Shown here one piece after another: positions 1 through 64,000 of a stretch of 64,000 nt of DNA. The stretch covers positions 1 through 64,000 of the forward strand of contig CACMZO010000001.1 of NCBI GenBank assembly GCA_902618195.1, read 5' to 3'. The notes under the pieces are model-generated. The model saw only the letters and a list, made by a program, of their open reading frames with translations, was not told the DNA's origin and did no database searches. Every line of letters begins with the position of its first letter. Position 1 is the first letter of the stretch. The position numbers and the translations under genes were made by a program. This stretch comes from an uncultured SAR116 cluster alpha proteobacterium (GTDB taxonomy: Bacteria; Pseudomonadota; Alphaproteobacteria; Puniceispirillales; Marisalimonadaceae).

Positions 1-377
1 GGTTTTAACATACGCAAATAGATTAAATTCCACCCTTCCCAACATTTAGTTTGGTTAAAAGACAAGATTTTAAAAATGTATCTTAAATGAAAGGCTGGAA
101 AGACTAATTCATGAATTTATGCACTCAGATTAGCTTGGTCATATTAAAATCAAAGAACTTAAAGAATTTAAAGATGCAGTTAAAGATTATCTTAAGGTTT
201 GTTAGGATATAATATAATGGATTTGATTATTTCTATTTTGTTGCGTTTCTAATTTTAATCTGTATTTTGCCAATAGGCATTGCAGTTCAACGATTGGTAT
301 TATGTACTTTTAAGTGTTTGGAAATTGATGATAAAATCTAATAGAAATTGGAGCAAAATTGGAGCAGAGGAATCTGT
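1..377. other. Spacer with decayed reading frames
   Basis: No intact gene is visible here. One frame reads from about 81 to 198 and gives a charged, lysine- and glutamate-rich peptide ending in KDYLKVC, interrupted by an in-frame TAG at about 132. A second frame from 213 to 341 gives a hydrophobic stretch (including FLILICILPIGIAV) but has no ATG, GTG or TTG start in the right place. This looks like the remains of one or more genes whose main part lies left of the window, or simply AT-rich spacer. An 11-base direct repeat (ATTGGAGCAAA then ATTGGAGCAGA) lies at 347-368, just upstream of the xth start. No promoter or RNA gene is convincing. Confidence 0.3.
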
Positions 378-1163
378 ATGCGAATAGCAACATGGAACAT
401 TAACTCAGTAAGGCTCAGAATACATCATGTTTTGAGGTTCATAAAAGAACAGAATATAGATGTAATGTGTCTACAGGAAACAAAAACTGAAGATGAATAT
501 TTTCCAATATTTCAATTTATAGATGCTGGAATGAAGTATTATTATTTTAGAGGAGAAAAATCATATAATGGAGTTGCAATTTTATCAAAAATTCCAATTA
601 AAGAAAATAGTTTTGAGTTATGGTGTGGTTTAAATGATACCAGACATATTTCAGTTGTTTTAGAAAATAATATAAAAATACATAATTTTTACGTTCCTGC
701 TGGAGGCGATGAGCCAGACATTATAATTAACGAGAAATTTAATCATAAAATAAATTTTATAAAAGAAATGACACAATACTTTAATAAAATTAATATTAAA
801 AAGACTGTTTTAGTTGGAGATTTGAATGTTGCCCCGTATGAGAATGACGTTTGGTCTCATAAACAATTGTTAAATGTTGTGTCACATACGCCAATTGAAA
901 CAGAACTACTTACCAAACTTATTAATAATTCAAATTGGGTTGATGTTGGAAGAAAATTTATATTAAAGCATGAAAAGTTATATTCATGGTGGTCATATAG
1001 GAATAGAGATTGGAAAAAATCAAATAGAGGAAGAAGGTTAGATCATATTTGGGTTTCAAAAGATTTGGATGCTATATTAAAATCTTTTTTAAGTTGTAAA
1101 GAAATTAGAGATTGGGAAAAGCCATCAGATCACGTACCATTAATTTTAGAGTTATCTGTATGA
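378..1163 (+). CDS. xth: Exodeoxyribonuclease III (AP endonuclease)
   Basis: This gene encodes a Mg-dependent 3'-5' exonuclease and AP endonuclease of the EEP superfamily, acting in base-excision repair. The 261-residue protein is of usual length. It starts with the typical MRIATWNINSVR strand, has the metal-binding glutamate in LQETKTEDE (about residue 34), the GDLNVAP catalytic motif, and ends with SDHVPLILEL carrying the catalytic aspartate-histidine pair. A TTG ten codons upstream (348) stays in frame, but the ATG at 378 is preferred because AGAGGA lies six bases before it and the family begins there. The stop overlaps the dapF start (ATGA), so the two are probably translationally coupled. 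Confidence 0.93.
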   Translation: MRIATWNINSVRLRIHHVLRFIKEQNIDVMCLQETKTEDEYFPIFQFIDAGMKYYYFRGEKSYNGVAILSKIPIKENSFELWCGLNDTRHISVVLENNIKIHNFYVPAGGDEPDIIINEKFNHKINFIKEMTQYFNKINIKKTVLVGDLNVAPYENDVWSHKQLLNVVSHTPIETELLTKLINNSNWVDVGRKFILKHEKLYSWWSYRNRDWKKSNRGRRLDHIWVSKDLDAILKSFLSCKEIRDWEKPSDHVPLILELSV

Positions 1164-1978
1164 AATATTTTGAATTTATTAAAATGCATGGTATAGGAAA
1201 TGATTTTGTTATAATTGATAATAGAAAAAATTTAGTTAATATTAAAAATAAAGAAATTTTAAAAAAAATTGGTTCAAGAAATTTTGGTATTGGTTGTGAT
1301 CAAATATTAATTATTGAGAATCATGATAATAAAAATGCTGAAGTAACTATTTTTAATAATGACGGATTAGAGGCAGGTGCCTGTGGAAATGGTGTAAGAT
1401 GTGTTGCCTCTTACTTAATGGACAAAAAAAACACAACTGAAATTAGAATAAAAACTATATCTGGTAGTTTAGATTGTTGGTTTGAAAATAAAAGCTGTTT
1501 TGTAAATATGGGAAAGCCACATTTTGATTGGTCTGTAATTCCGTTATCAAAACAATTTGAAAAGCAAATTATTAAAATTGATGAATTTGAGTTATTTTGC
1601 GTGTCTATGGGTAATCCTCATGCTGTAATATTTTTTAAAGATTTAAATGAGTTGAATAAAATCGATATTGAAAAAGTTGGTACTAAAATACAAAAAAGTG
1701 ATGTTTTTCCAGAAAGTGTTAATGTTGAGTTTGCCACTATTTTGAAAGATAAATCAATAAGAATGAAAGTTTGGGAAAGAGGGGCTGGCAAAACTTTAGC
1801 TTGTGGATCAGGTGCATGCGCAACTCTTGTGGCTGCTAATCAACAAAATTTGTCACTAAGAAAAAATGATATAATTCTTGACGGTGGTAAGTTAACAATT
1901 AATTGGCTTGAAAGTGAAGATGTTATTATGTCAGGTGAAGTTAACCTAGTTTTTAAAGGTAATTTTTATTGTGACTGA
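1160..1978 (+). CDS. dapF: Diaminopimelate epimerase
   Basis: DapF converts LL- to meso-diaminopimelate, the precursor of lysine and of the peptidoglycan cross-link residue. The 272-residue protein has both catalytic cysteines in their classic settings: C75 in GACGNGVRC and C215 in ACGSGACA. The N terminus MKYFEFIKMHGIGNDF matches the family; an in-frame ATG at 1112 would add 16 residues lying inside xth and is rejected. The start overlaps the xth stop by four bases, and the stop overlaps the GTG of mtaB by eight bases, so xth-dapF-mtaB-ftsY looks like one operon. The link of dapF with mtaB and ftsY is common in Alphaproteobacteria. Confidence 0.95.
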   Translation: MKYFEFIKMHGIGNDFVIIDNRKNLVNIKNKEILKKIGSRNFGIGCDQILIIENHDNKNAEVTIFNNDGLEAGACGNGVRCVASYLMDKKNTTEIRIKTISGSLDCWFENKSCFVNMGKPHFDWSVIPLSKQFEKQIIKIDEFELFCVSMGNPHAVIFFKDLNELNKIDIEKVGTKIQKSDVFPESVNVEFATILKDKSIRMKVWERGAGKTLACGSGACATLVAANQQNLSLRKNDIILDGGKLTINWLESEDVIMSGEVNLVFKGNFYCD

Positions 1979-3236
1979 ATTATCAAAAAAAGTAATTACT
2001 TTTGGTTGTAGACTCAATAATTTAGAATCAGAGTTAATTGATCAACAACTAAAACAACATTCAATTGATAAAAACATTTTTATATTTAATACTTGTTCAG
2101 TTACATCAGAGGCGGAAAGAAAAGCAAGACAAAGTATTAGGAAAATTAAAAAAGAAAACCCAAATGCAAAAATCGTTGTAACCGGATGCTCTGCACAAAT
2201 AGATCCTAACAAATGGCTACAAATGGAAGAAGTATCAAATGTCATTGGAAATTCAGAGAAAACTAAAAAAGAATTTTGGAAAAATTTTTCTTTAAATCAA
2301 CAAAATGAACTGATCACTTCTGATATTATGTTGGTAAGAGAGGATAAAACTGATTTTTCTGGATTGGTTAACCAAAATTCAAGATATTTTTTGCAAATAC
2401 AAAATGGTTGTGATCATCGCTGTACTTTTTGTATTATACCATATGGTAGAGGAAATAGTAGATCTGTAAGTGTAAATAAAATATTAGATAATGTTAATGA
2501 AGCTCTTCAAAATAATTTTAAGGAGATTGTTTTGACAGGTGTAGATTTAACGTCTTGGGGCAAAGAACTTTTATGTGAAGAGTATTCACTTGGTTTTCTT
2601 GTAAAGAAAATTCTAAATGAATTTAAAACTCTTCCAAGATTAAGAGTATCTTCTATTGACCCAGCAGAAATAGACTATGAATTAATGGAAGTTCTAGAAT
2701 ATGATCATAGATTCATGCCACATCTTCATTTATCAATTCAACATGGTGATGATTTAATACTAAAAAGAATGAAAAGAAGGCATTTATATAGAGATGTGAT
2801 AAATTTAGTTAACGAAGCCAGAAGAAGAAGGCCTGAAATTACTTTTGGTGCAGATATTATATCAGGATTTCCAACTGAAACTTTGCAAGCTCATAGAAAT
2901 ACTCTAAAATTAATAAAAGAAGCAAACATAAATTTTGTACATGCTTTTCCATTTTCTCCTCGAGAAGGAACACCAGCTGCAAAAATGAAAATGCTCTCAA
3001 GTGAGATAATTAATAAGAGAGCAAAAGAAATAAGAGATCGTGGTTACAAGAATAAAATGAAATACTTTAAATCAATTATAAATAATCATAAAAAAGTATT
3101 AATAGAAGAAGGAAACAAAGGTTACACTGAGTGTTTTTCTAGAGTGCAACTTAATGTAAATATATCACCAGGATCTCTTGTTGATGTTAAAATAATTTCC
3201 TCAAACAAAAATAATTTAGAGGGGATATTGTTATAA
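1971..3236 (+). CDS. mtaB: tRNA t6A37 methylthiotransferase MtaB
   Basis: MtaB is a radical-SAM methylthiotransferase that turns t6A into ms2t6A at position 37 of ANN-decoding tRNAs. The 421-residue protein has the N-terminal MTTase domain with three cluster cysteines (C13 in FGCRLN, C42 in NTCSVT, C73 in TGCSAQ), the radical-SAM triad C147-x3-C151-x2-C154, and a C-terminal TRAM-like segment. FGCRLN is the MtaB signature and separates it from MiaB and RimO. Translation starts at a GTG that overlaps the dapF end, which suggests coupling. The next gene, ftsY, begins three bases after its stop. Confidence 0.92.
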   Translation: MTELSKKVITFGCRLNNLESELIDQQLKQHSIDKNIFIFNTCSVTSEAERKARQSIRKIKKENPNAKIVVTGCSAQIDPNKWLQMEEVSNVIGNSEKTKKEFWKNFSLNQQNELITSDIMLVREDKTDFSGLVNQNSRYFLQIQNGCDHRCTFCIIPYGRGNSRSVSVNKILDNVNEALQNNFKEIVLTGVDLTSWGKELLCEEYSLGFLVKKILNEFKTLPRLRVSSIDPAEIDYELMEVLEYDHRFMPHLHLSIQHGDDLILKRMKRRHLYRDVINLVNEARRRRPEITFGADIISGFPTETLQAHRNTLKLIKEANINFVHAFPFSPREGTPAAKMKMLSSEIINKRAKEIRDRGYKNKMKYFKSIINNHKKVLIEEGNKGYTECFSRVQLNVNISPGSLVDVKIISSNKNNLEGILL

Positions 3237-3239
3237 TAT

Positions 3240-4175
3240 ATGGCTTTCAATTGGTTTAAAAAACTTAAAACTGGACTTTCAAAATCCGCCCAAAAAGTTG
3301 AAAAAGCATTTACCTCTGTAATTGGCAAAAAAAAGCTTGATGAGAATTCATTAACTGAAATTGAGGATCAATTGATATCATCAGATTTAGGTGTTAATGC
3401 TTCAATGAAAATAGTTGATAAATTAAGGAATCATAAATTTGAATTAACTTCAAAAAATAAAGAAATCTCAAAAGAGATGATTCTCCAAGTAGTTAAAGAT
3501 GAATTAAACAAAATTTTAATAAATTCTGAAAAAAGTTTATTTAAAGATAATAATGATAAGCCCCATGTAATCCTACTAATTGGTGTTAATGGTTCTGGCA
3601 AAACTACTACTGCTGGCAAAATAGCTTCAATGCTTAAAGAAAAGAAAAAAAAAGTTGTAATTGCCGCGTGTGACACTTTTAGAGCTGCAGCAGTTGAGCA
3701 ATTAGAACAATGGGCAGCAAGAACAAAATCATTATTTTTCAAAGGATCAAACAGTTCAGATGCTGCTTCAGTAGCATTTAAAGCACTGGAGTTCTCTATC
3801 AAAGAAAAAGCTGATTATTTAATTGTAGATACTGCTGGAAGACTGCAAAATAAAGCTGGACTAATGGATGAGTTATCAAAAATATGTCGTGTCATATCTA
3901 AGCTTAATGCTAATGCTCCACATAATAAGATAGTGGTATTAGACGGAACAGTCGGGCAGAATGCTCATTCACAAGTCAAAAATTTTAATGAACAGATTCA
4001 GTTAACTGGAATGATAATTACAAAATTAGATGGTAGTGCAAAGGGGGGTGTAATTGTTTCTTTAGCTGAACAATTTAAACTTCCTATTTTCGCAGTAGGT
4101 GTAGGCGAAAAAGTTGATGACTTAGATATATTTGAGGCTGATGATTATTCTAAAGCACTTTTAAATCTAGAATAA
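3240..4175 (+). CDS. ftsY: Signal recognition particle receptor FtsY
   Basis: FtsY is the SRP receptor GTPase; it docks Ffh-ribosome complexes at the inner membrane so that membrane proteins are inserted during translation. The protein has 311 residues, with a helical N domain (about 1-95) and a G domain with GVNGSGKTTT (P-loop), DTFRAAA, DTAGR and TKLDGSAKGG. It lacks the long acidic A domain of enterobacterial FtsY and has only a short amphipathic, lysine-rich N terminus (MAFNWFKKLKTGLSKSAQ), as is usual in Alphaproteobacteria. It is the last gene of the xth-dapF-mtaB-ftsY run; its partner ffh starts 75 bases downstream behind its own promoter. Confidence 0.95.
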   Translation: MAFNWFKKLKTGLSKSAQKVEKAFTSVIGKKKLDENSLTEIEDQLISSDLGVNASMKIVDKLRNHKFELTSKNKEISKEMILQVVKDELNKILINSEKSLFKDNNDKPHVILLIGVNGSGKTTTAGKIASMLKEKKKKVVIAACDTFRAAAVEQLEQWAARTKSLFFKGSNSSDAASVAFKALEFSIKEKADYLIVDTAGRLQNKAGLMDELSKICRVISKLNANAPHNKIVVLDGTVGQNAHSQVKNFNEQIQLTGMIITKLDGSAKGGVIVSLAEQFKLPIFAVGVGEKVDDLDIFEADDYSKALLNLE

Positions 4176-4195
4176 GTTCGAAATATCTGTTTACC

Positions 4196-4224
4196 TTGAC
4201 TATAAGCTTAAAAAAATATATTTA
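4196..4224 (+). promoter_or_regulatory. Probable promoter for ffh and the ribosomal block
   Basis: TTGACT at 4196-4201, a 17-base spacer, and TATTTA at 4219-4224 form a good sigma70-type promoter in the 75-base gap between ftsY and ffh. The expected transcription start is about 20 bases before the ffh ATG. No other gap as long as this occurs before the leu genes, so it may serve ffh-rpsP-rimM-trmD-rplS and possibly leuCDB-asd. Confidence 0.45.
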
Positions 4225-4250
4225 ACTGATAATTAATTAAATAGATAAAT

Positions 4251-5747
4251 ATGTTTGAAAATTTAACAAATAAACTGGGCAATGTTTTTAATTCTCTTAA
4301 AAAGAGAGGCGCTTTAACGGAAAAAGACGTCGATGAAGCTTTAAGAGACGTAAGAGTGGCTCTTTTAGAAGCAGATGTGTCATTAGAAGTTGTTAAAGAC
4401 TTTATAATAAAGGTCAGAGAAAGAGCCGTTGGTCAAGAAGTATTAAAATCTGTAACTCCAGGTCAGCAAGTCGTTAAAATTGTTAATGATGTTTTAATTG
4501 ATGCTTTGGGAACAGCCAATTCTCCACTGGAGATAAATCACTCACCCCCAATTGTAATGTTATTGGTCGGGTTACAAGGTTCTGGTAAAACAACAACTGC
4601 TGGTAAATTAGCCCTTCATCTTAAAAATAAAGAAAAAAAGAAAGTTATGTTGGCCTCATTAGATATTTACAGACCTGCTGCTCGAGAACAATTAAGATTG
4701 TTAGGTGAACAAGCCGATGTTCTTGTTTTACCTGACAGCGACGGTGAAAGCCCTGAAAGTATTACTAAAAGAGCCCTTGCTTCCTCAAAAGTTCAAGGTG
4801 TTGATGTGTTAATTTTAGACACTGCAGGAAGAACCACTTTAGATAATATAATGATGACGGAAGCTAAAAACATTTTTAAACTTTCTAGCCCTTCTGAGAC
4901 TTTGCTAGTAGCAGACTCAATGACTGGACAAGATGCTGTAAACACAGCAAAGGCATTTTCAGAAATTGTAAATATAACTGGAGTGATTTTATCTAGAACC
5001 GATGGCGATGCAAGAGGTGGCGCGGCTTTATCTATGAGAGCAATAACTGGTAAACCAATTAAATTTATTGGTGTTTCAGAGAAGTTAGATGGTTTAGAAA
5101 CTTTTCATCCTGAGAGAGCGGCAGGAAGAATTCTAGATATGGGTGATGTAGTTTCTCTGGTTGAAAAGGCGCAAGAAACTATTGCTGAGGAAGAAGCAGA
5201 AGAGATGATGAAGCGATTATCTCAAGGTTCATTTGATATGAATGACATGTTAAAACAAATTGGCCAACTTAAAAAGTTAGGTGGACTAAGTGGTGTTATG
5301 TCAATGTTACCAGGTATAGGAAAGTTACAAAAACAAATGGAAGCTCATAATTTTGACGATAAAGTTATTGCAAAACAAGAAGCTATCATTTATTCAATGA
5401 CAAAAAAAGAAAGAACTAATGTTGGTTTGTTGAATGCTTCTAGAAGAAAAAGAATAGCTTCAGGTTCTGGTTCCAGTGTGCACGAGGTTAATAGATTGGT
5501 TAAACAACAACAAGACATGGCTAGAATGATGAAAAAAGTTGGAAAAGTTGGAGGAATGGGAGCTCTTAAAAATATGTTTTCGGGTTTAGGTGGAAACTCT
5601 GAAAGTAACATGCCCAATGGCATGCCTGGTTCAATTGAGGAAATGCAAAAGATGATGGGTAAGTTACCTATGGGTGGTGGTGCAAACAAATTTAGTGGAA
5701 TGGGATTGCCAGGTTTTTCTGGAAAGCCATCAAAAAGAATTAAATAA
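4251..5747 (+). CDS. ffh: Signal recognition particle protein Ffh
   Basis: Ffh is the SRP54-type GTPase that binds hydrophobic nascent signal sequences together with 4.5S RNA and delivers them to FtsY. The 498-residue protein has an N domain, a G domain with GLQGSGKTTT, DTAGR and SRTDGDARGG, and a methionine-rich M domain (about residue 310 to the end) containing MLPGIGKLQKQM and the RNA-binding SGSGSSVHEVNRL helix. The C terminus is a long Gly/Met-rich tail rich in GGMG and MPMGGG. It heads the classical ffh-rpsP-rimM-trmD-rplS order. The 4.5S RNA gene is not in this window. Confidence 0.96.
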   Translation: MFENLTNKLGNVFNSLKKRGALTEKDVDEALRDVRVALLEADVSLEVVKDFIIKVRERAVGQEVLKSVTPGQQVVKIVNDVLIDALGTANSPLEINHSPPIVMLLVGLQGSGKTTTAGKLALHLKNKEKKKVMLASLDIYRPAAREQLRLLGEQADVLVLPDSDGESPESITKRALASSKVQGVDVLILDTAGRTTLDNIMMTEAKNIFKLSSPSETLLVADSMTGQDAVNTAKAFSEIVNITGVILSRTDGDARGGAALSMRAITGKPIKFIGVSEKLDGLETFHPERAAGRILDMGDVVSLVEKAQETIAEEEAEEMMKRLSQGSFDMNDMLKQIGQLKKLGGLSGVMSMLPGIGKLQKQMEAHNFDDKVIAKQEAIIYSMTKKERTNVGLLNASRRKRIASGSGSSVHEVNRLVKQQQDMARMMKKVGKVGGMGALKNMFSGLGGNSESNMPNGMPGSIEEMQKMMGKLPMGGGANKFSGMGLPGFSGKPSKRIK

Positions 5748-5767
5748 ATTATAGAAAAGGAAAGTTA

Positions 5768-6160
5768 ATGGCATTAAAAATAAGATTATCAAGAGGTGGC
5801 GCAAAAAAGAAACCTTTTTATAGGATTGTAGTAGCAGAAACTACATCGCCAAGAGATGGTAAATTTGTTGAAAAAATTGGTTCTTATAATCCAATGGTAG
5901 ATCATGATAATAAAGAAAGATTAGTAATAGATGCTGAGAGAGTAAAATATTGGATATCAAAAGGTGCAAAGCCAACATTAAGAGTCAGCAAGTTAATTTC
6001 TAAAGATGGATTAGTTGATAAACCAATTATTAATGAGCAGCCTAAAAAAAGCGCTCCAGGGAAGAAACGTTTAGAAAGAGAAGCTGAAGAAGCCAAGACT
6101 GAGGCCCCTGCTGAAGAAGCTAAGACTGAGGCCCCTGCTGAAGAAGAAAAAAAATCATAG
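5768..6160 (+). CDS. rpsP: 30S ribosomal protein bS16
   Basis: bS16 is an assembly protein of the 30S subunit. The conserved part (MALKIRLSRGGAKKKPFYRIVV through about residue 85) is followed by a low-complexity tail, for 130 residues in total, against roughly 80-90 in many bacteria. The tail is first basic (KKSAPGKKRLERE) and then contains two copies of EEAKTEAPA encoded by a 27-base tandem duplication. AAAAGGAAAG just upstream is a good ribosome site. Alphaproteobacterial S16 proteins often carry tails, but a duplicated unit is less usual. Confidence 0.95.
   Translation: MALKIRLSRGGAKKKPFYRIVVAETTSPRDGKFVEKIGSYNPMVDHDNKERLVIDAERVKYWISKGAKPTLRVSKLISKDGLVDKPIINEQPKKSAPGKKRLEREAEEAKTEAPAEEAKTEAPAEEEKKS
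6086..6139 (+). repeat. 27-bp tandem duplication in the rpsP tail
   Basis: Two in-frame 27-base units (6086-6112 and 6113-6139) differ by a single C/T wobble base and encode EEAKTEAPA twice; a partial third unit (GAAGAAGAA) follows. The core GAGGCCCCTGCT is far richer in GC than the surroundings. The near identity of the units points to recent unequal duplication. Confidence 0.9.
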
Positions 6161-6166
6161 TGAAGA

Positions 6167-6673
6167 TTGTATAATAAGGATTTTATTTTAGTAGGATCAA
6201 TTGTTGGCCTTCACGGCCTAAAAGGCTATTTAAAAGTCAAAAGTTTTTTAGAAAAGCCAAAAGATATATTTAAGTTTGGTGAATATTTTATTGATAAGCT
6301 TTGTTTTAGCTCCATATCATTAAAGTTTAATAAAAAGTCCGTGTTTATTTGCGAGTTAGAAGGCATAAATTCTATCGAAGAGGCCAAAAAATTTGTTGAT
6401 AAAGATATTTTTATTTCTAGATTATCCTTACCTAAAACAGATAAAGATGAAATATATTTGAATGATTTAATAAGTTTCAATGTAGAATTAGAGTCTGGTC
6501 TATGTTTAGGTGAATTAGTAAATTTTTACGATTTTGGGGCTGGCCAAATAATTGGAGTGAAACAAGGTCATACAGAAATGATGCTACCTTTTTCTGACAA
6601 TTTTATTATAAATATAGATCAAGATTTAAAATTAATTACTTTATCTTCTAATATTAAAACATTAATAAATTAA
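6167..6673 (+). CDS. rimM: Ribosome maturation factor RimM
   Basis: RimM binds S19 and the 30S head and helps 16S rRNA maturation. The 168-residue protein has the N-terminal beta-barrel with VGSIVGLHGLKGYLKV near the start and a C-terminal PRC-barrel domain (LGELVNFYDFGAGQIIGV, MMLPF). It begins with TTG at 6167; the GTG at 6160 is out of frame and soon stops, and there is no ATG early enough. The TTG start with no clear Shine-Dalgarno sequence, six bases after rpsP, suggests low expression coupled to rpsP. trmD starts two bases after its stop. Confidence 0.9.
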   Translation: MYNKDFILVGSIVGLHGLKGYLKVKSFLEKPKDIFKFGEYFIDKLCFSSISLKFNKKSVFICELEGINSIEEAKKFVDKDIFISRLSLPKTDKDEIYLNDLISFNVELESGLCLGELVNFYDFGAGQIIGVKQGHTEMMLPFSDNFIINIDQDLKLITLSSNIKTLIN

Positions 6674-6675
6674 AA

Positions 6676-7362
6676 ATGTGGACGGCTAATATATTAACAT
6701 TATTTCCTGATTTGTATCCAGGTCCTTTAGGTTCTTCAATATTAGGTGAAGCAAGAAAAAATGGTAAATGGAAACTTAATATTATAGATTTAAAACAATT
6801 TGCAGAAAAAAATAAGAGAGTGGATGATACTCCATTTGGTGGTGGACCAGGAATGGTAATTAAACCAGATGTAATAGATAGAGCTCTTCTTTCTTTAAAA
6901 TCAAATGATTTTCCAATTTACTATTTATCACCCAGAGGTGTAAAGCTAGACAATCAAATTTCTAATTCCATATCAAAATTAAATGGGATTACTTTACTTT
7001 GTGGGAAATATGAAGGTGTAGATGAAAGAGTTATTAAACATTATAATATGATTGAAATAAGTATTGGTGATTATATATTATCAGGCGGAGATTTAGCAGC
7101 AATGGTTCTTATTGATTGTGTAGTGAGGTGTTTGCCAAATGTTTTAGGAAATCCACTGACATTAAATGAAGAAACTTTTACAAATTATTTGTTAGAATAT
7201 CCCCTTTACACACAACCCAGAGAATGGAAAAATTACAAAGTACCAGATGTATTATTATCAGGAGATCATAAAAAAATAAAAAACTGGAAAATAAAACAAT
7301 CTGAGGATATAACAATGAAAAGACGACCAGATCTTTGGAAAAAATATTTAAAATTGAAGTAG
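6676..7362 (+). CDS. trmD: tRNA (guanine-37-N1)-methyltransferase
   Basis: TrmD is a SPOUT-fold enzyme that makes m1G37 in tRNAs reading CUN, CCN and CGG codons and so prevents +1 frameshifts. The 228-residue protein starts with the typical WTANILTLFPDLYPGPLG strand, contains DDTPFGGGPGMV, the LCGKYEGVDERV motif and the SAM-binding knot around SIGDYILSGGDLA, and ends in the small C-terminal helical domain. Length and motifs are normal. It sits between rimM and rplS as in most Proteobacteria. Confidence 0.95.
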   Translation: MWTANILTLFPDLYPGPLGSSILGEARKNGKWKLNIIDLKQFAEKNKRVDDTPFGGGPGMVIKPDVIDRALLSLKSNDFPIYYLSPRGVKLDNQISNSISKLNGITLLCGKYEGVDERVIKHYNMIEISIGDYILSGGDLAAMVLIDCVVRCLPNVLGNPLTLNEETFTNYLLEYPLYTQPREWKNYKVPDVLLSGDHKKIKNWKIKQSEDITMKRRPDLWKKYLKLK

Positions 7363-7410
7363 ATATTTTTAAGTTTTTTTGTTAAGAGTTGTCATCGAGA
7401 GGTTTTAGCC

Positions 7411-7893
7411 ATGAATATCATTGAAAAAATTGAAAAAGAACAATTAGAAAAATTAAGCTCTGGTAAACAAATACCTGATTTTAATCCTGGAGATACAATA
7501 AAAGTTGATGTTAAAGTTGTTGAGGGAACTAGAGAAAGAATTCAAGCCTTTGAAGGCGTTTGTATTGCTCGTGGCGGAAAAGGCATTAATGAAAGTTTTA
7601 CAGTAAGGAAAATTTCATACGGTGAAGGTGTTGAGAGAGTTTTCCCTTTATTTTCTCCAAAAATATCCTCTATCACTTTAGTTAGAAAAGGAAAAGTAAG
7701 AAGAGCTAAACTATACTACTTAAGAGATAGAAGAGGTAAAGCAGCCAGAATAGTAGAAAAAATTGAAGTTAAGAAAAAAACTAATGACAAAAAGGATGTT
7801 GCTTCACTATCAAAAGATGAAGTTGCTGAAACATCTTCTAAAAAGGAAGTTGAGAATAAACCTGAAGTCAAAACTGAAGATAAAAAAGATTAA
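7411..7893 (+). CDS. rplS: 50S ribosomal protein bL19
   Basis: bL19 lies at the 30S-50S interface. Residues 1 to about 120 are the conserved fold ([11 protein letters not shown] at the N terminus, [45 protein letters not shown]). The remaining 40 residues form a lysine/glutamate-rich disordered tail, giving 160 residues in total against roughly 115-130 in many bacteria. GAGAGG nine bases upstream is the ribosome site. The leucine genes follow 17 bases after its stop, so ribosomal and biosynthetic genes may share a transcript. Confidence 0.95.
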
Positions 7894-7910
7894 TTTAGTG
7901 AGTTTAACTA

Positions 7911-9311
7911 GTGTCTAAAACTCTTTATGATAAAATTTGGCAAAGTCATTTAATTAATGAACAAGATGATGGTACATCTTTAATATATATTGATCGACAT
8001 TTAGTACATGAAGTAACTAGTCCTCAGGCTTTTGAAGGATTAAGGTTATCCAATAGAAAAGTTAATTCGCCTAAGAGAACACTTGCAGTTGCAGATCATA
8101 ATGTGCCTACTTTAGATAGAGAATTAGGAATTAAAGAAGAAGACTCTCGTATTCAAGTTGAAGAACTTGATAAAAATGTTGAAGAATTTCAAATACCTTA
8201 TTTTAACATGAATGATAGTCGACAAGGTATTGTGCACGTTATTGGACCAGAACAAGGATTTACTCAGCCAGGCATGACAATTGTTTGTGGAGATAGCCAT
8301 ACAGCAACTCACGGAGCTTTTGGTTCTTTAGCTTTTGGAATTGGAACGTCTGAAGTAGAACATGTTTTAGCTACTCAAACATTAATTCAGAAAAAAGCTA
8401 TGAATATGCTCATTAATATTACTGGAAATCTTGATAAAATTGTTACATCCAAAGATTTGATACTTTATATTATTGGAAAAATTGGAACAGCTGGCGGAAC
8501 CGGTTGTGTAATTGAATATTCTGGAAATGCGCTTAGAGATATGTCAATGGAAAGCAGAATGACTATATGTAATATGTCTATAGAAGCAGGTGCAAGAGCA
8601 GGCATGATAGCTCCAGATGATATTACATTTAATTATCTTTATGAAAAGCCAATGGCTCCAAAAAATGAAGATTGGGACAAAGCAGTTAATTGGTGGAAAA
8701 CTCTGCCCTCTGACTCCGGGGCAAAGTTTGATAAGATTGTAGACATTGATGCAACTAAAGTAACACAAACTATTACATGGGGCACTAGCCCTGAAGAAAT
8801 AGTAAGTATTGATGGCACCGTACCAAATCCAGATAAAATTTCTGATGAAGTTAAGCAAAACAAAATTAAAAGATCTATTGAATATATGGGGTTGACTCCT
8901 GGCCAGAAAATAAGTGATGTTGAAATAAATACTGTCTTCATTGGTTCATGTACTAATTCAAGAATAGAAGATATAAGGTCAGCAGCTGAAATTATTAAAG
9001 GAAAAAAAGTTTCTACTAATGTTAAAGCATTGGTTGTTCCAGGATCTGGTCTTGTAAAGAAGCAAGCTGAAGAAGAAGGTCTTGATGTTATATTTAAGCA
9101 TGCTGGGTTTGAATGGCGAGAGCCAGGTTGTTCAATGTGCCTTGCCATGAATTCTGATAAATTAAATGAGGGTGATAGATGTGCAAGTACTTCAAACAGA
9201 AATTTTGAAGGTAGGCAAGGTAAAGGTGGAAGAACACATTTGGTGAGCCCAGAAATTGCAGCTGCTTCTGCGATAACTGGAAAATTAACTGACCCTAGAA
9301 ATGTGACATAG
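7911..9311 (+). CDS. leuC: 3-Isopropylmalate dehydratase, large subunit
   Basis: With LeuD this subunit forms the [4Fe-4S] isomerase that converts 2- to 3-isopropylmalate in leucine synthesis. The 466-residue protein has the family N terminus ([13 protein letters not shown]), the substrate loop [30 protein letters not shown], and the cluster cysteines in SCTNSR and GCSMC near the end. Translation starts at a GTG. leuD begins at the base after the stop codon, as is typical for the coupled subunits. Aconitase is excluded by the separate small subunit and by the length. Confidence 0.96.
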
Positions 9312-9917
9312 ATGGAAAAATTCAACACATTCAAAGGTATCGCAGCTCCTTTTAATATTCTTAATGTTGACACTGATAAAATCATTCCAAAACAGTTTTT
9401 AACAACAATTAAAAGAACTGGTTTGGGCAAACACGTATTTGACGAGATGAGATATAAAAAAGATGGTTCAGAAAATCCTAATTTTGTTTTAAATCAAAAG
9501 CCATATGACAAGAGCAACATATTGATTGCAGGTGATAATTTTGGATGTGGCTCAAGTAGAGAACATGCGCCATGGGCGCTTAAAGACTTTGGTATAAAAT
9601 GTATTATATCAACTTCGTTTGCAGATATTTTTTACAATAATTCTTTTAAGAATGGTCTTTTACCTATCATGGTGACAAAAGATGAAAGAGTTGCGCTTTT
9701 AGAAGATGCAAAAGACAAAGAAAACCCTGAGATAGAAATTGACTTAGAAAATCAAGAAATTAGAAGACCAAATGGAGGAAAGATTAAATTTAAAATTGAT
9801 CCATTTAGGAAGAAATGCCTGCTAGAAGGATTAGATGATATTGGTCTAACGGAACTTCATGAAAATAAAATTAAGTCTTTTGAAGAAAGCCGAAGTACTA
9901 AACATCCTTGGCTTTAA
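9312..9917 (+). CDS. leuD: 3-Isopropylmalate dehydratase, small subunit
   Basis: LeuD is the swivelling small subunit of isopropylmalate isomerase. The 201-residue protein has the N-terminal segment [20 protein letters not shown], the [14 protein letters not shown] motif that shapes the active site, and [20 protein letters not shown]. The ATG directly abuts the leuC stop. Length is normal for the proteobacterial LeuD1 type. Confidence 0.96.
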
Positions 9918-9926
9918 AATTTAATT

Positions 9927-11045
9927 ATGAAAAATAATAAAAAAATAATGTTACTGGCAGGTGATGGAGTAGGTCCAGAAGTTGTAAATGAAACAACAAG
10001 AATAATAAAATGGTTTGAAGATAATCTAAATTTATCATTTGATCTAGATGAGGGTTTAGTTGGAGGAGCATCTTATGATAAGTTTGGAGTTCCCTTAACA
10101 GACGAAACCTTGGCAGATGCAATGTCTGCAGATGCTATATTATTCGGTTCGGTAGGTGGACCACAATATGATAAAGTTTCATTTGATAAAAGACCAGAAA
10201 ATGGTCTTCTTAAATTAAGAAAAGAGATGGATCTTTTTGCAAATTTAAGGCCTGCAATGGTTTTTCCTGCATTAGCAAATTCATCAACCTTAAAAAAAGA
10301 AATTGTTTCAGGTTTAGATATTTTGATTGTAAGAGAACTTACAGGTGGTATTTATTTTGCTGAACCAAGAGGTATTGAAGATTTATCTAATGGTGAAAAA
10401 AAGGGTTTTGATACTAATCTTTACACGACAAGAGAAATTGAAAGAATTGGAAGAGTCGCGTTTGATTTGGCTAAATTTAGAAATAAAAAAGTTACATCTG
10501 TTGAAAAATCTAATGTAATGATGTCAGGAGTTTTATGGAAAAAAGTTATGTCCTCTCTTTATGAAAATGAAGGGAAAGAAATTTCACTTAACCATATGTA
10601 TGCTGATAATTGTGCAATGCAATTAGTGAGAGATCCAAAACAGTTTGATGTTATTGTAACAGATAATCTATTCGGGGATATTCTTTCAGATACTTCTGCT
10701 ATGCTAACTGGATCTTTAGGAATGCTTCCATCTGCTAGCCTTGGATCTAAAGATGAAACAACTGGAAAAAGATATGCAATGTATGAACCTGTTCACGGAT
10801 CTGCACCTGACATTGCAGGTAAAGGAATTGTTAATCCAATAGCTCAAATTTTAAGTTTTTCAATGCTTTTAAGATATTCTTTTGAACTAAATAAAGAAGC
10901 AGAACTTCTTGAAAAAGCTATTTCATTAACATTGGACGAGGGATACAGAACTAAAGATTTAGCAAGTAAAGATGAAAAAGTGGTAGGTACTTCAGAAATG
11001 ACAGATGTCATTATAAATAAAATGACAGAGTTAACTGACAAATGA
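9927..11045 (+). CDS. leuB: 3-Isopropylmalate dehydrogenase
   Basis: LeuB oxidises and decarboxylates 3-isopropylmalate to 2-oxoisocaproate with NAD. The 372-residue protein has LLAGDGVGPEVV at the N terminus, the substrate-binding RELTGGIYF motif, the NLFGDILSD metal-binding segment, and YEPVHGSAPDIAGKGIVNP for NAD binding. It is the third gene of leuCDB; its stop overlaps the asd start by four bases (ATGA). leuA is not in the window. Confidence 0.96.
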   Translation: MKNNKKIMLLAGDGVGPEVVNETTRIIKWFEDNLNLSFDLDEGLVGGASYDKFGVPLTDETLADAMSADAILFGSVGGPQYDKVSFDKRPENGLLKLRKEMDLFANLRPAMVFPALANSSTLKKEIVSGLDILIVRELTGGIYFAEPRGIEDLSNGEKKGFDTNLYTTREIERIGRVAFDLAKFRNKKVTSVEKSNVMMSGVLWKKVMSSLYENEGKEISLNHMYADNCAMQLVRDPKQFDVIVTDNLFGDILSDTSAMLTGSLGMLPSASLGSKDETTGKRYAMYEPVHGSAPDIAGKGIVNPIAQILSFSMLLRYSFELNKEAELLEKAISLTLDEGYRTKDLASKDEKVVGTSEMTDVIINKMTELTDK

Positions 11046-12061
11046 GTTATAATATAGCAATTGTCGGTTCAACAGGTGCTGTTGGAAGAGAAATGTTGGA
11101 AACTCTTTCTTATAGAAAGTTCCCTTGTAAAAATGTTTATGCATTGGCTTCAAAATCTTCATTAGGTAAAGAGGTTTCTTTTGGTGAGGACAAAGTACTC
11201 AAAGTACAAGCACTAGAAGATTTTGATTTTAGTAAAGCTGACATTGCTTTATTTTCAGCTGGTTCAGATGTGTCAAAAAAATTTGCACCTATCGCTGGAA
11301 AAAATAAATGTATTGTTATAGATAACTCTTCATTTTTTAGGATGGATAAAGATGTTCCTTTAATTGTTCCTGAAGTTAATCCTAATCATATCACAGATTT
11401 TAAGAAGAAAAATATAATAGCTAATCCAAATTGCTCCACCATACAAATGGTAACAGCTTTAAGTCCATTACATAAAGAGTTTACAATTAAAAAGGTTTTT
11501 GTTTCGACGTACCAAGCTGTTTCTGGCGCAGGAAAAGCGGCTATGGATGAATTATTTAATCAAACTAAAGGTGTATATGTTAATGATTCATCTATGCCTG
11601 AACAGTTCACAAAAAAAATATCATTCAATGTCATTCCTCATATAGATGTATTTATGGATGATGGTTCGACTAAAGAAGAATGGAAAATGTCTGTTGAGAC
11701 AAATAAAATTCTAGATAAAAATATTCAAGTGACAGCCCATTGCGTTAGAGTTCCTGTTTTTATAGGACATAGTGAGGCAATATTTTTAGAATGTGAAAAA
11801 GAAATTAATGAAGAAAAAGCAAGAAACATATTAAGAAAAGCTAACGGAGTTACAGTTGTTGATCATAGGGCAGATGAAGGATATGTTACTCCAGCTGAAG
11901 TAGCAGGAGAAGATGATGTTTATATCAGCAGGATAAGACAAAATAATTTTAATAAAAATAATTTGGTTTTTTGGTGTGTTTCAGACAATTTAAGAAAAGG
12001 AGCTGCATTAAATGCAGTTCAAATTGCTGAATTGTTAATTTCAAAAAAATTAGTCTCTTAA
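11042..12061 (+). CDS. asd: Aspartate-semialdehyde dehydrogenase
   Basis: Asd reduces aspartyl phosphate to aspartate semialdehyde, the branch to lysine/DAP, threonine and methionine. The 339-residue protein has the NADP fold GSTGAVGREMLE, the nucleophile C131 in ANPNCSTIQM, the STYQAVSGAGK loop, and the VRVPVFIGHSEA segment with the acid-base histidine. The ATG overlaps the leuB stop. The leuB-asd order is typical of Alphaproteobacteria, and the enzyme also supplies the DapF pathway at the start of the window. Confidence 0.95.
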   Translation: MSYNIAIVGSTGAVGREMLETLSYRKFPCKNVYALASKSSLGKEVSFGEDKVLKVQALEDFDFSKADIALFSAGSDVSKKFAPIAGKNKCIVIDNSSFFRMDKDVPLIVPEVNPNHITDFKKKNIIANPNCSTIQMVTALSPLHKEFTIKKVFVSTYQAVSGAGKAAMDELFNQTKGVYVNDSSMPEQFTKKISFNVIPHIDVFMDDGSTKEEWKMSVETNKILDKNIQVTAHCVRVPVFIGHSEAIFLECEKEINEEKARNILRKANGVTVVDHRADEGYVTPAEVAGEDDVYISRIRQNNFNKNNLVFWCVSDNLRKGAALNAVQIAELLISKKLVS

Positions 12062-12076
12062 AAGCAGAAATTACTT

Positions 12077-12997
12077 ATGGATTATTTGTGGATTTTTGTA
12101 GCAATTTTTGCAGCAGCATTGCAAACTTTTAGATCTGCTTTTCAAAAAAGAATGATACCTGATATTGGTAAATTTGGAGCTACGTATATTAGATTTATTT
12201 ATGCTCTTCCATTTACATTTTTAATTTTTATATTTTGGTTTTTTATTCTGAAAAATGAAATTCCAAAATTAAATAATTTAGCGATTTTCTATTGCTTTAT
12301 TGGCGCTCTCTGTCAGGTACTATTTACACTGTTATTGATGATAATTTTTTCTTATAGAAACTTTGCTGCAGGCATTGCCTTTTCAAAAACAGAAGTATTA
12401 TTTGCAGCGTTAATTGAAATTTTTATTTTGAATATTGTATTCCTACCAATAATTAATTTTGGAATTATTTTAGGTGTATTCGCTGTAATTTTTCTCTCTG
12501 TTGCAAAAGAAACTACAAACATAAATGATGTTTTTATTAAAATTAGTAAATCATTTTTTACTTTTTCAACATTATTTGGAGTTTTGACAGGTTTAATTTT
12601 AGCTGGTTCTACAGTTGGTTATAGAATGGCAATAATTAATGTTGAGGGTCACATACTAGATGCCACAATTTATTTATCCATTCTTGCTGTGTTTATTCAA
12701 TCAATAATGATGGGTATTTGGTTGTATTATTATAAACGAAATGAATTAAAATTAGTTTTTCAATTTTGGAAAAAATCTTTACCTGCAGGAATTTGTGGAA
12801 GCGGTGCTACGGCTGGATGGTTTTTGGCTTTTGCTTTAGCCACTGCAGCAGAGGTGAGAGCGGTAGGTCAGATTGAGTTAATATTTTCAATTATTATATC
12901 AATTATTTTTTTTAAAGAAAAAGTTCAAAGAACTGAAATTTTTGGAATTTGTATGTTAATTATTTCAATCTTATTAGTAATTTATGCGAGGATGTGA
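12077..12997 (+). CDS. EamA/DMT-family transporter, substrate unknown
   Basis: This 306-residue integral membrane protein appears to have ten hydrophobic segments arranged as two EamA-like halves of five; the second half starts near residue 155. The N terminus has no cleavable signal, and helices are separated by short loops. Members of the drug/metabolite superfamily export or import amino acids, nucleotides or sugars, and the substrate cannot be read from the sequence. It starts 15 bases after asd and so could be co-transcribed with the leu/asd genes, which would fit an amino-acid exporter; this is only inference from position. The sdh promoter follows it. Confidence 0.75.
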   Translation: MDYLWIFVAIFAAALQTFRSAFQKRMIPDIGKFGATYIRFIYALPFTFLIFIFWFFILKNEIPKLNNLAIFYCFIGALCQVLFTLLLMIIFSYRNFAAGIAFSKTEVLFAALIEIFILNIVFLPIINFGIILGVFAVIFLSVAKETTNINDVFIKISKSFFTFSTLFGVLTGLILAGSTVGYRMAIINVEGHILDATIYLSILAVFIQSIMMGIWLYYYKRNELKLVFQFWKKSLPAGICGSGATAGWFLAFALATAAEVRAVGQIELIFSIIISIIFFKEKVQRTEIFGICMLIISILLVIYARM

Positions 12998-13015
12998 AAT
13001 ATTAATATTTACTAA

Positions 13016-13045
13016 TTGATACATTATTTTTAATGTATATATATA
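13016..13045 (+). promoter_or_regulatory. Probable promoter of the sdh/TCA gene block
   Basis: TTGATA at 13016-13021 is followed by overlapping TATATA/TATAAG -10 candidates between 13038 and 13047 (spacer 16-18). It lies in the 63-base gap before sdhC, and AAGGAA before the sdhC ATG at 13061 is the ribosome site. A perfect inverted repeat occupies the spacer. Confidence 0.45.
13021..13036. repeat. Perfect inverted repeat between sdhC -35 and -10
   Basis: ACATTA-TTTT-TAATGT is a perfect 6-bp inverted repeat with a four-base centre, lying exactly between the -35 and -10 boxes. It could be an operator. It is too weak, and not followed by a T-run, to be a terminator for the upstream transporter gene. 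Confidence 0.35.
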
Positions 13046-13060
13046 AGTAAGGAATTTTTA

Positions 13061-13435
13061 ATGGCTAGAGAAAGACCAATATCACCGCATCTGCAAGTTT
13101 ATAAACCTCAAATAACATCTGTTTTATCAATATTTCATAGAATTACAGGTGTTGCTTTGACATTTGGGCTTATTTTACTAGTAGCATGGATTTTTACTCT
13201 TTCATTGGGAGAAGATTATTTTGAATATTTTGTTATGTTTATTAAATCTTGGTTTGGACTTTTAATTTTATTTGGTTTTACATTCGCTTTGAACTATCAT
13301 CTTTGTAATGGAATAAGGCATCTCTTTTGGGATGCAGGTTATGGCTATGAGATAGAGACAGTTCATAAAAGTGGATTAGCTGTTCTAGTTGTTTCTTTTG
13401 TACTAACTATATTAATTTGGTATTTGGCTTTATAA
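13061..13435 (+). CDS. sdhC: Succinate dehydrogenase cytochrome b556 subunit
   Basis: SdhC is one of the two membrane anchors of complex II and carries part of the quinone site and haem b. The 124-residue protein has three transmembrane helices, the signature RPISPHLQVYKPQ followed by SIFHRITG, and H80 in NYHLCNGIRHLFWD, the expected haem ligand. The start with RERPISPHLQ is standard. It is the first gene of sdhCDAB, and sdhD follows after three bases. Confidence 0.93.
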   Translation: MARERPISPHLQVYKPQITSVLSIFHRITGVALTFGLILLVAWIFTLSLGEDYFEYFVMFIKSWFGLLILFGFTFALNYHLCNGIRHLFWDAGYGYEIETVHKSGLAVLVVSFVLTILIWYLAL

Positions 13436-13438
13436 ATC

Positions 13439-13804
13439 ATGTCTCTAAATAGTAAAAACTCAGATAGCAACTTTCATAACGGGATACCCCATTGGAAATT
13501 TCAAAGGATTTCAGCAATAATTAATATGCCATTAATAATTTGGTTTGTCTTTTCATTAATTACATTTTCTGATTATAGTTATATTTCTCTTACAGAATGG
13601 GTAAAAAACCCAATTAATAGCATTTTAATTATATCTGTGTTTGCATCTATTTTGTATCATTCATCTTTAGGTATTCAAGTTGTGATAGAAGACTATATTT
13701 CAGAGGTTAAATCTCGTGCATTTTTACTTAATTTATCAAAATTAATTATTTTTTTCTTATTTATAGTTTCTTTTGGATCAGTAATTAATATATATATAAA
13801 ATAA
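13439..13804 (+). CDS. sdhD: Succinate dehydrogenase membrane anchor subunit
   Basis: SdhD is the second membrane anchor of complex II. The 121-residue protein has three predicted membrane helices, [10 protein letters not shown] near the N terminus, and H74 in [14 protein letters not shown], the expected second haem ligand with the following conserved aspartate-tyrosine pair. Sequence conservation in this subunit is generally low, so the assignment rests on these motifs and on its position between sdhC and sdhA. Confidence 0.9.
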
Positions 13805-13824
13805 ATAGGACAAAGGATTATTTA

Positions 13825-15615
13825 ATGACTAATTATGAAATTATAGATCACGAACACGATGTTTTAGTTGTTGGAGCAGGTGGCGCAGGTTTAAGGGCTA
13901 CTGTAGGAATGGTTCAAAAAGGTTTTAAGACTGCTTGTATTACTAAAGTATTTCCAACTAGAAGTCATACTGTTGCAGCACAAGGTGGAATTGGTGCAGC
14001 GTTAAATAATATGGGAGAAGATGATAATTGGAAGTATCATATGTATGATACTGTTAAGGGATCAGACTGGTTAGGTGATCAAGATTCCATTGAGTACATG
14101 TGTAAAAATGCTATACCTTCTGTTATTGAACTTGAGAATTTTGGTGTTCCGTTTTCTAGAACAGATGAAGGTAAAATTTATCAAAGACCTTTTGGTGGTC
14201 ACACTTTAGATTATGGAAAAAGCATGGCAAGAAGAGCCTGTGCTGCTGCAGACAGAACTGGACATGCTATTCTTCACACACTTTATCAACAATGTTTAAA
14301 ACACAATGCTGAGTTTTTTATTGAATATTATGCTCTGGACTTAATTATGGATAAAAATGGTGCGTGTAAAGGAGTGATGGCTATTAGTTTAGAAGATGGC
14401 AAGCTTCATAGATTTAGAGCACATAAAACTGTTTTAGCTACAGGAGGTTATGGAAGAGTATATTTTTCTTGTACTTCTGCTCACACTTGTACAGGAGATG
14501 GAAATGCTATGGTATTAAGAGCTGGATTACCATTACAAGATATGGAGTTTGTTCAATTTCATCCTACTGGAGTTTATGGAGCTGGTGTTTTAATTACAGA
14601 AGGCGCAAGAGGAGAAGGTGGATACTTAACAAACTCTGAAGGTGAGAGGTTTATGGAGAGGTATGCTCCTACAGCTAAAGACTTGGCTAGTAGAGATGTT
14701 GTGTCTCGTGCCATGACAATAGAAATTAATGAAGGTAGGGGCATAGGTCCAAAAAAAGACCATATTAACTTACACCTCCATCATATTGACCCTGAGACTT
14801 TGCATACAAGATTACCTGGGATTAGTGAAACAGCAAAGATTTTCTGTGGTGTGGATGTAACTAAAGAACCTATCCCAGTTTTACCAACAGTACATTATAA
14901 TATGGGTGGAATACCAACAAATTTTCATGGAGAGGTTCTGTCGCCTACGGATGATGATCAGCATAATGTTGTTCCTGGATTAATGGCTATTGGTGAAGCT
15001 GCATGTGTTTCAGTTCATGGAGCAAATAGATTAGGAACAAATTCACTTTTAGATATAGTTGTTTTTGGAAGAGCTGCTGCCATGAGAACAGAAGATACTT
15101 TGAAAAAAAATCAAAAACACTCATCAATAGATAAAGAAGCAACTGATAAAATAATTGATCGTCTTGATAAGGTTCGTTATTCAAAAGGAGATGCTTCAGT
15201 TGGTGAAGTCAGATCAGCAATGCAAAATGCTATGCAAAAACATGCAGCTGTATTTAGGTCAAATGACTCCCTTCAAGAAGGGGTGCAAAAAATAGATAAG
15301 ATTAGTATCGATATGAAAAATGTAAGCATTAAAGATAAATCATTAATATTCAATACTGATTTGATAGAATCACTTGAGTTAGAAAACTTAATGCAACAAG
15401 CAATTGTTACCATGAGATCAGCTGACCAAAGAAAAGAATCGCGTGGTGCACATGCTCATGAGGATTTCCCTAATAGAGATGATAAAGATTGGATGAAACA
15501 CACAGTCATGTGGTTAGACAAATCAAACAAATCTAAATTATCTTATAGAGATGTTAACCTGAATACATTATCTAATGAAGTTAAATCAATTCCCCCAGTT
15601 GCAAGGGTTTATTAA
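13825..15615 (+). CDS. sdhA: Succinate dehydrogenase flavoprotein subunit
   Basis: SdhA oxidises succinate to fumarate and passes electrons to the SdhB iron-sulfur centres. The 596-residue protein has the FAD dinucleotide fold [13 protein letters not shown], the covalent FAD histidine H48 in [10 protein letters not shown], the substrate loop [21 protein letters not shown], and [13 protein letters not shown]. The C-terminal domain ends with the usual PPVARVY. Length is normal for the alphaproteobacterial and mitochondrial type. Confidence 0.97.
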
Positions 15616-15629
15616 TTAAGGAGTAATTA

Positions 15630-16406
15630 ATGGCTGAGTTTAGTTTACCAAAAAACTCAAAAGTACAAGTAGGTAAAGATTTTCCATATAAGGGTAAGTC
15701 TGAAAATAAAAAGGTGTTTAACATCTATAGATGGTCACCTGATGATAATGATAACCCAAGAATAGATACATATACAATAGACATGGATGACTGCGGTCCA
15801 ATGGTTTTGGATGCGTTAATTAAAATAAAAGATGAAGTAGATTCATCTCTTACATTTAGGAGATCATGTAGAGAAGGAATATGTGGATCATGTTCAATGA
15901 ATGTGGATGGAACAAACACTTTAGCTTGTTTGAAATCAATTGAAGATGTAAAGGGTTCAGTAAATATATATCCCTTACCACACATGCCTGTTATAAAAGA
16001 TTTAGTTCCAGATCTTACGGATGCATACAAGCAATTAACATCAATTAAGCCGTGGTTACAGACTGAAAATAAACCAAAAGAAGGAAGTGAAAGACATCAA
16101 TCACCTAAAGAAAGAGAAAAGCTAGATGGACTCTGGGAATGTGTGCTTTGTTTTTCTTGTTCTACATCATGCCCGTCTTATTGGTGGAATGGTGACAAGT
16201 ATTTAGGACCTGCTGCATTACTGCAAGCTTATAGATGGATTGCAGATAGTAGAGATGAAGCTAAAGAAGAGAGACTTAAAGATTTACAAGATTCCTTTAA
16301 GCTTTATAGGTGCCATACAATTATGAATTGTACTAAAACGTGTCCTAAAGGCTTAAATCCTGCAAAAGCTATTGGTGAAATTAAAAAACTTCAATTAGAA
16401 ACTTAA
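15630..16406 (+). CDS. sdhB: Succinate dehydrogenase iron-sulfur subunit
   Basis: SdhB relays electrons from FAD to quinone through three clusters. In the 258-residue protein the [2Fe-2S] ligands are in [16 protein letters not shown], the [4Fe-4S] ligands in [17 protein letters not shown], and the [3Fe-4S] ligands in [25 protein letters not shown] before the ATG is the ribosome site. zapE follows 19 bases downstream. Confidence 0.97.
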
Positions 16407-16425
16407 TTCTTTTTAAGGTCTATTT

Positions 16426-17493
16426 GTGAATGGTCAAAGAGACACAATCTTTGAAATAGCTAAGAATATGAAAATAGACCTTGATGAAGGTCAAAAATTT
16501 ATTAGTGAAAATTTAGATAAACTTGCAATATATTTAGAACAAAAGTCCAAAAAATTTTCTTTTCCATTCTTTAACAAATCGAGTGATTTTAAAGGTCTTT
16601 ATATTTATGGAGGAGTTGGAAGAGGAAAATCAATGATAATGGATATTTTTTTTGAAAATATTAGATTAGAGAATAAGAGAAGAATGCATTTCCATGACTT
16701 TATGAAAGAAGTTCATGCTAAAATATATTCTATAGGTCAAAAAAATAAAAATATTGATCCAGTCCAGGTTTTTGCAAAAAAATTTATAGAAAAAACAAAA
16801 TTGTTGTGTTTTGACGAAATGGAAATCCGGGACATTGCTGATGCAATGATTATCTATAGATTATTTAAAAGCTTATTCTCATTGGGGTTAACTCTAGTAA
16901 CAACTTCTAATCAACCTCCAGAAAATTTATATAAAAATGGACTTCACAGAGACAGATTTTTACCATTTATAGATTTAATTAATTTTAATATGAAAGTATC
17001 CCAAATCAAGGAAGGAAAAGATTGGAGAAAATCTTTACTTATAGGTAAAAAAACTTGGTTAAATCCAATAAATTCATCAAATAAAAATATTGCTAATAAA
17101 ATTTTTAGCCAATTAACCCAAGGTTTTAATGTTAAGGAAGAAGAAATAATAGTATCAGGTAGAAAAATTAGAATTCCTAATTCTGCAGGTGGCATCGCAG
17201 CGTTTGATTTTAAAGATTTATGTGAAAAACCCTTAGCTGCATCTGATTATGTAGAGTTAGCTGATAAATTTAAGGGATTTTTAATTAATAATATTCCTAG
17301 TTTAGGCAAGAATCAAAATAACGAATCAAGAAGGTTTATTTGGCTTATAGATGCACTCTATGACCGAAAATGCTTTCTAATCGCTACATCAGAAGTTGAT
17401 ATAAAAAAATTATATACTGGAACGGAATGGAAGTTTGAGTTTAGTCGAACGATTTCAAGATTACTTGAAATGTCTCAGGTTGTAGAAAATTAA
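16426..17493 (+). CDS. zapE: AFG1/ZapE-family ATPase
   Basis: ZapE/AFG1 proteins are AAA-type ATPases; E. coli ZapE acts at the division ring, and mitochondrial AFG1 has been linked to respiratory-chain protein turnover. The 355-residue protein has Walker A GGVGRGKS (62-69), the family motif HFHDFM, Walker B LLCFDEMEIRD, and TTSNQPPENLYKNGLHR with FLPFI. It starts at GTG; no ATG lies near. Its place between sdhB and mdh is common in Alphaproteobacteria and fits a role around respiratory complexes. Confidence 0.9.
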   Translation: MNGQRDTIFEIAKNMKIDLDEGQKFISENLDKLAIYLEQKSKKFSFPFFNKSSDFKGLYIYGGVGRGKSMIMDIFFENIRLENKRRMHFHDFMKEVHAKIYSIGQKNKNIDPVQVFAKKFIEKTKLLCFDEMEIRDIADAMIIYRLFKSLFSLGLTLVTTSNQPPENLYKNGLHRDRFLPFIDLINFNMKVSQIKEGKDWRKSLLIGKKTWLNPINSSNKNIANKIFSQLTQGFNVKEEEIIVSGRKIRIPNSAGGIAAFDFKDLCEKPLAASDYVELADKFKGFLINNIPSLGKNQNNESRRFIWLIDALYDRKCFLIATSEVDIKKLYTGTEWKFEFSRTISRLLEMSQVVEN

Positions 17494-17540
17494 CTTAGAT
17501 AGCTTGATTATAATTAAAAACGAAGTATTGTATCTGATAA

Positions 17541-18512
<972 letters not shown>

Positions 18513-18524
18513 GTAATATAAATT

Positions 18525-19688
18525 ATGAATATTCACGAGCATCAAGCAAAAGGATTACTGAGAAAATTTGGTGTTTCAGTTCCAGATGGATACCCAGCTT
18601 TCACAGTTGAAGAGGCAGTTAACAATGCAAAAAAACTTTCTGGTCCCGTATATGTTGTTAAAGCACAAATTCACGCAGGAGGTAGAGGTAAAGCTGGAGG
18701 TGTTAAAGTTGTAAAAAATATTGAAGAAGTTGAAAAAGCCTCTGAAGAAATTTTAGGAAAAGTTTTAGTTACACCTCAAACTGGTTCTAAAGGAAAAAAA
18801 GTTCAAAGATTATATATTGAAGACGGATGTCAAATTGATAAAGAATTTTATTTTTCAATTTTAGTTGATAGAAACGCTGGGTGTATTTCTATAATTTCAT
18901 CTACTGAGGGTGGCGTTAATATTGAAGAAGTAGCAGAAAAAACTCCTGAGAAAATTATTAAAGTTAGGGTTGATCCTAAGGGCGGATTTATGCCATTTCA
19001 TGCAAGAATTATTGCTAACGGACTTAAACTCTCAGGTGATGCTTTTAAACAAAGTTATAGTTTTTTTTCTAAAATTTATAAAACTTTTGTTGATTTAGAT
19101 GCTAGCTTGGTAGAGATAAATCCACTTGTGCTTTCAATAGAAAATAAATTAATCGCACTTGATGCAAAAATGTCTTTTGACAATAATAGTTTATTTAGAC
19201 AGTCAGAAGTTTTGAAACTTAAAGATGAAACAGAAGAAGAGCCTTCTGAAACATTAGCTAAAAAATTTGATTTAGCATACATAAAGTTAGATGGTGAAAT
19301 TGGTTGTTTAGTAAATGGCGCTGGTTTAGCTATGGCAACCATGGATATCATAAATCTTAAAGGTTCATCACCAGCTAATTTTTTAGATGTAGGTGGAAGC
19401 GCTACTAAAGAAAAAGTTAAAGAAGCATTCAAGATAATTTTGTCTGATGATGCTGTTAAAGGTATATTAGTAAATATATTTGGTGGTATAATGAGATGTG
19501 ACATTATTGCAGAAGGTGTTGTAGCAGCTGCTAGTGATTTGGCACTTGACAAACCTCTTGTTGTAAGACTTTCAGGAACAAACGTAGAGAAGGGAAAAGA
19601 GATTTTATCTAAATCTGATCTACAAATCATTTCAGCTGATGATCTTGATGATGCGGCTGAAAAAATAGTTAAAGCTGTAAAAGGATAA
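18525..19688 (+). CDS. sucC: Succinyl-CoA ligase, beta subunit
   Basis: The ADP-forming beta subunit pairs with SucD to make ATP from succinyl-CoA. The 387-residue protein has [17 protein letters not shown] at the N terminus, the ATP-grasp domain with [23 protein letters not shown] for metal binding, and the C-terminal CoA-ligase domain with [11 protein letters not shown]. Length and start are standard. sucD follows after three bases. Confidence 0.96.
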
Positions 19689-19691
19689 TAG

Positions 19692-20570
19692 ATGTCGATT
19701 TTAGTCAACAAAAACACAAATGTTATTTGTCAAGGTTTTACCGGTGGCCAAGGTACATTTCACTCTGAACAAGCTATTGCTTACGGAACAAAAATGGTTG
19801 GTGGCGTAACTCCAGGTAAGGGTGGTACGAAGCATTTAGATTTACCAGTATTTAATACAGTTAAAGAAGCTAATGATAATTTAGAAATAGATGCTTCAGT
19901 TATTTATGTTCCTCCACCATTTGCAGCTGATTCTATAATTGAAGCAATTGATGCAAAAATACCATTAATTATTTGTATTACAGAGGGTATACCAGTTCAG
20001 GATATGATAAAAGTAAAGAATTTTCTAAAGGATTCTAGTTCAAGACTTATAGGCCCAAATTGTCCTGGAATAATTACACCTGGAGAATGTAAAATTGGCA
20101 TTATGCCTGGGTCAATTCATAAACCAGGAAAAATAGGAATTGTATCTAGATCAGGGACATTGACCTATGAAGCCGTTGATCAAACAACTGCTGTGAGTTT
20201 AGGACAGTCGACTTGTGTTGGCATAGGTGGTGATCCATTAAATGGAACAAACTTTATCGACTGTTTAGATCTATTTTTGTCAGATGAACAAACTGAAGCA
20301 ATTTTAATGATAGGAGAAATTGGAGGTTCTGCAGAAGAAGAAGCTGCTGAATTTCTAAAAAATCATAAAATAAAAAAACCTGTTGCAGGATTCATTGCTG
20401 GAAGAACGGCACCTCCTGGTCGTACGATGGGACATGCAGGTGCTATAGTAAGTGGTGGTAGTGGAGATGCAGATTCTAAAATTTCTAAATTTAAAGAATG
20501 TAATATTGAAGTAGCTAACTCACCATCAGATCTTGGTAAAGCTGTTTTAAGAGCTATTGATAAAACATAG
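19692..20570 (+). CDS. sucD: Succinyl-CoA ligase, alpha subunit
   Basis: SucD binds CoA and carries the phosphohistidine intermediate. The 292-residue protein has [34 protein letters not shown], and the phosphohistidine loop [17 protein letters not shown]. It is coupled closely to sucC; the 77-base gap after it contains the sucA promoter. Confidence 0.96.
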
Positions 20571-20579
20571 TAAATTAAC

Positions 20580-20610
20580 TTGATTATGAGTTAAATTTGA
20601 TGTGTATAAT
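20580..20610 (+). promoter_or_regulatory. Probable promoter of sucA-sucB-lpd
   Basis: TTGATT (20580-20585) and a perfect TATAAT (20605-20610) are separated by 19 bases, slightly long, in the gap between sucD and sucA. The expected start is about 30 bases before the sucA ATG. This would let the 2-oxoglutarate dehydrogenase genes be driven separately from sucCD. Confidence 0.45.
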
Positions 20611-20630
20611 AAAGTTTATGATATAACTCA
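20587..20630. repeat. Inverted repeat flanking the sucA -10 box
   Basis: TGAGTTA (20587-20593) and TAACTCA (20624-20630) are perfect 7-bp inverted copies with the TATAAT between them. The arms lie about 37 bp centre to centre, on both sides of the presumed transcription start, which is a geometry expected for a dimeric regulator rather than for a transcript hairpin. Confidence 0.35.
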
Positions 20631-20647
20631 ATATATAGGTTAATTCT

Positions 20648-23545
20648 ATGTCAGATAAAAATTTAGATCAAACATTCCTGTCAGGCTCTAATTCCGTTTT
20701 TATAAATGATCTACTTAATAAGTGGGAAAATGACCCTAAGTCTGTTCCTGAAGAGTGGTCTAATTTGTTTAAAGAAATTGGATCTGAAATTGCGGACAAA
20801 GGTCCAAGTTGGGCAAAAGAGAATAATAGAGTGATAGGCGCTGTTGATGTAGAGGAATCTGTGAAAGCGGTTGCTCAAGGAGTGGCTGGAAAAGGAAAAA
20901 TTTCTGCATCCAATTTAAGATCAGCAACAACTGACTCTTTAAGAGCAATAATGTTAATAAGAGCTTATAGAATTAGAGGTCACCTGCTAGCTAATTTAGA
21001 TCCTTTAAAATTACATGAGCCTGACATTCACCCTGAGCTTGATCCTAAGACTTATGGTTTTAAAGAAGAAGATTGGGACCGACCAATTTTTATAGACAAT
21101 GTTTTAGGTATGGAGACTGCTTCTTTAAAACAAATAATGGATATTCTTAAGGAAACGTATTGTGGATCTATTGGTGTCGAATTTATGCATGTTCAAGATC
21201 CAGCGCAAAAAGCATGGATCCAAGAAAGAATTGAATCAATTAGAAATACTACTCAGTTTACAGATAATGGTAAAAAAGCAATTTTCGAACGTTTAGTAGG
21301 TGCTGAAACATTTGAACAATTTCTTCATAAAAAATATGCAGGCACAAAAAGATTTGGATTAGATGGCTCAGAATCAGTTGTACCAGCTATTGAGCAAATT
21401 TTAAAAAGAGGAAGTCAATTAGGTTTAAAAGAAGTTGTAATTGGCATGGCTCACAGAGGAAGATTAAATGTTTTATATAATGTATTAAATAAACCATTTA
21501 GAGCAATAATTTCAGAATTTTTAGGGAATCTTGCCAATCCTGAAGAAGCTGGTGGTTCTGGAGATGTAAAGTATCATATGGGTGCTTCCGCAGATAGAGA
21601 GTTTGATAATGAGAATGTTCATTTGTCTCTTCAAGCAAACCCATCTCACTTAGAAGTTGTTGCTCCTGTAGTTATTGGAAGAGTTCGTGCAAAACAACTT
21701 CAACATAATGACACAGAAGAAAGGGATTCTGTATTGGGGATAGTTTTACATGGTGATGCTGCGTTTGCAGGACAAGGCATAGTTGCTGAAACGTTTGATT
21801 TTTCAGGCTTAAGAGGTTATGAAACAGGCGGAACTATTCACGTTATCATCAATAACCAAATTGGCTTTACAACAAGTCCAAATTTTTCAAGGTCAAGTCC
21901 ATACTGTACGGATGTTGCCAAGATGGTGATGGCACCAATTTTTCATGTAAATGGAGACGATCCTGAGGCAGTTGTTCACGTGGCAAGAATTGCAACTGAA
22001 TTTAGACAAAAGTTCTCTTGTGATGTAGTTTTAGATGTAATTTGCTATAGAAGATTTGGTCATAATGAAGGTGATGAACCTGCGTTTACTCAACCTTCAA
22101 TGTATAAAAAAATAGCTCAGCACGAGAGTATTAGTAAAATTTATAGCAAAAAATTAATTAATGAAGGCACAATAACTAAGCAAGATGCAGATCAAGAATT
22201 AAAAAAACATAATGATTTTTTAGAAAAAGAATTTGAAGCTGGAAGCAGTTACAAACCAAATAAAGCTGACTGGTTAGATGGACAATGGTCAGGGTTGAAA
22301 GCAGCTCCAGATCGTGAACAAAGAAGAGGAGACACATCAGTTAAACTACAAAGATTAAAGGAAATTGGTTTATCAATGACAGAACTTCCTGAAGGATATG
22401 AGTTAAATAAAAAATTAGTTAGAATTGTTGAAAATAGAAGAAAATCAATAAATGAAGAAAAAAACATTGATTGGTCAACTGCAGAACATTTAGCTTTTGG
22501 CACACTTTTAGATGAAGGTCATCCAGTAAGATTATCAGGGCAAGATAGTTGTAGAGGCACCTTTTCTCAAAGACATGCTGTGTTTGTAGATCAAAATAAT
22601 GAAAACAGATATGTACCGCTTAACAATTTAAAAGAAAATCAACCTCAATTTGAAGTTATTGATTCACCTTTGTCAGAAGCTTCAGTATTAGGTTTTGAAT
22701 ATGGATATTCTCTGACAGAACCTGCAGCATTAGTCATGTGGGAAGCACAATTTGGTGACTTTGCTAATGGTGCTCAAGTAATAGTTGATCAGTTTATATC
22801 TAGTGGAGAAGCTAAATGGCTAAGAATGTCAGGTTTGGTTATGTTGCTACCTCATGGTTATGAGGGTCAAGGTCCGGAGCACTCTTCAGCTAGATTAGAG
22901 AGATATTTACAGCTTTGTGGTGAAGATAATATGCAAGTGTTAAACTGTAGTACACCAGCAAATTATTTCCATGCTCTTAGAAGACAGTTAAAAAGAGACT
23001 TTAGAAAACCATTAATTATAATGACACCTAAAAGTCTACTTAGACATAAATTGTGCGTTTCTAATTTATCAGATATGGCAGAAAATACATCATTTCACAG
23101 GATTATATTAGACCCTAACAAAACTCTAAAAGATAAAAATATTAATCGTGTAGTTATTTGCTCTGGTAAAATATTCTATCATCTTTATGAGGAAAGAGAA
23201 AAAAATAATATCACTGATGTTAAGTTATTAAGGTTAGAACAAATTTATCCCTTTCCAAGTAAAACATTAGAAAAGGAATTAGAAAAAACACCTAATGCAA
23301 AGATAATTTGGTGTCAAGAAGAGCCAAAAAACATGGGCTCCTGGTTTTTTGTAGATAGAAATATCGAAGATGTTTTAATTAAGATAAAGTCAAAGTTTTC
23401 AAGACCTGTTTACGTGGGTAGAGCAGAAGCAGCATCACCTGCAACAGGTTCACTCTCTAGACATCTAAAAGAGCAAGATAATATTGTTAAAGAATCATTA
23501 AATTTGATTAAACCAAATAAAAAAGAGATACGTGCTGCTGAATAG
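20648..23545 (+). CDS. sucA: 2-Oxoglutarate dehydrogenase E1 component
   Basis: SucA is the thiamine-diphosphate E1o enzyme that decarboxylates 2-oxoglutarate and succinylates the lipoyl group of SucB. The 965-residue protein has the N-terminal tail that contacts E2o (FLSGSNSVFINDLLNKWENDP), the active-site segment GMAHRGRLNVL, a TPP-binding region around HGDAAFAGQG with NNQIGFTTSP, and the C-terminal transketolase-like domain ending in VGRAEAASPATG. Length is normal, so the E1 partner looks ordinary although SucB next door is rearranged. Confidence 0.97.
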   Translation: MSDKNLDQTFLSGSNSVFINDLLNKWENDPKSVPEEWSNLFKEIGSEIADKGPSWAKENNRVIGAVDVEESVKAVAQGVAGKGKISASNLRSATTDSLRAIMLIRAYRIRGHLLANLDPLKLHEPDIHPELDPKTYGFKEEDWDRPIFIDNVLGMETASLKQIMDILKETYCGSIGVEFMHVQDPAQKAWIQERIESIRNTTQFTDNGKKAIFERLVGAETFEQFLHKKYAGTKRFGLDGSESVVPAIEQILKRGSQLGLKEVVIGMAHRGRLNVLYNVLNKPFRAIISEFLGNLANPEEAGGSGDVKYHMGASADREFDNENVHLSLQANPSHLEVVAPVVIGRVRAKQLQHNDTEERDSVLGIVLHGDAAFAGQGIVAETFDFSGLRGYETGGTIHVIINNQIGFTTSPNFSRSSPYCTDVAKMVMAPIFHVNGDDPEAVVHVARIATEFRQKFSCDVVLDVICYRRFGHNEGDEPAFTQPSMYKKIAQHESISKIYSKKLINEGTITKQDADQELKKHNDFLEKEFEAGSSYKPNKADWLDGQWSGLKAAPDREQRRGDTSVKLQRLKEIGLSMTELPEGYELNKKLVRIVENRRKSINEEKNIDWSTAEHLAFGTLLDEGHPVRLSGQDSCRGTFSQRHAVFVDQNNENRYVPLNNLKENQPQFEVIDSPLSEASVLGFEYGYSLTEPAALVMWEAQFGDFANGAQVIVDQFISSGEAKWLRMSGLVMLLPHGYEGQGPEHSSARLERYLQLCGEDNMQVLNCSTPANYFHALRRQLKRDFRKPLIIMTPKSLLRHKLCVSNLSDMAENTSFHRIILDPNKTLKDKNINRVVICSGKIFYHLYEEREKNNITDVKLLRLEQIYPFPSKTLEKELEKTPNAKIIWCQEEPKNMGSWFFVDRNIEDVLIKIKSKFSRPVYVGRAEAASPATGSLSRHLKEQDNIVKESLNLIKPNKKEIRAAE

Positions 23546-23557
23546 AGTTTAATTTTT

Positions 23558-24853
23558 ATGAACAATATGAATGATAAAAATTTTGATTTAGTTATGCCTG
23601 CAGCTAAAAAGTTAATCTTAGAAAATGATATAGATGCAAATATCATGCAAGGTACTGGAAAAGACGGTAGAATAACTAAAGGTGATGTTTTGTTATTCTT
23701 AAAATCAAATGGTTCATTACAAAAAACAACAGATAACAAATATCAAGAAGAAAATCTTAAAATTAATGAAAATAGAAAGGGATCTATAATGGATATAATT
23801 GTTCCTACACTTGGCGAGTCAATAGTAGAAGCTACAGTATCAAAATGGCTAAAAAATGAAGGGGAATATGTTGAAGTTGATGAACCTGTAGTTGAATTAG
23901 AAACTGATAAAGTAACACTTGAAGTTCCTGCGCCAATCTCAGGATTAATTGGATCTATAATTGCTGCAGAAGGTGAAACGGTTGAAGTTGGGCAGAATAT
24001 AGGAGCTCTTGATCCAAATGGAAAAAAATCATCAGATGATAAACCAAAGGCTAAAGAAAATAATGATAAAGAAGAAAAACAATTAGAAACTAAAAATACA
24101 AAAACTTCGTCTCCAGAAACAGATCTTAAAAAAGATGATGCTGTGTTACCAAGTAACCAAGAAGAAATTGTTCCAATGTCTAGATTAAGGCAAGCAATTG
24201 CTAATAGATTAAAATCAGCACAAAACACAGCAGCAATTTTAACTACCTATAATGAAGTTGATATGACAGCATTAATGAAAATAAGATCAACATACCAGCC
24301 TAATTTTGAGAAAAAATTTGGAATAAAACTTGGATATATGAGTTTTTTTGTAAAGGCATGTATTAATGCATTAAAAGTTTATCCAGCTGTTAATGCAGAG
24401 ATAAGAGATAATAATATTGTATATAAAAATTATTATAATATAGGTGTTGCAGTTGGAACTCCTGAAGGATTAGTTGTTCCAGTTTTAAAAAATGCAGAGA
24501 ATATGGACTTTCCAGAAATTGAAAAAACAATTGTAAATTTTGGAAAACAAGCAAGAGAAGGTAATTTAACCATTCAAGACATGTCAAATGGTACATTTAC
24601 TATCTCTAATGGAGGTGTTTACGGTTCGATGTTATCATCACCGATTCTTAACCCACCACAATCTGGAATTCTTGGAATGCATAATATTCAAAAAAGAGCA
24701 GTTGTCATAGATGATAAAGTTGAAATTAGGTCTATGATGTATTTGGCTTTATCTTATGACCACAGGATTATAGATGGAAGAGAGGCTGTCTCTTTCTTAG
24801 TAAATGTTAAAGAGAATCTTGAAGATCCTCAACGAATGCTTATTGGAGTATAA
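23558..24853 (+). CDS. sucB: Dihydrolipoyl succinyltransferase E2, permuted domains
   Basis: SucB is the core acyltransferase of the 2-oxoglutarate dehydrogenase complex. The 431 residues read as: an E3/E1-binding (PSBD) domain at 12-49 ([26 protein letters not shown]), a linker, a lipoyl domain at 78-152 with the lipoylated K118 in [12 protein letters not shown], a charged linker at 154-202, and the catalytic domain at 203-431 with DHRIIDG (H402) and the usual ending. The standard order is lipoyl-PSBD-catalytic; here the PSBD comes first, and the normal PSBD position is only low-complexity linker. Met78 begins the lipoyl domain exactly as in ordinary SucB and has AAAGGG seven bases before it, so a second, PSBD-less product from 23789 is possible. 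No frameshift is visible. Confidence 0.93.
23776..23791 (+). promoter_or_regulatory. Internal ribosome site and start within sucB
   Basis: AAAGGG at 23776-23781 stands seven bases before an in-frame ATG at 23789-23791. That ATG opens the lipoyl domain ([12 protein letters not shown]), where most SucB proteins begin. It may be the old start of sucB, still able to work. Confidence 0.45.
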
Positions 24854-24858
24854 AAATC

Positions 24859-26271
24859 ATGTCGGAAAAAAAATATGATTTAGTTGTAATTGGAGCTGGT
24901 CCTGGTGGATATGTTGCTTCTATTGTTGCAGCACAAAAGGGAATGAAAGTTGCAAATATTGAAAAGAGAGAAACATTAGGAGGGACATGCCTAAATGTAG
25001 GGTGTATTCCATCTAAAGCTTTACTTCATGCATCAGAACAATATGAAAATAATGTAAAAAACAACGCTAATTTATCATGGGGAATAAAAACATCTGACGT
25101 AAGCATTGATGTTCAACAATTAATGAAAAAAAAATCAACTATCGTTGATGAATTAACAAAAGGTATTAATTTTCTATTTAGTAAAAATAAAATTGATAAA
25201 TATGTAGGTGAAGCAACTTTAGTTAACAAAAATGAAATTCAGATTAATGGAAAAGGTAAGATTGAAAAAATATTTGCTGAGAAAATTATCATTGCTACTG
25301 GTTCTGAGCCTTCAAATTTAAATAATATTAAAATTGATGAACAAAAAATTGTTACTTCAACAGGCGCTTTGGAATTAAAGTCTGTTCCAAAAAAAGTAAT
25401 TGTGATAGGAGCTGGAGTAATAGGATTAGAACTAGGCACTGTATGGAGAAGATTAGGTTCAGAAGTTGAGGTGATTGAATTCTTGCCAAGAGTTTTAAAC
25501 GGTATGGATACTGAAGTATCAGAAAAATTTCACAAAATTCTTCTGCAACAAGGCTTAAAATTTAAATTGGAACATTCTGTAGAAAAGACATCTTTAATCA
25601 AAGATAAAGTACATGTTGAAATTAAAGACCTTAAAACTTCAAAAATAGATACAATAGAGGCAGATATCGTATTAGTTGCGGTTGGAAGAAGGCCTAACAC
25701 AGATAATTTAGGTTTAGATAAAATAGGTGTAAAAGTGGATGAAAGAGGTTTTGTTGAAACAGATGATAATTTTAAAACATCTGTAGATAATATTTATGCT
25801 ATTGGAGATGTAATTAAAGGTCCTATGTTAGCTCACAAAGCAGAAGAAGATGGTGTTGCATTAGTTGAATTAATTAATAAAGAAGCAGGTCATGTCGACT
25901 ACAATCTCGTTCCAAATATTATTTATACAGCTCCCGAAGTAGCATCAATAGGTAAAACAGAAGATGATCTAAAACAAGAAGAGATTTCATATAAAAAAGG
26001 AGTTTTTCCATTTACTGCGAACAGCAGAGCAAAAGCGATTGGTCATACAGAGGGATTTGTAAAAATTTTATCAGATAAAGAAACGGATAAAATTTTAGGT
26101 GCACATATAATAGGACATGAAGCAGGAACAATTATACACGAATTGAGTGTTGCGATGGGCTTTGGTGCTTCTTCAGAAGATGTAGCACGAATATGTCATG
26201 GTCATCCTACAGTCAATGAGGCAATAAAAGAAGCAGCTTTGGCAACCTTTTCGAAAGCAATACATTCTTAA
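24859..26271 (+). CDS. lpdA: Dihydrolipoyl dehydrogenase (E3)
   Basis: Lpd reoxidises the dihydrolipoyl groups of E2 with NAD. The 470-residue protein has the FAD motif VVIGAGPGGYVA, the redox disulfide C44/C49 in GGTCLNVGCIPSKALL, the NAD motif VIGAGVIGLELG, and the catalytic His-Glu pair in CHGHPTVNEA. It starts five bases after sucB, so it is the E3 of this complex and must recognise the displaced binding domain. Its stop codon overlaps the stop of the convergent SMR gene. Confidence 0.96.
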   Translation: MSEKKYDLVVIGAGPGGYVASIVAAQKGMKVANIEKRETLGGTCLNVGCIPSKALLHASEQYENNVKNNANLSWGIKTSDVSIDVQQLMKKKSTIVDELTKGINFLFSKNKIDKYVGEATLVNKNEIQINGKGKIEKIFAEKIIIATGSEPSNLNNIKIDEQKIVTSTGALELKSVPKKVIVIGAGVIGLELGTVWRRLGSEVEVIEFLPRVLNGMDTEVSEKFHKILLQQGLKFKLEHSVEKTSLIKDKVHVEIKDLKTSKIDTIEADIVLVAVGRRPNTDNLGLDKIGVKVDERGFVETDDNFKTSVDNIYAIGDVIKGPMLAHKAEEDGVALVELINKEAGHVDYNLVPNIIYTAPEVASIGKTEDDLKQEEISYKKGVFPFTANSRAKAIGHTEGFVKILSDKETDKILGAHIIGHEAGTIIHELSVAMGFGASSEDVARICHGHPTVNEAIKEAALATFSKAIHS

Positions 26272-26603
26272 GATATTTTTGCTCCCATTTTACTAAGTGA
26301 AACCAGAATTATAATTCCAATAATTATAAAACTTAGTCCTATCAAAGCGAAAATATCAGGTTTTTCATTAAATTTCATGGAAGCAATGAACGTTACAGCT
26401 GCAATGCCAACTCCTGACCATATAGAATAAGTAATTGCTACAGGTATGGTTTTCATAGACAGTATCATGAAGTAAAAAGCAACTCCGTAACCAACTATGA
26501 CTAAAATAGATGGCGTTATTAAAGTAAATCCATTACTACTTTTAAGTGATAATGTTCCTACAACCTCTCCTATGATGGCTATAATAAGGTATAAATATCC
26601 CAT
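26268..26603 (-). CDS. Small multidrug resistance (SMR) transporter
   Basis: This is a 111-residue, four-helix inner-membrane antiporter of the EmrE/QacE type, which exchanges protons for hydrophobic cations. The essential membrane glutamate is E13 in IIGEVVGTLSLK, and the YSIWSGVGIA segment contains the conserved tryptophan and glycines of helix 3. Similarity to EmrE runs over the whole length. There is no adjacent second SMR gene, so it probably works as a dual-topology homodimer. Its natural substrate, perhaps a betaine-like or guanidinium compound, cannot be told. Its 3' end overlaps lpd by four bases. Confidence 0.88.
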   Translation of the reverse strand: MGYLYLIIAIIGEVVGTLSLKSSNGFTLITPSILVIVGYGVAFYFMILSMKTIPVAITYSIWSGVGIAAVTFIASMKFNEKPDIFALIGLSFIIIGIIILVSLSKMGAKIS

Positions 26604-26678
26604 ACTTTCCTCTTTGATATAGTTGACACTTTAGTATTTATCATGTGAGTATATAATACAATAAGATCAAATGAAATT
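26604..26678. promoter_or_regulatory. Divergent promoter region, SMR gene / aldolase
   Basis: These 75 bases must hold the promoters of both divergent genes. A perfect TATAAT lies at 26652-26657 on the plus strand. A perfect TTGACA at 26623-26628 is 23 bases away, too far for a standard pair, so the plus-strand promoter may lack a good -35 or use another element. Confidence 0.3.
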
Positions 26679-27431
26679 ATGAAACCCAATATTAATTTTT
26701 ATGAAGAAAGAAAAGACCTTGCGGCATCATTCAGGTGGGCCGAAAGAATTAATTTACATGAAGGTGTGGCAAACCATTTTAGCCTTGCAGTAAATGAAGA
26801 TGGAACTGAATTTCTTATGAACCCTAATATGTGGCATTTTTCTCGTATAAAGGCTTCAGATTTATTACTTTTAAATGCAAATGATAAGTCAGTTTTGCAG
26901 AAGGAAAATCCTCCAGATGCGACTGCATGGGGATTGCATGGAGCTATACATAAAAATTGTAAAAACGCAAGATGTGTCATGCATGTTCATTCTATATACG
27001 CAACAGTCTTAGCTTCTTTAAAGGAGGATATGATTATCCCCCCTATAAATCAAATTTCCTGTCTTTTTTTTGGAAAACAAATTGTTGATACGCAATATGG
27101 TGGTTTAGCGTTTGAAGAAGAAGGTCAAAGATGTTCAAATCTGTTGAAAGATGAAAGCTTTACAACCATGATTATGGGCAATCATGGACTCTTGGTAATA
27201 GGTAGTAATGTTGCTGAAGCCTTCAATAGATTATTTTATTTTGAAAGGGCAGCAGAAGTTTATGTTAAAGCCTTACAAACTAAAAAACCTTTAAAAATAT
27301 TAGATGAAGTTATTGCTAAAAAAACTGCTGAAGAACTGAATAATGAAGAGTACCCTAATCCTGCAGGCACAGCTTTTCTAAAAGAGATCAAAATAATTTT
27401 GTCTAATGAAAATTCTGATTTTGATCAGTAA
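26679..27431 (+). CDS. Class II aldolase/adducin family protein
   Basis: This is a 250-residue cytoplasmic protein of the zinc-dependent class II aldolase/adducin-head family (fuculose-phosphate and ribulose-phosphate 4-epimerase fold). Metal-ligand histidines are visible in VMHVHSIYATVLASL and GNHGLLVIG; LHGAIHKN and NHFSLAV also match the family. Such orphan genes in marine bacteria are often annotated without a known substrate, and no kinase or isomerase lies beside it, so no sugar pathway is implied. A dehydrogenase of the 3-hydroxyisobutyrate family lies convergent downstream. Confidence 0.82.
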   Translation: MKPNINFYEERKDLAASFRWAERINLHEGVANHFSLAVNEDGTEFLMNPNMWHFSRIKASDLLLLNANDKSVLQKENPPDATAWGLHGAIHKNCKNARCVMHVHSIYATVLASLKEDMIIPPINQISCLFFGKQIVDTQYGGLAFEEEGQRCSNLLKDESFTTMIMGNHGLLVIGSNVAEAFNRLFYFERAAEVYVKALQTKKPLKILDEVIAKKTAEELNNEEYPNPAGTAFLKEIKIILSNENSDFDQ

Positions 27432-27434
27432 ATT

Positions 27435-28322
27435 TTAACTAAAATTTTTTGCTATTAAACCACTTGTACAGGATGCATCTTCATTATGAAGATTTTGATC
27501 TAATCCTTTTTCTATATACTTAATAGCCTCAGAAACAATGCTAAAATAATTATCATGTTTAAGTGCGTCATCTTGCATTAATTTCATATCTTTCAAAGAT
27601 GATTCAAGACCAAAAGTTGAAGAACCATTTAAGTTATTATTATACGCTTTTAATATAGGTTCAATTTTTAGATGAGCAACTTTGCAAGCACCTGATGTAT
27701 CTATCATAATATCAAGAGCTTTTTCAAATTGAATTCCATTTTGGCAGGTTAATTTCAATGCTTCTCCCAACGATTGCCAATAAACTAATAAGGGAAGATT
27801 TATAGCGAGTTTCATGGCGGTTCCCTTCCCTATTTCGCCTAAATATTCATAACGTCTAAATAAATGACTGAAGAGAAAATCTAAAGAGTCGATTTCACTT
27901 TTCTTGCCTCCCATTAACCCAAGAAGTTGTCCATCTCTTGCTGGTTTAGTTGATCCACCGACTGGGCACTCAATAAAAGAACCATTTTGATTTAAGACTA
28001 AATTGGAAAGCTCTTTCATATAATTTACACTTGTTGTACTCATCTCTATAATAATTTTGTTTTTCAAATCGCAATTTTTAAATCCAGTTTCTGTTTCATA
28101 AACATTTTTTAACGCGTCATCATTACCTAATATAACTATAATAATGTCAACCTCATCGACTAAATCACTAACTTTTTTAAAAAATTTTCCACCTAACTTT
28201 ATAAGGTCATCTGAATTAGATTTTGTTCTATTCCAAATTGAAAGATTATATTCCTTTTCTATTAATCTTGCGCCTATAGCTTTTCCCATTTTCCCAGTTC
28301 CGCAAAGTCCAATTTTTTTCAT
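27435..28322 (-). CDS. NAD(P)-dependent beta-hydroxyacid dehydrogenase
   Basis: This 295-residue protein belongs to the 3-hydroxyisobutyrate/tartronate-semialdehyde reductase family. It has the dinucleotide motif IGLCGTGKMGKAIGARL, the substrate loop ECPVGGSTKPARDGQL and the catalytic-lysine helix MKLAINLPLLVYW. The ATG at 28322 is preferred to the one at 28403, because GGAAG lies just before it and the family begins at MKKIGLCGTG. It differs clearly from the second family member at 54899 (only general fold similarity). Its substrate is unknown; the neighbouring class II aldolase may be functionally related, which is inference. Confidence 0.8.
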   Translation of the reverse strand: MKKIGLCGTGKMGKAIGARLIEKEYNLSIWNRTKSNSDDLIKLGGKFFKKVSDLVDEVDIIIVILGNDDALKNVYETETGFKNCDLKNKIIIEMSTTSVNYMKELSNLVLNQNGSFIECPVGGSTKPARDGQLLGLMGGKKSEIDSLDFLFSHLFRRYEYLGEIGKGTAMKLAINLPLLVYWQSLGEALKLTCQNGIQFEKALDIMIDTSGACKVAHLKIEPILKAYNNNLNGSSTFGLESSLKDMKLMQDDALKHDNYFSIVSEAIKYIEKGLDQNLHNEDASCTSGLIAKNFS

Positions 28323-28415
28323 TTTTCTTCCTTTTACAAAGTTTTTTTTATGTCTTGAAATTGAAATAATAATAACCAATTTAAACATGTATTTACAATG
28401 CAAAAGGAGAAAATA

Positions 28416-30308
28416 ATGTCAAATATGGAAAAAAAATTTGAGGCTGATACCGGGAAAATTCTTGATATTGTAATCAATTCTCTTTACTCGGAAAGAGAAA
28501 TATTTGTAAGAGAATTAATTTCTAATTCATCAGATGCGATCGACAAGAAAAAATATTTAGCTTTAACAGATAAATCTATTAATGACACATCAGATCCTTT
28601 TGAAATAAAGATAGAAGTTAATAGTAAGGATAATACTATAAAAATAAGTGATAATGGCATTGGGATGGATGAAGAAGATCTTATTAATTCCCTTGGCACC
28701 ATTGCCAGATCAGGAACAAAGGCATTTCTTGAACAATTTAATAAATCAAAAGACGACAAAAAAGAAGACGTAAACTTAATTGGTCAATTTGGTGTAGGGT
28801 TTTACGCTTCTTTTATGGTTGCAGATAAAGTCGAAGTTTTATCAAAAAAAGCTGGCACTGATAAAAGTTGGAAATGGACTTCTGATGGAAAAAGTGGTTA
28901 CAACATTGAAAAAAGTGATAAAAAAAATTCTGGAACAGAGTTGATTTTACACCTTAAAAAAGATGCCAAGGAGTTTCTTGAAGGATCTAGAATTCAATTT
29001 GTAGTTACAAAATATTCAGATCATATTTCTTATCCAGTTAAAATGTTAGAGGTTTCAAAAAAAGATGCTAAGGAAGAAACTATCAATGAGGCATCAGCTT
29101 TATGGACAAGGGCACCAAAAGACATTAAAGAAAAACAATATGAAGATTTTTTCTCTCACATAGGTGCTGGTTTTGGTAAGCCATTATTAACAATGCATAA
29201 TAATACAGAAGGTACCGTAAGTTACACAAACTTACTTTGTATTCCTTCATCAAAACCATTTGACCTGTTTAATCCTGATAGAAAATCAAGTTTAAAATTA
29301 TATATTAATAGAGTATTTATTACTGATAAATGTGACAATTTAATACCAGCATATTTAAGATTTGTTAAAGGTATTGTTGATACACAAGATATAGATCTAA
29401 ACGTTAGTAGAGAGATGTTACAAAATAATCCAGCAGTTGCAAAAATTAGCAAGTCACTTGTTGGAAAAATTTTAAGAGAATTAAAAAAAATAGCTGACAA
29501 AGATAAGGCTAAATATATTCAGTTTTGGAATGAATTTGGTCAAGTGTTAAAAGAAGGTCTTTATGAAGATATTGAAAGAAAAGATACTTTGTTAGAATTG
29601 GCAAGATTCTCAAATAATGAAAATGATGATCTTATTTCTTTAGAAGATTATGTGAACACAATGGATAAAAATCAAAAAGATATATACTACATTGCAGCCG
29701 ACACAAAATCTCAAGCATTATCAAGTCCACATCTTGAAGGTTTTAAATCTAAAGGAATTAAGGTTTTGGTAATGGCTGATCCTATCGATCAGTTTTGGTT
29801 GTCTATGGCAGGAAAATTTAAAGAAAAGAATTTTGTTTCAATCACTCAAGGAGAGATTGATCTGGATAATATTAAATCTGACAAAAAAGATCCAAAAAAT
29901 AAAGATACAAAAAAAGATGATGTAGATAAAAAATTTACAAGCCTAATTGCGCATCTAAAAGCTTCATTAGGACAAAATGTTAAAGATATTAGATTAACTT
30001 CTAAACTTACAGATAGTCCAGCATGTTTAGTTGCAGATAAAGGTGACATGGATGTTGCAATGGAAAATTTAATGAAACAAAGAGATCCTAATTATCAAGG
30101 AGCACCTAGAATTTTAGAAATTAATCCTGATCATGCATTAGTTGAAAAAATGAATAAGCTATTAAGCGATAAAAAACATAATAATCTTGTGGATGATGCT
30201 GGGACCCTTTTATTTGAACAAGCACGAATGATGGAAGGAAAACTGCCTAGTGACCCTACCAAATTTGCTAAAATCATGAATAATTTTCTAGTAAAAGGTG
30301 TGAGCTAA
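28416..30308 (+). CDS. htpG: Chaperone protein HtpG (Hsp90)
   Basis: HtpG is the bacterial Hsp90, an ATP-dependent dimeric chaperone. The 630-residue protein has the N-terminal ATPase with ELISNSSDAIDK, DNGIGMDEEDLI, GTIARSGT and GQFGVGFYASFMV, a middle domain with the catalytic arginine segment NVSREMLQ, and a C-terminal dimerisation domain. An ATG at 28398 is in frame but contains the AAGGAG ribosome site of the ATG at 28416, so the latter is the start. There is a lysine/aspartate-rich insert near residues 485-515. Confidence 0.95.
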   Translation: MSNMEKKFEADTGKILDIVINSLYSEREIFVRELISNSSDAIDKKKYLALTDKSINDTSDPFEIKIEVNSKDNTIKISDNGIGMDEEDLINSLGTIARSGTKAFLEQFNKSKDDKKEDVNLIGQFGVGFYASFMVADKVEVLSKKAGTDKSWKWTSDGKSGYNIEKSDKKNSGTELILHLKKDAKEFLEGSRIQFVVTKYSDHISYPVKMLEVSKKDAKEETINEASALWTRAPKDIKEKQYEDFFSHIGAGFGKPLLTMHNNTEGTVSYTNLLCIPSSKPFDLFNPDRKSSLKLYINRVFITDKCDNLIPAYLRFVKGIVDTQDIDLNVSREMLQNNPAVAKISKSLVGKILRELKKIADKDKAKYIQFWNEFGQVLKEGLYEDIERKDTLLELARFSNNENDDLISLEDYVNTMDKNQKDIYYIAADTKSQALSSPHLEGFKSKGIKVLVMADPIDQFWLSMAGKFKEKNFVSITQGEIDLDNIKSDKKDPKNKDTKKDDVDKKFTSLIAHLKASLGQNVKDIRLTSKLTDSPACLVADKGDMDVAMENLMKQRDPNYQGAPRILEINPDHALVEKMNKLLSDKKHNNLVDDAGTLLFEQARMMEGKLPSDPTKFAKIMNNFLVKGVS

Positions 30309-30334
30309 AATTTAAAAAATTTTAAATTTTTTTT
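30307..30334. terminator. AT-only hairpin between htpG and MFS gene
   Basis: AAAATTTAAAA-AA-TTTTAAATTTT (30307-30330) is a perfect 11-bp inverted repeat with a two-base loop followed by four more T. It sits at the convergent ends of htpG and the MFS gene and overlaps the last MFS codons. It could act as a terminator for htpG; without GC pairs its strength is uncertain. Confidence 0.4.
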
Positions 30335-31544
30335 GAGTTATTAAATAAGCAATAAATATAAGTGAAGCTAATGCAATTATTGCATTAACCCTTATAACTT
30401 GTTCAACGCCAATTAAATTAATTATAAAAGATATGATTATCATGCCTATTGGAGCTAAACCTATACATGTTACTAATATTCCAAAATTATAACCCCTTTT
30501 ACCTTTTTCTGTAGATCTGTAAGTTAAAGCTCCTTGCATAGTACTAAAACCAGATAAGCACATTCCACCTAAACATAAAAATAGAAAACCAATAATTAAT
30601 GAACTACTTACAGAAAACAAAAGCATTCCTACAAAAAAACCTATACAACCAATTAGAAAAAAAATTGATAATCTTTTTTGAGGTGAAATTTTGGCAATAA
30701 TTAAAGCACCAATTAATGCGCCCACACCTTCAGATGAAGCTAAAAATCCAATTTCTGCCTCACTTAAATTTAAAATATTTTTACCATACACAGGTATTAA
30801 AGAAATAAGAGGAAATCCAAAAAGATTAAATACTAAGGTTACAATTAATAATAATTTAAGATTAATATCTTTGAAGGCATCAAAGATTATGTTTTTTAGA
30901 CTTTTGAAAACTGAAATAAATTCATAAAGAATATCTTTTTTTGATTTTGATGAAGCATTTAAGTTTATACTAATCTTTTCAAAACATATTATTAAGCTTA
31001 AAGCTAAAAAATATAAACTTGATATTATTAATAATAAACCCTCTAAATCAATTGCAACATATAAAAAGCCAGCCAACAGTGGGCCAATCAATCGTGTTGA
31101 ATTATTAGATAAAGTTTCCATCGCTAATGAAGTACTTAAAAGTTTTTCAGTAATATTCTCTGTTATCATTCTGCGCCTAACTGCTAAATCAATAACCCAT
31201 GTGGTTCCATTTATAAATGCTAATAAAAGAGTAAAAAATAAGTTAAAATAATCAAAATTTTTCAGAAATACACATATTAATGTAAAAGAAAAAGATAAGG
31301 AATATAAAAATCTAACAATCAAGATAGGAGAAATTTTTTCAGAGATAGAGCCAATAATTAAGCCCAGCATGCTCATAGGAAGCATTCTAAATGCAAAAAT
31401 TACGGTAATTAGGTAAGCTAATCCAAAGTCATTCAAAATATATAAACTAAGAGTTAGAAACTCCATAGCTCTTGCAATCCCAGTAAAGCATCCAGCTGTC
31501 CATAAATACCTAAAAGATTGATTTTTAAAACACGAGAGTAGCAT
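30312..31544 (-). CDS. MFS transporter, substrate unknown
   Basis: This 410-residue integral membrane protein has about twelve hydrophobic segments and a cytoplasmic loop near residue 200 that is rich in lysine and serine. It resembles the enterobactin-exporter/MFS_3-like group (FRYLWTAGCFTGIARAMEFL start, then paired six-helix halves). It is not possible to say what it moves. The ATG overlaps the stop of the upstream VOC gene (TAATG), so the two are translationally coupled and may share a pathway. Confidence 0.8.
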   Translation of the reverse strand: MLLSCFKNQSFRYLWTAGCFTGIARAMEFLTLSLYILNDFGLAYLITVIFAFRMLPMSMLGLIIGSISEKISPILIVRFLYSLSFSFTLICVFLKNFDYFNLFFTLLLAFINGTTWVIDLAVRRRMITENITEKLLSTSLAMETLSNNSTRLIGPLLAGFLYVAIDLEGLLLIISSLYFLALSLIICFEKISINLNASSKSKKDILYEFISVFKSLKNIIFDAFKDINLKLLLIVTLVFNLFGFPLISLIPVYGKNILNLSEAEIGFLASSEGVGALIGALIIAKISPQKRLSIFFLIGCIGFFVGMLLFSVSSSLIIGFLFLCLGGMCLSGFSTMQGALTYRSTEKGKRGYNFGILVTCIGLAPIGMIIISFIINLIGVEQVIRVNAIIALASLIFIAYLITQKKFKIF

Positions 31545-31966
31545 TAATTTTTATCGATAAATTGATGAACCTCAACAATATTACCTTCTGGGTCATAAAA
31601 GAAAATTTGATACCATTCTTTAGCAAAAGTTGTCCCATAATCAGCAAATTTAATATTATTTTTATTTAAAATTGTTTTAAATTCTTCAATGTCATCAGTT
31701 CTAAAAGCTATATGTCCTTTTTCGACGGGATTAATATGCTTCTTATTTTTCTCAGCAACGGTAAGATCTTTTTCTGCTAAATGTAATTGTATATTTCCAT
31801 CTGTAACAAATTTAATTTTTCCGTCATAACCCTTATTTTGGTTAGCTTCAGTTCTTGGAAATTGTTGTTCAGGTATGGAATCCAATGTTAAAATATTTTT
31901 ATAAAAATTATTTAATTCTTCAAGATTTTTAGATACCAGATTGATGTGATGAAAAGAAATTTTCAA
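31544..31966 (-). CDS. VOC-family (glyoxalase-fold) protein
   Basis: This 140-residue protein has the vicinal-oxygen-chelate fold: an FHHINLVSKNLEELNNFY first module and a second ending in FFYDPEGNIVEVHQF. Histidine and glutamate in these places (HHI, GHIAFR, VEV) are the usual metal ligands. The start is taken as the TTG at 31966 (KISFHHINL), with GGAGG five bases upstream; an earlier TTG lies inside that ribosome site. Possible activities include lyase, dioxygenase or resistance protein; none can be chosen. Confidence 0.75.
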   Translation of the reverse strand: MKISFHHINLVSKNLEELNNFYKNILTLDSIPEQQFPRTEANQNKGYDGKIKFVTDGNIQLHLAEKDLTVAEKNKKHINPVEKGHIAFRTDDIEEFKTILNKNNIKFADYGTTFAKEWYQIFFYDPEGNIVEVHQFIDKN

Positions 31967-32051
31967 GAGAACCTCCAATTAATTTAGTTGAATACTTTTA
32001 ATTTAAAAAAAAATGTTTAATTTAATATATATATAAAAAGGAATAATTGAT

Positions 32052-33245
32052 ATGCCAGATGAAAATAAATCAATAGAGACTTCAAATTTAGTTCAAGATG
32101 ATACAAATTCGGAAATAAGATCTTCTGTAGCTAAATTATGTCAAGATTTTCAAGGAGAATATTGGAGAAACTTAGATAGAGAACAAGCTTATCCTACAAA
32201 ATTTGTTCAATCGTTAACTGATTCAGGTTTTTTAAGTGTTTTAATACCTGAGCAGTATGGCGGTTCAGGTCTAGGAATAACATCAGCATCAGTCATTCTT
32301 GAAGAAATACATCATCAAGGATGTAATGCAGCAGCATGTCATGCCCAAATGTATACCATGGGAACTGTTTTAAGGCACGGTTCTGATAAACAGAAAAAAA
32401 GTTATTTACCTGAAATAGCTAGTGGAAAATTAAGATTACAAGCGTTTGGTGTAACAGAGCCTACTAGCGGAACGGATACAACCAGTTTAAGAACTACTGC
32501 TACAAAAGATGGTGATGATTATATCATTAATGGACAAAAAATATGGACAAGTAGAGCTGAACATTCAGATCTAATGTTACTTTTGGCAAGAACTAAACCA
32601 CTAAGCGAAGTTTCTAAAAAAACTGATGGCCTGTCTGTATTCTTATTAGATATGCAAAAAGCAAAAAATAATGGTTTAACAATTAAACCAATAAGAACAA
32701 TGATGAACCATTCGACAACTGAAGTTTTTTTCGATAATTTAAGAATACCTGCTGATAATTTGATTGGAGAAGAAAACAAGGGTTTTAGATACATTTTGTC
32801 TGGTATGAATGCAGAAAGAATACTTATTGCAGCCGAGTGTATTGGCGATGCTAAGTGGTTTACTAATAAATCAACACAATATGCAAATGATAGACAAATA
32901 TTTGGAAGATCAATAGGTCAAAATCAAGGGATACAATTTCCAATAGCTAGAGCTTATGCACAAATGAGAGCTGCAGAATTAATGGTGTATCATGCTGCAA
33001 AATTATACGATGATGGTAAACCAATAGGAGAAGAAGCTAACACAGCAAAACTTTTAGCCGCTGATGCTTCTTGGGCGGCTGCGGAAGCTTGTGTTCAAAC
33101 TCATGGTGGTTTTGGTTTTGCAGAAGAGTATGATGTAGAAAGAAAATTTAGAGAAGCTAGATTATATCAAGTTGCTCCAATATCAACTAACCTAATACTA
33201 TCATATATTTCAGAACATGTTTTAGGAATGAAAAGATCATACTAA
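32052..33245 (+). CDS. Acyl-CoA dehydrogenase family protein
   Basis: This 397-residue flavoprotein has the N-terminal helical domain, the FAD/substrate motif AFGVTEPTSGTDTTSLRTTA, and the C-terminal helical domain with QTHGGFGFAEEYDVER. In medium-chain enzymes the catalytic glutamate lies in a YEGT motif; here that place reads VAPIS with no glutamate. E255 in GMNAERILIA matches the alternative base used by isovaleryl- and long-chain acyl-CoA dehydrogenases. The substrate is thus perhaps a branched or unusual acyl-CoA; this is inference. It is a single gene with AAAAAGGA before its ATG. Confidence 0.85.
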   Translation: MPDENKSIETSNLVQDDTNSEIRSSVAKLCQDFQGEYWRNLDREQAYPTKFVQSLTDSGFLSVLIPEQYGGSGLGITSASVILEEIHHQGCNAAACHAQMYTMGTVLRHGSDKQKKSYLPEIASGKLRLQAFGVTEPTSGTDTTSLRTTATKDGDDYIINGQKIWTSRAEHSDLMLLLARTKPLSEVSKKTDGLSVFLLDMQKAKNNGLTIKPIRTMMNHSTTEVFFDNLRIPADNLIGEENKGFRYILSGMNAERILIAAECIGDAKWFTNKSTQYANDRQIFGRSIGQNQGIQFPIARAYAQMRAAELMVYHAAKLYDDGKPIGEEANTAKLLAADASWAAAEACVQTHGGFGFAEEYDVERKFREARLYQVAPISTNLILSYISEHVLGMKRSY

Positions 33246-34259
33246 TTACTTTTTAATTAAATCTTTAATATTCCAATTGAAGATTACAGAAGTATTTATG
33301 TTTGCTAAAAATTGATAACCCTTGGTTTTTTTATTCAAATCTTGTGCCTCATTTATAGTTTTAGGATTATTAGATTGAGCAGATATCTCAATCCAAGATT
33401 CTTTTGAGTCTTTTGATTTTTCTATGAATTTTAATTCTAAAATAAGACCATCTTTAAACTTGTAAGAAATAATATTATTATAATTATTTTTAATTTTATT
33501 TACTTTTCTAACATCGTAAAAATAAAAGGCATCAATTACCTCAGCAACTTGATTTAGCTTTTTTTCGTCAATTTTTAAATCTGGAATATTTTTTAATGAT
33601 AGTTTTTTATCTTTTGATTCAATTTCAAAAATAATTTTTTTTCTTTTAACAGAGATAGTAGAAAGTTTTTCTTGATCCAATTTAAGTAATAAACTGTTAA
33701 ACCAATCTGATTTTCCAGAGGGCATTCTCAATGCCCCTTTTAATAGATACGCTTGATTATCTTTATCATAACGAGCAAATTGACCGCCGCTTATTCCTCC
33801 TACAGTATTATCGATTTTACCTAATAAAATAGATTTGAATATCTTCTGATCTTTAGTAAAAAAAGTTATTTTTGTTGCAGGCTCGTTATCATCATCATTT
33901 TCTTTGAATTTATCAATAGCAACCAAATTTAATTCATTATGTCTTTCAGGATTGTTTGTTTTCTTTTCTTCGATTCTTAATAAAGATAAACTTGTTATGA
34001 AACTTTCCCAAACATTTGCTTTAAAAGGATAGCCAGAAGTTTCAATAAATGAATTATTTTTATTAATTAATTCCATATCAAGATCTCTTCCTGTAATCTT
34101 TATTTTTTGTATTTCATTTAATTTAGACGGAAGATTTTCAATAAAAGTATTACCTCGCTCTGAAAAAAGATTTGAGTCTTTGTTTTTTAATACAGAATAG
34201 GATGCTAATCCAAAGAAAATTGCAGTTACAATTAATAGTTTAGTAAAATTGCTTTTCAT
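33246..34259 (-). CDS. DUF4340 domain-containing protein
   Basis: This 337-residue protein has one N-terminal membrane helix (about residues 7-24) and a periplasmic or lumenal beta-rich domain, as in DUF4340 proteins that accompany GldG-type ABC transporters. Typical traits seen are the signal anchor, an ITGRDLDMEL-like early strand, and the middle part GGQFARYDKDNQAYLLKG. It is the last gene of the four-gene ABC module. Function is unknown; a role as a periplasmic accessory of the transporter is likely from context. Its stop codon touches that of the acyl-CoA dehydrogenase gene. Confidence 0.75.
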   Translation of the reverse strand: MKSNFTKLLIVTAIFFGLASYSVLKNKDSNLFSERGNTFIENLPSKLNEIQKIKITGRDLDMELINKNNSFIETSGYPFKANVWESFITSLSLLRIEEKKTNNPERHNELNLVAIDKFKENDDDNEPATKITFFTKDQKIFKSILLGKIDNTVGGISGGQFARYDKDNQAYLLKGALRMPSGKSDWFNSLLLKLDQEKLSTISVKRKKIIFEIESKDKKLSLKNIPDLKIDEKKLNQVAEVIDAFYFYDVRKVNKIKNNYNNIISYKFKDGLILELKFIEKSKDSKESWIEISAQSNNPKTINEAQDLNKKTKGYQFLANINTSVIFNWNIKDLIKK

Positions 34260-34279
34260 GAAATATAATTCCTTAAATT

Positions 34280-36115
34280 TTAATGTATTATCTTCTTTGG
34301 TTTAGGTCTTCTAATAGCAATTATAAGTGCTAATCCAGCAATTAAAATTGGTATCAAGCCTATATTGATGAACATAATTTTTGTTTTTAAATTATCAACA
34401 TCACTTCTCAACTGAAATTTAACATTTCTAAGTTCAGCTCTTGTAGTCATCATTTCTGATTTAAACCCATCTATTGCTTTAATTGTTTCAGGAGAAATTA
34501 CATCACTTTCATTATCATTTTTCTTAGTAAGACTTTGAATCTTATTTTCCATTTTTTCAAGTTTGGATACTAATTCTCTTTCCTTACTTAAGAACTTTTC
34601 TTCAGCAGATTTTTCTAGTTCAACTATTTTAGTAAATGGTTTCCAAGAAATCCCCTTACCTCTTATTTCAGATAAAAATGACCCACCAATCATGTTTTCA
34701 ACTACATTTAAAACAAAATCACCATTATTTGCAAAAGCAGAAACAATTTCCTGCCCAAGTAAATTTTGTTTTGTCAGCCAATTTCTATCCATTAACATGT
34801 CTGCATCACTTACTATGAGAATATTAGACATTTTAGATGATTTTTTGAGTCCAGTTTTCTTTTTGACACCTTTTGCGAAAGCTGAATTTAGGTTATCTCT
34901 TAACCAACCAGATATTATGATTTTCTTGTTATCAATTTTTAAATCTTTTATTAAATCTCTAGGATCAGATTTTGAATCACCTGCTTTGTCTGAGTCAACT
35001 AAACCAGATAATTCACTAGAAGTAATAAGTGGATCAAATTTTATTCCATCTTTAGGGTTTAAACCACCAGCGTTTGTAAATATTATGTTAGATAGTTGGG
35101 CTAGTACACCGTCATTCTGATTAAGACCCTCATCAGTTACTTGAATCCAAGGGTAGTTTGAAACTTCAACTTCTCGACCTTTAATATTTCTAACAGTTCT
35201 CAGGGCATATTTTTTATCAGCGATAGATTTTTTGTTATTAAAATTAATTCCCCAAGTATCTAATAATTTTTTTAAATCAGAACGAGGATTTAAAGCAGGC
35301 ATTCCAGGATTAATACTCACTTCTGTTTCAGCATAAGGATCTAAAAATATTAATGTTGAACCACCTTTTAACACCCACTGTTCTATCATAAAAAGAGTTT
35401 CATCAGGGTAATATTTTGGGTTAATGAGCATTAAAACTTTTGTATTTTTGGGGAGTTCTGAGGCATTGTCTTTAACAAATTCTACATCAAATAGTGATTT
35501 CATTTGTGTTAAAACTTGCTGTTCAGGTTTTCCTATTCTTGAATTAGCTTCTAAACCAAGATTATCAATGATACTGATTTTTGGTTTTTTTGTTTGTGCT
35601 AATTCAGCTATTAATCTTGTTAAATCATATTCTAAAAATGGTTCTCTTTCAGGAGAAAAAACATTAATATTTTTTTGACCAGTCGTTGAATTTGTGGCAG
35701 CTAATCCAAAATATAGTGGATCATTATTATTCGATCCTCCAAAAGGACTAATACCCATACCTACTGCTCTATCTTCTTGATCAGAAAATGGTTTAGGATC
35801 GATAATTTCTAAAGTAATTTTACCGTCAGACATGTTGGCGTATGAATAAAGTAAAGATTCTACTCTGTTGGCGTAAGTAGATAATTGAGGAGCAATCTCT
35901 ACAAGTGTACTAGACATGAATAGCCTTAAATGAATTGGTTCATCAATATTCTTCAGAAATTTCTTAGTACCTGAGCTTATTGTATAAAGGTTATTTTGTG
36001 TAGTGTCTAAACTAATTCTGTTAAAAGTATTATTTGAAAATATATTTAAACTAAAGAAACAAATGATAGATAAAAATATAGATAATTTTAAAATATTATT
36101 TTTTGAAATTTTCAT
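34280..36115 (-). CDS. GldG-family ABC transporter auxiliary protein
   Basis: The 611-residue protein has a membrane helix near the N terminus (about 9-27), a long extracytoplasmic domain of the GldG/ABC-type uncharacterised family (HLRLFMSSTL, LIFLDPYAE, ILIVSDADMLMDRNW), a coiled-coil segment (about 500-575) and a C-terminal membrane helix (about 583-603) before a basic end. GldG supports gliding in Bacteroidetes, but relatives are widespread in Proteobacteria that do not glide. It starts one base after the permease stop, so the complex subunits are co-expressed. The substrate is unknown. Confidence 0.82.
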   Translation of the reverse strand: MKISKNNILKLSIFLSIICFFSLNIFSNNTFNRISLDTTQNNLYTISSGTKKFLKNIDEPIHLRLFMSSTLVEIAPQLSTYANRVESLLYSYANMSDGKITLEIIDPKPFSDQEDRAVGMGISPFGGSNNNDPLYFGLAATNSTTGQKNINVFSPEREPFLEYDLTRLIAELAQTKKPKISIIDNLGLEANSRIGKPEQQVLTQMKSLFDVEFVKDNASELPKNTKVLMLINPKYYPDETLFMIEQWVLKGGSTLIFLDPYAETEVSINPGMPALNPRSDLKKLLDTWGINFNNKKSIADKKYALRTVRNIKGREVEVSNYPWIQVTDEGLNQNDGVLAQLSNIIFTNAGGLNPKDGIKFDPLITSSELSGLVDSDKAGDSKSDPRDLIKDLKIDNKKIIISGWLRDNLNSAFAKGVKKKTGLKKSSKMSNILIVSDADMLMDRNWLTKQNLLGQEIVSAFANNGDFVLNVVENMIGGSFLSEIRGKGISWKPFTKIVELEKSAEEKFLSKERELVSKLEKMENKIQSLTKKNDNESDVISPETIKAIDGFKSEMMTTRAELRNVKFQLRSDVDNLKTKIMFINIGLIPILIAGLALIIAIRRPKPKKIIH

Positions 36116-36116
36116 G

Positions 36117-36863
36117 TTAATCAGCTTTTTTTAATTGAACTAAAAAGATATTGATAGATATACAAATCATAATCATAGAAATAAAAAAGATAAAAGTTGT
36201 TAAGTCTAGAACTCCATATTGAATTCTCTTAAAATGAGATAAAAAAGAAAAAGACTGGATAACCTCAGTAAACCATAGAGGCGCCCATGATCTAACGCTA
36301 GCCAAAACAAGTCCAAAGCCAGCCATAACCATAATGAAACAGCTGATTGTTGAAACAATAAAGGCTATAACTTGATTTTTTGTTAACATTGAAAGACAAG
36401 ATGTTAAGGATAAAAAACATCCAGCCATTAACCAGCTCCCTAAGTAAGAAATAAAAATAACACCGTTATCAGGTTCACCTAAATAATTTACAGTTATCCA
36501 TATTGGAATTGTCATTATGATGGCTAATAGTGTAAAAAACCAACTAGCTAAAAATTTACCAAGTACTAATTGAGAGTTTCTAACTGGTAATGTCATTAAT
36601 AATTCAATAGTACCAGACTTTCTTTCTTCTGCCCAAAGTCTCATTCCAATTGCAGGCATAAGAATTAAAAAAAGCCATGGATGCCATACAAAAAAAGAAT
36701 TTAAATCAGCTTGTCCTCTCTGAAAAAATTGTCCCATAAAAAAAGTCATTCCTGCTGATAATGCTAAAAATACAAGAAGAAAGATTGAAGCTAAAGGTGT
36801 TCTAAAATAACCAGTAAATTCCCTATTAAAAATGATCATTAATTTTTCAATATAAAGTTTCAT
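36117..36863 (-). CDS. ABC-2 type transporter permease (GldF-like)
   Basis: The 248-residue protein has six hydrophobic segments and the ABC-2 hallmark EERKSGTIELLMTLPV between helices 2 and 3, where the ATPase docks. It lies seven bases after the ATPase gene and directly before the GldG-like gene. Together the three form a GldA/F/G-like exporter; the substrate cannot be deduced. Confidence 0.87.
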   Translation of the reverse strand: MKLYIEKLMIIFNREFTGYFRTPLASIFLLVFLALSAGMTFFMGQFFQRGQADLNSFFVWHPWLFLILMPAIGMRLWAEERKSGTIELLMTLPVRNSQLVLGKFLASWFFTLLAIIMTIPIWITVNYLGEPDNGVIFISYLGSWLMAGCFLSLTSCLSMLTKNQVIAFIVSTISCFIMVMAGFGLVLASVRSWAPLWFTEVIQSFSFLSHFKRIQYGVLDLTTFIFFISMIMICISINIFLVQLKKAD

Positions 36864-36870
36864 GATTTTC

Positions 36871-37584
36871 CTATTTTGTGATTTTTCTGAATATTGAATC
36901 TAAATTTTCTTTTTTTTTCTTTAATATGTCTTTTGTCTCTTTATTTAAGAGTACTTTCCCTGAAGAAATTATAATAGTCCTAGAACATACAGCTTCAACT
37001 TCTTCGAGAATATGAGTTGAAATAATAATTCCTTTATTTTTTGAGATTGATTTAATTAGTTTTCTCATTTCAAATTTTTGATTTGGGTCTAATCCATCCG
37101 TTGGCTCATCTAATATCAATATATCAGGATCATGAATTAAAGCTTGTGCAATTCCAACTCTTCTTTTGTACCCTTTAGATAATGTTTCAATTATTTGATT
37201 TTGAACCTCTGAAAGATTTATATCTTTAAGCATTATTTCTAATCTTTTTTCAAGAAGTTCATCTTTTAAACCTCTCATTTTACCAACAAAATATAAAAAT
37301 GATTTAACAGTCATATCTGAATAGGATGGAGCACCTTCTGGTAGATAGCCGATGATAGATTTTGCATTGATTGGATCTTTTGAAAGATCAGTTTTTTTAA
37401 TTTCAATTGATCCAGAATCAGCTTCAAGAAATCCAGTAAGCATTTTCATTGTTGTCGATTTGCCGGCGCCGTTTGGTCCTAGAAAACCGATAACCTCTCC
37501 AACATTTAGTGAAATGCTAATATCTGAAACAGCATTAATGTTACCAAATGACTTGTATAAGTTTTTTGCTTCTAATAAGTTCAA
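36871..37584 (-). CDS. ABC transporter ATP-binding protein (GldA-like)
   Basis: The 237-residue ATPase has Walker A GPNGAGKST, the Q-loop in GYLPEGAPSY, the signature LSKGYKRRVGIAQAL, Walker B ILILDEPTDGLDP and the switch histidine in STHILEE. It begins at TTG with GAGGAAA a few bases upstream. It is the first gene of the four-gene operon (ATPase, permease, GldG-like, DUF4340). The ATPase belongs to the CcmA group typical of ABC-2 exporters. Confidence 0.9.
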   Translation of the reverse strand: MNLLEAKNLYKSFGNINAVSDISISLNVGEVIGFLGPNGAGKSTTMKMLTGFLEADSGSIEIKKTDLSKDPINAKSIIGYLPEGAPSYSDMTVKSFLYFVGKMRGLKDELLEKRLEIMLKDINLSEVQNQIIETLSKGYKRRVGIAQALIHDPDILILDEPTDGLDPNQKFEMRKLIKSISKNKGIIISTHILEEVEAVCSRTIIISSGKVLLNKETKDILKKKKENLDSIFRKITK

Positions 37585-37654
37585 TATTTCCTCGATGGAA
37601 TTTCAAATTTATGAAATATTTAATAAAATTTAATTTTTTTTCAAGTTAAATAAA

Positions 37655-39064
37655 TTAAAAATTATCTAAATTTGGGAACTCTGGCTGACCAAATTCTTTT
37701 TCAAGTGCTATTCCTATCTCTATTACCTTGCTATCATTTCCATTAGCACATAAAACCTGTAGACCCACTGGTAAGCAAGTATCACTCTTATAGTCATAAC
37801 AATATTTTTGAATTGGGTAGCTTATACCACATAAGTTAAATAAGTTGCCTGGTTGAGTGTTGGCAGAAGAAAGTAAACTTCTGTCATGAAGTTTTCCGTT
37901 TATTTCACAATCTTCAACCTTCATTGCTCTCATTACTGTAGTTGGAGAAATCAAAGCATCATAATCTTTAAAGAAGTCTGAAGCCATTGTTTCTAATTCT
38001 TTTAATCTATTTTTGAATTTCAAATAGTCTGCCGATTTAACATCTAATCCAACCTTAGCTCTTTTAGCTGTAACAGGATCCATATTATCGCAATTCTCTA
38101 AAAACCTTTTTTCTCCAAAAGCATAGATAATTTCTGATCCTACTATTGGGGGGAAGAGATTAACTCTTTCTAAAGCTTCAGGAATATCTAGTTCAATTAA
38201 GGTGGCCCCTTTTTCTTTCAATTTTTTACAAATTTTTTCATAAGCATTTTGAACTTCCTCATCTAGGTCATTTATGAAAGGTCTACCTAATTTAGCCAAC
38301 TTAAGATTATTAAGATGAACGGGTCCTAAATTTTTTGCTACACCAGATCCATAAGTTTCAAATATAGTTTTAATGTCTTCGAATGATCTTGCTAATGGTC
38401 CTGGAGTGTCAAGTGTAGGAGAAAGTGGAAAAATACCATCAGTAGGCCAAACATCCTTTGTAGTCTTTAAACCAGCTATGCCAGTTAAAGATGCAGGTAT
38501 TCTCACGGATCCCCCGGTATCGGTACCAATTGCAAATGGTACTAAACCAGATGCAACTGCAACTGCAGAGCCACTACTAGATCCACCTGGAATTCTATGA
38601 GTTTCTAAATCCCAGGGGTTCCATGGTGTTCCTCTATGTTTATTTAGGCCAGTTGCTCCCAATGCAAATTCGACTGTATGTGTTTTTCCTATAATAACGC
38701 ATCCTAATTCTTTAAGTCTTTTTACAAGACTCCCTTCTTTACCAGTAATGTCATCGGAATTAACTATAGATCCGTTTGTTGTTGGCATGTCATTTACAGA
38801 ACAAATGTCCTTAATCGCTACTGGCAAACCCATTAGAGGACCTAGGTCAACTCCTGATTTTAATAATTTATCGATAGCGATTGCATTATTAACAGCTTTT
38901 TTTTCATCAATGAAAATGAAAGCATTCAACTTATCATTTACTGCTTTTATTCTATTTAAATAAGACGTTACAATTTGCTCACAATTAATTTCACCTTTTC
39001 TTAATTTTTTAGCAAAAGAATTTATACTTATATTCAAAAGTGGGTCATTAGGTAGGTTAGACAA
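37655..39064 (-). CDS. Amidase signature family enzyme
   Basis: The 469-residue hydrolase has the amidase signature Ser-cisSer-Lys triad: K85 in PVAIKDICSV, the serine-rich loop GGSSSGSAVAVASG (162-166) and nucleophile S186 in TDTGGSVRIP. It could be taken for GatA, but there is no gatB or gatC beside it and the C-terminal part is shorter and different, so an amidase acting on small amides or a related catabolic substrate is more likely. The preceding small hypothetical gene is only 12 bases away, which suggests one transcript. Confidence 0.85.
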   Translation of the reverse strand: MSNLPNDPLLNISINSFAKKLRKGEINCEQIVTSYLNRIKAVNDKLNAFIFIDEKKAVNNAIAIDKLLKSGVDLGPLMGLPVAIKDICSVNDMPTTNGSIVNSDDITGKEGSLVKRLKELGCVIIGKTHTVEFALGATGLNKHRGTPWNPWDLETHRIPGGSSSGSAVAVASGLVPFAIGTDTGGSVRIPASLTGIAGLKTTKDVWPTDGIFPLSPTLDTPGPLARSFEDIKTIFETYGSGVAKNLGPVHLNNLKLAKLGRPFINDLDEEVQNAYEKICKKLKEKGATLIELDIPEALERVNLFPPIVGSEIIYAFGEKRFLENCDNMDPVTAKRAKVGLDVKSADYLKFKNRLKELETMASDFFKDYDALISPTTVMRAMKVEDCEINGKLHDRSLLSSANTQPGNLFNLCGISYPIQKYCYDYKSDTCLPVGLQVLCANGNDSKVIEIGIALEKEFGQPEFPNLDNF

Positions 39065-39076
39065 TTAAATCTCCTT

Positions 39077-39475
39077 TTAATTTTTAAATTGATCTTTCAT
39101 TGATTTAAATATTCCTTTAAGTCTCGGTGAAGTCGTGCAATCCGCTTCAAGAATAACATTTTCTTTCACATCAACAAACATTCCATCATATCTAATGGCT
39201 GGATATTTTGGATTTGCTTTTAGTTGAAGTTTTCTGTCTGACTTTAATCTTAATCTTGCAATCTTATTTCTAAAAGGGACTATTATGTCAGTACCTGGTA
39301 CAGTTACAACAAATGAATCATCGTCTAATGAACACTTGTTATCTAATTTGACAGTTACAGAAATTATTTTAACTTTTTTAAAAACATTTTGTACATTTGG
39401 CATCCCAAACCATATCATTGCAAAAATAAATAATACTCCTAAAATACCAATTAGAATTTTTGCTATCATTTTCAT
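39077..39475 (-). CDS. Hypothetical membrane-anchored protein
   Basis: I do not recognise this 132-residue protein. It has one N-terminal hydrophobic helix (about residues 4-25), then a soluble, mostly beta, basic domain with two cysteines (in NKCSLDD and EADCTTS) that might form a disulfide outside the cytoplasm. A TATAAT on the minus strand at 39489-39484 lies eight bases before the ATG, so the mRNA may have almost no leader, although no good -35 is seen. It runs into the amidase gene after 12 bases. Confidence 0.65.
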   Translation of the reverse strand: MKMIAKILIGILGVLFIFAMIWFGMPNVQNVFKKVKIISVTVKLDNKCSLDDDSFVVTVPGTDIIVPFRNKIARLRLKSDRKLQLKANPKYPAIRYDGMFVDVKENVILEADCTTSPRLKGIFKSMKDQFKN

Positions 39476-39562
39476 TATAATTTATTATACACATAAATGC
39501 GTAAAAAAAATTAATAAACCGTGATTATAAAATAAATTTATATATATTTGAATTAATACATT

Positions 39563-40747
39563 ATGTCAGAATTTGAACGGATAAATAGATTACCAACTTA
39601 CGTTTTTCAAGAGGTTAACGACTTAAAAGCAAAGTTGAGGCATAAAGGAAAAGATATTATTGATTTTGGTATGGGTAACCCTGACATGCCTACACCAATT
39701 CATATCCGTGAAAAACTTCAAGAAACAGTAAACAAACCTGGTACAGGACGATATTCTACAAGTAGAGGAATACCAGGATTAAGGAAGGCGCAAGTTTCCT
39801 ATTATGAACGAAGATTTGGTGTTAAATTAGATCCAGATAAAGAAGTTGTTGTTACACTTGGATCAAAAGAAGGGTTAGCTAATCTTGCTCAAGCAATTAC
39901 ATCTCCAGGTGATATAATTTTATCACCAAATCCATCATATCCAATTCACCCATATGGATTTATTATCGCTGGGGCTTCATTAAGGCATTTGCAAGCAATG
40001 GAAGATGGACAATTTAATCAAGAATTATTTTTAGAAAAATTAGATAGAGCTATTCGACATTCAGTACCTTCTCCAAAAGCAGTAATCGTATCTTTTCCAT
40101 CTAATCCAACTGCTCAGATTGTTGATCTGGGTTTCTATGAAGAAGTTGTGAAAATAGGATTGAAATATAATACGTTTATTTTATCTGACTTGGCTTATGC
40201 AGAAATCTATTTTAGTGACAATCCCCCACCATCTATTTTGCAAGTTAAAAATTCTAAGAAAATTTGTGTAGAATTTACTTCTATGTCTAAAACATATGCT
40301 ATGGCAGGTTGGAGAATTGGATTTGCTGTAGGAAATAAAAATCTTATTGCAGCTTTAATTAAAATTAAATCTTATCTGGATTATGGTGCTTTTACACCGG
40401 TTCAAGTTGCAGCAGCAACTGCTTTAAATGGTCCACAAGATTGTGTTGAAAATATTAGAAACATCTACAAGTCTAGAAGAAATACTTTGATAAAATCTAT
40501 GTATAGAAGCGGATGGGAAATTCCTAAACCAGAAGCAAGTATGTTTGCATGGGCACCAATTCCAAAAAAGTACAAGAAAAAAGGTTCTTTAGCCTTTTCA
40601 AAAGATTTAATGCTAAAGGCAAGTGTTGCTGTTGCTCCAGGTATAGCTTTTGGAGAATATGGAGAAGGATTTGTAAGGATTGGTCTTGTAGAAAATGAAC
40701 ATAGAATAAGACAAGCAGCCAAAAATATAAAGAAACTTCTAGTTTAA
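39563..40747 (+). CDS. alaC: Class I aminotransferase, AlaC-like
   Basis: The 394-residue PLP enzyme resembles glutamate-pyruvate aminotransferase AlaC and LL-diaminopimelate aminotransferases. It begins with FERINRLPTYVFQEVNDLK, has IIDFGMGNPDMPTP, the YSTSRGIPGLR segment, NPSYPIHPYG, and the PLP lysine K243 in SMSKTYAMAGWRIGF; the C-terminal arginine is in GEGFVRIGLV. It likely links pyruvate/alanine to glutamate. Its 3' end overlaps the convergent FAD oxidoreductase by nine bases. Confidence 0.85.
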   Translation: MSEFERINRLPTYVFQEVNDLKAKLRHKGKDIIDFGMGNPDMPTPIHIREKLQETVNKPGTGRYSTSRGIPGLRKAQVSYYERRFGVKLDPDKEVVVTLGSKEGLANLAQAITSPGDIILSPNPSYPIHPYGFIIAGASLRHLQAMEDGQFNQELFLEKLDRAIRHSVPSPKAVIVSFPSNPTAQIVDLGFYEEVVKIGLKYNTFILSDLAYAEIYFSDNPPPSILQVKNSKKICVEFTSMSKTYAMAGWRIGFAVGNKNLIAALIKIKSYLDYGAFTPVQVAAATALNGPQDCVENIRNIYKSRRNTLIKSMYRSGWEIPKPEASMFAWAPIPKKYKKKGSLAFSKDLMLKASVAVAPGIAFGEYGEGFVRIGLVENEHRIRQAAKNIKKLLV

Positions 40748-41968
40748 AGAATTAAAAAAGTTTTTTAAATTTAAATCACTCGTAAAAAGATCTTTTTTAA
40801 GAAGATGCCTTTTTTCCCAGTTGCTTTTCATAATCAAGTGGTGTCCTGGACTATTGATGCTTTCAACTGCCTGCAATTGATTATCCACAAATACAAAATT
40901 AGAAAATTTAGAGCTTTCTTGAGAACCTAGTACTTTGATTTCAACATTTGAATTTAAATCTACAAGCCCTACTATTTGAAGTTTTATATTAAGCTGATCA
41001 GACCAAAACCATGGCACAAAATTATATTGTTCTTTAAAGCCAAGAATATTTTTTGCAACTGTCTTTGCTTGATCTGTTGCATTTTGAATAGATTCTAATC
41101 TAATTTCTTTTGAATAGTAATCAAAAAAACAACAATCTCCAATTGCATAAATATCATTAATATTAGTTTCTAAAAAGGAGTTAACTTTAATTTTATTAAA
41201 TTCATTTACTTTAATACTTTTAAACAATACATCATTTGGTTGAGAGCCAGCGGATATAAGTATCATTTCAGAACTTATTTTTGTGTCATCAGATAAAACA
41301 ACATTTATTATAGAGTTTTTATCAGATTTAAAAGATTTAAAAGATTTATTGAATATGAACTTTATTCCAGATTTTGTATAATAATTTATTAACCATGTAG
41401 ATAGATCTTTAGATATAGATCTTCCCATTACATTTTCACTATTTTCGATTATTGTAACATCTTTATTTAATTGAAGTGCTGTTGTGGCAATTTCTAATCC
41501 AATAAAACCTGCGCCAATGATAGTAATAGTGTGAATTTCAGAAATTTTTTTTCTTATTCTCTTAGAATCTTCTAAATTTCTCAAAGAAAAAAAATTGCCT
41601 TTTTGATACTCTTTAGTATTTATTTCTAAAAGATTATTTTTAGATCCAGTAGCAATTACTAATTTGTCATAATGAAATAAATTATCTTTTTCATCACTTA
41701 ATAATTTATTTTTATGATCAATGAATTTGATATTTGTGTTTAGCTTTAAATCAATTTTGTTATTAACATACCATTCCTTACTTCTAAGAAGAGCTTCTTT
41801 TGTATTAAATGATTTGATGTATGACTTTGAGAGGGGTGGTTTTTGATAAGGTAATGTATTCTCTTGATCAAATATTTCAATTTTACCTGAAAAACCAAAA
41901 CTTCTTAAGCTTGCTGCAGTTTCTATTCCAGCGTGCCCTGCTCCAATAATTAAAACTTTAATATCCAT
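40739..41968 (-). CDS. FAD-dependent ferredoxin-reductase-like enzyme
   Basis: The 409-residue protein is of the rubredoxin/ferredoxin-NAD reductase type that feeds cytochrome P450 or ring hydroxylases. It has IIGAGHAGIETAASLRSFG for FAD, PPLSKSY, the NAD motif IIGAGFIGLEIA, and IYAIGDCC near the second FAD site, with a C-terminal reductase-like domain. No ferredoxin, P450 or dioxygenase gene is next to it in this window, so its partner is elsewhere. It is divergent from the gamma-glutamyltransferase gene. Confidence 0.8.
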   Translation of the reverse strand: MDIKVLIIGAGHAGIETAASLRSFGFSGKIEIFDQENTLPYQKPPLSKSYIKSFNTKEALLRSKEWYVNNKIDLKLNTNIKFIDHKNKLLSDEKDNLFHYDKLVIATGSKNNLLEINTKEYQKGNFFSLRNLEDSKRIRKKISEIHTITIIGAGFIGLEIATTALQLNKDVTIIENSENVMGRSISKDLSTWLINYYTKSGIKFIFNKSFKSFKSDKNSIINVVLSDDTKISSEMILISAGSQPNDVLFKSIKVNEFNKIKVNSFLETNINDIYAIGDCCFFDYYSKEIRLESIQNATDQAKTVAKNILGFKEQYNFVPWFWSDQLNIKLQIVGLVDLNSNVEIKVLGSQESSKFSNFVFVDNQLQAVESINSPGHHLIMKSNWEKRHLLKKDLFTSDLNLKNFFNSLN

Positions 41969-41991
41969 TAACTATAAGAAATTAATTTGAT

Positions 41992-42021
41992 TTGATATAA
42001 TAATCAAGTAACTGTTACAAT
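41992..42021 (+). promoter_or_regulatory. Promoter giving a leaderless ggt transcript
   Basis: TTGATA (41992-41997), an 18-base spacer and TACAAT (42016-42021) form a strong sigma70-type promoter. Only six bases separate the -10 box from the ATG at 42028, so the predicted start point falls on the A of the start codon. No Shine-Dalgarno sequence fits in the space. Confidence 0.55.
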
Positions 42022-42027
42022 TTAAAA

Positions 42028-43635
42028 ATGAAAGCATTTCCAAAATTTAAATTTCGAAATTTCACCTCTCCTAGTAAATCACATGCGATTTCAAAAGATG
42101 GAATTGTTGCTAGCTCACATCCGCTATCAAGTCAATTAGGATTAGATTTATTAAAAGATGGAGCAAATGCTGTGGATGTCGCAATTGCTATGTCAATTGT
42201 TTTATGTTTTGCAGAACCACACATGACAGGCATAGGTGGAGATTGTTTTGCATTAATATCAAAATCTGGAAAGACTAAAGATATTAAAGTTTTAAACGCA
42301 TCAGGTTATGCTGGTAGAAATTATGATCTAAAGTACTTTTTAGACAAAAACATAACAACTATTAAACCATTTTCGCCTCATGCAGTAACGATTCCAGGTG
42401 CTATTGCTGGATGGAAAGAACTACATGATAAATATGGGTTTTTAAAATGGAAGGATATTTTTGATATCGCAATTGATGTTGTCAAAGACGGTGTTCTAGT
42501 AAATGAAAGAGTATCTCAAGACTGGAAAAGAAATGAAAAAAAACTCTTAGAAAATAATGAGACGAAAAAAATCTTTACTAAAGATCATTTAGCTTATGAA
42601 CACTTCGATAATTTTAAAAATAATGACTTGTTAAATACAATTAAATTTATTGCTGAGGAAGGTAAAAATGGTTTTTATCAAGGATCAATTGCATATAATA
42701 TTGTAAGCACATTAAATGATTTCGGAGGGCTTCATACATCTGAAGATTTTTCAAAATATGAGCCAGTTTGGGAAGACCCTATTAAATTCGATTATAATGG
42801 TTTTACAATTTATGAGGCCCCACCAAATGGTCAGGGAATTGTAGTTTTTTTTATTTTAGAATTACTAAAACAATTTGATATGAAAAACATATCAAAATCA
42901 GATTATTATCATATTTATGTTGAAGCAGTGAAAATAGCCTATGCTTTAAGAGATAAGTTTATTGGTGATCCAAAGTACCAAAAACTAGATTTGATGAATT
43001 TAATACAAGAAAATATTATTCAAAATTATGCTAACAAAATTAATTTAGATTATGCTAGTGATATAGAAATTTCTGATTTTCCAGACCATAAAGATACAAT
43101 TTATTTAACAGTAAAAGATAAAAATGGAATGACAATTTCATTTATAAATTCTTTGTTTGATCAATTTGGAAGTGGAATTACAGTTCCACAAACTGGAATC
43201 TTATTACATTGTAGAGGAAAGAGTTTTTCCTTAAAGGATAATCATCCAAACCAAATATCTGGAAGAAAAAGGCCCTTGCATACAATTATCCCTGGAATCA
43301 TTGGGAAAAATGATGACGTTGTAGGATCATTTGGTGTTATGGGGGGGCATTATCAAGCAGCAGGACATGCTTTTATTTTGTCTCAAATTTTAGATTTTCA
43401 TTTGAGCCCACAATGTGCTCTAGATTTGCCGCGAGTTTTTCCAAATAATGGAGTACTTGATATAGAAGAAAATTTTGACTTAGATTTAATTGCAGAACTT
43501 AAAAATAAAGGTCATAAAATTAATTATCCAGTACTTCCAATCGGAGGTGGTCAAATAATTATTAATGATATTGATAAAGGCATATCTTTAGGCGCTAGCG
43601 ATTGGAGAAAAGACGGTATTGCATTAGGTGTCTAA
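42028..43635 (+). CDS. Gamma-glutamyltransferase family protein
   Basis: This 535-residue Ntn-hydrolase precursor should cut itself before a threonine to give two subunits. The nucleophile corresponds to T357 in KDTIYLTVKDKNG, and the glycine-rich VGSFGVMGGHYQAAG and SGRKRPLHTIIP segments match the family. E. coli GGT has a TTHYSVV sequence here, so the position is kept but the surroundings differ. There is no signal peptide, which suggests a cytoplasmic enzyme, unlike periplasmic GGT. It may act on glutathione-like gamma-glutamyl compounds or other acyl amides. Confidence 0.82.
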   Translation: MKAFPKFKFRNFTSPSKSHAISKDGIVASSHPLSSQLGLDLLKDGANAVDVAIAMSIVLCFAEPHMTGIGGDCFALISKSGKTKDIKVLNASGYAGRNYDLKYFLDKNITTIKPFSPHAVTIPGAIAGWKELHDKYGFLKWKDIFDIAIDVVKDGVLVNERVSQDWKRNEKKLLENNETKKIFTKDHLAYEHFDNFKNNDLLNTIKFIAEEGKNGFYQGSIAYNIVSTLNDFGGLHTSEDFSKYEPVWEDPIKFDYNGFTIYEAPPNGQGIVVFFILELLKQFDMKNISKSDYYHIYVEAVKIAYALRDKFIGDPKYQKLDLMNLIQENIIQNYANKINLDYASDIEISDFPDHKDTIYLTVKDKNGMTISFINSLFDQFGSGITVPQTGILLHCRGKSFSLKDNHPNQISGRKRPLHTIIPGIIGKNDDVVGSFGVMGGHYQAAGHAFILSQILDFHLSPQCALDLPRVFPNNGVLDIEENFDLDLIAELKNKGHKINYPVLPIGGGQIIINDIDKGISLGASDWRKDGIALGV

Positions 43636-43653
43636 AAAATATAAAGATAATGT

Positions 43654-44334
43654 ATGCATACATTAAATTTTACTGATAAAAAAACAATATCGGAATTGAC
43701 CGCTAAGATGCTCTTTGAAATTGATGCAGTCCATTTTAGAAGTGATAAGCCATTTATATTTACTTCGGGTACTGCCAGTCCTGTTTACATAGATTGTAGA
43801 AAAATAATTTCATATCCGAGAGTAAGAAGTACTTTAATGGATTTTGGTGCTTCTGTACTTGCAAAGAATGTCGGTTTTGAACAATTTGATGCTGTTGCAG
43901 GAGGTGAAACTGCTGGAATACCTTTTGCTGCATTTATAGCGGAGAGACTTAGTTTACCAATGCAATATGTCAGAAAAAAACCAAAAGGTTTTGGAAGAGA
44001 TGCATTAATTGAGGGAGATATAAAAGAAGGACAAAGAATTCTTCTAGTAGAAGATCTTACAACTGATGGTGGAAGTAAACTTAATTTTGCAAATGCAATC
44101 AGAAAATCAGGTGCAATTGTAAATCATACATTTGTAATATTTTATTATGATATTTTTAAAGATACTATATCTTCACTTCAAAAGAATTCATTAAATTTAC
44201 ATTATCTTGCAACTTGGTGGGATGTTTTAAACTGTGCAAAAGAATTAAATAAATTTGATCAGAAAACATTACAATCTGTGGAAAACTTTTTAAACAATCC
44301 TAAAGATTGGTCTAAAGAAAATGGTGGAAAATAA
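43654..44334 (+). CDS. pyrE: Orotate phosphoribosyltransferase
   Basis: PyrE joins orotate to PRPP to form OMP in pyrimidine synthesis. The 226-residue protein has [16 protein letters not shown], the loop [12 protein letters not shown] and the PRPP-binding motif [14 protein letters not shown]. An ATG at 43649 is out of frame. The length and the FTSG(x)SPVYID start match the alphaproteobacterial type. It lies 18 bases after the ggt-like gene and probably shares its promoter. Confidence 0.92.
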
Positions 44335-45258
44335 TTAACTTTTTTTATTTATTTTCATTTCTCTTAGTGTAATGAATAAGCAAGATGCCAAAATAAAGAT
44401 TCCTCCAATTATTTGGCTCTGAGTAGGAACTTCATTCCAAATGATATAACCAAATACACCTGCTAAAGGAATAGCAATATATCTAAGTGTTACTAGAATT
44501 GTTGCATCTGCATATTTATAACTAGTTGTCATAAAATATTGCACAAATGACCCAATAAATCCTAATAAAAATAAGGTATACAATAAATAATTTGGTTCAA
44601 ATAATATTTCTGTTCCAAAAATACCTTTTTGACCAATTATACTTGAATCAAATATGATTATTCCAGAAACAACAAAAAAAGAAGTAATACAGTTATGAAT
44701 TAATGCGGTAGTAGTAGGATGTTCAGTTTTACCTAATTTCCTTAAAATTAAAGCAAGACCCGCGTGAGTTAATGCACTTATAGTTGCCATAGTTAAACCT
44801 ATGGGAGACAAGTCACTTGTTCCATTAATAATTCCAATGGGATTAGTCATCAAGTAAACTCCCAATAAACCAACTAAAACAGCTATCCATCTTTTAATAC
44901 CAATTTTTTCTCCTAAAATAATAGGAGCTAAAATTGTTACAAAAATTGCAGAACTTTGAGCAAGTGCTGTCACTAAGCCTATTGGTATAAGCTGAAGAGA
45001 TAAGAACACTAAAAGCATAGTAGTTAAGCCAAAAACAGATCTTAATAAAACGTAAAACCAATTGTTAATTTGTAAAAAGTTATTTTTTCTAGCAATAATT
45101 GCAAAGATAAATAGGAGTGGTAAAGAAAAAACAAAACGACCAAACAAAATCATTAAAAAATCTACATCATAAGTTAAATCTTTAACCATCATGTGTGTGA
45201 TAAGAGCTAATACTATTCCAACTAAACCAATTAAAGAGCCAAGAAGATTATTTGTCAT
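44335..45258 (-). CDS. EamA/DMT-family transporter
   Basis: The 307-residue membrane protein has ten predicted helices in two EamA repeats (second repeat from about residue 155) and a short basic C terminus. It is not closely similar to the EamA protein at 12077. The substrate is unknown. Its stop codon abuts that of pyrE, and it is divergent from the flavoprotein gene at 45322. Confidence 0.78.
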   Translation of the reverse strand: MTNNLLGSLIGLVGIVLALITHMMVKDLTYDVDFLMILFGRFVFSLPLLFIFAIIARKNNFLQINNWFYVLLRSVFGLTTMLLVFLSLQLIPIGLVTALAQSSAIFVTILAPIILGEKIGIKRWIAVLVGLLGVYLMTNPIGIINGTSDLSPIGLTMATISALTHAGLALILRKLGKTEHPTTTALIHNCITSFFVVSGIIIFDSSIIGQKGIFGTEILFEPNYLLYTLFLLGFIGSFVQYFMTTSYKYADATILVTLRYIAIPLAGVFGYIIWNEVPTQSQIIGGIFILASCLFITLREMKINKKS

Positions 45259-45321
45259 AAATTATTTGAATATAAATTTAATTTTATTATTATCTACTCA
45301 AAGTAATTCAAAACAAAAAAT

Positions 45322-46794
45322 ATGTCCAAAAAACTTATCATTGTAGGATCAGGTAACGCGGCTTTGTGTGCAGGAATTTCTGCATTAGAAAAAGGAGCAA
45401 CTGTAAAAATTTTAGAAAAAGCTAATGAGAACTTGGCTGGTGGAAATACAAAGTATACTGCAGGTGCTATGAGGTTTGTATACAATAACGGGGATGAATT
45501 AAAACCATTGTTAAAAGATCCAAATGATCCAAAATTAGAAAAAACTAATTTTGGTAAATATTCAAAAGAGAAGTTTTCTGAGGATCTCCTAAATTTTAAT
45601 GATGGAAAACCTCTCACCATTGAACAAAAAACTTTGATTAATGAATCCTATGAAACTATGAAATGGTTAGCATCTCATGATGTAAAATTTGAGCCAATAT
45701 ATCAAAGGCAAAGTTTTGAAAAAGATGGGAAGTTTATTTTTTGGGGAGGATTAACTTTAGCATCAAAAAATGAGGGTGTAGGATTGTTCGATCAAGAATT
45801 AGAAGCCTTTAAAAAACTTGGTGGTGAGATAGAATATGAAACTCCAGTTACTGAGCTTATTAAAGAAGAAAAAAAAATAATAGGTGTAAAAACTAGAGAC
45901 TATAATTTTATTGCTGACGCAGTTATCTTAGCATCAGGTGGATTTGAGGCTGATAAAGAAATGAGATCAAAGTATTTAGGGGATCATTGGGGTGTTGCTA
46001 AAGTAAGAGGCACACCAAACAATACAGGTGATGGATTGAAAATGGCTATGGATTTAGGAGCTGCTCTCAATGGACAATTTGGTTCTTGCCATGCAACACC
46101 AATGGATCTTCATATGAAAGATTTTGGTAATTTAGATCTAGAACCAGGCGAAAGAAAAAAATATAGGAAAATATGTTATTTTCTTGGGATTATGATTAAT
46201 GCAGATGGAAAAAGGTTTTTAGATGAAGGAAAAAATTTTAGAAATTATACTTATGCTCAATATGGAGCTCGGGTTTTAGAACAACCTGGACATTTTGCAT
46301 GGCAGATTTTTGATGAAAAAGTTAAACATTTACTTTATGACGAGTATTTTTTTGAAGATGCACATTATGTAGAAGCAAACACTCTAGAAGAATTAATAGA
46401 GAAAATGGATGGTGTTAATTTTAAACAATGTTTGTCTACAGTGAAAGAGTTTAATAAGTCTTGCAAATCCAACAGAAATTTTGATCCCACTATTCTTGAT
46501 GGAAGAAAAACAATAGACCTTGATATACCAAAATCAAATTGGGCGCTTGCCTTAGATAAACCACCTTATCGAGCATATCCTGTAACGGGAGGTATAACAT
46601 TCACATATGGTGGATTAAAAATTTCTAACAATGGAAATGTTTTAGATCAAAATGACCAAAATATTCAAGGACTCTATGCCTGTGGTGAATTAGTTGGTGG
46701 CGTATTCTTAAATGGTTATCCTGGTGGTTCTGGCTTAACTTCTGGTGCAGTGTTTGGAAGAAAAGCTGGAAGCGCTGCAGCTCTAGGTTTGTAA
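45322..46794 (+). CDS. tcuA: FAD-dependent tricarballylate dehydrogenase-like protein
   Basis: The 490-residue flavoprotein belongs to the fumarate reductase/succinate dehydrogenase flavoprotein family and is closest in build to TcuA, which oxidises tricarballylate to cis-aconitate. It has IIVGSGNAALCAGISALEKG, AGGNTKYTAGAMRF for the FAD site, ILASGGFEAD, and the C-terminal GLYACGELVGGVFLNGYPGGSGL. There is no TcuB partner or tricarballylate transporter beside it, so the substrate may differ. The next gene starts two bases after its stop. Confidence 0.72.
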   Translation: MSKKLIIVGSGNAALCAGISALEKGATVKILEKANENLAGGNTKYTAGAMRFVYNNGDELKPLLKDPNDPKLEKTNFGKYSKEKFSEDLLNFNDGKPLTIEQKTLINESYETMKWLASHDVKFEPIYQRQSFEKDGKFIFWGGLTLASKNEGVGLFDQELEAFKKLGGEIEYETPVTELIKEEKKIIGVKTRDYNFIADAVILASGGFEADKEMRSKYLGDHWGVAKVRGTPNNTGDGLKMAMDLGAALNGQFGSCHATPMDLHMKDFGNLDLEPGERKKYRKICYFLGIMINADGKRFLDEGKNFRNYTYAQYGARVLEQPGHFAWQIFDEKVKHLLYDEYFFEDAHYVEANTLEELIEKMDGVNFKQCLSTVKEFNKSCKSNRNFDPTILDGRKTIDLDIPKSNWALALDKPPYRAYPVTGGITFTYGGLKISNNGNVLDQNDQNIQGLYACGELVGGVFLNGYPGGSGLTSGAVFGRKAGSAAALGL

Positions 46795-46795
46795 A

Positions 46796-47755
46796 ATGCT
46801 AAAAGTGGCAGTTTTAGATGATTATCAGAATGTAACAAAAAAATTTGGTAATTGGTCAGAATTAGACGGTAAAATTAACTTAAAAATTTTTAACAATTAT
46901 TTTGATAATTCAGATGAATTAGTTAAGTATTTATCTGATTTTGATGTTTTGTGCTTAATGAGAGAAAGAACATTATTGAGTGCGAATATAATTAATCTAT
47001 TACCCAAGTTAAAATTAGTTATAACAACTGGGATGTGGAATCCTTCTGTCGATATAAATTCTCTAAATAAAAGAAAAATTGTTTTTTGTGGAACTGAAAA
47101 TAGAACAGAATCTACAGCTGAACTTTCTTGGTTATTAACACAATTAGTTTGGAGAAATATTTTTCAAGAGTTTGTAAATATGAAAAATGGTGATTGGCAA
47201 ACATCTATGGGAAGAACACTTTATGGAAAAACATTAGGAATTTTTGGTTTAGGAAAACAAGGTAAGCAAGTGGCTAGATTTGGGAAAGCTTTTGGAATGA
47301 ATGTAATTGCTTGGAGTCATAATCTAACTAAAGAAATTTGTGATTTAGAAAACGTAACTTTAGTATCTTCAGATGAAATGTTTAAATTTTCTGATGTATT
47401 ATCAATTCATACTAAATTATCAGAAAGAACTAAAGGATATATAGATTATTCGAAAATTAACATGATGAAAAAAACATCAATAATTATCAATACAAGTAGA
47501 GGACCTATCATTAACGAAGAGGATTTAATAAATGCTATAAAAAATTATTCAATTTCGGGAGTGGGCTTAGATGTTTACGATGTTGAACCGCTGCCAGAAA
47601 AGCATGAGTTTCGAGAACTATCGAATAATTATAATGTTGTTTTAACTCCTCACCTTGGTTATGTCTCTTCAGAGACTTATGAAAAATTCCACCAAGGATA
47701 TGTTGATGCAATTATTTCATATATAAATGGAAAGCCTATCAATGTATTGAATTAA
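46796..47755 (+). CDS. D-2-hydroxyacid dehydrogenase
   Basis: The 319-residue NAD-dependent enzyme belongs to the D-isomer specific 2-hydroxyacid dehydrogenase family (phosphoglycerate, glyoxylate and related dehydrogenases). It has the NAD motif GIFGLGKQGKQVARFG, the substrate arginine in INTSRGPIINEEDL, the catalytic glutamate in DVYDVEPLP and the histidine in LTPHLGYVS. It appears coupled to the TcuA-like flavoprotein gene, so both may act on one C4-C6 carboxylic acid route; this is inference. The 3' end overlaps the convergent glycosyltransferase gene by 17 bases. Confidence 0.85.
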   Translation: MLKVAVLDDYQNVTKKFGNWSELDGKINLKIFNNYFDNSDELVKYLSDFDVLCLMRERTLLSANIINLLPKLKLVITTGMWNPSVDINSLNKRKIVFCGTENRTESTAELSWLLTQLVWRNIFQEFVNMKNGDWQTSMGRTLYGKTLGIFGLGKQGKQVARFGKAFGMNVIAWSHNLTKEICDLENVTLVSSDEMFKFSDVLSIHTKLSERTKGYIDYSKINMMKKTSIIINTSRGPIINEEDLINAIKNYSISGVGLDVYDVEPLPEKHEFRELSNNYNVVLTPHLGYVSSETYEKFHQGYVDAIISYINGKPINVLN

Positions 47756-48491
47756 TTTTCCAGTTTTTTGTCAACCAATCTGGACGTTTAACTTGTTTAT
47801 AAATTTTTTTATAAAACTTATTTTTAGGCACAGGCCATTTTTCATTTAACACATCTTCTGGATCCGGTTTTCCAGTAAATGCAACAATACTCGTATCATT
47901 TGGTAATTCTGCAGGTTTCCATAATCTAATGGGCCATTTTGGTAGTAAGTTGTGTTTAAAACTTTTACACCAATTTTGAGGCCAAAAATTTTGTTCCTTT
48001 ATTGTTTTACTTATATAGACCTGTTCGATGTGGTATTTTCTCCAAAGCAAGTTTGAATTTTTTTCAAACTCTTCAAAAATATATTTATGTTTTTTTACAG
48101 GAAATCTAAAACAGCTTGTATTTCCTATGCCCTTCCCTTTTTGCGTCCAATTTTCAATTACACAAAAAGTTCCTGGTTTATAACTGAAAAATTTATCTAA
48201 GTTATTTGTAATTACCAAGTCTAAATCTAAAAAAAGAATATCTCCATTTAATTCATGTAATGGATATTTCCATATGCTCAATTTTCTCCAGGGCGTTTCA
48301 GATAATTCCTTTGGAATTTTTATTTTAGGAAGTGGTTTACATATAACATCGCTGACAATATTTCTGTCATCATCGGTAAAACATATAAGTTTAGTTTTAT
48401 TTTTGGTATGTGTTTTGATAGATGAATATAAATTATTTACATAATTATAATCATATCTATCTCCCCATTTCATGCATATTATTGTTTGCAA
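47739..48491 (-). CDS. Glycosyltransferase-like protein with DxD motif
   Basis: The 250-residue protein begins with a beta strand ICMKWGDRYDYNYVN, then LICFTDDDRN, WRKLSIWKYPLHELNGDILFLDLDLVITNN with a DxD metal site, and AFTGKPDPEDVL. This pattern fits small GT-A fold enzymes of the GT8 kind found in LPS and surface glycan loci. It starts at TTG; the ATG six codons further on would remove the conserved first strand. It is divergent from the next glycosyltransferase across 45 bases. Confidence 0.68.
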   Translation of the reverse strand: MQTIICMKWGDRYDYNYVNNLYSSIKTHTKNKTKLICFTDDDRNIVSDVICKPLPKIKIPKELSETPWRKLSIWKYPLHELNGDILFLDLDLVITNNLDKFFSYKPGTFCVIENWTQKGKGIGNTSCFRFPVKKHKYIFEEFEKNSNLLWRKYHIEQVYISKTIKEQNFWPQNWCKSFKHNLLPKWPIRLWKPAELPNDTSIVAFTGKPDPEDVLNEKWPVPKNKFYKKIYKQVKRPDWLTKNWKINSIH

Positions 48492-48536
48492 TTTTAAGTT
48501 ATACCTTTAATCATAAGTAAATAATCATTTTATACT

Positions 48537-49634
48537 ATGTTAATTAATATTTTACTTCCATATAAAGAAAAATTTTCAAAAAATAAAGCTTCGTCTGTTA
48601 GTTTGACGGTGGCAAATAATTTGCAATTTAGTAAATATAAAAAGCAAATAAGGGTTTTCGGGCATAATTTAAAAGATCCAATGTATAAAGATAATTTTGT
48701 GGGTATTGATAATTCTTGGAATTTTCTGAAAAGTAAAAATGAAAATATCGCTCAGGAAATGTGTAAGGTTATAAATCATGACCAAAATATGCGTCAATTA
48801 ATTGAAATTCATAATAGACCTTATCTGGTTAAGAAAATTTACTCAAAAATTAAAGGCACAAATTTGATAACACTTTTTCTTCACAATGATCCATTAGAAA
48901 TGAAAGGATCTTTTTCTATTAATGATAGGAAAAATTTATTATTAAGATTAGATAAAATTTTTTGTGTAAGCAACTATATAAAAAAAAGGTTTTTAGATGG
49001 TATTAAAGATGATCTTGATAAGGTTGTTGTTCTGTACAATGGGGTTGTTAGATCCCAAAAAGTTATGCCTAAAAAATTAAAACAAATAATTTACGTAGGT
49101 AGAATTGTAAAAGAAAAAGGTGTAGATCTTTTTGTTGAAGCAATTAAAGAAATTTATAAAGATTTTAAAGATTGGAATTTCAAAATTATTGGTACACCAA
49201 GACTTGGAATAAATAAATTAGATCAATTTTCAAGGAAAATAAAACATGATTTTGAAACTCTAGGTGATAGAGCAGAAATGTTAGGGTTTGTTAACTCTGA
49301 AGATTTAAGACATATTATGTCAGAGACATCTATAATTGTAATACCATCAAGATGGAATGAACCATTTGGGTTAGTTGCTGCTGAAGCAATGTCAAATGGT
49401 ATTGCAATAGTCTCCTCTAATTCAGGGGGGTTGCCTGAAATAATTTCTGACAACGGCATTTTAATAGATCAAATTAATTCCAAAAAAATATCAAAAAATT
49501 TAAAACAAATTTTGTCAAATACTTCAATGCTTAGAGAACTTCAAAAAAAATCATGGGAAAATTTTAATTTTAATTCAAAAAAAATTTCTTCAATTCTAGA
49601 TGATCATCGTAAAGAATTATTTTCTAAAAATTGA
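48537..49634 (+). CDS. Glycosyltransferase family 4 protein
   Basis: This 365-residue GT-B enzyme has the C-terminal nucleotide-sugar domain with YVGRIVKEKGVDLFVEA, IGTPRLG, MSETSIIVIPSRWNEPFGLVAAEAMSNG and the following conserved EXXXXGG-like NSGGLPEI. The N-terminal acceptor domain starts with a ILLPYKE strand. It likely adds a sugar to LPS or another surface polymer; its neighbour on the far side is an O-antigen ligase gene, with which its 3' end overlaps by 18 bases. Confidence 0.83.
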   Translation: MLINILLPYKEKFSKNKASSVSLTVANNLQFSKYKKQIRVFGHNLKDPMYKDNFVGIDNSWNFLKSKNENIAQEMCKVINHDQNMRQLIEIHNRPYLVKKIYSKIKGTNLITLFLHNDPLEMKGSFSINDRKNLLLRLDKIFCVSNYIKKRFLDGIKDDLDKVVVLYNGVVRSQKVMPKKLKQIIYVGRIVKEKGVDLFVEAIKEIYKDFKDWNFKIIGTPRLGINKLDQFSRKIKHDFETLGDRAEMLGFVNSEDLRHIMSETSIIVIPSRWNEPFGLVAAEAMSNGIAIVSSNSGGLPEIISDNGILIDQINSKKISKNLKQILSNTSMLRELQKKSWENFNFNSKKISSILDDHRKELFSKN

Positions 49635-50912
49635 TGTATAGTCTTGTATCTGAGCTATACAAAAACCTATTGGAAACCATACAAATAGATTTCCCCATTG
49701 CCCAAAAAAACTTCCTGTTTGCTGAAATGGAAAAAAAAAGGCTAATGGAATAATGTAGCATACAGATGTAATTGGGCATCTTGGATATAAAATTCTACCT
49801 TTATAGCAAGTATAAAACAAAAAATAAAACATCAATATACCTAAAGTTAAGCCAATTAGGCCTGTTTCAGCAAAAATTTGTATATAATAATTATGTGGGT
49901 GATTACCACAATAATTTTTGCCAGGCAACCAATCTATTCCTTTTTCTGGTAAGATTTTACAGTGCTTTCTTGAACTAGAGGGGCCAAGTCCAATTACTGG
50001 CTTAATCAGTCCTTGTTGAATGCCAGATCTCCAAGCACCCCAATAAGAATTTTCATTTGATGTATTAATAATTGGTATTGATTTAAAAAAATGAGTTACG
50101 TATCTATCATAATAAGATTTGTTAAAGCCTAAAAGAGAAGTTATGATTAAAAGGATAATTACCATAAAAATAGTAAATGATTTAAATCTATTTACTTTAT
50201 TATTTTTCCATGAAAAAAAAGCTAAAACTCCACTAAAAAATCGTAATAAGAAATTCCCCCTTTCTCCAGTTGAAAGAACTAAAGTCAGTGAAGTCAGTGA
50301 TACAATTAAACTCAACAAAGAAAACCTTTTATATTTTATGGTAATTAGAGCAATGAAAGTACAATAAATAGGTAATGATATTTTTGCCAAGTAGCTTCCA
50401 GGCACTAAGTCTCCATATGGCCAAGATAATCTTTCTTTTGGTTCATAAATATTTTCAGCTAATAGTATTAAACACATTATTAACATTCCAATTAAAATAG
50501 AAACAAACATTACCATTCTCACGTCTCGATCTTTGCCCAACCAAACTTGTGCAGCTACTACATATAATGGGAATCTAATCCATATAAATCCTTGAAAAAA
50601 TGAATATTTATCATACGGCCCTAGAATTCCAGATATCATGCTTGTTACCCAAAACAAAAAGGCGAAAATAAACCAAAGTTGACCTGCCCAATTCCAATCT
50701 TTTTTGAAAAAACATCTAATTAGAAAAATTATTGAAATAAGTGTTAACCATAGGTCCGCTGGGTCTCTTTCAATTAGAAAAATAAAGGGGCCTAAAATCC
50801 AAAAGTAAGTCATAAATTTTTGAAATTTTGATAATTTTTTTATCTTATTTAAACCGTCATAGAAACTTGAATTTAAATCAAAGTCATTTGTACTAAAATA
50901 TTTTAAGAACAT
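49617..50912 (-). CDS. waaL: O-antigen ligase (WaaL/Wzy_C) family protein
   Basis: This 431-residue polytopic membrane protein has about ten to twelve hydrophobic segments and, in a long periplasmic loop, the Wzy_C signature: GLGPSSSRKHCKIL and then YCGNHPHNYYIQIFAETGLIGL. Such proteins join O-antigen to lipid A-core or polymerise O-units. The NHPHNYYIQ element is typical for WaaL-like proteins in Proteobacteria. It starts five bases after the AmpG-like gene end, in the same direction. Confidence 0.83.
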   Translation of the reverse strand: MFLKYFSTNDFDLNSSFYDGLNKIKKLSKFQKFMTYFWILGPFIFLIERDPADLWLTLISIIFLIRCFFKKDWNWAGQLWFIFAFLFWVTSMISGILGPYDKYSFFQGFIWIRFPLYVVAAQVWLGKDRDVRMVMFVSILIGMLIMCLILLAENIYEPKERLSWPYGDLVPGSYLAKISLPIYCTFIALITIKYKRFSLLSLIVSLTSLTLVLSTGERGNFLLRFFSGVLAFFSWKNNKVNRFKSFTIFMVIILLIITSLLGFNKSYYDRYVTHFFKSIPIINTSNENSYWGAWRSGIQQGLIKPVIGLGPSSSRKHCKILPEKGIDWLPGKNYCGNHPHNYYIQIFAETGLIGLTLGILMFYFLFYTCYKGRILYPRCPITSVCYIIPLAFFFPFQQTGSFFGQWGNLFVWFPIGFCIAQIQDYTSIFRK

Positions 50913-50916
50913 AATA

Positions 50917-52284
50917 TTAATTTAGAGCTTTAATCTTACCTTTTAAGAAAAAAATTAGAATTAATGATGGAATAACCATTAGACAAGTAATTATAAAAAA
51001 TAAACCCCAATTACCATTTAAATAGTCTACTAAACTACCCGAAGAAGATGCTAAAGTTGTTCTTCCTAATGTGCCTATTGAAGCCAATAAGGCATATTGT
51101 GTTGCAGTATATTGTCTATTAACCAAAACAGATATAAATGCAACGAATGCAACAGTAGCAAATGCAGCTGCAAGATCATCTAAAATAACAGCAATTGAAA
51201 ATATTATATAATTTTTTCCTAACCAAAATAATAAAGAGAACAAAAGATTTGTTAAAGCCATAAAAATTCCTGCAATAAAAATCGATCTTACCAATCCAAT
51301 TTTTACGGTTAAAAATCCACCAATTAAGGTAAATAAAACTGTGGTAATCCATCCAAGACCTTTTGAAAAAATGCCAATGTCTGATTTGGTGAAACCTATT
51401 TCTTTATAAAAAATTATTGACATACGACCCAGAAAAGCTTCTCCAATTTTAAATAAAAATAAAAAAGCAAGGATACCTATACCAATTGACAATCCATTTT
51501 TTTTAAAAAAATCATATATTGGTGTAATTATAGTTTCAAATATCCATAATAAAATAAAATTAATTTTTTTTCCAAAAATAGAGATTTTTGAATTTTCCAA
51601 AAAATTCAATTTCTTTTTTAATGATACATTCTTCGATGTTTCTTTAATAGTTAACAACAAGAAATTTAAGAGCATTAAAATTAAAAATAGAAAAATAAAA
51701 GTAATTTGCCAATAATTATAAAATCCAAATTTTTCAAAATAATCCGAAATAGAAAGTGAGACTAAACCGCCAATTTTGAAGCCCGTCCACCAACCGATTA
51801 CAGCCATTGAAGCAGCTGCTGCCATTATATTACTTTCATTTGATTTTATTTGTTCAATTCTTAACGCATCAATCGATATATCTTGTGTAGATGAAAAAAT
51901 CGCGATGAGTAAACCAATCAAAATTATAAAAAATAAATTTTTTTCTGGATCAATACTTGACCAAATTAATAATGATATACCTATAAATAATTGCATTAAA
52001 AATATCCAAGACTTTCTGTGTCCAATTTTTTTTGTTAGCCAAAATATTTTAATTTTATCAACAAGAGGTGCCCAAAGATAATTGATTGCATATACTGCAA
52101 ATATTGCTCCAGCCCAGCCGATTGCACTTCTACTTAACCCTTCTTCTTTAAGCCAAAGACTCAAACTTGAACCAATTAACACCCAGGGAAAACCACTTAT
52201 TATTCCAAGCAGAAAAATTTTTAACATTCGAAATTCAAAAAAAACTCTGATAGTTTCAAAATTATTTTTCTTTAAATTTTTCAT
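50917..52284 (-). CDS. ampG: AmpG-family muropeptide permease
   Basis: This 455-residue MFS protein has about twelve to fourteen hydrophobic segments. The N terminus fits AmpG: RMLKIFLLGIISGFPWVLIG, then LSLWLKEEGLSRSAIGWAG, AINYLWAPLVDKI and STQDISIDALRIE. AmpG brings GlcNAc-anhydroMurNAc peptides from the periplasm into the cytoplasm for recycling. The assignment is supported by the divergent YkuD gene and by the anmK and murQ genes 6 kb away. The SLSLW...G motif and the conserved DISIDA segment argue against a sugar MFS. Confidence 0.82.
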   Translation of the reverse strand: MKNLKKNNFETIRVFFEFRMLKIFLLGIISGFPWVLIGSSLSLWLKEEGLSRSAIGWAGAIFAVYAINYLWAPLVDKIKIFWLTKKIGHRKSWIFLMQLFIGISLLIWSSIDPEKNLFFIILIGLLIAIFSSTQDISIDALRIEQIKSNESNIMAAAASMAVIGWWTGFKIGGLVSLSISDYFEKFGFYNYWQITFIFLFLILMLLNFLLLTIKETSKNVSLKKKLNFLENSKISIFGKKINFILLWIFETIITPIYDFFKKNGLSIGIGILAFLFLFKIGEAFLGRMSIIFYKEIGFTKSDIGIFSKGLGWITTVLFTLIGGFLTVKIGLVRSIFIAGIFMALTNLLFSLLFWLGKNYIIFSIAVILDDLAAAFATVAFVAFISVLVNRQYTATQYALLASIGTLGRTTLASSSGSLVDYLNGNWGLFFIITCLMVIPSLILIFFLKGKIKALN

Positions 52285-52345
52285 TTTAATATTTTGGTTC
52301 GATATATGTTATAGTAAAATTAAATAATTAAAGATTTACCATATA

Positions 52346-52870
52346 ATGATCATATACCTTAATACTATTTATAAATCTAAACTAATATTTAAAAAAAAAA
52401 TTTTTTTTTGTCAGCTTGGAAAAAATGGTAAGGTTCCGAATTATAAGAAAAAAGAAGGTGATAAATGCACACCTATAGGTAAATTTACTGTTAAATCTAT
52501 TTTTTTAAGGAGAGATAAAAAATTAAATATTCCTTTAAGAAAATATATAAAAAACAAAATTTATTTCATTCGTGAAAATTATGGTTGGTGTGACGATGTT
52601 GACTGTAAAAAATACAATCAATTAGTAGATTTAATTTCTAAATTTAAATATTCTCATGAAAAATTATATAGAATTGATGATGTTTATGACATTATTTTGG
52701 AATTAAGTTATAATCAAGATCCTACAATTAGAAATAAAGGAAGTGCAATCTTTGTTCATTGTTCTTTTAATGATTTGAGAAATACAAATGGTTGTATAGC
52801 TTTAAAAAAAAATAATTTAAAATTCATAATTAATAATTTACAAAAAATAAATTACATATATATAAGATGA
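52346..52870 (+). CDS. YkuD-domain L,D-transpeptidase/carboxypeptidase, no signal
   Basis: The 174-residue protein has the YkuD domain with LGKNGKVPNYKKKEGDKCTP, H138 in FVHCSF and the catalytic cysteine C150 in NTNGCIAL. There is no signal peptide or membrane helix. Compact signal-less YkuD proteins such as ElsL (LdtK) of Acinetobacter work as cytoplasmic L,D-carboxypeptidases in peptidoglycan recycling, whereas typical L,D-transpeptidases are exported. Its divergent neighbour AmpG fits the first role. A10-T9 lies within the fifth of the gene nearest the start. Confidence 0.78.
   Translation: MIIYLNTIYKSKLIFKKKIFFCQLGKNGKVPNYKKKEGDKCTPIGKFTVKSIFLRRDKKLNIPLRKYIKNKIYFIRENYGWCDDVDCKKYNQLVDLISKFKYSHEKLYRIDDVYDIILELSYNQDPTIRNKGSAIFVHCSFNDLRNTNGCIALKKNNLKFIINNLQKINYIYIR
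52391..52409 (+). repeat. A10-T9 homopolymer pair inside the YkuD gene
   Basis: Ten A (52391-52400) followed by nine T (52401-52409) encode part of FKKKIFF close to the start of the gene. Such a tract can bend DNA, promote slippage, or form an A-T hairpin in RNA. Confidence 0.85.
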
Positions 52871-52891
52871 TATAAAATTCTGGAGAATGAC

Positions 52892-54898
52892 ATGATCAAT
52901 AGCGTATTACCAATTATTTTAGGCATCTTAGGACTATTAAGTGCATATTTTGTGTACTTAAAAGTTAAAGCATCTCCAGAAGGTACAGGAAAGGTCAAAG
53001 AAATTGGAGATGAAATTCATCTTGGTGCTATGGTATTTATGGCTAGTGAATATAAAAGATTAGCCCTATTCTGTGTTGTTTGTATTGTTGCTTTATATTT
53101 TAGTTTGGGGTGGGAAACAGCAATTTCTTTTTTTGTAGGAGCTGCATGTTCCGGTGTTGCAGGTTTTATTGGAATGTATACTGCAACAAAAGCTAATGTT
53201 AGAACAGCTGTTGCAGCTAATGCGAAGGGCGCTTCTGAAGCACTTAATGTTGCATTTTTTGGTGGCTCTATTATGGGATTGACTGTAGCTTCTATGGGTC
53301 TATTTGGAGTAGGAATTTTATTTTATTATTTTGGAGGAGATATCAAAACCATACATTCAATTGAAGGATTTGCTATGGGAGCTTCTTCAGTTGCTTTATT
53401 TTCACGTGTAGGCGGTGGTATTTTTACTAAAAGCGCAGATGTTGGAGCTGATCTTGTTGGTAAAGTAGAAGCAGGGATACCTGAGGATGATCCAAGGAAT
53501 CCAGGTGTGATTGCAGATAATGTCGGTGACAATGTAGGCGATGTTGCTGGAATGGGTTCAGATATATTTGAATCGTATTGTGGATCAATGATTGCATCTA
53601 TTGCATTAGCAGCGTCCATGACATCTGCAACAATTACAAAATTAGGTGGAGATCAATATATGTTACAGTTAATGCCTTTAGCTCTTGCGTCACTGGGTCT
53701 TATCTGTTCAATTATTGGTATTTTGATGGTTCGATTATTTTCAAATAAAAGTCCTGAAATTGCCTTGAGATTTGGAACTATTGGCTCAGCAGTTATATTT
53801 ATTGTCGCATCATTTTTTCTAGTAAAAAATTTAGGCATTTCATCTGGTGTTTGGGCAGCAGTTCTAATTGGATCTATTGGTGGAATAATTGTAGGACTTG
53901 TTACAGAATACTATACTGGAGGTGCTCCAGTTAAGAAAATTGCTAAAGGTGGAGAAACAGGCTCAGCGACTATTATGATTACCGGATTGGCCACTGGAAT
54001 GCAATCGGTTGCTATACCAGTGTTTACAATTGTATGTATTATTTTTACTTCCAATTATTTTGCTGGATTATATGGTGTCGGAATTGCTGCTATTGGTATG
54101 TTGAGTACAGTTGGAATTACAATGGCAATTGATGCCTATGGACCTGTTGCTGATAATGCTGGGGGTATAGCAGAGATGGCGGAAATGGGTAAAAAGACAA
54201 GAGAAATTACTGACTCTTTAGATGAAGTTGGAAACACAACTGCAGCCATTGGTAAAGGTTTTGCAATCAGTGCTGCAGCTTTAGCAGCTCTTGCATTAAT
54301 AAGTGCCTATATTGAAAAAATATCTATGAGTGATCCAACGTTTATTCTAGCTATAAATGATCCTTTAGTATTAAGCGGTATGTTTTTAGGTGGAATTTTC
54401 CCATTTTTGGTAAGTGCAATGACAATGACTGCTGTTGGTGATGCTGCTTTTGACATGATCAAAGAAATAAGAAGACAGTTTAAAGAAATACCAGGCTTGC
54501 TTGAAGGTAAAGCAAAACCAGACACTGCAAAATGTGTTGATATTGCTACACAAGCAGCCTTAAGAAAAATGATATTGCCAGGATCCCTTGCTGTTCTTGC
54601 ACCTGTTATAGTGGGGTTTATATTAGGTCCTAAAGCACTTGGAGGAATGTTAGGTGGAGCTTTGATATGTTGTGTTATGATGGCTCTAATGATGTCAAAT
54701 GCAGGTGGTGCTTGGGACAATGCTAAAAAATTTGTTGAAAAAGGTAACTATGGTGGAAAAGGATCTGAAGTTCACAAAGCGGCTGTTGTCGGAGACACAG
54801 TTGGAGATCCATTGAAAGACACTTCAGGACCTTCAATGAATATTCTGATAAATGTGATGGCGATCGTTAGTTTAGTAATTGCTCCATTATTGATTTAA
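52892..54898 (+). CDS. hppA: Membrane-bound ion-translocating pyrophosphatase
   Basis: HppA hydrolyses pyrophosphate and pumps H+ or Na+ across the inner membrane. The 668-residue protein has sixteen or so membrane helices and the pyrophosphate-binding motif [20 protein letters not shown], then [20 protein letters not shown] and [19 protein letters not shown]. At the K+-determinant site it has [10 protein letters not shown] (residues 447-456), with alanine and glycine where K+-independent enzymes have lysine and threonine, so it is predicted to be K+-dependent. The pumped ion cannot be settled from this. TGGAGA precedes the ATG. Confidence 0.95.
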
Positions 54899-55765
54899 TT
54901 ATTCGTTAATTATATTTGAAAAGTCTAAATTACCTTTATTATTTTCAGTTACTTCTTTGTATTTCTCATAAGTCTGAATTCCATAATTAATTTTTGATTT
55001 AGTCTCTGCTGCAGCATCGACTGCCAATCCTAAATCTTTGTACATCAAAGCAGTTGCAAACCCTCCTTCATAGTCTTTATCAGCTGGAGAATTTGGCCCA
55101 ATTCCTTTAATTGGACAATAGGAATTAACAGCCCAACATGAACCAGTTGAAGTGGAAATAACGTCAAATAATTTATTCAAATCTAACCCTAAATTTTTTC
55201 CAAGATTAAAACTCTCACCAACGGCAATCATTGTTGAGGCTAAAAGCATATTATTACATATTTTTGCACTTTGTCCTGATCCTTCTTCGCCACATAAAAT
55301 AGAGTTTTTTCCCATTATTTCAAAAAGAAACTTCATTTCATTATATGTTTTTGACGCACCTCCAACCATAAAAGTTAAAGTTCCTTGATCAGCCCCGATC
55401 ACTCCACCAGATACAGGTGCGTCTAATGTTAATAAACCTTTTTCTTTTGCTATGATTTGAACTGACTTAGACGTTTTTACATCAATTGTAGAACAATCGA
55501 TAAAATATTGGCCTGTTTTTGAAAAGGGCATCATTTCTGACCAAACTTTTTTAACCGCAATACCATCCGGTAACATTGTAATAATTATCTCCGATTCACT
55601 AATCAAGTGATTTAAATTATTAGCAATAAGAATTTTCGTATTTTTTAAGTTTTTATAAGCATTATCATTTATATCATAACCAATAATTTCAAGATTTTGT
55701 TTTGATAAATTTATTGACATCCCCTTTCCCATATTTCCTAATCCAATAAAACCAATTTTTTTCAT
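54899..55765 (-). CDS. mmsB: 3-Hydroxyisobutyrate dehydrogenase
   Basis: MmsB oxidises 3-hydroxyisobutyrate to methylmalonate semialdehyde in valine breakdown. The 288-residue protein has the NAD motif IGFIGLGNMGKGMS, the loop DAPVSGGVIGADQGTLTFMVGG, the catalytic-lysine helix SAKICNNMLLA, SSTGSCWAVNSYCP-like residues and YEGGFATALMYKDLGLAVDAA, all as in true HIBADH and unlike the family member at 27435. Its ATG overlaps the stop of the GH84 gene by four bases, so it is translationally coupled to that gene, an odd partner for a valine enzyme. Confidence 0.87.
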   Translation of the reverse strand: MKKIGFIGLGNMGKGMSINLSKQNLEIIGYDINDNAYKNLKNTKILIANNLNHLISESEIIITMLPDGIAVKKVWSEMMPFSKTGQYFIDCSTIDVKTSKSVQIIAKEKGLLTLDAPVSGGVIGADQGTLTFMVGGASKTYNEMKFLFEIMGKNSILCGEEGSGQSAKICNNMLLASTMIAVGESFNLGKNLGLDLNKLFDVISTSTGSCWAVNSYCPIKGIGPNSPADKDYEGGFATALMYKDLGLAVDAAAETKSKINYGIQTYEKYKEVTENNKGNLDFSNIINE

Positions 55766-56910
55766 TTTAAATTTCTCCTATATTTAAGAACTTTTTGAAT
55801 AGGGTTTGTTTGCGTTTTTAAAACTCTATTAAAGCTTAAGCTTTTATCAAAAATTTGTAAATCGTGTTTCAAATTTAATAGATATGGGTACCATTCTCTA
55901 GAAATTTTTGTTTTCCACTGCCAAAGCAGAAAGTCCAATGCTTTATATGTGTTTTCTGAATATTTAAATGTCTTTATTTTTTTTTCAAATGTAAAACAAG
56001 GTGACATAAAATGATGACAAATATAAAAAAAAACATTTGGAATGTTATGTTTTATTAAAACTGCTTTCCATAATAAAAAATTATTCTTTATTGCTGTTTT
56101 ATTTACAATTTCAAGTATAAGTTTATCAGTTTCAATCATTCCAGTACCATTTATCATCGATTTTTCAATTAAATTTTTATTTTCCCAAGGGCCAATAAAA
56201 ATTTTTTTTGGACAATAATCATTCGCATAATAATTATCCCAATTAATAATTTTATTTTCTTTAATTTTTTTTATTATAATTTGGTGATTACTATTAAATG
56301 TTTTTGAAACTATGTGTTTGCCTGTAAAGAAGACTTGAACATTTTTATTAACTGTTTTAAAAAAATCATTTAAATAATTTTTATTTTCAATATTTAATTC
56401 ATCAGAATATATTCGAGGCACAGCAAATATAGGTGATGAAAGTTCTTTAATAGTTTCATTAATGATCCTACCATGTATTTCGCCTTCAGCTTTATTTTTA
56501 ACAAAAAATTTGAATTCGTTTGGGATATCATCAAATAAAATCGCAACATGCGCAACTCCATGAGATAAAAAGGTATTAAATTTTTTTATTAGCAAATTTA
56601 GTTCTTCTTTATTACCTTCTACATAAGATTTGAAGTTAAAATCTAATCCAGGTGATATGCCTGCAATTACTTTTATATTTTTTTCTGAAGCATATCTATT
56701 AAATTTAGAAAAATTCTTGAGCCATTTAATACTATACTGTTCTTTCCATTTGAGTCTGTGGTTTATATCTTCTTTTGGACAATAGAAATAAAAGTTCATG
56801 TTATTTTTGTAGAGAACATCCAATAATTCAATTCGTTCGTTCCATGTTAATAATTTTCCATAATATCCTTCAATATATCCCTTTACTTTTTTATAATTTA
56901 GATTTTTCAT
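55762..56910 (-). CDS. GH84 family beta-N-acetylglucosaminidase
   Basis: This 382-residue protein covers the GH84 (O-GlcNAcase/NagJ-type) catalytic domain: KGYIEGYYGKLLTWNERIELL, YFYCPKEDINHRLKW, ISPGLDF, the catalytic aspartate pair D127-D128 in LFDDIP, FFTGKHIVS, and WDNYYANDYCPKKIFIGPW. GH84 enzymes remove beta-linked GlcNAc by substrate-assisted catalysis. There is no signal peptide, so it should act in the cytoplasm. It sits beside PIG-L, AnmK and MurQ, which makes GlcNAc-anhydroMurNAc or its peptides a plausible substrate. No GH3 NagZ gene is in the window. Confidence 0.87.
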   Translation of the reverse strand: MKNLNYKKVKGYIEGYYGKLLTWNERIELLDVLYKNNMNFYFYCPKEDINHRLKWKEQYSIKWLKNFSKFNRYASEKNIKVIAGISPGLDFNFKSYVEGNKEELNLLIKKFNTFLSHGVAHVAILFDDIPNEFKFFVKNKAEGEIHGRIINETIKELSSPIFAVPRIYSDELNIENKNYLNDFFKTVNKNVQVFFTGKHIVSKTFNSNHQIIIKKIKENKIINWDNYYANDYCPKKIFIGPWENKNLIEKSMINGTGMIETDKLILEIVNKTAIKNNFLLWKAVLIKHNIPNVFFYICHHFMSPCFTFEKKIKTFKYSENTYKALDFLLWQWKTKISREWYPYLLNLKHDLQIFDKSLSFNRVLKTQTNPIQKVLKYRRNLK

Positions 56911-56919
56911 ATATTAATA

Positions 56920-56947
56920 ATTATAAATTTAAAAAGGGTATATACAA
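56920..56947 (-). promoter_or_regulatory. GH84 promoter, nearly leaderless
   Basis: On the minus strand TTGTAT (56947-56942), a 16-base spacer and a perfect TATAAT (56925-56920) lie nine bases before the GH84 ATG, so the mRNA leader would be about two or three bases. The -35 box touches the PIG-L start codon on the other strand, so the two genes share one 37-base gap. Confidence 0.45.
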
Positions 56948-57637
56948 ATGAAAATTTTAGCTATTGGTGCTCACCCAGATGATATTGAAATTTTTATGTT
57001 TGGTTTTTTATGCTCTTGTCAACAGATGGGATATAAAATTTCAACTTTTATAGCAACTGATGGGTCTTTAGGAGGCAATAACAATGATAACAAACTTATA
57101 GAAAATAGAAGAAAAGAAGCTCAGGAAGGATTAAATAAATTCGGCATTCCATTATTTCTTAATCTCCCAGATGGAAGTTTGGGAAATGAAACTATCCATA
57201 CAACTATTATTAAAGATAGCATTCAAAGAGTTAATCCTGATTTAATTGTAACTCATTATTATAAGGATTATCATTCAGATCATGTCAATTTATCAAAAAT
57301 TGTAAAAAATGTTACAGGGCATTATATACCGATCTTATATTGTGATACAATGATGGGAATAAATTTTAATCCTACTTATTACATAGATATATCAAAATAT
57401 ATGACAGAAAAAATTAAATCTATTTCTTCACATATAACTCAAAAACCTGAAAGATTTATTAATTTAGCAAAATTAATGAATGCGTATAGATCAGCTCAAT
57501 GCAATGCGCCAAAAGGAAGTTACGCTGAGGCATATTTTTTTGAATCCTCTTTCCCATTTTCAGATATTAGAAAAATTCTTCCTGAATCCCCTAAAGTTTT
57601 GCCATTTCACATTGAAAATATTAATGGTTTTTTATAG
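56948..57637 (+). CDS. PIG-L family deacetylase
   Basis: This 229-residue zinc enzyme of the LmbE/PIG-L family has the HPDD motif at H9-D12 in GAHPDDIEIFMFG and a second metal histidine in YHSDHVNLS. Members remove acetyl groups from GlcNAc-containing glycolipids, chitin oligomers, teichoic precursors or bacillithiol-type intermediates. No signal peptide is seen. AAAAAGGG nine bases before the ATG is the ribosome site. Divergent from GH84 and convergent with anmK (17-base overlap), it may deacetylate GlcNAc released by the GH84 enzyme; that is inference. Confidence 0.83.
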   Translation: MKILAIGAHPDDIEIFMFGFLCSCQQMGYKISTFIATDGSLGGNNNDNKLIENRRKEAQEGLNKFGIPLFLNLPDGSLGNETIHTTIIKDSIQRVNPDLIVTHYYKDYHSDHVNLSKIVKNVTGHYIPILYCDTMMGINFNPTYYIDISKYMTEKIKSISSHITQKPERFINLAKLMNAYRSAQCNAPKGSYAEAYFFESSFPFSDIRKILPESPKVLPFHIENINGFL

Positions 57638-58730
57638 GGCAATATAATTGTCCGCCAGAAATTGGTTTAGATACTCCAGTTGTTGATGGAAAAGTATTTG
57701 GTAGGTCTCTAATTGATCTTACTGATAAAAATCCTATTAGTTGCGCTTCAACAAAATCTGGATCAAAATTAGCTGAATTTAAAATTTCAATTTTACATTT
57801 TGTATGCTTTTTTAATCTTTTAATTATATAGTTATTTTTTGCACCTCCACCAGATACAATGATATTTTTTGGGTAATTAGGGAGTAATTTTAAAGAATTT
57901 GATATTGTTAATGCAGTAAACTCGCTAATTGTTGTTATTAAATTTTTAGCATTTTGGCATTGAATTAATCTTTTTATATAATTAGCGAAATATTGTCTAT
58001 CAAGTGATTTTGGGTATGTTAATTTAAAAAAATTATCTGTATTCAGTTCATTAAGGATTTTAGTATTAATTTTCCCACTAAATGCTACATCACCATTCCT
58101 ATCAAAGTCTTTGTTAAAAAATACTTTCATTAGATCATTAATTAAACAATTTCCTGGCCCAGTATCAAAAGCAATTAATTTTTTTTCATCCATGTATGTT
58201 AAATTAGATATTCCACCAATATTTAAAAAACACGTTGGAAAACTAGTTTTCAGTTCTTTAATAATATACTTATGGTAAATAGGTGCTAAAGGTGCCCCTT
58301 GACCTCCATGAATTAAATCATTACTTCTGAAATCAGAAATTACAGGCTTTTTTAAAATGTTAGATAATAATTGTGCATTACCAAGTTGTATAGAAGTTTT
58401 CTCCAGAGGATTGTGGTATATTGTTTGTCCATGAAAACCGATTAAATTAATTTTTTCAATATTAGGAAAAGATAAAATTTTTTGACTATAAAAATTTGTT
58501 ATTTTAAGAGATAATTCTTCTGACAATATTTTATTTTCATAAACATTTAATTCATAATTAGATAATTTTAATAGTTGTTCGGTTATGTTCTTAGGATATT
58601 TAAAATAAAAATTTTTCCCATAATCATAAATTTTAATTCCATCGGTTATTATTGTTGAAATATCAATTCCATCAAAACTAGTTCCGGACATAGTACCTAA
58701 TACATTAATTTTTTTATGTTTTAAAATCAT
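57621..58730 (-). CDS. anmK: Anhydro-N-acetylmuramic acid kinase
   Basis: AnmK opens and phosphorylates 1,6-anhydroMurNAc to give MurNAc-6-phosphate in peptidoglycan recycling. The 369-residue protein has the phosphate-binding NVLGTMSGTSFDGIDIS, GFHGQTIYHNP, the substrate/base segment FDTGPGNCLINDLM and IIVSGGGAKNNYIIKRL. An in-frame ATG at 58775 would extend the protein into the murQ gene by 15 residues; the ATG at 58730 fits the family start. It is divergent from murQ across only 26 bases. Confidence 0.93.
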   Translation of the reverse strand: MILKHKKINVLGTMSGTSFDGIDISTIITDGIKIYDYGKNFYFKYPKNITEQLLKLSNYELNVYENKILSEELSLKITNFYSQKILSFPNIEKINLIGFHGQTIYHNPLEKTSIQLGNAQLLSNILKKPVISDFRSNDLIHGGQGAPLAPIYHKYIIKELKTSFPTCFLNIGGISNLTYMDEKKLIAFDTGPGNCLINDLMKVFFNKDFDRNGDVAFSGKINTKILNELNTDNFFKLTYPKSLDRQYFANYIKRLIQCQNAKNLITTISEFTALTISNSLKLLPNYPKNIIVSGGGAKNNYIIKRLKKHTKCKIEILNSANFDPDFVEAQLIGFLSVRSIRDLPNTFPSTTGVSKPISGGQLYCPIKNH

Positions 58731-58739
58731 TTTATCTAC

Positions 58740-58747
58740 TCTATAAA
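58740..58747. promoter_or_regulatory. Opposed overlapping -10 boxes of anmK and murQ
   Basis: TATAAA (58742-58747, plus strand) and TATAGA (58745-58740, minus strand) overlap head to head. Each ends nine bases before the ATG of its gene (murQ 58757, anmK 58730). -35 boxes are weak. Both mRNAs would be almost leaderless, and RNA polymerase could not bind both sites at once. Confidence 0.35.
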
Positions 58748-58756
58748 TAACTAAAT

Positions 58757-59503
58757 ATGAACTATAAAATTCCAAAAATAGAACAAACTTATCCTATTAA
58801 GCATCAAATTGATACTTTAGATTTAAGTAAGTCTTTCAATTTAATGATAAATGACCAAGCTAAAGTTATTGAAGTAATAAAAAAAAATAAAAAAAATATT
58901 TTGATCATTATTAATTTTTTGATTTCACATTTGTCGAAATTTGAGGATGCACGTTTAGTTTATTGTGGTGCTGGAACTTCAGGTAGAATTGCAGTTCAAG
59001 ATGCTGTGGAACTATATCCTACATTTGGGTGGCCAAGAAATAAGATTGAATTTATTTTAGCTGGCGGTGTTAAATCACTTCAAAGATCAATCGAAAATGC
59101 AGAAGATGATGTCTTACAAGCTAGAAAAAATTTTATAGAAAAAAAAATAAGAAAAAATGATGTTGTTATTTGTCTTGCTGCTAGTGGTAATACAAAATTT
59201 ACAAATGAAATTTTAAAAGAATGTATTAAAAATAATATTAAATCAATTGCCGTTAGTAACAATCCTAATGGTGTCATTTTAAAAAATTCTAATTTTAAAA
59301 TTGTATTAAATACTCAAGAGGAAGTAGTTGCTGGCTCAACAAGACTTAAAGCTGGAACTGCACAAAAAATTTGCTTAAATATGATATCGACAATAGTTAT
59401 GGCAAAATTAGGAAATGTTAAAAATGGAATGATGATAAATATGATACCAAGTAATGATAAGTTAAAAAAAAGAATGAACAGAATTAAAGAAATGAATGAA
59501 TAA
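58757..59503 (+). CDS. murQ: N-acetylmuramic acid 6-phosphate etherase
   Basis: MurQ splits D-lactate from MurNAc-6-phosphate to give GlcNAc-6-phosphate, the step after AnmK. The 248-residue protein has an SIS domain with VYCGAGTSGRIAVQDAVELYPTFG; E85 and E116 match the catalytic glutamates (E. coli E83 and E114), and VVAGSTRLKAGTAQK is the MurQ signature. It is about 50 residues shorter than E. coli MurQ (298): the small C-terminal helical domain is missing. The remaining fold includes all catalytic parts, so activity is likely. Confidence 0.9.
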   Translation: MNYKIPKIEQTYPIKHQIDTLDLSKSFNLMINDQAKVIEVIKKNKKNILIIINFLISHLSKFEDARLVYCGAGTSGRIAVQDAVELYPTFGWPRNKIEFILAGGVKSLQRSIENAEDDVLQARKNFIEKKIRKNDVVICLAASGNTKFTNEILKECIKNNIKSIAVSNNPNGVILKNSNFKIVLNTQEEVVAGSTRLKAGTAQKICLNMISTIVMAKLGNVKNGMMINMIPSNDKLKKRMNRIKEMNE

Positions 59504-59594
59504 TAAGTTATATTTAATAACTCCTTTAATAATGACAGGAGGTTTTGTTGAAAGATTATGGTTTTTAATGCCTACTCTAAATAAGTATCGTTGA
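59496..59594 (+). CDS. Small ORF overlapping the murQ end, possible remnant
   Basis: A 32-codon frame starts at an ATG that overlaps the murQ stop by eight bases (ATGAATAA) and ends at TGA 59594, filling the gap before the epimerase gene. The peptide (MNNKLYLITPLIMTGG start, NKYR end) is partly hydrophobic and I do not recognise it. It does not look like the lost MurQ C-terminal domain. It may be a translated leader for the next gene, a remnant of a deleted gene, or chance. Confidence 0.3.
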   Translation: MNNKLYLITPLIMTGGFVERLWFLMPTLNKYR

Positions 59595-59601
59595 TTTTTA
59601 A

Positions 59602-60612
59602 ATGAATGAAAATAAAAAAACAATTTTAGTCACTGGTTCTGCAGGATTTATTGGATTTCATGTTTCAAAATATCTTTTAATACAGGGTTGGCACGTTATT
59701 GGTATTGATGGGATTACCGATTATTACGATATTAAATTAAAAAAAGATCGACACAAAATTTTGTCAAAGTTTGACAACTTTGTAAAATACGAATTTATGT
59801 TAGAAAATTTTGATGAGTTGAAAAGTATTTGTAGTTTACACAAACCTGAAATAATAATTCACCTAGCAGCACAAGCAGGTGTTAGATTTTCAATAGAAAA
59901 TCCAAAATCTTATTTACAAGCAAATATAATTGGAACTTTTAATATTTTAGAAGTGTCTAAGTTATTTGAAATTAAACATTTATTAATCAGTTCATCTTCT
60001 TCAGTTTATGGCAACCAAGAAACAAAACCTTTGAATGAGAAAGATAATACTGACTATCCTATATCATTTTATGCAGCTTCAAAAAAATCTTGTGAAACCC
60101 TCTCTCATTCATATTCTTATACATACAAAATTCCTATAACTATATTAAGATTTTTTACAGTTTATGGACCATGGGGGAGACCTGATATGGCAATTTTTAA
60201 ATTTACTAAAAACATTTTAAATGATAAAGAAATTGAAGTTTATAATTATGGAGAAATGAAAAGAGATTTCACTTACATAGATGATATTGTTTTGGCTGTT
60301 TGCAAATTAATTAATAAAGTTCCTCTTAATGATTGTAATGACTACATGGAAAATGTTAATAATTATGTTCCTTTAAGAACTATTAATATTGGAAATTCAA
60401 AACCAGTGGAATTAAAAAATTTTATTAAACTTATTGAGAAAAATCTAAATAAAAAGTCCATAGCAAAATTTATAAAAAATCAAAAAGGTGATGTTTTATC
60501 AACTTGGGCTGATACTAGCTTATTAGAAGATATTATAAAATTTAAACCCAAAACAAGTTTAGAACAGGGAATAAAAAAATTTGTACAATGGTACCTTGAA
60601 TATTATAAATAA
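59602..60612 (+). CDS. UDP-glucuronate 4-epimerase family protein
   Basis: The 336-residue extended SDR enzyme probably interconverts UDP-glucuronate and UDP-galacturonate for surface glycans. It has ILVTGSAGFIGFHVSKYL for NAD, the YAASK catalytic motif, LRFFTVYGPWGRPDMA and the RDFTYIDDIV segment, which are typical of the LspL/CapI group rather than GalE. No good ribosome site is visible. The glycosyltransferase gene follows after 19 bases. Confidence 0.87.
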   Translation: MNENKKTILVTGSAGFIGFHVSKYLLIQGWHVIGIDGITDYYDIKLKKDRHKILSKFDNFVKYEFMLENFDELKSICSLHKPEIIIHLAAQAGVRFSIENPKSYLQANIIGTFNILEVSKLFEIKHLLISSSSSVYGNQETKPLNEKDNTDYPISFYAASKKSCETLSHSYSYTYKIPITILRFFTVYGPWGRPDMAIFKFTKNILNDKEIEVYNYGEMKRDFTYIDDIVLAVCKLINKVPLNDCNDYMENVNNYVPLRTINIGNSKPVELKNFIKLIEKNLNKKSIAKFIKNQKGDVLSTWADTSLLEDIIKFKPKTSLEQGIKKFVQWYLEYYK

Positions 60613-60631
60613 TGGGAAAAATAAAAGGTAA

Positions 60632-61921
60632 ATGAAAAAAAAAATTCTATTTATTTGTCCTTATTTTCCTCCGCATGGATCTGGTGGAGCTGAAAGAACA
60701 TCTTTGCTACATGCAGAAATTTTAATTAAAAATGGTTATGAGGTCTCTATTATTACACCTTCTTATGGTGATAAATATGAAACAAATAATTCGTTTGAAA
60801 TTATTAGATTTGATATTGGAAAAAAAATAAAACTTGGGGAACAAATTAGTTCAAGAATTTTTTATAATCCCATAATTCAAAACAAATTAAAAAAAAAAAT
60901 TCTAGAATCTTTTAATTCAAATGATTTAAAATGTATTCATGTACAACATCAATTTCTTTTAAGGGGAGCTTCATTAGCAGCAGAGAAATTAGATGTTCCT
61001 CTTATCTCTCATATTAGGGACACAGGTCTTTTTTGCAGTTTAGGGGGATGTTGTTTGATTTATGAAAAACCAGATAAAATACCATATTTAAAAAATCCGA
61101 TACAACATCACATTTGGTGTTACTTTAGAAATTGGATTAAGTTTCAAGAAATAAATAATTTATTTAATATCTCTTATGGGTTTATAAAATCTTTTATTCC
61201 TTTAACAGTTTTTTTAAACAATAGAAGTCATTTAAAAAATTCAAAAAAAATAATTTTTGCATCTAAAAATTTAAAAAAGATATATAAACAAACACTAGAA
61301 AAAAAATATTATGCGATTTTGGAATATGTTTATGCAGTTGCGAAAAAAAAGGTCAATATAAAAAATAAAAGAAATTACATTATTGATGAAATAAAAAAGA
61401 AAAATAATTCTATAATCTTGTATACTGGAAAACTTTCTAAAGGAAAAGGTTTTGAGGTTTTATTAAAGGCATTTGAAATAGTTTCAAGTAAGATGAGAAA
61501 AACTAAGTTAGTTGTATGTGGTAATGGAAACAAAAATAATATTTATAAAAATAAGAATATTATTTTTTTAGGTTTTATATCTCAGTCAGAATTAACTTAT
61601 ATTTATAAAACATGTGATTTAGTTGTTATTCCCTCAATTTGGCCGGAACCTTTGGGCTGGAGTACCATAGATGCTGCAATAAGTAAAAAACCAGTTGTTG
61701 CTTCAAAAATTGGAGGAATACCTGAGGCAGTAATAAATAAACAAACAGGTTTTTTAGTTGCAAGAAATGATTGCAAAGCTATGGCAAAAGCAATTATTTA
61801 TATTTTGAAAAATAAAAATCTTTCAAAAACTCTTGGGGAAAATGCGAATAAGTTTATTTATAAAAAATTTGGATCAGAAAGTATTTTAAAAAAATTAAAA
61901 ATAATTTACGATAATTTATGA
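60632..61921 (+). CDS. Glycosyltransferase family 4 protein
   Basis: The 429-residue GT-B enzyme begins with the strand KILFICPYFPPHGSGGAERT, typical for GT4, and has in its C-terminal domain LYTGKLSKGKGFEVLLKAFE, VVCGNGNK and VIPSIWPEPLGWSTIDAA followed by KIGGIPEAV. The middle part contains a cysteine-rich patch (GLFCSLGGCC). It is probably co-transcribed with the epimerase and may use UDP-galacturonate or UDP-glucuronate, which is inference from position. Confidence 0.85.
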   Translation: MKKKILFICPYFPPHGSGGAERTSLLHAEILIKNGYEVSIITPSYGDKYETNNSFEIIRFDIGKKIKLGEQISSRIFYNPIIQNKLKKKILESFNSNDLKCIHVQHQFLLRGASLAAEKLDVPLISHIRDTGLFCSLGGCCLIYEKPDKIPYLKNPIQHHIWCYFRNWIKFQEINNLFNISYGFIKSFIPLTVFLNNRSHLKNSKKIIFASKNLKKIYKQTLEKKYYAILEYVYAVAKKKVNIKNKRNYIIDEIKKKNNSIILYTGKLSKGKGFEVLLKAFEIVSSKMRKTKLVVCGNGNKNNIYKNKNIIFLGFISQSELTYIYKTCDLVVIPSIWPEPLGWSTIDAAISKKPVVASKIGGIPEAVINKQTGFLVARNDCKAMAKAIIYILKNKNLSKTLGENANKFIYKKFGSESILKKLKIIYDNL

Positions 61922-61937
61922 ATTTAAGAATAAAAAA

Positions 61938-63980
61938 TTAGTTTAATCTTTTAAATCCAGAAATTTTTACTGGGCCATCCAAAATATCATTAACATTTTC
62001 ACTTTCTTGAACAGTTGCAAGCTTTTTAAAGATCTTATCAAGCTTTTCATAATATTTATTAAACATTCCATCTGTATGAGTAGTAGCAACATATATACTA
62101 TTAGATGCTAATATTCCTACTTTTAACATCTCTTGAGTTAAGTATGTTTTAAACACTAAATCATTAACGTTTAAAAAGTTAAATGTTGATAAGGCTGGAA
62201 GTCCTAAAATTTCAATTTTTAAATTATGTTTCTTTGAAAGTTCTCTCCATATTTTTCTAATTTGTTTGCCTTTTTTTTCAATTATTTCCCATGATTTAGT
62301 TTTTTCCATAATATCTAAAGTTTTTAAAGCTGCTGTTGGACCTATTCTTTCAGTCCAAAACGTACTGCTAATAAAGGTTTCTTGAGCGACGTTCATAACA
62401 TCTTTTTTTCCTAGAATTGCTGTAATTGCGTAACCATTTCCAAGCGCTTTACCAAGAATTAAAATATCTGGATTTATTTTATATTTTAAATGGAGTCCAC
62501 CGAAGTTAGATCTAAATCCAGAAGTACACTCGTCAAAAATTAATAGTATGTTATTTTTATTTACTAATTTACTTAATTTTTCTAAAAAAACTTCAGTAGG
62601 AGGAAAATTTCTAAAGATTTCCATTTTTATAATTTTAATTTTTTCTTTATAGACTAAGTTCTCTAATTCCTCATAATTGTTAAAATTAAACGGAAAAATT
62701 GTTTCTTCCAAATTTCTTGGGACACCTTTAGTGTTTAACCCTGGCAACAAATGTTCGTCAAGATTTTTGTTGGATGACAAGTTTGCTGCTAAGTACCAAT
62801 CGTGCCAACCATGATAACCACAAATAGCAATTTTATCCTTCCCAGTAAAAGCTCTTGCAATTCTTACAGCTATAGCATTAGCTTCTCCTCCAGTTCTCGC
62901 ATATTTAACCATATCTGCCCATGGATGTAATTTAATTAATTTTTCTGCTAAATAAACTTCTTCTGGGCAATTAAATGTAGACATATTACCATTCTGAATT
63001 GTTTGTTTAACTGAAGCATCAACCTCATCATTGTTATATCCAAGGATATTAGTACCAATTCCCATAATGGACATATCTATGTATTTTTTCCCTTCTAAAT
63101 CCCATATCTGGCAACCTTTAGCTTTACTAAAGTATGATGGCCAAAAATTTGGTAAAAACATCTCTGGGTTTTTAGAGAGTAAAGAATTTCCATTAGGTAT
63201 AATTTTTCTGGCTCTTGTCCATAATTTTTGTCCTTCAGACATTATTTCCCCTTCATTTCTTTTTATATGTATATTTTCATTAAACAAATGTGGTTTTTTT
63301 TTCATTAGTTTTAATATATCTTGCATTTTAAAATTTAAATTTGGGTAAAAATTTTTATAAACAGAAGATATTACATTGAAATCTTCTTGTTCGTCTAATG
63401 TCCACCTTAATTTTGAAAAGTTTTCTTTATTATAAAGATTAGCTTTGGTAAAAAAATCGCTCTCTCTTATAAATTTTGTAACATGTTCACGATTTTTCTC
63501 ATTTTTGTTTTTTAAATATGATTTCTTTAAACAATCTAATTTTACAACCTCTACATCTAAACCGTCTGGGTATGTAGGTGGGTTTATATTTGAGCAATAA
63601 TCAACTTCTTTTTGAACAAATAATTTGACTGTTTTGTCAATTATTTCTGGATCAATAAGTGGGCAATCACCTGTTATTCTAATTATTGTTTTCCCATTAT
63701 ATTTCTCTGCACAATTGATATACCTTAATAAAACATTTTTTTCAGATCCTCTAAATATTTTGTAATTATACGATTTAACAGTATCAGATAAAATATCATC
63801 TAGAGGATTAGTTGATGTGGCTAAAACAATTTCATCTACAAATTTAGCTTTTTTTACTCTATTTAACAAATGTATTATGTTAGGAATATTTCTAATTTTT
63901 TTTAGCACTTTTCCAGGAAATCTTAAAGAATTCATCCTAGCTTGTATAATTGCTATTCTCAGGTTATCAACTTTAGTCAT
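61938..63980 (-). CDS. Cytidylyltransferase-class III aminotransferase fusion
   Basis: The 680-residue protein joins two enzymes. Residues 1 to about 240 are a SpsF/NeuA-type sugar nucleotidyltransferase (IAIIQARMNSLRFPGKVL, LATSTNPLDD, RITGDCPLIDPEIID). Residues 247-680 are a class III aminotransferase like glutamate-1-semialdehyde aminomutase relatives (ARTGGEANAIA, D483 in LIFDECTSGFR, PLP lysine K511 in LGKALGNGYAI). M247 begins the aminotransferase in the family manner and has AAGGGG five bases before it, so that half may also be made alone. A role in making an aminated CMP-sugar for surface glycans is likely. Confidence 0.88.
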   Translation of the reverse strand: MTKVDNLRIAIIQARMNSLRFPGKVLKKIRNIPNIIHLLNRVKKAKFVDEIVLATSTNPLDDILSDTVKSYNYKIFRGSEKNVLLRYINCAEKYNGKTIIRITGDCPLIDPEIIDKTVKLFVQKEVDYCSNINPPTYPDGLDVEVVKLDCLKKSYLKNKNEKNREHVTKFIRESDFFTKANLYNKENFSKLRWTLDEQEDFNVISSVYKNFYPNLNFKMQDILKLMKKKPHLFNENIHIKRNEGEIMSEGQKLWTRARKIIPNGNSLLSKNPEMFLPNFWPSYFSKAKGCQIWDLEGKKYIDMSIMGIGTNILGYNNDEVDASVKQTIQNGNMSTFNCPEEVYLAEKLIKLHPWADMVKYARTGGEANAIAVRIARAFTGKDKIAICGYHGWHDWYLAANLSSNKNLDEHLLPGLNTKGVPRNLEETIFPFNFNNYEELENLVYKEKIKIIKMEIFRNFPPTEVFLEKLSKLVNKNNILLIFDECTSGFRSNFGGLHLKYKINPDILILGKALGNGYAITAILGKKDVMNVAQETFISSTFWTERIGPTAALKTLDIMEKTKSWEIIEKKGKQIRKIWRELSKKHNLKIEILGLPALSTFNFLNVNDLVFKTYLTQEMLKVGILASNSIYVATTHTDGMFNKYYEKLDKIFKKLATVQESENVNDILDGPVKISGFKRLN
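63240..63253 (-). promoter_or_regulatory. Internal ribosome site and start in the fusion gene
   Basis: On the minus strand AAGGGG (63253-63248) stands five bases before an in-frame ATG (63242-63240) that opens the aminotransferase part. It is a better ribosome site than most in this window and may be the former gene start. Confidence 0.45.
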
Positions 63981-64000
63981 TGCTAATATATTTTTAAAAG

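Follow-up and report, generated by a model that had tools for sequence, protein, structure and literature searches.

The window, as we call the whole 64,000-nucleotide stretch of DNA analysed here, comes from an alphaproteobacterium of the SAR116 cluster and carries at positions 55762-59503 four adjoining genes, recognised by profile searches and by reading of open reading frames, which encode a GH84 protein, a PIG-L protein, AnmK and MurQ (Table 1). The first-pass annotation had reported this cluster, and Pfam and NCBIfam matches confirmed all four members. Absent from that annotation were two genes a few kilobases from the four-gene core, encoding an AmpG-family permease and a leaderless, ElsL-like YkuD protein, which belong to the same set and tie the cluster directly to muropeptide recycling. 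The GH84 and PIG-L genes are divergent neighbours separated by 37 bases, and the GH84 gene overlaps the 3-hydroxyisobutyrate dehydrogenase (HIBADH) gene by 4 bases. HIBADH is a neighbour in the window's family only and probably lies outside the pathway; both it and HppA were considered as pathway members and dropped because other lineages lack them at that place. Genes of polysaccharide type (glycosyltransferase, epimerase, Wzy-like) flank the cluster in the window's family.

Table 1 Genes of the proposed recycling cluster and its surroundings in the window
Gene product	Position	Strand	Length	Profile match and remarks
AmpG-family muropeptide permease	50917..52284	-	455 aa	TIGR00901 348.7 bits (cut-off 350); beside the cluster in relatives too
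YkuD-domain protein, leaderless, candidate cytoplasmic L,D-carboxypeptidase of the ElsL kind	52346..52870	+	174 aa	PF03734 40.4 bits
3-hydroxyisobutyrate dehydrogenase (HIBADH)	54899..55765	-		TIGR01692 324.6 bits (cut-off 291.6)
GH84 beta-N-acetylglucosaminidase, proposed NagZ substitute	55762..56910	-	382 aa	PF07555 172 bits (cut-off 25)
PIG-L/LmbE de-N-acetylase, proposed NagA substitute	56948..57637	+	229 aa	PF02585 84.4 bits (cut-off 28.2)
AnmK, anhydro-N-acetylmuramic acid kinase	57621..58775	-		NF007141 363.6 bits (cut-off 352)
MurQ, MurNAc-6-phosphate etherase, short form	58757..59503	+	248 aa	NF003915 250.7 bits (cut-off 168)

AnmK scored above the cut-off of its equivalog model NF007141 and reached 258 bits in Pfam (cut-off 24); its called start, TTG at 58775, overlaps MurQ, and the ATG at 58730 is the more likely start. 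MurQ is short compared with the model (about 300 aa), its match to the NCBIfam subfamily model NF003915 covering positions 6-241 of 300, and it stayed below the cut-off of the equivalog TIGR00274 (176 bits against 302), with about 55 C-terminal positions missing. The YkuD protein, with PF03734 as its sole domain and no signal peptide seen, falls within the ElsL class, taken here as proteins of 105-200 aa with a YkuD domain and with neither a signal peptide, judged by reading the sequence, nor any other domain. A sequence search found it no relative among solved structures. We regard it as a candidate for a cytoplasmic, ElsL-type L,D-carboxypeptidase.

The GH84 family is known for O-GlcNAcases and enzymes acting on host glycans. 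The protein in the window belongs to this family by its PF07555 match, its catalytic Asp pair and its OGA-like barrel, and its closest solved relatives in sequence and fold are O-GlcNAcases (structure model pLDDT 83; Foldseek E about 1e-19). The full motif set claimed in the first-pass annotation was recovered in an alignment to O-GlcNAcases, in which the Asp pair D127-D128, conserved in relatives, is accompanied by K46, Y168, W224-D225-N226 and N230-D231-Y232. Its description of GH84 and PIG-L as signal-less was likewise borne out, since the stop-to-stop frames (383 aa for the 382-aa GH84 gene, 234 aa for the 229-aa PIG-L gene) leave no room for a signal peptide. The lack of a leader and a barrel motif that begins at about residue 11 (median over 127 loci) support a cytoplasmic location for the GH84 protein. 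We came across no publication that places GH84 in peptidoglycan recycling.

The PIG-L protein, a PF02585 member, keeps the metal motifs HPDD (9-12) and HSDH (109-112) across relatives, and its fold matches BC1534, BshB, diacetylchitobiose deacetylase and GalB hydratase. With the BshB1 model TIGR04001 it scored 83.7 bits, below the cut-off of 182.5.

The cluster is conserved in relatives, where in compact form it comprises an AmpD-like amidase, AmpG, YkuD, MurQ, AnmK, PIG-L, GH84 and an M19 dipeptidase, with the YkuD gene between AmpG and MurQ. Among loci of the window's family, PIG-L is present in 38 of 39 and AnmK in 36 of 39, and MurQ was outside the stretch read in several, lying farther off in 2 of the 4-5 that were followed. 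Outside the family, AnmK is found at 33 of 39 loci, several of those without it being at contig ends. G034 keeps GH84-PIG-L-AnmK-MurQ without the usual AmpG, HppA and HIBADH flanks, other families have AmpG, YkuD and AmpD joined directly to the cluster, and in other lineages the M19 dipeptidase takes the position adjacent to GH84. In gammaproteobacterial MAGs labelled Granulosicoccaceae, GH84 is paired with AnmK, AmpD or AmpG, and GH3 is lacking. An extension of the claim to MAGs labelled Fibrobacterota was rejected, their GH84 having no recycling genes nearby.

The GH3 domain (PF00933), whose presence served as the test for NagZ, is absent from the window's own genome and from all 58 genomes of its family, and was matched in 2 of 89 genomes of the order. 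One match (G102) lies in a chimeric frame in which a GH3 piece of the beta-glucosidase type is joined to a LOG-like protein and an ABC-type end, and was rejected as NagZ. The other (G085) is a real nagZ that adjoins what reads as scpA/scpB; its contig is 3.8 kb long and belongs to a MAG whose contamination stands at 7%, and other genomes of that genus have no nagZ. Because these two matches are a chimeric fragment and a contaminated-MAG contig, NagZ is effectively absent from the order. Among 24 distant genomes with GH84 loci (G117-G140, labelled alphaproteobacteria or Granulosicoccaceae, with some MAGs shared with the order set), no GH3 match came up apart from the same chimeric fragment.

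Across the order, GH84 and AnmK were each found in 62 of the 89 genomes, together in 59 and neither in 24. Co-occurrence by itself was rejected as proof, because the genes adjoin and missing contigs make their absences correlate in incomplete assemblies; real joint loss is argued by a few cases, namely genera g11 and g12 and the 100%-complete G045. Greater weight was placed on the missing NagZ, the altered gene order and the other lineages. G047 has MurQ-AnmK-PIG-L without GH84, with inserted genes that run to the contig end, and the G073 contig stops just beyond PIG-L. On these comparisons GH84 is the best candidate for the NagZ job and probably does it in place of a GH3 NagZ in the recycling cluster; lacking a GH3 domain, it would be at most a functional substitute, not a NagZ by family.

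NagA, which acts on GlcNAc-6-phosphate, was found above the TIGR00221 cut-off in none of the 58 genomes of the window's family. When 36 genomes with GH84 were checked for both deacetylases, 18 had only the cluster-type PIG-L, 15 only NagA (5 of these calls, in G118-G121 and G128, being under the curated cut-off), none had both and 3 near-complete genomes (G105, G113 and G116) had neither. This exclusion also held with a separately built NagA profile, of which the 36-genome count is independent. In genus g13 and in G068 the NagA gene is next to AnmK or not far from it. On the GH84 tree the exchange amounts to few switches, with both decisive independent pairs as expected (sign test p 0.5). Since PIG-L is complementary to NagA and not to a GlcNAc-specific enzyme, GlcNAc-6-phosphate is the likelier substrate, and we somewhat favour the view that PIG-L acts on it in place of NagA; action on both GlcNAc-6-phosphate and free GlcNAc is possible. 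The first-pass annotation had proposed as a check the absence of nagZ combined with presence of the cluster in relatives, and this check came out in its favour. The route it outlined is kept in part: GH84 in the NagZ role is well supported by comparative genomics and a deacetylase remains in the route, whereas free GlcNAc gives way to GlcNAc-6-phosphate as the likelier substrate.

Judged from sequence, the gene set is best explained as a complete cytoplasmic peptidoglycan-recycling cluster, with GH84 standing in for NagZ and, in the window's family, PIG-L for NagA. What was observed is which genes are present, how far they are conserved, which are missing and that the active sites are intact; from this we infer all substrates and the order of steps. 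AmpG would bring in GlcNAc-anhydroMurNAc-peptides, the YkuD protein would trim the terminal D-Ala, and the peptide would be removed by an AmpD-like amidase, whose gene lies within the cluster in many relatives. GH84 would then split GlcNAc from anhydroMurNAc, a step that must precede deacetylation because the substrate's own acetamido group takes part in GH84 catalysis. AnmK would yield MurNAc-6-phosphate, MurQ would convert this to GlcNAc-6-phosphate and D-lactate, and PIG-L would produce GlcN-6-phosphate for GlmM/GlmU. That both replacements by unrelated enzymes hold together, GH84 at the NagZ step and PIG-L as GlcNAc-6-phosphate deacetylase at the NagA step, we hold to be slightly better than an even proposition.

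PIG-L may instead deacetylate the free GlcNAc released by GH84, the GlcN being phosphorylated by a glucokinase-type enzyme while some other enzyme handles the GlcNAc-6-phosphate from MurQ. Its known relatives BshB and diacetylchitobiose deacetylase, both among the fold matches, use unphosphorylated GlcNAc derivatives, the gene lies close to and divergent from that of GH84, and a search of six genomes of the window's family gave no ROK-type GlcNAc kinase, which suggests that free GlcNAc is not phosphorylated the usual way. Yet the complementarity is to an enzyme of GlcNAc-6-phosphate, and without NagA the MurQ product would be a dead end, so that we consider this alternative unlikely, if worth keeping in mind.

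The NagZ job might also fall to an enzyme of a different family, such as a GH20 without a leader or a member of a family still to be described, and leave GH84 to non-anhydro GlcNAc-MurNAc or to chito-oligosaccharides imported with muropeptides; of the hexosaminidase families, the genome searches covered GH3 and GH84, but GH84 is the sole hexosaminidase recognised in the cluster in all lineages seen, and it tracks AnmK, making this improbable. Its kinship with solved O-GlcNAcases and the polysaccharide-type flanking genes could also mean that GH84 removes O-GlcNAc from proteins or glycans, or releases GlcNAc from surface-polysaccharide intermediates, and sits in the cluster by chance in a polysaccharide-rich region. 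However, the association with AmpG, AmpD, AnmK, MurQ and YkuD holds across families without polysaccharide genes and is partly kept in gammaproteobacteria that also lack them, GH84 and AnmK are present or absent jointly, and NagZ is missing, so that such a role seems very improbable.

NagZ counts as the hallmark enzyme of muropeptide recycling and as a target for countering inducible beta-lactam resistance, and genomes without it therefore tend to be read as those of non-recyclers. The cluster points to an undescribed version of the textbook pathway and suggests that abundant ocean bacteria (SAR116) recycle their cell wall with another enzyme set. GH84 would gain a housekeeping role and a PIG-L subfamily a suggested function, and GH84 inhibitors from O-GlcNAc studies might stop cell-wall recycling in such bacteria. 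If true, the two-replacement pathway would be widespread in marine SAR116 and partly common to gammaproteobacteria, and to our knowledge it would give GH84 its first role in recycling and provide the first case of a PIG-L enzyme that acts on GlcNAc-6-phosphate.

Compared with the NagZ-AnmK-MurQ-NagA recycling of Escherichia coli, the window has AmpG, AnmK and MurQ homologs and the same proposed chemical steps, but GH84 in place of GH3 NagZ, PIG-L in place of NagA in its family and a YkuD-type in place of an LdcA-type carboxypeptidase, all of these being clustered. The model alphaproteobacterium Caulobacter crescentus has NagZ, NagK and two NagA, lacks MurQ and uses a MurU route (PMC13046382), sharing AmpG, an AmpD-type amidase and AnmK. 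The ElsL protein of Acinetobacter baumannii (PMC8649774), a YkuD L,D-carboxypeptidase located in the cytoplasm, is likewise leaderless, single-domain, of similar size and set in a recycling context, a likeness of domain and size; the window's YkuD is clustered with AmpG and MurQ. The PIG-L protein has its fold and metal-binding motifs in common with BshB, BC1534 and diacetylchitobiose deacetylase, whereas an identity of about 20%, its gene partners and the complementarity to NagA suggest another substrate. With the GH84 O-GlcNAcases (human OGA, Clostridium NagJ, Bacteroides BT_4395 and Thermobaculum TtOGA) the window's protein shares the catalytic barrel and active-site residues; unlike them it is short and leaderless, carries no recognised accessory domains, has a C-terminal helical region of its own, and sits in a recycling cluster.

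Comparison with relatives indicates that the cluster of GH84, PIG-L, AnmK and MurQ would be a real, conserved variant of peptidoglycan recycling, in which a role for GH84 in place of NagZ (GH3) is well supported and one for PIG-L in place of NagA moderately supported. Gene calls and profile matches placed the four genes where the first-pass annotation had put them, on contig 1; the assembly spans 1.24 Mb at 61% completeness. HIBADH and GH84 overlap by 4 bases, GH84 and PIG-L are divergent with 37 bases between them, PIG-L and AnmK overlap by 17 bases and, if the called TTG is taken as its start, AnmK overlaps MurQ by 19; an ATG start at 58730, read from the sequence, would instead make these two divergent, 26 bases apart. 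This strand alternation is preserved in relatives, and an AmpG-family permease and a leaderless YkuD protein lie just beyond the range first annotated. MurQ is short throughout the window's family (mostly 245–255 aa, stopping ~50 positions short of the standard model's end), and the same contig also carries another PIG-L-type gene, a distant one (57.7 bits).

Coordinates of the cluster and associated genes (G000, the window's own genome; L numbers, loci in relatives)
Feature	Position	Strand	Location
AmpG	50917..52284	-	window
YkuD	52346..52870	+	window
HIBADH (3-hydroxyisobutyrate dehydrogenase)	54899..55765	-	window
GH84	55762..56910	-	window
PIG-L	56948..57637	+	window
AnmK	57621..58775	-	window
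MurQ	58757..59503	+	window
Second PIG-L-type gene	78337-78882		G000:C1, beyond window
M19 dipeptidase-family gene	7957-8976		L218
Ldh_2 gene	15100-16314		L229 (= L173:2641-3855)

Both GH84 (382 aa) and PIG-L (229 aa) had been described as signal-less, and this held: their stop-to-stop frames of 383 and 234 aa leave no space for a leader. GH84 is predicted to be an intact enzyme. Its sequence and AlphaFold model (pLDDT 83, pTM 0.87) match O-GlcNAcases, the barrel motif starts at about residue 11 (median, 127 loci), and the catalytic Asp pair and aligned pocket residues are preserved in nearly all full-length relatives. The closest named relative (88% identical in GH84) and most of the next-closest are alphaproteobacteria of the SAR116 cluster; more distant gammaproteobacterial MAGs with GH84 carry the NCBI family name Granulosicoccaceae. 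GH84 relatives at ~30% identity in Fibrobacterota-labelled MAGs (L148, L150, L152-L154), some with longer N-termini, have no recycling genes nearby.

Gene neighbourhoods suggest that this is a recycling cluster. Other families of the order show a compact arrangement of AmpD-like amidase, AmpG, YkuD, MurQ, AnmK, PIG-L, GH84 and M19 dipeptidase; the window's family has HppA and HIBADH between AmpG/YkuD and the remaining genes, and in genome G034 the GH84-PIG-L-AnmK-MurQ block stands alone amid polysaccharide genes. Two arrangements occur in the Granulosicoccaceae-labelled MAGs, AmpD-AnmK-GH84 and dipeptidase-AmpD-AmpG-GH84, the latter close to AnmK-MurQ; GH3 was not found in these genomes. Such recurrence of the same partners in varied arrangements speaks for a functional link rather than simple inheritance of gene order. 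Outside the window's family, 26 of 39 loci have an M19 membrane-dipeptidase-family gene abutting or overlapping GH84 (L210-L245), possibly encoding a muropeptide dipeptidase.

The absence of NagZ alongside a conserved cluster, which the first-pass annotation had named as support for its idea, was observed in relatives. GH3 was detected in none of the 58 family genomes, with control genomes positive as expected, in none of the 43 near-complete genomes of the order and in 2/89 order genomes overall, both discounted on reading (one a chimeric, non-NagZ fragment, the other a probable contaminant). Of these 89 genomes, 62 carry GH84, 62 carry AnmK and 59 carry both (Fisher p about 2e-15, relatedness ignored), a figure that overstates the association because the genes are adjacent and lost contigs take out both; more telling is that both are cleanly absent from the 100%-complete G045 and from genera g11 and g12. 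Genome G058 (L261) has AnmK without GH84, in a different neighbourhood adjoining a beta-lactamase-like serine hydrolase.

PIG-L is likely the GlcNAc-6-phosphate deacetylase, a weaker assignment than that of GH84. No family genome had NagA above cut-off (0/58), weak profile matches being taken as other amidohydrolases. Among 36 GH84-positive genomes scored for both, 18 had only cluster-type PIG-L, 15 only NagA (5 of these calls, G118-G121 and G128, falling under the curated cut-off), none both and 3 neither. Genus g13 and G068 have NagA adjacent or close to AnmK, and within genus g6 G061 carries PIG-L and G064-G066 carry NagA. On the GH84 tree PIG-L/NagA switches are few; the 2/2 decisive independent pairs that agree are too few for significance. 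Genomes G105, G113 and G116 (L243, L230, L233) have GH84, AnmK and MurQ, with neither PIG-L nor NagA found, and a third such deacetylase may exist in their group. In g13 an Ldh_2 (malate/L-lactate dehydrogenase family) gene adjoins NagA; its product might use D-lactate from MurQ.

In the proposed pathway, AmpG would import anhydromuropeptides, YkuD and AmpD-like enzymes would trim and release the peptide, GH84 would split the disaccharide, AnmK and MurQ would convert anhydroMurNAc to GlcNAc-6-phosphate, and PIG-L (or NagA) would yield GlcN-6-phosphate. The 2-acetamido group takes part in catalysis by GH84 enzymes, so deacetylation must come after cleavage. A search of six family genomes turned up no ROK kinase for free GlcNAc.

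In a full-text literature search whose coverage excludes most subscription journals, papers pairing GH84 with NagZ, muropeptides or peptidoglycan recycling dealt only with inhibitors, fungi, gut glycans and the like; PIG-L paired with NagA yielded nothing relevant, and SAR116 with peptidoglycan recycling no match; the GH84-PIG-L variant is apparently undescribed so far. The window's leaderless YkuD protein is similar in make-up to the ElsL class of cytoplasmic L,D-carboxypeptidases (PMC8649774), and the best studied relative, Caulobacter, has NagZ, NagK, NagA and MurU, without MurQ (PMC13046382).
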